This document shows, one piece after another, positions 1 to 7,088 of a stretch of DNA of 7,088 nucleotides. Source of the DNA: a bacterium (GTDB taxonomy: Bacteria > UBP15 > UBA6099 > DSWB01); the NCBI GenBank assembly GCA_020061125.1, contig JAGUYV010000345.1:1-7088 (forward strand), read 5' to 3'. Made by a program: the position numbers and the translations under genes. Below the pieces are notes generated by a model. The model was not told where the DNA came from. It searched no databases and saw nothing but the letters and a program-made list of their open reading frames with translations. Position 1 is the stretch's first letter. Each line of letters opens with the position of its first letter.

Positions 1-354
1 CGGTTCTTCCTGCCCGAGGAGTTCGTGCGCCTGCTCTACCGCTGCTGCCACGCCGTGTTCGCCAACAGCGGGTTCGAGCCTTTCGGCCTGGTGGGCCTCG
101 AGGTCATGGCCGCGGGCGGCATCGCTTTCACCGGCAGCACGGGCGAAGATTATGTGATTCCGTTCGTGAACGCCATCTCGTGCGAAAGCAGCGACCCCAG
201 GGAAATGGTCGCGTATCTGCGCTGGCTCAACGAGAACCCCGGCGCGGTTGCGTCCATCAAGCGCGAGGCCGCGCGCACGGCCGCGCATTTCACCTGGGAC
301 ACGGTCATCACCAATCTGCTGAACCGCATTGATTTCATCGCGTCGCGCGCCTGA
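1..354 (+). CDS. Glycosyltransferase, GT-B fold (GT4-like), C-terminal part only
   Basis: The frame is open from base 1 to TGA at 352-354, giving the last 117 residues of a protein that starts outside the window. The segment NSGFEPFGLVGLEVMAAGG holds the E-x7-E pattern (Glu, seven residues, Glu) and the Gly-rich turn typical of the nucleotide-sugar binding half of GT4/glycogen-synthase-like enzymes. In that family the second Glu contacts the sugar nucleotide. After it come GSTGEDYV and a C-terminal helix ending near FTWDTVITNLL, a usual family ending. The expected role is transfer of a sugar from an NDP- or ADP-sugar to a glycan, lipid or alpha-glucan; the acceptor cannot be told from this part. 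It converges on the rrf2-like gene with 79 nt between the stops, so it is not part of the redox operon. The family call is good; the substrate is unknown. Confidence 0.82.
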   Translation, partial: RFFLPEEFVRLLYRCCHAVFANSGFEPFGLVGLEVMAAGGIAFTGSTGEDYVIPFVNAISCESSDPREMVAYLRWLNENPGAVASIKREAARTAAHFTWDTVITNLLNRIDFIASRA

Positions 355-433
355 CCGCGCCGCGGCGGAAGCGCGCCCGAAGATTCGACGGCTTTGCGCG
401 GAATATTCTGCGTTGTAAAGAAACTCCGAAGTG

Positions 434-922
434 TTACCTGAAATCCGAACTGCATAAATCCGTGATGATGTAACCCGGCGTGCGCGCGCCCGGTTCTACG
501 GACGCGCCTGCGCCATCCGATGGGTGATTGATGATGTCGCTCAAGGTGAATTCATTGAGTGCGTTGCGGACGCGGTCGTTGATGAGCGCGTACACGGGGC
601 GGCATTCGCAGAAATCGGATTTCATGCACGCATCCCGGTCCAGCACGCAGTCCACCACATTGATCGGCCCGAGAGCGGCTTCAATGATGGCGCCCACGCG
701 GATGTCCTCGGGCCTGCGGGTGAGAATGTACCCTCCGCTTTTCCCGGGCACGCCGCGGATCATTAAGTTATTTTTCAGCGAAATAACAATCTGTTCGAGG
801 TAGCGTTTGGAAATGCCCTGGCGGCGGGCGATGTCCTTGAGCTGCAAGGGTTGTTCGCCGCCGTTGCGGGCGATGTCGATCATCAGGCGCAAGGCATAGC
901 GCGCGCGCGTGGAAATCTTCAT
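434..922 (-). CDS. Rrf2-family transcriptional regulator with Fe-S-type cysteine cluster
   Basis: The protein has 162 residues. The N-terminus MKISTRARYALRLMIDIA is the classic opening of Rrf2/IscR/NsrR winged-helix regulators. It is followed by the recognition-helix region (IARRQGISKRYLEQI, about residues 31-45) and the wing (VPGKSGGYIL, 58-67). Cysteines fall at 92, 99, 105 and 107. IscR and NsrR carry three cysteines in this loop, which bind a [2Fe-2S] or [4Fe-4S] cluster, so a redox- or NO-sensing cofactor is likely; the fourth nearby Cys (107) and Cys157 in the tail are extra. The start is set by the conserved N-terminus; an AAGGA lies 11 nt upstream, a rather long spacing. It is the last gene of the operon, 56 nt after the receiver gene, as Rrf2 itself follows Rrf1 in the D. 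vulgaris hmc operon. Inference: it represses or activates this operon according to Fe-S status. The polar tail after residue 130 is not conserved to my eye. Confidence 0.93.
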   Translation of the reverse strand: MKISTRARYALRLMIDIARNGGEQPLQLKDIARRQGISKRYLEQIVISLKNNLMIRGVPGKSGGYILTRRPEDIRVGAIIEAALGPINVVDCVLDRDACMKSDFCECRPVYALINDRVRNALNEFTLSDIINHPSDGAGASVEPGARTPGYIITDLCSSDFR

Positions 923-949
923 AAGCCATCAGTTCCTTTGTATTGACTT

Positions 950-973
950 CGCCTGCGTTCTGAAGCGCGGGCG
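950..973. repeat. Imperfect inverted repeat between receiver and rrf2-like genes
   Basis: CGCCTGCG (950-957) and CGCGGGCG (966-973) flank an 8-nt loop. On the minus-strand transcript the stem is 4 + 3 base pairs around one C-A mismatch. No U-run follows, so it is not a classical terminator. It lies in the 56-nt gap before the rrf2-like start and might modulate message stability or read-through. Chance formation is possible in DNA this GC-rich. Confidence 0.35.
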
Positions 974-978
974 CGGTT

Positions 979-1380
979 TCAAAGCAACTTGCGTATTGCC
1001 GCGGTCAATTCCTCGGGGTCCACGGGTTTTGCGATGAACGCCTCGGGGGGCGGGAACTGGGAGCGAGTGGACAGGAATTTTTCCGCGTCTCCGGGGCCGC
1101 CCTGGCCTGTGATGCCCGTGACCACAATCACCGGGATGGACGCCAGATCCGGGTCATTCTTGAGTTCGCTGTAAAAACGCACGCCGGACTTGTTGGGCAT
1201 GGACATGTCGAGGGTGATAAGCCCGGGTTTTTCGGCCCTGACGCAGGCCATGGCCTGTTCGCCGTCTCCGGCGGTCTTGCAGTTGAATCCGTGCTCTGCA
1301 AGAAGGCGGCCCAGATATGTGCGCACATCGGCCTCATCGTCCACGATGAGGATGTTTTTCGTGTCTGCCTGTGTCTGCAT
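979..1380 (-). CDS. Single-domain response regulator (receiver only, Rrf1-like)
   Basis: The 133-residue protein is entirely a CheY-like receiver domain with no DNA-binding or enzymatic output domain. The acidic pair is Asp14-Asp15, the phospho-acceptor is Asp58 (TLDMSMP), the switch Thr is Thr88 (VVTG) and the conserved Lys is Lys118 (IAKP). All active-site residues are present. Thr88 to Lys118 spans 30 residues, against 22 in CheY, so the alpha4-beta5 region is enlarged. The same spacing occurs in the receiver fused to the HdrD-like protein encoded upstream. The start is ATG at 1380, with GGGGG 8 nt upstream; the frame stays open further upstream into the kinase gene, but that part is an out-of-frame shadow. 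It lies between the kinase and the rrf2-like gene, the place Rrf1 holds before Rrf2 in the hmc operon. It is likely phosphorylated by the adjacent kinase and acts through protein contacts. Confidence 0.93.
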   Translation of the reverse strand: MQTQADTKNILIVDDEADVRTYLGRLLAEHGFNCKTAGDGEQAMACVRAEKPGLITLDMSMPNKSGVRFYSELKNDPDLASIPVIVVTGITGQGGPGDAEKFLSTRSQFPPPEAFIAKPVDPEELTAAIRKLL

Positions 1381-1395
1381 GAGGGATACCCCCTG

Positions 1396-1401
1396 ATTAT
1401 A
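1396..1401 (-). promoter_or_regulatory. Perfect TATAAT hexamer upstream of the receiver gene (possible internal -10)
   Basis: The minus strand reads TATAAT 15 nt before the receiver start codon. No recognisable -35 element lies 16-18 nt further upstream. A transcript from it would begin at or inside the GGGGG ribosome site and be almost leaderless. It may be chance; if active it would give separate expression of the receiver and rrf2-like genes. Confidence 0.2.
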
Positions 1402-1406
1402 GGATG

Positions 1407-1438
1407 GGAAGCGTGGCGCGGCGGGCCGCGAAGCTTCC
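1407..1438. repeat. Inverted repeat between kinase and receiver genes
   Basis: GGAAGC (1407-1412) pairs with GCTTCC (1433-1438), and inside it CGCGG (1417-1421) pairs with CCGCG (1426-1430) around a 4-nt loop, with a small internal loop between the two stems. It fills much of the 71-nt gap. No U-tract follows on the minus strand, so intrinsic termination is unlikely. It could act as a partial attenuator, an RNA-processing barrier or a stability element within the operon transcript. Confidence 0.5.
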
Positions 1439-1451
1439 GTTGACAACGCTG

Positions 1452-2933
1452 TCAGCCGTCCGCGTCCGGCGCATCGGAGTCCGGGTCCACGGGCAGGCGC
1501 ACGGAGAAGGTCGAGCCTTGTCCGGGCGCGGAATCCACGGTGATGGCGCCTCCGTGCTCGGACGCCACCTTGTGGCACACGAGCAGGCCCAGGCCCGTGC
1601 CGAAGGCGCCCTTGGTGGAAAAGAACATGCGGAACAGCTTGCGGCGCGTGTCGTCGTCCATGCCGATTCCATTGTCCCGCACCCGGATTACGGCCTCGTC
1701 CCCGTCCTGCGAAACGCCGATGTGAACGAAGTGCTTTTTGGCCTCGTCCTCGTCCGAGGCGCAGGCATCCATGGCGTTGGTGATGAGATTGGCGAGCAGA
1801 GAGTGGATGTCCTTGGGATCTGCCAGGATGGTGTCCATGGAAGGATCTATGTCGGTCTCGATGTCGAGGTCGCGCTGCCCGGCGCGTGCGCGGAACAACT
1901 CGGCCACATCCTCGGCCATCTCGGGCAGGGACACGGGCAGGCGGCGCGGCGCGCGATCCTTGGCGCAGTAGAGCATGTCCAGAATCATGCCGGAGATGCG
2001 CTCCACATTGCGCTGCACCATTTCCCATCCGGTCTCGATGTCCTCCCTGGAGTTGTCGCGGAAGCCCAGGTTGGCCACATAGATGCCGCCGCGCAGCCCT
2101 TCGAGCACATTTTTGATGCTGTGCGCGATGCCGCCCACGAGTTGGCCCAGGGACGCGAGCTTGTCCTGCAGGAGCCGGATTTCGGTAATGTCCGTGAGCA
2201 CCTCCATGACCTCGGTGACGCGGCCCTGCGAGTCGCGGATGGGAGACGATGAAACCAGGACCACGACTTCGCTGCCCGTGCTGTCAATGATGATTTCCTC
2301 GCTTGTATGAACGAGGCCGTCCTCAAAGGTTTTGGCCACGGGGCACTGTTCGCATGGCTCGTCGCGGCGCTTGTAGACCTTGTAGCAATAGCCGCCGAGG
2401 TTCTGGCCGAAGTGCTCTTTGAACAGGCCGTTGCTGTCTACAATGCGCAGATCGCGGTCCTGCACGGAGATGAAGCAGGGAACCTGCTCGAAGAGCGTGT
2501 GGAAGCGGCGCAGGCTGTCGTGCAGGCGTTTTTCGAGTTCGCGGTTCACGGTGATGTCGGTGAACAGCTCCATCACGGCCACGATGCGGCCGGAGTTGTC
2601 GCGCAGGGGCTTGGTGTTCACAATCACCTCGCGGGGGAGGCCCCGGCGATCGAAGATGGTTTCCTGGGCCGTGTGCTCGCGGCCGTCCTCGAAGGTGCGC
2701 GCCACCGCGCACTCCGGGCACGGCTCGTTCCGGCCCTTGTAAACCGTGTAGCAGGGTTCGCCCAGGCGCGTGCCGAATTCGTCAATCATGTTCCTGTTGG
2801 CCTCGACGATGCGCAGGTCCGGATCCTGGATGGAGATGCAGCAGGGCACTTCGTCGAACAGGCGCTCGCAGGCCAGATCCTTGATGTCCAGGCGGCGCGC
2901 GCCAGGGCTGCAAGCCAGTGTGTGATCGCTCAT
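1452..2933 (-). CDS. Cytoplasmic PAS-PAS sensor histidine kinase with repeated Cys motif
   Basis: The product has 493 residues and no membrane segment. Two PAS domains (about 20-130 and 142-252) are tandem copies exactly 122 residues apart. Each has VPC, then CYxVYKxRxEPCxxCxVAxTFEDG, then a TDIT end. Cysteines 31, 61, 72 and 75 in copy 1 match 153, 183, 194 and 197 in copy 2, so each domain could bind a metal, heme or Fe-S centre or form a disulfide. The dimerisation/phospho-acceptor part has His271 in GGIAHSIKN; Ser follows the His where Glu or Asp is usual. The ATPase domain has N382/N386 (N box), DNGIGM (420-425, G1), FFSTKG (437-442, F box) and GTGLGL (445-450, G2). The frame is open back to 3029, but that would overlap the previous gene; ATG 2933 has AGGGAGG 5 nt upstream and is preferred. 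Its likely targets are the two receivers encoded on either side. Confidence 0.93.
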   Translation of the reverse strand: MSDHTLACSPGARRLDIKDLACERLFDEVPCCISIQDPDLRIVEANRNMIDEFGTRLGEPCYTVYKGRNEPCPECAVARTFEDGREHTAQETIFDRRGLPREVIVNTKPLRDNSGRIVAVMELFTDITVNRELEKRLHDSLRRFHTLFEQVPCFISVQDRDLRIVDSNGLFKEHFGQNLGGYCYKVYKRRDEPCEQCPVAKTFEDGLVHTSEEIIIDSTGSEVVVLVSSSPIRDSQGRVTEVMEVLTDITEIRLLQDKLASLGQLVGGIAHSIKNVLEGLRGGIYVANLGFRDNSREDIETGWEMVQRNVERISGMILDMLYCAKDRAPRRLPVSLPEMAEDVAELFRARAGQRDLDIETDIDPSMDTILADPKDIHSLLANLITNAMDACASDEDEAKKHFVHIGVSQDGDEAVIRVRDNGIGMDDDTRRKLFRMFFSTKGAFGTGLGLLVCHKVASEHGGAITVDSAPGQGSTFSVRLPVDPDSDAPDADG

Positions 2934-2938
2934 GGAAG

Positions 2939-2945
2939 CCTCCCT
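2939..2945 (-). promoter_or_regulatory. Shine-Dalgarno that fixes the kinase start
   Basis: The minus strand reads AAGGGAGG ending 5 nt before ATG 2933. It marks this ATG rather than the upstream in-frame start at 3029, whose reading would overlap the end of the HdrD-like gene and add a low-complexity Arg/Gly/Pro leader of 32 residues. Confidence 0.8.
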
Positions 2946-2961
2946 TGGGACACAGGGCGGC

Positions 2962-2991
2962 GGGCGGCGGCCGCGAACCCGGCCACCGCCC
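2962..2991. repeat. Strong GC hairpin between the HdrD-receiver fusion and the kinase
   Basis: GGGCGG (2962-2967) pairs with CCGCCC (2986-2991) and GGCC (2969-2972) with GGCC (2981-2984). One C/A mismatch separates the two stems and the loop is 8 nt. A further palindrome, CCCGGCCGGG, lies at 2996-3005. The 76-nt gap is almost wholly G and C. No U-tract follows on the coding strand, so a rho-independent terminator is not supported; partial attenuation or 3'-end protection of the upstream message is possible. Confidence 0.5.
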
Positions 2992-3009
2992 CGCACCCGG
3001 CCGGGGCGT

Positions 3010-4761
3010 CTATACCCCGGCTTTGTCAACCTTCAGAATGCCGCACACCGTGCCGATGAGCTTGTCCGGATCAATGGGCTTTTCGATGAATCCGTCCGGG
3101 GCCGGGATGTCTTTTTCCCGGATGAACCCGTCGAAATCAATCTTGGGCTTGTCCACCTTGGCGTAGCCGGACACGATGACCACGGGCAGGTCTTTGTAGT
3201 TCTCGTCCTTGCGCAGTTCCCAATAGAGTTTTTCGCCGGTCTTGTGAGGCATGATGAGGTCCAGGGACACCAGATCCGGCCTCATGTCGCGGATGGCGCG
3301 CATTCCCTGATTGGCGTCGGGCGCGTCCATGACCGTGGCGCCGTTCTCGGCATAGATTTTGGTGAGGAACAGGCGCACATCGGGTTCGTCGTCTATGACT
3401 AAAACCTTCTTGCCGTAGAGCGCTTTGATGGACTCCATGACCTTGACGGGGCGCGCCGGAACCAGCAGGGCGTTGGCCGTAAGGTTCACGAGCTGCGTAA
3501 CCTGCATGCCGAGGTCGTATTCCTTGATGCAGTCGTAGAGGCCGTCCACGCAGTTGTGGCACGATGTGACCACGGTCTTCGCCCCGGTCTGCTTGAGTTG
3601 CTGGGCCTTGATTTTAGCGGACTTGAGCCTGCGGGGCGCGTACTCGCTCATGCTCATGGCGCCGCCGCCGCCGGTGCAGCAGAAGTTCTCCGCGCGGTTC
3701 GGGTACATTTCACGAAATTCGGACGCCACCATTTTGAGCACCTCGCGCGGCTCCTCGGTCATGCCGCAGCTTCGCGCGAAGTTGCATGAGTCGTGGTAGG
3801 TCACGGGGTCGGAATTGCGGGACTTGTCCACCTTGATGGTGCCGTCCTTGAGCCAGTTCAGAAGTGTGATGACCACGCTTTCCATCTCGAAGCCCACATC
3901 CATGCCTGCCCAGTTCTGGCCTTCGCATCGCGTGGAACGGTAGCCGTGGCCGCACTCGGAGATCACGACTTTTTTCACGCCCAGCCTGTGGGCCGCATCG
4001 TAAAGGCGCTTGGAGCACGCGCCGCCCAGGGCCGGGTCGCCCACGAACAGACCGAAGTTGGTCATGTCCCAGCCCTCGCTGGGCATGGTCCAGTTCACGC
4101 CCGCAAAGTGGAATATTTCGGCGGCGTCGGCAATGGACCGCGGGTCGTACTTGGCCTCGCGCGGATTGATCACATACATGATGTCCGCGCCTACCTTGTC
4201 CACCGGAATTTTTATGGAGGGATCGTTGTGCTTGTTCTGCAGTTCTTCCTCCATCCATTCGAGGGTGTCGAGGTAGTCTTCGCGCAGCACGCCCATCTGG
4301 TTGCCGATTTCCCACTGGTCCTTGGCCACATGGCGCACGCCCTCGGGCATGATGCCGACCGAGTAGAGCAGGTTGCGGGCCATGCCGTTGAATACGGCCA
4401 TGTCCACGCCCATGGGGCACACGATGGAACAGCGCCGGCAGCCCGTGCACTTGCCGAACACCGTGTCCATGAGATCCTCGAGTTCTTCGTCCGTGTACAC
4501 GCTTTTCGCGCCCACCCACCAGGGAACGGCGCGGCCGGTCCAGTCAATGTGCGCCTTGAACAGCTTGCGGATCTTGTCTGCCTTGGCCGCGGGCGCATAG
4601 CTCGGGTCGTCCGGGTTGGCGAGAACATAGTGGCACTGGTCCGTGCACATGCCGCAGTGTACGCACGCCGCCAGGGAAAGCATGATCTGGCGGTTCTTGC
4701 ATTTGGTCTTCATGAGTTCAACGACTTTTTCCGCTCTGGGGGATCGCGTCTTGGTTGGCAT
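3010..4761 (-). CDS. HmcF/HdrD-like Fe-S (CCG-domain) protein fused to a C-terminal receiver domain
   Basis: The product has 583 residues. Two ferredoxin-type [4Fe-4S] sites are visible: C33-x2-C36-x2-C39-x3-C43 and C105-x2-C108-x2-C111-x3-C115. A CCG domain follows: a partial first motif around C270 (SECGHGYRSTRC) and a full second one, C326-x34-C361-C362-x38-C401-x2-C404. This is the pattern that holds the active-site cluster in HdrB/HdrD and occurs in HmcF, TmcB and DsrK. Residues 1 to about 445 match the roughly 460-residue length of HmcF. Residues 451-583 are a complete receiver domain with D457/D458, phospho-acceptor D501, S531 and K561. The start ATG has AAGGAG 6 nt upstream, and the single frame has no break at the junction. 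It lies 39 nt after the cytochrome b gene, its expected membrane partner. Expected role: cytoplasmic electron acceptor/donor of a quinone-linked complex, here perhaps gated by phosphorylation. HmcF, TmcB and DsrK subtypes cannot be separated by eye. Confidence 0.93.
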   Translation of the reverse strand: MPTKTRSPRAEKVVELMKTKCKNRQIMLSLAACVHCGMCTDQCHYVLANPDDPSYAPAAKADKIRKLFKAHIDWTGRAVPWWVGAKSVYTDEELEDLMDTVFGKCTGCRRCSIVCPMGVDMAVFNGMARNLLYSVGIMPEGVRHVAKDQWEIGNQMGVLREDYLDTLEWMEEELQNKHNDPSIKIPVDKVGADIMYVINPREAKYDPRSIADAAEIFHFAGVNWTMPSEGWDMTNFGLFVGDPALGGACSKRLYDAAHRLGVKKVVISECGHGYRSTRCEGQNWAGMDVGFEMESVVITLLNWLKDGTIKVDKSRNSDPVTYHDSCNFARSCGMTEEPREVLKMVASEFREMYPNRAENFCCTGGGGAMSMSEYAPRRLKSAKIKAQQLKQTGAKTVVTSCHNCVDGLYDCIKEYDLGMQVTQLVNLTANALLVPARPVKVMESIKALYGKKVLVIDDEPDVRLFLTKIYAENGATVMDAPDANQGMRAIRDMRPDLVSLDLIMPHKTGEKLYWELRKDENYKDLPVVIVSGYAKVDKPKIDFDGFIREKDIPAPDGFIEKPIDPDKLIGTVCGILKVDKAGV

Positions 4762-4800
4762 GAGTCTCTCCTTGAAAAGGGCTTTTTGTGGCCGGTCCGG

Positions 4801-5556
4801 TCAGGACAGGAAGTCGGCGTTGGCTTCGGACCCGAACTGCTTCATGGGGTACACGCCCCTGTGGCCCAGGGTGCGGCCCAGGTACCAGCGCGAGAACGGG
4901 TAATAAATGTAATGCGATATTTTGCTGAACGGCACATACATGAGGAAGAAGGATGTGATGAAGTAGTAAACCACGACCGGGGTTTCCTGGAGCGCGCCGA
5001 TGGATGACGAGGCCTCAAGCTGGCCCTTGGCCACGGCGAATGCGGGCGCCTGGCCCGCCATGAGGAAGCTGAAAACCAGCCACACGGTGAGCAGCGCCAC
5101 CGAGAAAATGTCGTCCGGGGTGCTGATGAGCCGCATGACGGGAACCGTCACGCGGCGGATGAACCTCAACAGGCCCACCACAGCGGCCGAGGCGAAAACA
5201 ATCTGGAGCGTGAGCACTGCGGCCGAACCGGAGATCAGCACGGGCGCGTATGAAAACACGATGGACATGGCGATGGAGCACGCCACGCCGATGTGAAACA
5301 CGACGAACTCCGCATAAAACATCTTGTGCTTGCGCGTGCTCGGCATTGCCCAGGGCATGGCTACATTGAACAGCGAATACATGGCGCCTCGCTGGCCTGT
5401 GGTGTCCGGGCTTCCTGTGGGCGCCTGGCGGTCCTTGCCTGGCGTATGCAGCAGGATCCACCGGATTTTCAAGGTGTACACCGCGGCCATGAACAGCAAC
5501 AGGATATGCAGTTTTTCTGATGCGAATTCCACAAGCGGACTGATTTCATGGTGCAT
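4801..5556 (-). CDS. HmcE/TmcC/DsrM-like membrane cytochrome b subunit
   Basis: The product has 251 residues, close to HmcE (about 226). Five hydrophobic segments are visible, at about 16-37, 83-103, 111-132, 149-168 and 193-213. Candidate heme b ligands are His17, His88 and His215, the last just after helix 5 in SKISHYIYYPFSRW, a segment very like the end of NarI/DsrM/HmcE-type subunits. The C-terminal tail (about 222-251) should be cytoplasmic and touch the Fe-S partner. Expected role: moving electrons between the quinone pool, or a periplasmic donor, and the HdrD-like protein encoded 39 nt downstream. The start ATG has AGGGAG 8 nt upstream, and that site lies wholly in the 17-nt gap after the macro-domain gene, so translation may be coupled. 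No c-type cytochrome partner is in the window. Which heme count and which electron donor apply is not visible. Confidence 0.88.
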   Translation of the reverse strand: MHHEISPLVEFASEKLHILLLFMAAVYTLKIRWILLHTPGKDRQAPTGSPDTTGQRGAMYSLFNVAMPWAMPSTRKHKMFYAEFVVFHIGVACSIAMSIVFSYAPVLISGSAAVLTLQIVFASAAVVGLLRFIRRVTVPVMRLISTPDDIFSVALLTVWLVFSFLMAGQAPAFAVAKGQLEASSSIGALQETPVVVYYFITSFFLMYVPFSKISHYIYYPFSRWYLGRTLGHRGVYPMKQFGSEANADFLS

Positions 5557-5573
5557 GGAACGGTCTCCCTTTG

Positions 5574-6125
5574 TCAGATTTTGGACACGCTGTCCTTGAG
5601 TAGATCGAAGTCGCGGTTGTCAATAGCGCAGATGATGATCTCGCGCAGCTCCGAGCCGGACTGAATGTGCTGTTTGATGGTTTCGGACATAACCTTGCCG
5701 CACAGTGGGGCCGGGACGCCGTAGAACCCGAGGCCCATGGGCGGAAAAGCCAGAGTTTTGCAGCCAAGCTCCTCGGCTTTGGCCAGGGCGGACATCATGC
5801 ACTGTCGCAGTTTGTCCTCGGTTCCGGCCTCCAGGTGCTTGGGGCCGCAGGCGTGAATGATGTGTTTCTGCTTGAGTTCACCTGCGCCGGTGGCTACGGC
5901 TTTGCCCATGGCCACCGTGCCGATGGCGTCGCACTCTTTTTGAATGGCCACTCCGCCGCGGTTCTGGATGGCCGTGCCGTAGCCCGACCCAATCTGCAGA
6001 TCCTGGCGGCAGTAATACACGAAAGCATCAACTTCAAGATCCGTGAGGTCGCCCTTAATCAGGGAGACCGTGGTGTTGCCGGCAGCCTTTCGAACAGGCT
6101 CCAGGGCCAGTGGTGATACGCTCAT
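5574..6125 (-). CDS. Macro-domain (ADP-ribose-binding) protein
   Basis: The 183-residue product is a single macro domain. GDLTDLEVDAFV (25-36) corresponds to the GDIT-x-VDAIV strand, and Asp26 matches the residue that contacts adenine in Af1521. The substrate loop follows at 45-53 (IGSGYGTAI), and the distal phosphate loop is PPMGLGFYG (128-136). The usual NAAN sequence after VDAIV is replaced by YYCR (37-40), so the Asn used by many deacetylases and ADP-ribosyl hydrolases is Arg40 here. The classic GGGG run is reduced to GSG. It should bind ADP-ribose, an O-acyl derivative or a related nucleotide; hydrolase activity is doubtful. The ATG has AGGAGG 6 nt upstream, an excellent ribosome site. 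It is the first gene of the operon and stops 17 nt before the cytochrome b gene. The link with redox signalling is inferred from position only. Confidence 0.88.
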   Translation of the reverse strand: MSVSPLALEPVRKAAGNTTVSLIKGDLTDLEVDAFVYYCRQDLQIGSGYGTAIQNRGGVAIQKECDAIGTVAMGKAVATGAGELKQKHIIHACGPKHLEAGTEDKLRQCMMSALAKAEELGCKTLAFPPMGLGFYGVPAPLCGKVMSETIKQHIQSGSELREIIICAIDNRDFDLLKDSVSKI

Positions 6126-6161
6126 TGAGCACCTCCTGATGGGTTTGAAGAAATGATTTTC

Positions 6162-6167
6162 ATATTA
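6162..6167 (-). promoter_or_regulatory. Weak candidate -10 (TAATAT) upstream of the macro-domain gene
   Basis: The minus strand reads TAATAT inside the A/T-rich patch CAATAATATGAAAATCATTT, about 37 nt before the start codon. It matches the sigma-70 -10 consensus at four of six bases, and no good -35 stands 16-18 nt upstream. It is a position to test, not a firm promoter. Confidence 0.2.
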
Positions 6168-6353
6168 TTGGAACGGGAGTCGGCGCAAACGGATGTCGCC
6201 GCACCCGGAGGAACAGGGCCGAAAAAGCAGAGAATGGACAACGCGCACACGCCTTGCACCGCTTGCCCGGGAAGCGCGGCAATACTGTTCTGATCCTGCG
6301 GTTTTGAAGGACTGTGCGTCATGGAATCCGGTTTCTTAGGTTGCGCTTATCGT

Positions 6354-6397
6354 GTCTATTGAGTTAATAAAGTCTATCGAATTACTGTAGTTTATCG
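6354..6397. repeat. A/T-rich direct repeats with 18-nt period (candidate operator array)
   Basis: GTCTATTGAGTTA begins at 6354 and GTCTATCGAATTA at 6372, matching at 11 of 13 positions. A shorter third copy, GTTTATCG, begins at 6390. The start-to-start distance is 18 nt both times. The array stands out from GC-rich surroundings and lies about 230 nt upstream of the macro-domain gene and about 370 nt from the sensor gene. Regularly spaced A/T-rich half-sites suit a transcription factor; the Rrf2-like protein is one candidate, by inference only. Confidence 0.5.
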
Positions 6398-6413
6398 CGC
6401 CGGGAGGCGCGAT
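6394..6413. repeat. Perfect 8-bp inverted repeat with 4-nt loop
   Basis: ATCGCGCC (6394-6401) and GGCGCGAT (6406-6413) are exact reverse complements around GGGA. On the plus strand this makes a GNRA-type tetraloop. It overlaps the third 18-nt repeat. No T-run follows on either strand, though TTT precedes it on the plus strand (6391-6393). It could be a protein-binding palindrome or an RNA stem-loop. Confidence 0.55.
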
Positions 6414-6666
6414 GTCAAGCCGCTATGCAAAATAAATTTCCGGCGGGCTGGGATTGCGGCAAACACCCGGGTTGCGGGTCGGCCGATATCATGCGGCGCG
6501 GGTGAATGGAGCCGTGGAATCAAGCAGTCGGCGATTGCGCTGTATGCCTCATGCATTTGCAGGTTGCCGCCGCCGGTCTTTTCACTGATAAAAAATTTAA
6601 CACCATGAACAATATGCTGGCATTTGAGGCCGCGGCTTGCGCGCTGGCGGGGCGCGGATCCCCGGT

Positions 6667-6697
6667 TTTCCCTGCCGCTCCCCGGCTGGCAGGGAAA
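6667..6697 (+). terminator. Perfect 10-bp hairpin followed by a T-rich stretch (terminator-like or leader hairpin)
   Basis: TTTCCCTGCC (6667-6676) and GGCAGGGAAA (6688-6697) are exact reverse complements with an 11-nt loop. On the plus strand TTGCTCTTTATTC follows, a broken T-rich tract like that of a weak intrinsic terminator. It stands 70 nt before the sensor-gene ATG, with no protein gene ahead of it on that strand within the intergenic region. It may end a small transcript or act as an attenuator in the sensor gene's leader. Confidence 0.45.
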
Positions 6698-6767
6698 TTG
6701 CTCTTTATTCAATTAAAACAGCGCTGCGGCGGCGCGCGCCCTGTGGCCGCGCGGGGATTGTGTGCGC

Positions 6768-7088
6768 ATGAAACTCTCGCTCAAGGTCAAACTCATTCTG
6801 GGATACACGGTCATCATCGGGCTGACGGGCCTGTTTTCCACGGTCATAGGAACCTATCTGATCAGCCGCGGGGTCATGACCCAGGCCCAGGAGAGCGTGC
6901 GCACGGATCTGGGCTTCGCGCGCGAGATGCTGCGCAACCGGCAGGACCAAATCGAAAACACCGTGCGCCTGGCCACCTATCACACGGCGTTCCGCAAGGC
7001 CCTGATGGAAGAGGATCGCGCCGAACTGCAGCGCGCACTCGGAGTGCTGCGCGGGGCGGCGTTCATGCACATGGTGGCCATCACCGAC
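6768..7088 (+). CDS. N-terminus of a membrane-anchored sensor protein (Cache-like; kinase or chemoreceptor), partial
   Basis: ATG at 6768 opens a frame of 107 codons that runs off the window end. Residues 1-7 (MKLSLKV) are basic and residues 8-31 form one hydrophobic segment. A polar helical region follows (TQAQESVRTDLGFAREMLRN, 38-57) and then the start of a mixed extracytoplasmic domain. This is the usual opening of bacterial Cache-type sensors: one membrane helix, a long helix, then the ligand-binding domain. Output (histidine kinase, chemoreceptor or cyclase) lies outside the window, so the class is unknown. The ribosome site is weak: GGGG stands about 11 nt upstream, and an in-frame GTG two codons earlier is another possible start. 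It is transcribed away from the redox operon and shares the intergenic region with it. Confidence 0.72.
   Translation, partial: MKLSLKVKLILGYTVIIGLTGLFSTVIGTYLISRGVMTQAQESVRTDLGFAREMLRNRQDQIENTVRLATYHTAFRKALMEEDRAELQRALGVLRGAAFMHMVAITD

Follow-up and report, generated by a model that had tools for sequence, protein, structure and literature searches.

A receiver domain fused to an HdrD/DsrK-type iron-sulfur oxidoreductase in a gene cluster with apparent ties to the Dsr pathway

Results

We identified an HdrD/DsrK-type Fe-S oxidoreductase that is covalently joined to a C-terminal receiver domain and is encoded in a 7,088-nucleotide stretch of bacterial DNA (hereafter the window, meaning the whole stretch that was analyzed). 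Comparative sequence evidence points to a fusion cluster that tracks the Dsr pathway and links it to signalling, and its carriers would almost always be sulfur-compound respirers. The reading that we favor, with a probability of roughly 0.5, is that the protein belongs to a quinone- and DsrC-linked, DsrMK-like module that would be coupled to an on-board phosphorelay and act as a redox or sulfur sensor.

A conserved fusion in a single frame

The features of the fusion gene are as follows.
3010..4761, minus strand: HdrD/DsrK-type Fe-S oxidoreductase with a C-terminal receiver domain, 583 aa (open frame and Pfam)
4633..4665, minus strand: first [4Fe-4S] motif, C33xxC36xxC39xxxC43 (invariant in 47 orthologs; common to DsrK and TmcB-like proteins)
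4417..4449, minus strand: second [4Fe-4S] motif, C105xxC108xxC111xxxC115 (invariant in 47 orthologs)
3925..3954, minus strand: CGHGYRSTRC stretch, in which C270 is universal and C279 is found only in the fused clade, from the alignment
3550..3804, minus strand: CCG domain, residues 320-404, with C326/C361/C362/C401/C404 for a non-cubane-type cluster and the clade-specific C332 (Pfam CCG)
3421..3456, minus strand: poorly conserved linker that joins the redox part to the receiver, residues 436-447 (24% mean pairwise identity, variable length; pLDDT below 50 at 438-444)
3028..3420, minus strand: receiver domain, residues 448-578, with D457, D458, D501, S531 and K561 (Pfam, alignment, tree and model)

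The frame runs uninterrupted from 4761 to 3010 over 583 codons, and its product matches Fer4_8 (residues 30-119), CCG (320-404) and Response_reg (453-569), all above the Pfam gathering cut-offs. A previous reading of this DNA, made from the letters alone (the sequence-only reading), had described two [4Fe-4S] sites, one CCG site and a phosphotransfer-competent receiver in this frame; the Pfam matches and the invariance of the residues in 47 aligned orthologs bear this out.

A fusion of this kind could be an artefact or non-functional, a frameshift or assembly error having merged two genes, and a sequencing error near 3412-3438 had been named beforehand as the result that would undo the claim. 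However, 80 loci from a GTDB genome scan, all in other assemblies, match nearly the full query with the junction included, and roughly 90 of the sequences sampled, spread over about a dozen phyla, read as fused HdrD-receiver proteins. The junction error is thereby ruled out. The MAG labels of the matching loci include Acidobacteria, Zixibacteria, Planctomycetota, Poribacteria, Calditrichaeota, Abyssobacteria, Deltaproteobacteria/Syntrophaceae, Gemmatimonadota, Ignavibacteria/Kapaibacterium, Elusimicrobia, Riflebacteria, LCP-89 and others. With the same junction in independent assemblies from many phyla and with invariant catalytic residues, the probability that the fusion is an artefact is negligible.

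The redox part and its clade-specific cysteines

The two 4Fe-4S motifs and the five-Cys CCG domain, the latter with C326/C361/C362/C401/C404 invariant in the 47 orthologs, place the redox part in the HdrD/CCG-type superfamily, with Fer4_8 and CCG above their gathering scores. None of the three nearest curated NCBIfam identities could be assigned: the scores were 342.6 bits against a cut-off of 750 for HmcF (NF045711), 321.4 against 735 for TmcB (NF045724) and 264.7 against 400 for DsrK (NF045796). The proposal that the redox part is specifically HmcF therefore fails at 343 versus 750 bits, and the window also lacks a cytochrome c or NrfD-like subunit. The broader parallel to the hmc operon stands insofar as a receiver gene and an Rrf2 gene lie nearby, but the comparative evidence ties the system to the Dsr (sulfite reductase/DsrC) pathway instead. 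In a Foldseek search, the best solved match to the redox part was Mycobacterium smegmatis EtfD (E 4.9e-12, probability 1.00, TM-score only 0.51 by query length), which agrees with a CCG Fe-S oxidoreductase fold; a sequence search for a solved DsrK structure found none.

Two cysteines that adjoin the cluster ligands distinguish the fused proteins. C279 is present in 92 of 94 fused proteins, 0 of 12 unfused orthologs and 0 of 9 DsrK proteins, and C332 in 93 of 94 fused and 0 of 12 unfused proteins and in none of the DsrK proteins. Both are missing in the basal fused protein L130 and partly in L119. Because L130 is fused without them, C279 and C332 are not required for the fusion as such.

The gene cluster

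The neighbors of the fusion in the window are listed below; the counts refer to loci whose contig is long enough.
5574..6125, minus strand: 183-aa macrodomain protein whose gene opens the conserved core (Pfam Macro and alignment; 76/76 loci)
4801..5556, minus strand: cytochrome-b-like membrane anchor, a weak HmcE/TmcC relative with four hydropathy peaks and conserved H88 and H215 (matches below cut-offs; syntenic in 79/79 loci)
1452..2933, minus strand: histidine kinase with two PAS domains and without a predicted membrane segment; it carries C61/C72/C75, C183/C194/C197 and the phospho-acceptor candidate H271 (67/70 loci)
979..1380, minus strand: response regulator with a single domain, which belongs to another lineage than the fused receiver (Pfam/NCBIfam and tree; 53/67 loci)
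434..922, minus strand: Rrf2-family transcriptional regulator (Pfam/NCBIfam; near a minority of loci, 22)

Read 5′ to 3′ on the same strand, the order is macrodomain, anchor, fusion, kinase, single receiver and Rrf2. Since the intergenic gaps are below about 80 bases and the strand is shared, the cluster is likely one operon. The macrodomain protein, which matches Macro at 83.4 bits (cut-off 22), is the most constant neighbor of the fusion, yet it has YYAR/YYCR in place of the Asn-rich motif that is usual in hydrolytic macrodomains. Of 73 kinase sequences, 71-72 keep C61/C72/C75 and C183/C194/C197, and 71 keep H271; each PAS domain carries a C-x10-C-x2-C pattern, a possible metal or redox site. 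Positions 6768-7088 of the window cover the first part of a divergent gene that the contig end truncates; its product has a hydrophobic N-terminal segment and no Pfam match. Elsewhere, L091:2190-3023 encodes a protein in which a degenerate receiver is attached to an HTH_17/MerR-like DNA-binding domain, and relatives of it lie near about 20 loci.

Association with the Dsr pathway

Taking genomes as they stand, uncorrected for relatedness and most of them incomplete MAGs (as in all DsrA counts here), we found that 43 of the 50 carriers have DsrA (TIGR02064), as against none of 14 controls. Genome incompleteness possibly accounts for the seven carriers that lack it. Among seven genomes of the window's phylum, the two fusion carriers are exactly the two genomes with DsrA. 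Across 396 Acidobacteriota, DsrA occurs in all 12 fused carriers (eleven identified by coverage, plus G592) versus 20 of 384 others (p = 9e-15), and none of the 8 genomes that hold a close but unfused ortholog has it. The class around Syntrophus contributed 155 genomes; here DsrA is present in 9 of the 11 that carry the gene, fused or not, and in 31 of the other 144 (p = 9e-5). Since three unfused carriers in this class have DsrA too, the clear-cut match between fusion and DsrA in Acidobacteriota does not extend to all groups.

The examined flanks of about 7 kb contain dsr genes at 26 of 81 loci, and some loci sit inside dsr clusters, e.g., dsrA-B-N-L-C-macro-cytb-fusion. The window's own genome carries dsrA-B-N-C on another contig, and it encodes a separate, true DsrK (704 bits). 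Near the unfused Acidobacteriota orthologs, a dsrC gene with both C-terminal cysteines was found in 8 of 8 loci, often directly downstream, which supports DsrC-like proteins as putative ancestral partners. Other DsrC relatives were also seen: L114:8235-9566, which directly adjoins an unfused CytB-HdrD pair, encodes a protein of 443 aa that ends in a DsrC domain (345-443), and MAGs of Gemmatimonadota and Elusimicrobia have several divergent DsrC-like genes close to the fusion cluster (L051:2797-5703 and L077:8793-11395).

The receiver and its linker

The receiver scored 54.8 bits against the Response_reg cut-off of 30.2 and has the acidic pair, phospho-acceptor Asp, Ser/Thr and Lys of its family. 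D457, D458, D501 and K561 are invariant in the 47 aligned orthologs, and position 531 is Ser or Thr. By these residues the fused receiver is predicted to be phosphorylation-competent, and the earlier assignment of D501 as the phospho-acceptor holds. The best NCBIfam model for fused and free receivers alike is the DVU0259 family, with the cut-off missed. In L069:7001-9154, a further receiver match (8780-9154) follows the fusion directly and in frame; tandem receivers may occur.

An AlphaFold model of the fusion had a pLDDT of 81 overall and about 92 in the receiver, the best solved matches of which were CheY/PhoB-like receivers, with low confidence at linker residues 438-444. Among the aligned orthologs, mean pairwise identity falls from 77% for the redox part to 57% for the receiver and 24% for the linker, the length of which varies between 20 and 52 residues over the span that was counted. 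An internal start that would yield the receiver as a protein of its own is unlikely, because the linker is so poorly conserved and just 10 of 47 proteins have a Met in it.

Receivers usually control the domain to which they are joined. A phospho-gated enzyme would be in line with this rule: the fusion would be a quinone:DsrC (or other disulfide) oxidoreductase, and the adjacent kinase would switch or tune its electron transfer by phosphorylating the receiver. Such gating was the main idea of the sequence-only reading, which also allowed for the cluster state acting on the receiver. The invariance of all Fe-S/CCG ligands and receiver catalytic residues and the adjacency of dsrC favor such a phospho-gated enzyme as well. 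However, a linker of such variable length, low identity and low model confidence is unlike rigid allosteric coupling, and the window's genome already has a canonical DsrK. We regard this explanation as somewhat unlikely, although it is the strongest of the alternatives.

Origin of the fusion and the two receiver lineages

In the trees, the HdrD parts of the fused proteins form one supported clade beside the unfused clade, with the exception of L130, a divergent fused protein on a long branch below both clades, the genome of which has DsrA. Its position could reflect one fusion with later loss or a misplaced long branch; both are possible. The receiver-less HdrD of L086 lies inside the fused clade, where secondary loss is the likely cause. 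The fused receivers form one clade apart from the free receivers. The expectation that the fused partners are the same as neighboring separate genes elsewhere was contradicted, as receivers beside unfused orthologs fall in the operon's other receiver lineage. Split-gene (Rosetta-stone) support was likewise discarded: L111, L113 and L086 do have a free receiver close to an unfused HdrD, but those receivers group with the operon-receiver lineage.

The second receiver in the same cluster, the maintenance of two receiver lineages side by side and the flexible, variable linker would suit a tether or phosphate sink, in which the receiver merely holds the kinase at the membrane-bound redox module or takes phosphoryl groups away from the free regulator and does not itself change electron transfer. 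Notwithstanding, this explanation leaves the clade-specific Cys pair unaccounted for, and pure docking needs no invariant phosphotransfer residues. We consider it improbable.

Discussion

Overall, we propose a putative mechanism for the favored sensor. In a DsrMK-related membrane module of two subunits, used in organisms that have the Dsr pathway, the HdrD-type fusion would be the cytoplasmic Fe-S subunit and the cytochrome-b-like protein the anchor. DsrMK is a membrane module for the reduction of DsrC trisulfide (PMC6018796, PMC10504309); on the basis of this published function and the dsrC adjacency, the CCG site may be where the quinone pool and a DsrC-like thiol/disulfide partner exchange electrons. 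The Cys-rich PAS kinase would phosphorylate both the tethered and the free receiver, the output of the circuit would be set by the respiratory chain's redox or sulfur state, and information would flow mainly from the redox module to signalling. The outputs probably differ by lineage (Rrf2, HTH-receiver or other regulators). Control of hmc expression by rrf1 and rrf2, which are separate genes (PMC10924467), provides a precedent for receiver control of such complexes.

The conservation of the fusion and its cluster, the dsr link and the intact cofactor and phosphotransfer residues are consistent with the sensor reading. A sensor or coupling role is favored over phospho-gating because the neighbors are mostly signalling genes, the PAS kinase is Cys-rich, a canonical DsrK is encoded separately and the linker is loose. 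The clade-specific pair C279/C332 and the variable linker would fit a sensing or tethering role. Against this, all cofactor ligands are kept, so the protein may simply be an enzyme under control; only two anchor His are conserved, compared with the two hemes reported to be bound by DsrM (PMC10504309); and seven of 50 carriers lack DsrA, possibly through genome incompleteness. More tentatively, and with rather less than even odds, we speculate that the cytochrome b/Fe-S complex is a membrane sensor of quinone and DsrC (sulfur) status that feeds the phosphorelay, with the macrodomain adding an adenine-nucleotide or NAD-metabolite input, as a dedicated Dsr-pathway signalling system in about a dozen phyla.

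In the openly accessible literature (subscription literature was outside the search), we found no description of an HmcF/TmcB/DsrK-type protein with a fused receiver, of this gene cluster or of a macrodomain in dsr clusters, nor a match via DVU0259. The dsrM2/dsrK2 paralogs of peatland Acidobacteria are mentioned without a receiver and may or may not include the window-type gene (PMC6018796). The fusion and its cluster are thus apparently undescribed, in line with the sequence-only reading, which had called the tethered receiver unusual and perhaps a control mode not yet described. The sensing and control of Dsr-based sulfur respiration, which can run in either direction, are poorly understood. 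A DsrMK-like subunit with a joined receiver, kept across many phyla and almost confined to DsrA genomes, is a testable candidate for coupling respiratory redox or sulfur state to signalling; its cluster is a new marker gene cluster and raises the question of the role of the ever-present macrodomain.

Comparison with known systems

Among CCG-type membrane Fe-S oxidoreductases, M. smegmatis EtfD is the nearest solved fold of the redox part, but the identity is 18%, the window has no ETF genes and EtfD has no receiver match. In the Tmc complex (TmcB/TmcC) with its DVU0259-type response regulators, TmcB is the second-best model of the redox part and DVU0259 the best model of the receiver; however, both cut-offs are missed, the window has no cytochrome c subunit and its receiver is fused. 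Hmc (HmcE/HmcF) with Rrf1/Rrf2 resembles the window in that HmcF is the best NCBIfam model and a receiver and an Rrf2 gene are close by, whereas of the HmcA-E set (16-haem cytochrome, ferredoxin, quinol oxidase) the window genes lack HmcA-D and include only a weak HmcE-like anchor, the receiver is fused and the HmcF cut-off is missed by half. In contrast to DsrMK/DsrMKJOP, the quinone-linked DsrC-trisulfide reductase, the window protein has the receiver and Cys279/Cys332, lacks the Cys that DsrK has at 398, scores below the DsrK cut-off, falls in a separate clade and has macrodomain, kinase and receiver neighbors. Nevertheless, the two systems share a cytochrome-b-type partner with an Fe-S/CCG subunit, the same Cys framework, the pathway and the association with dsrC.
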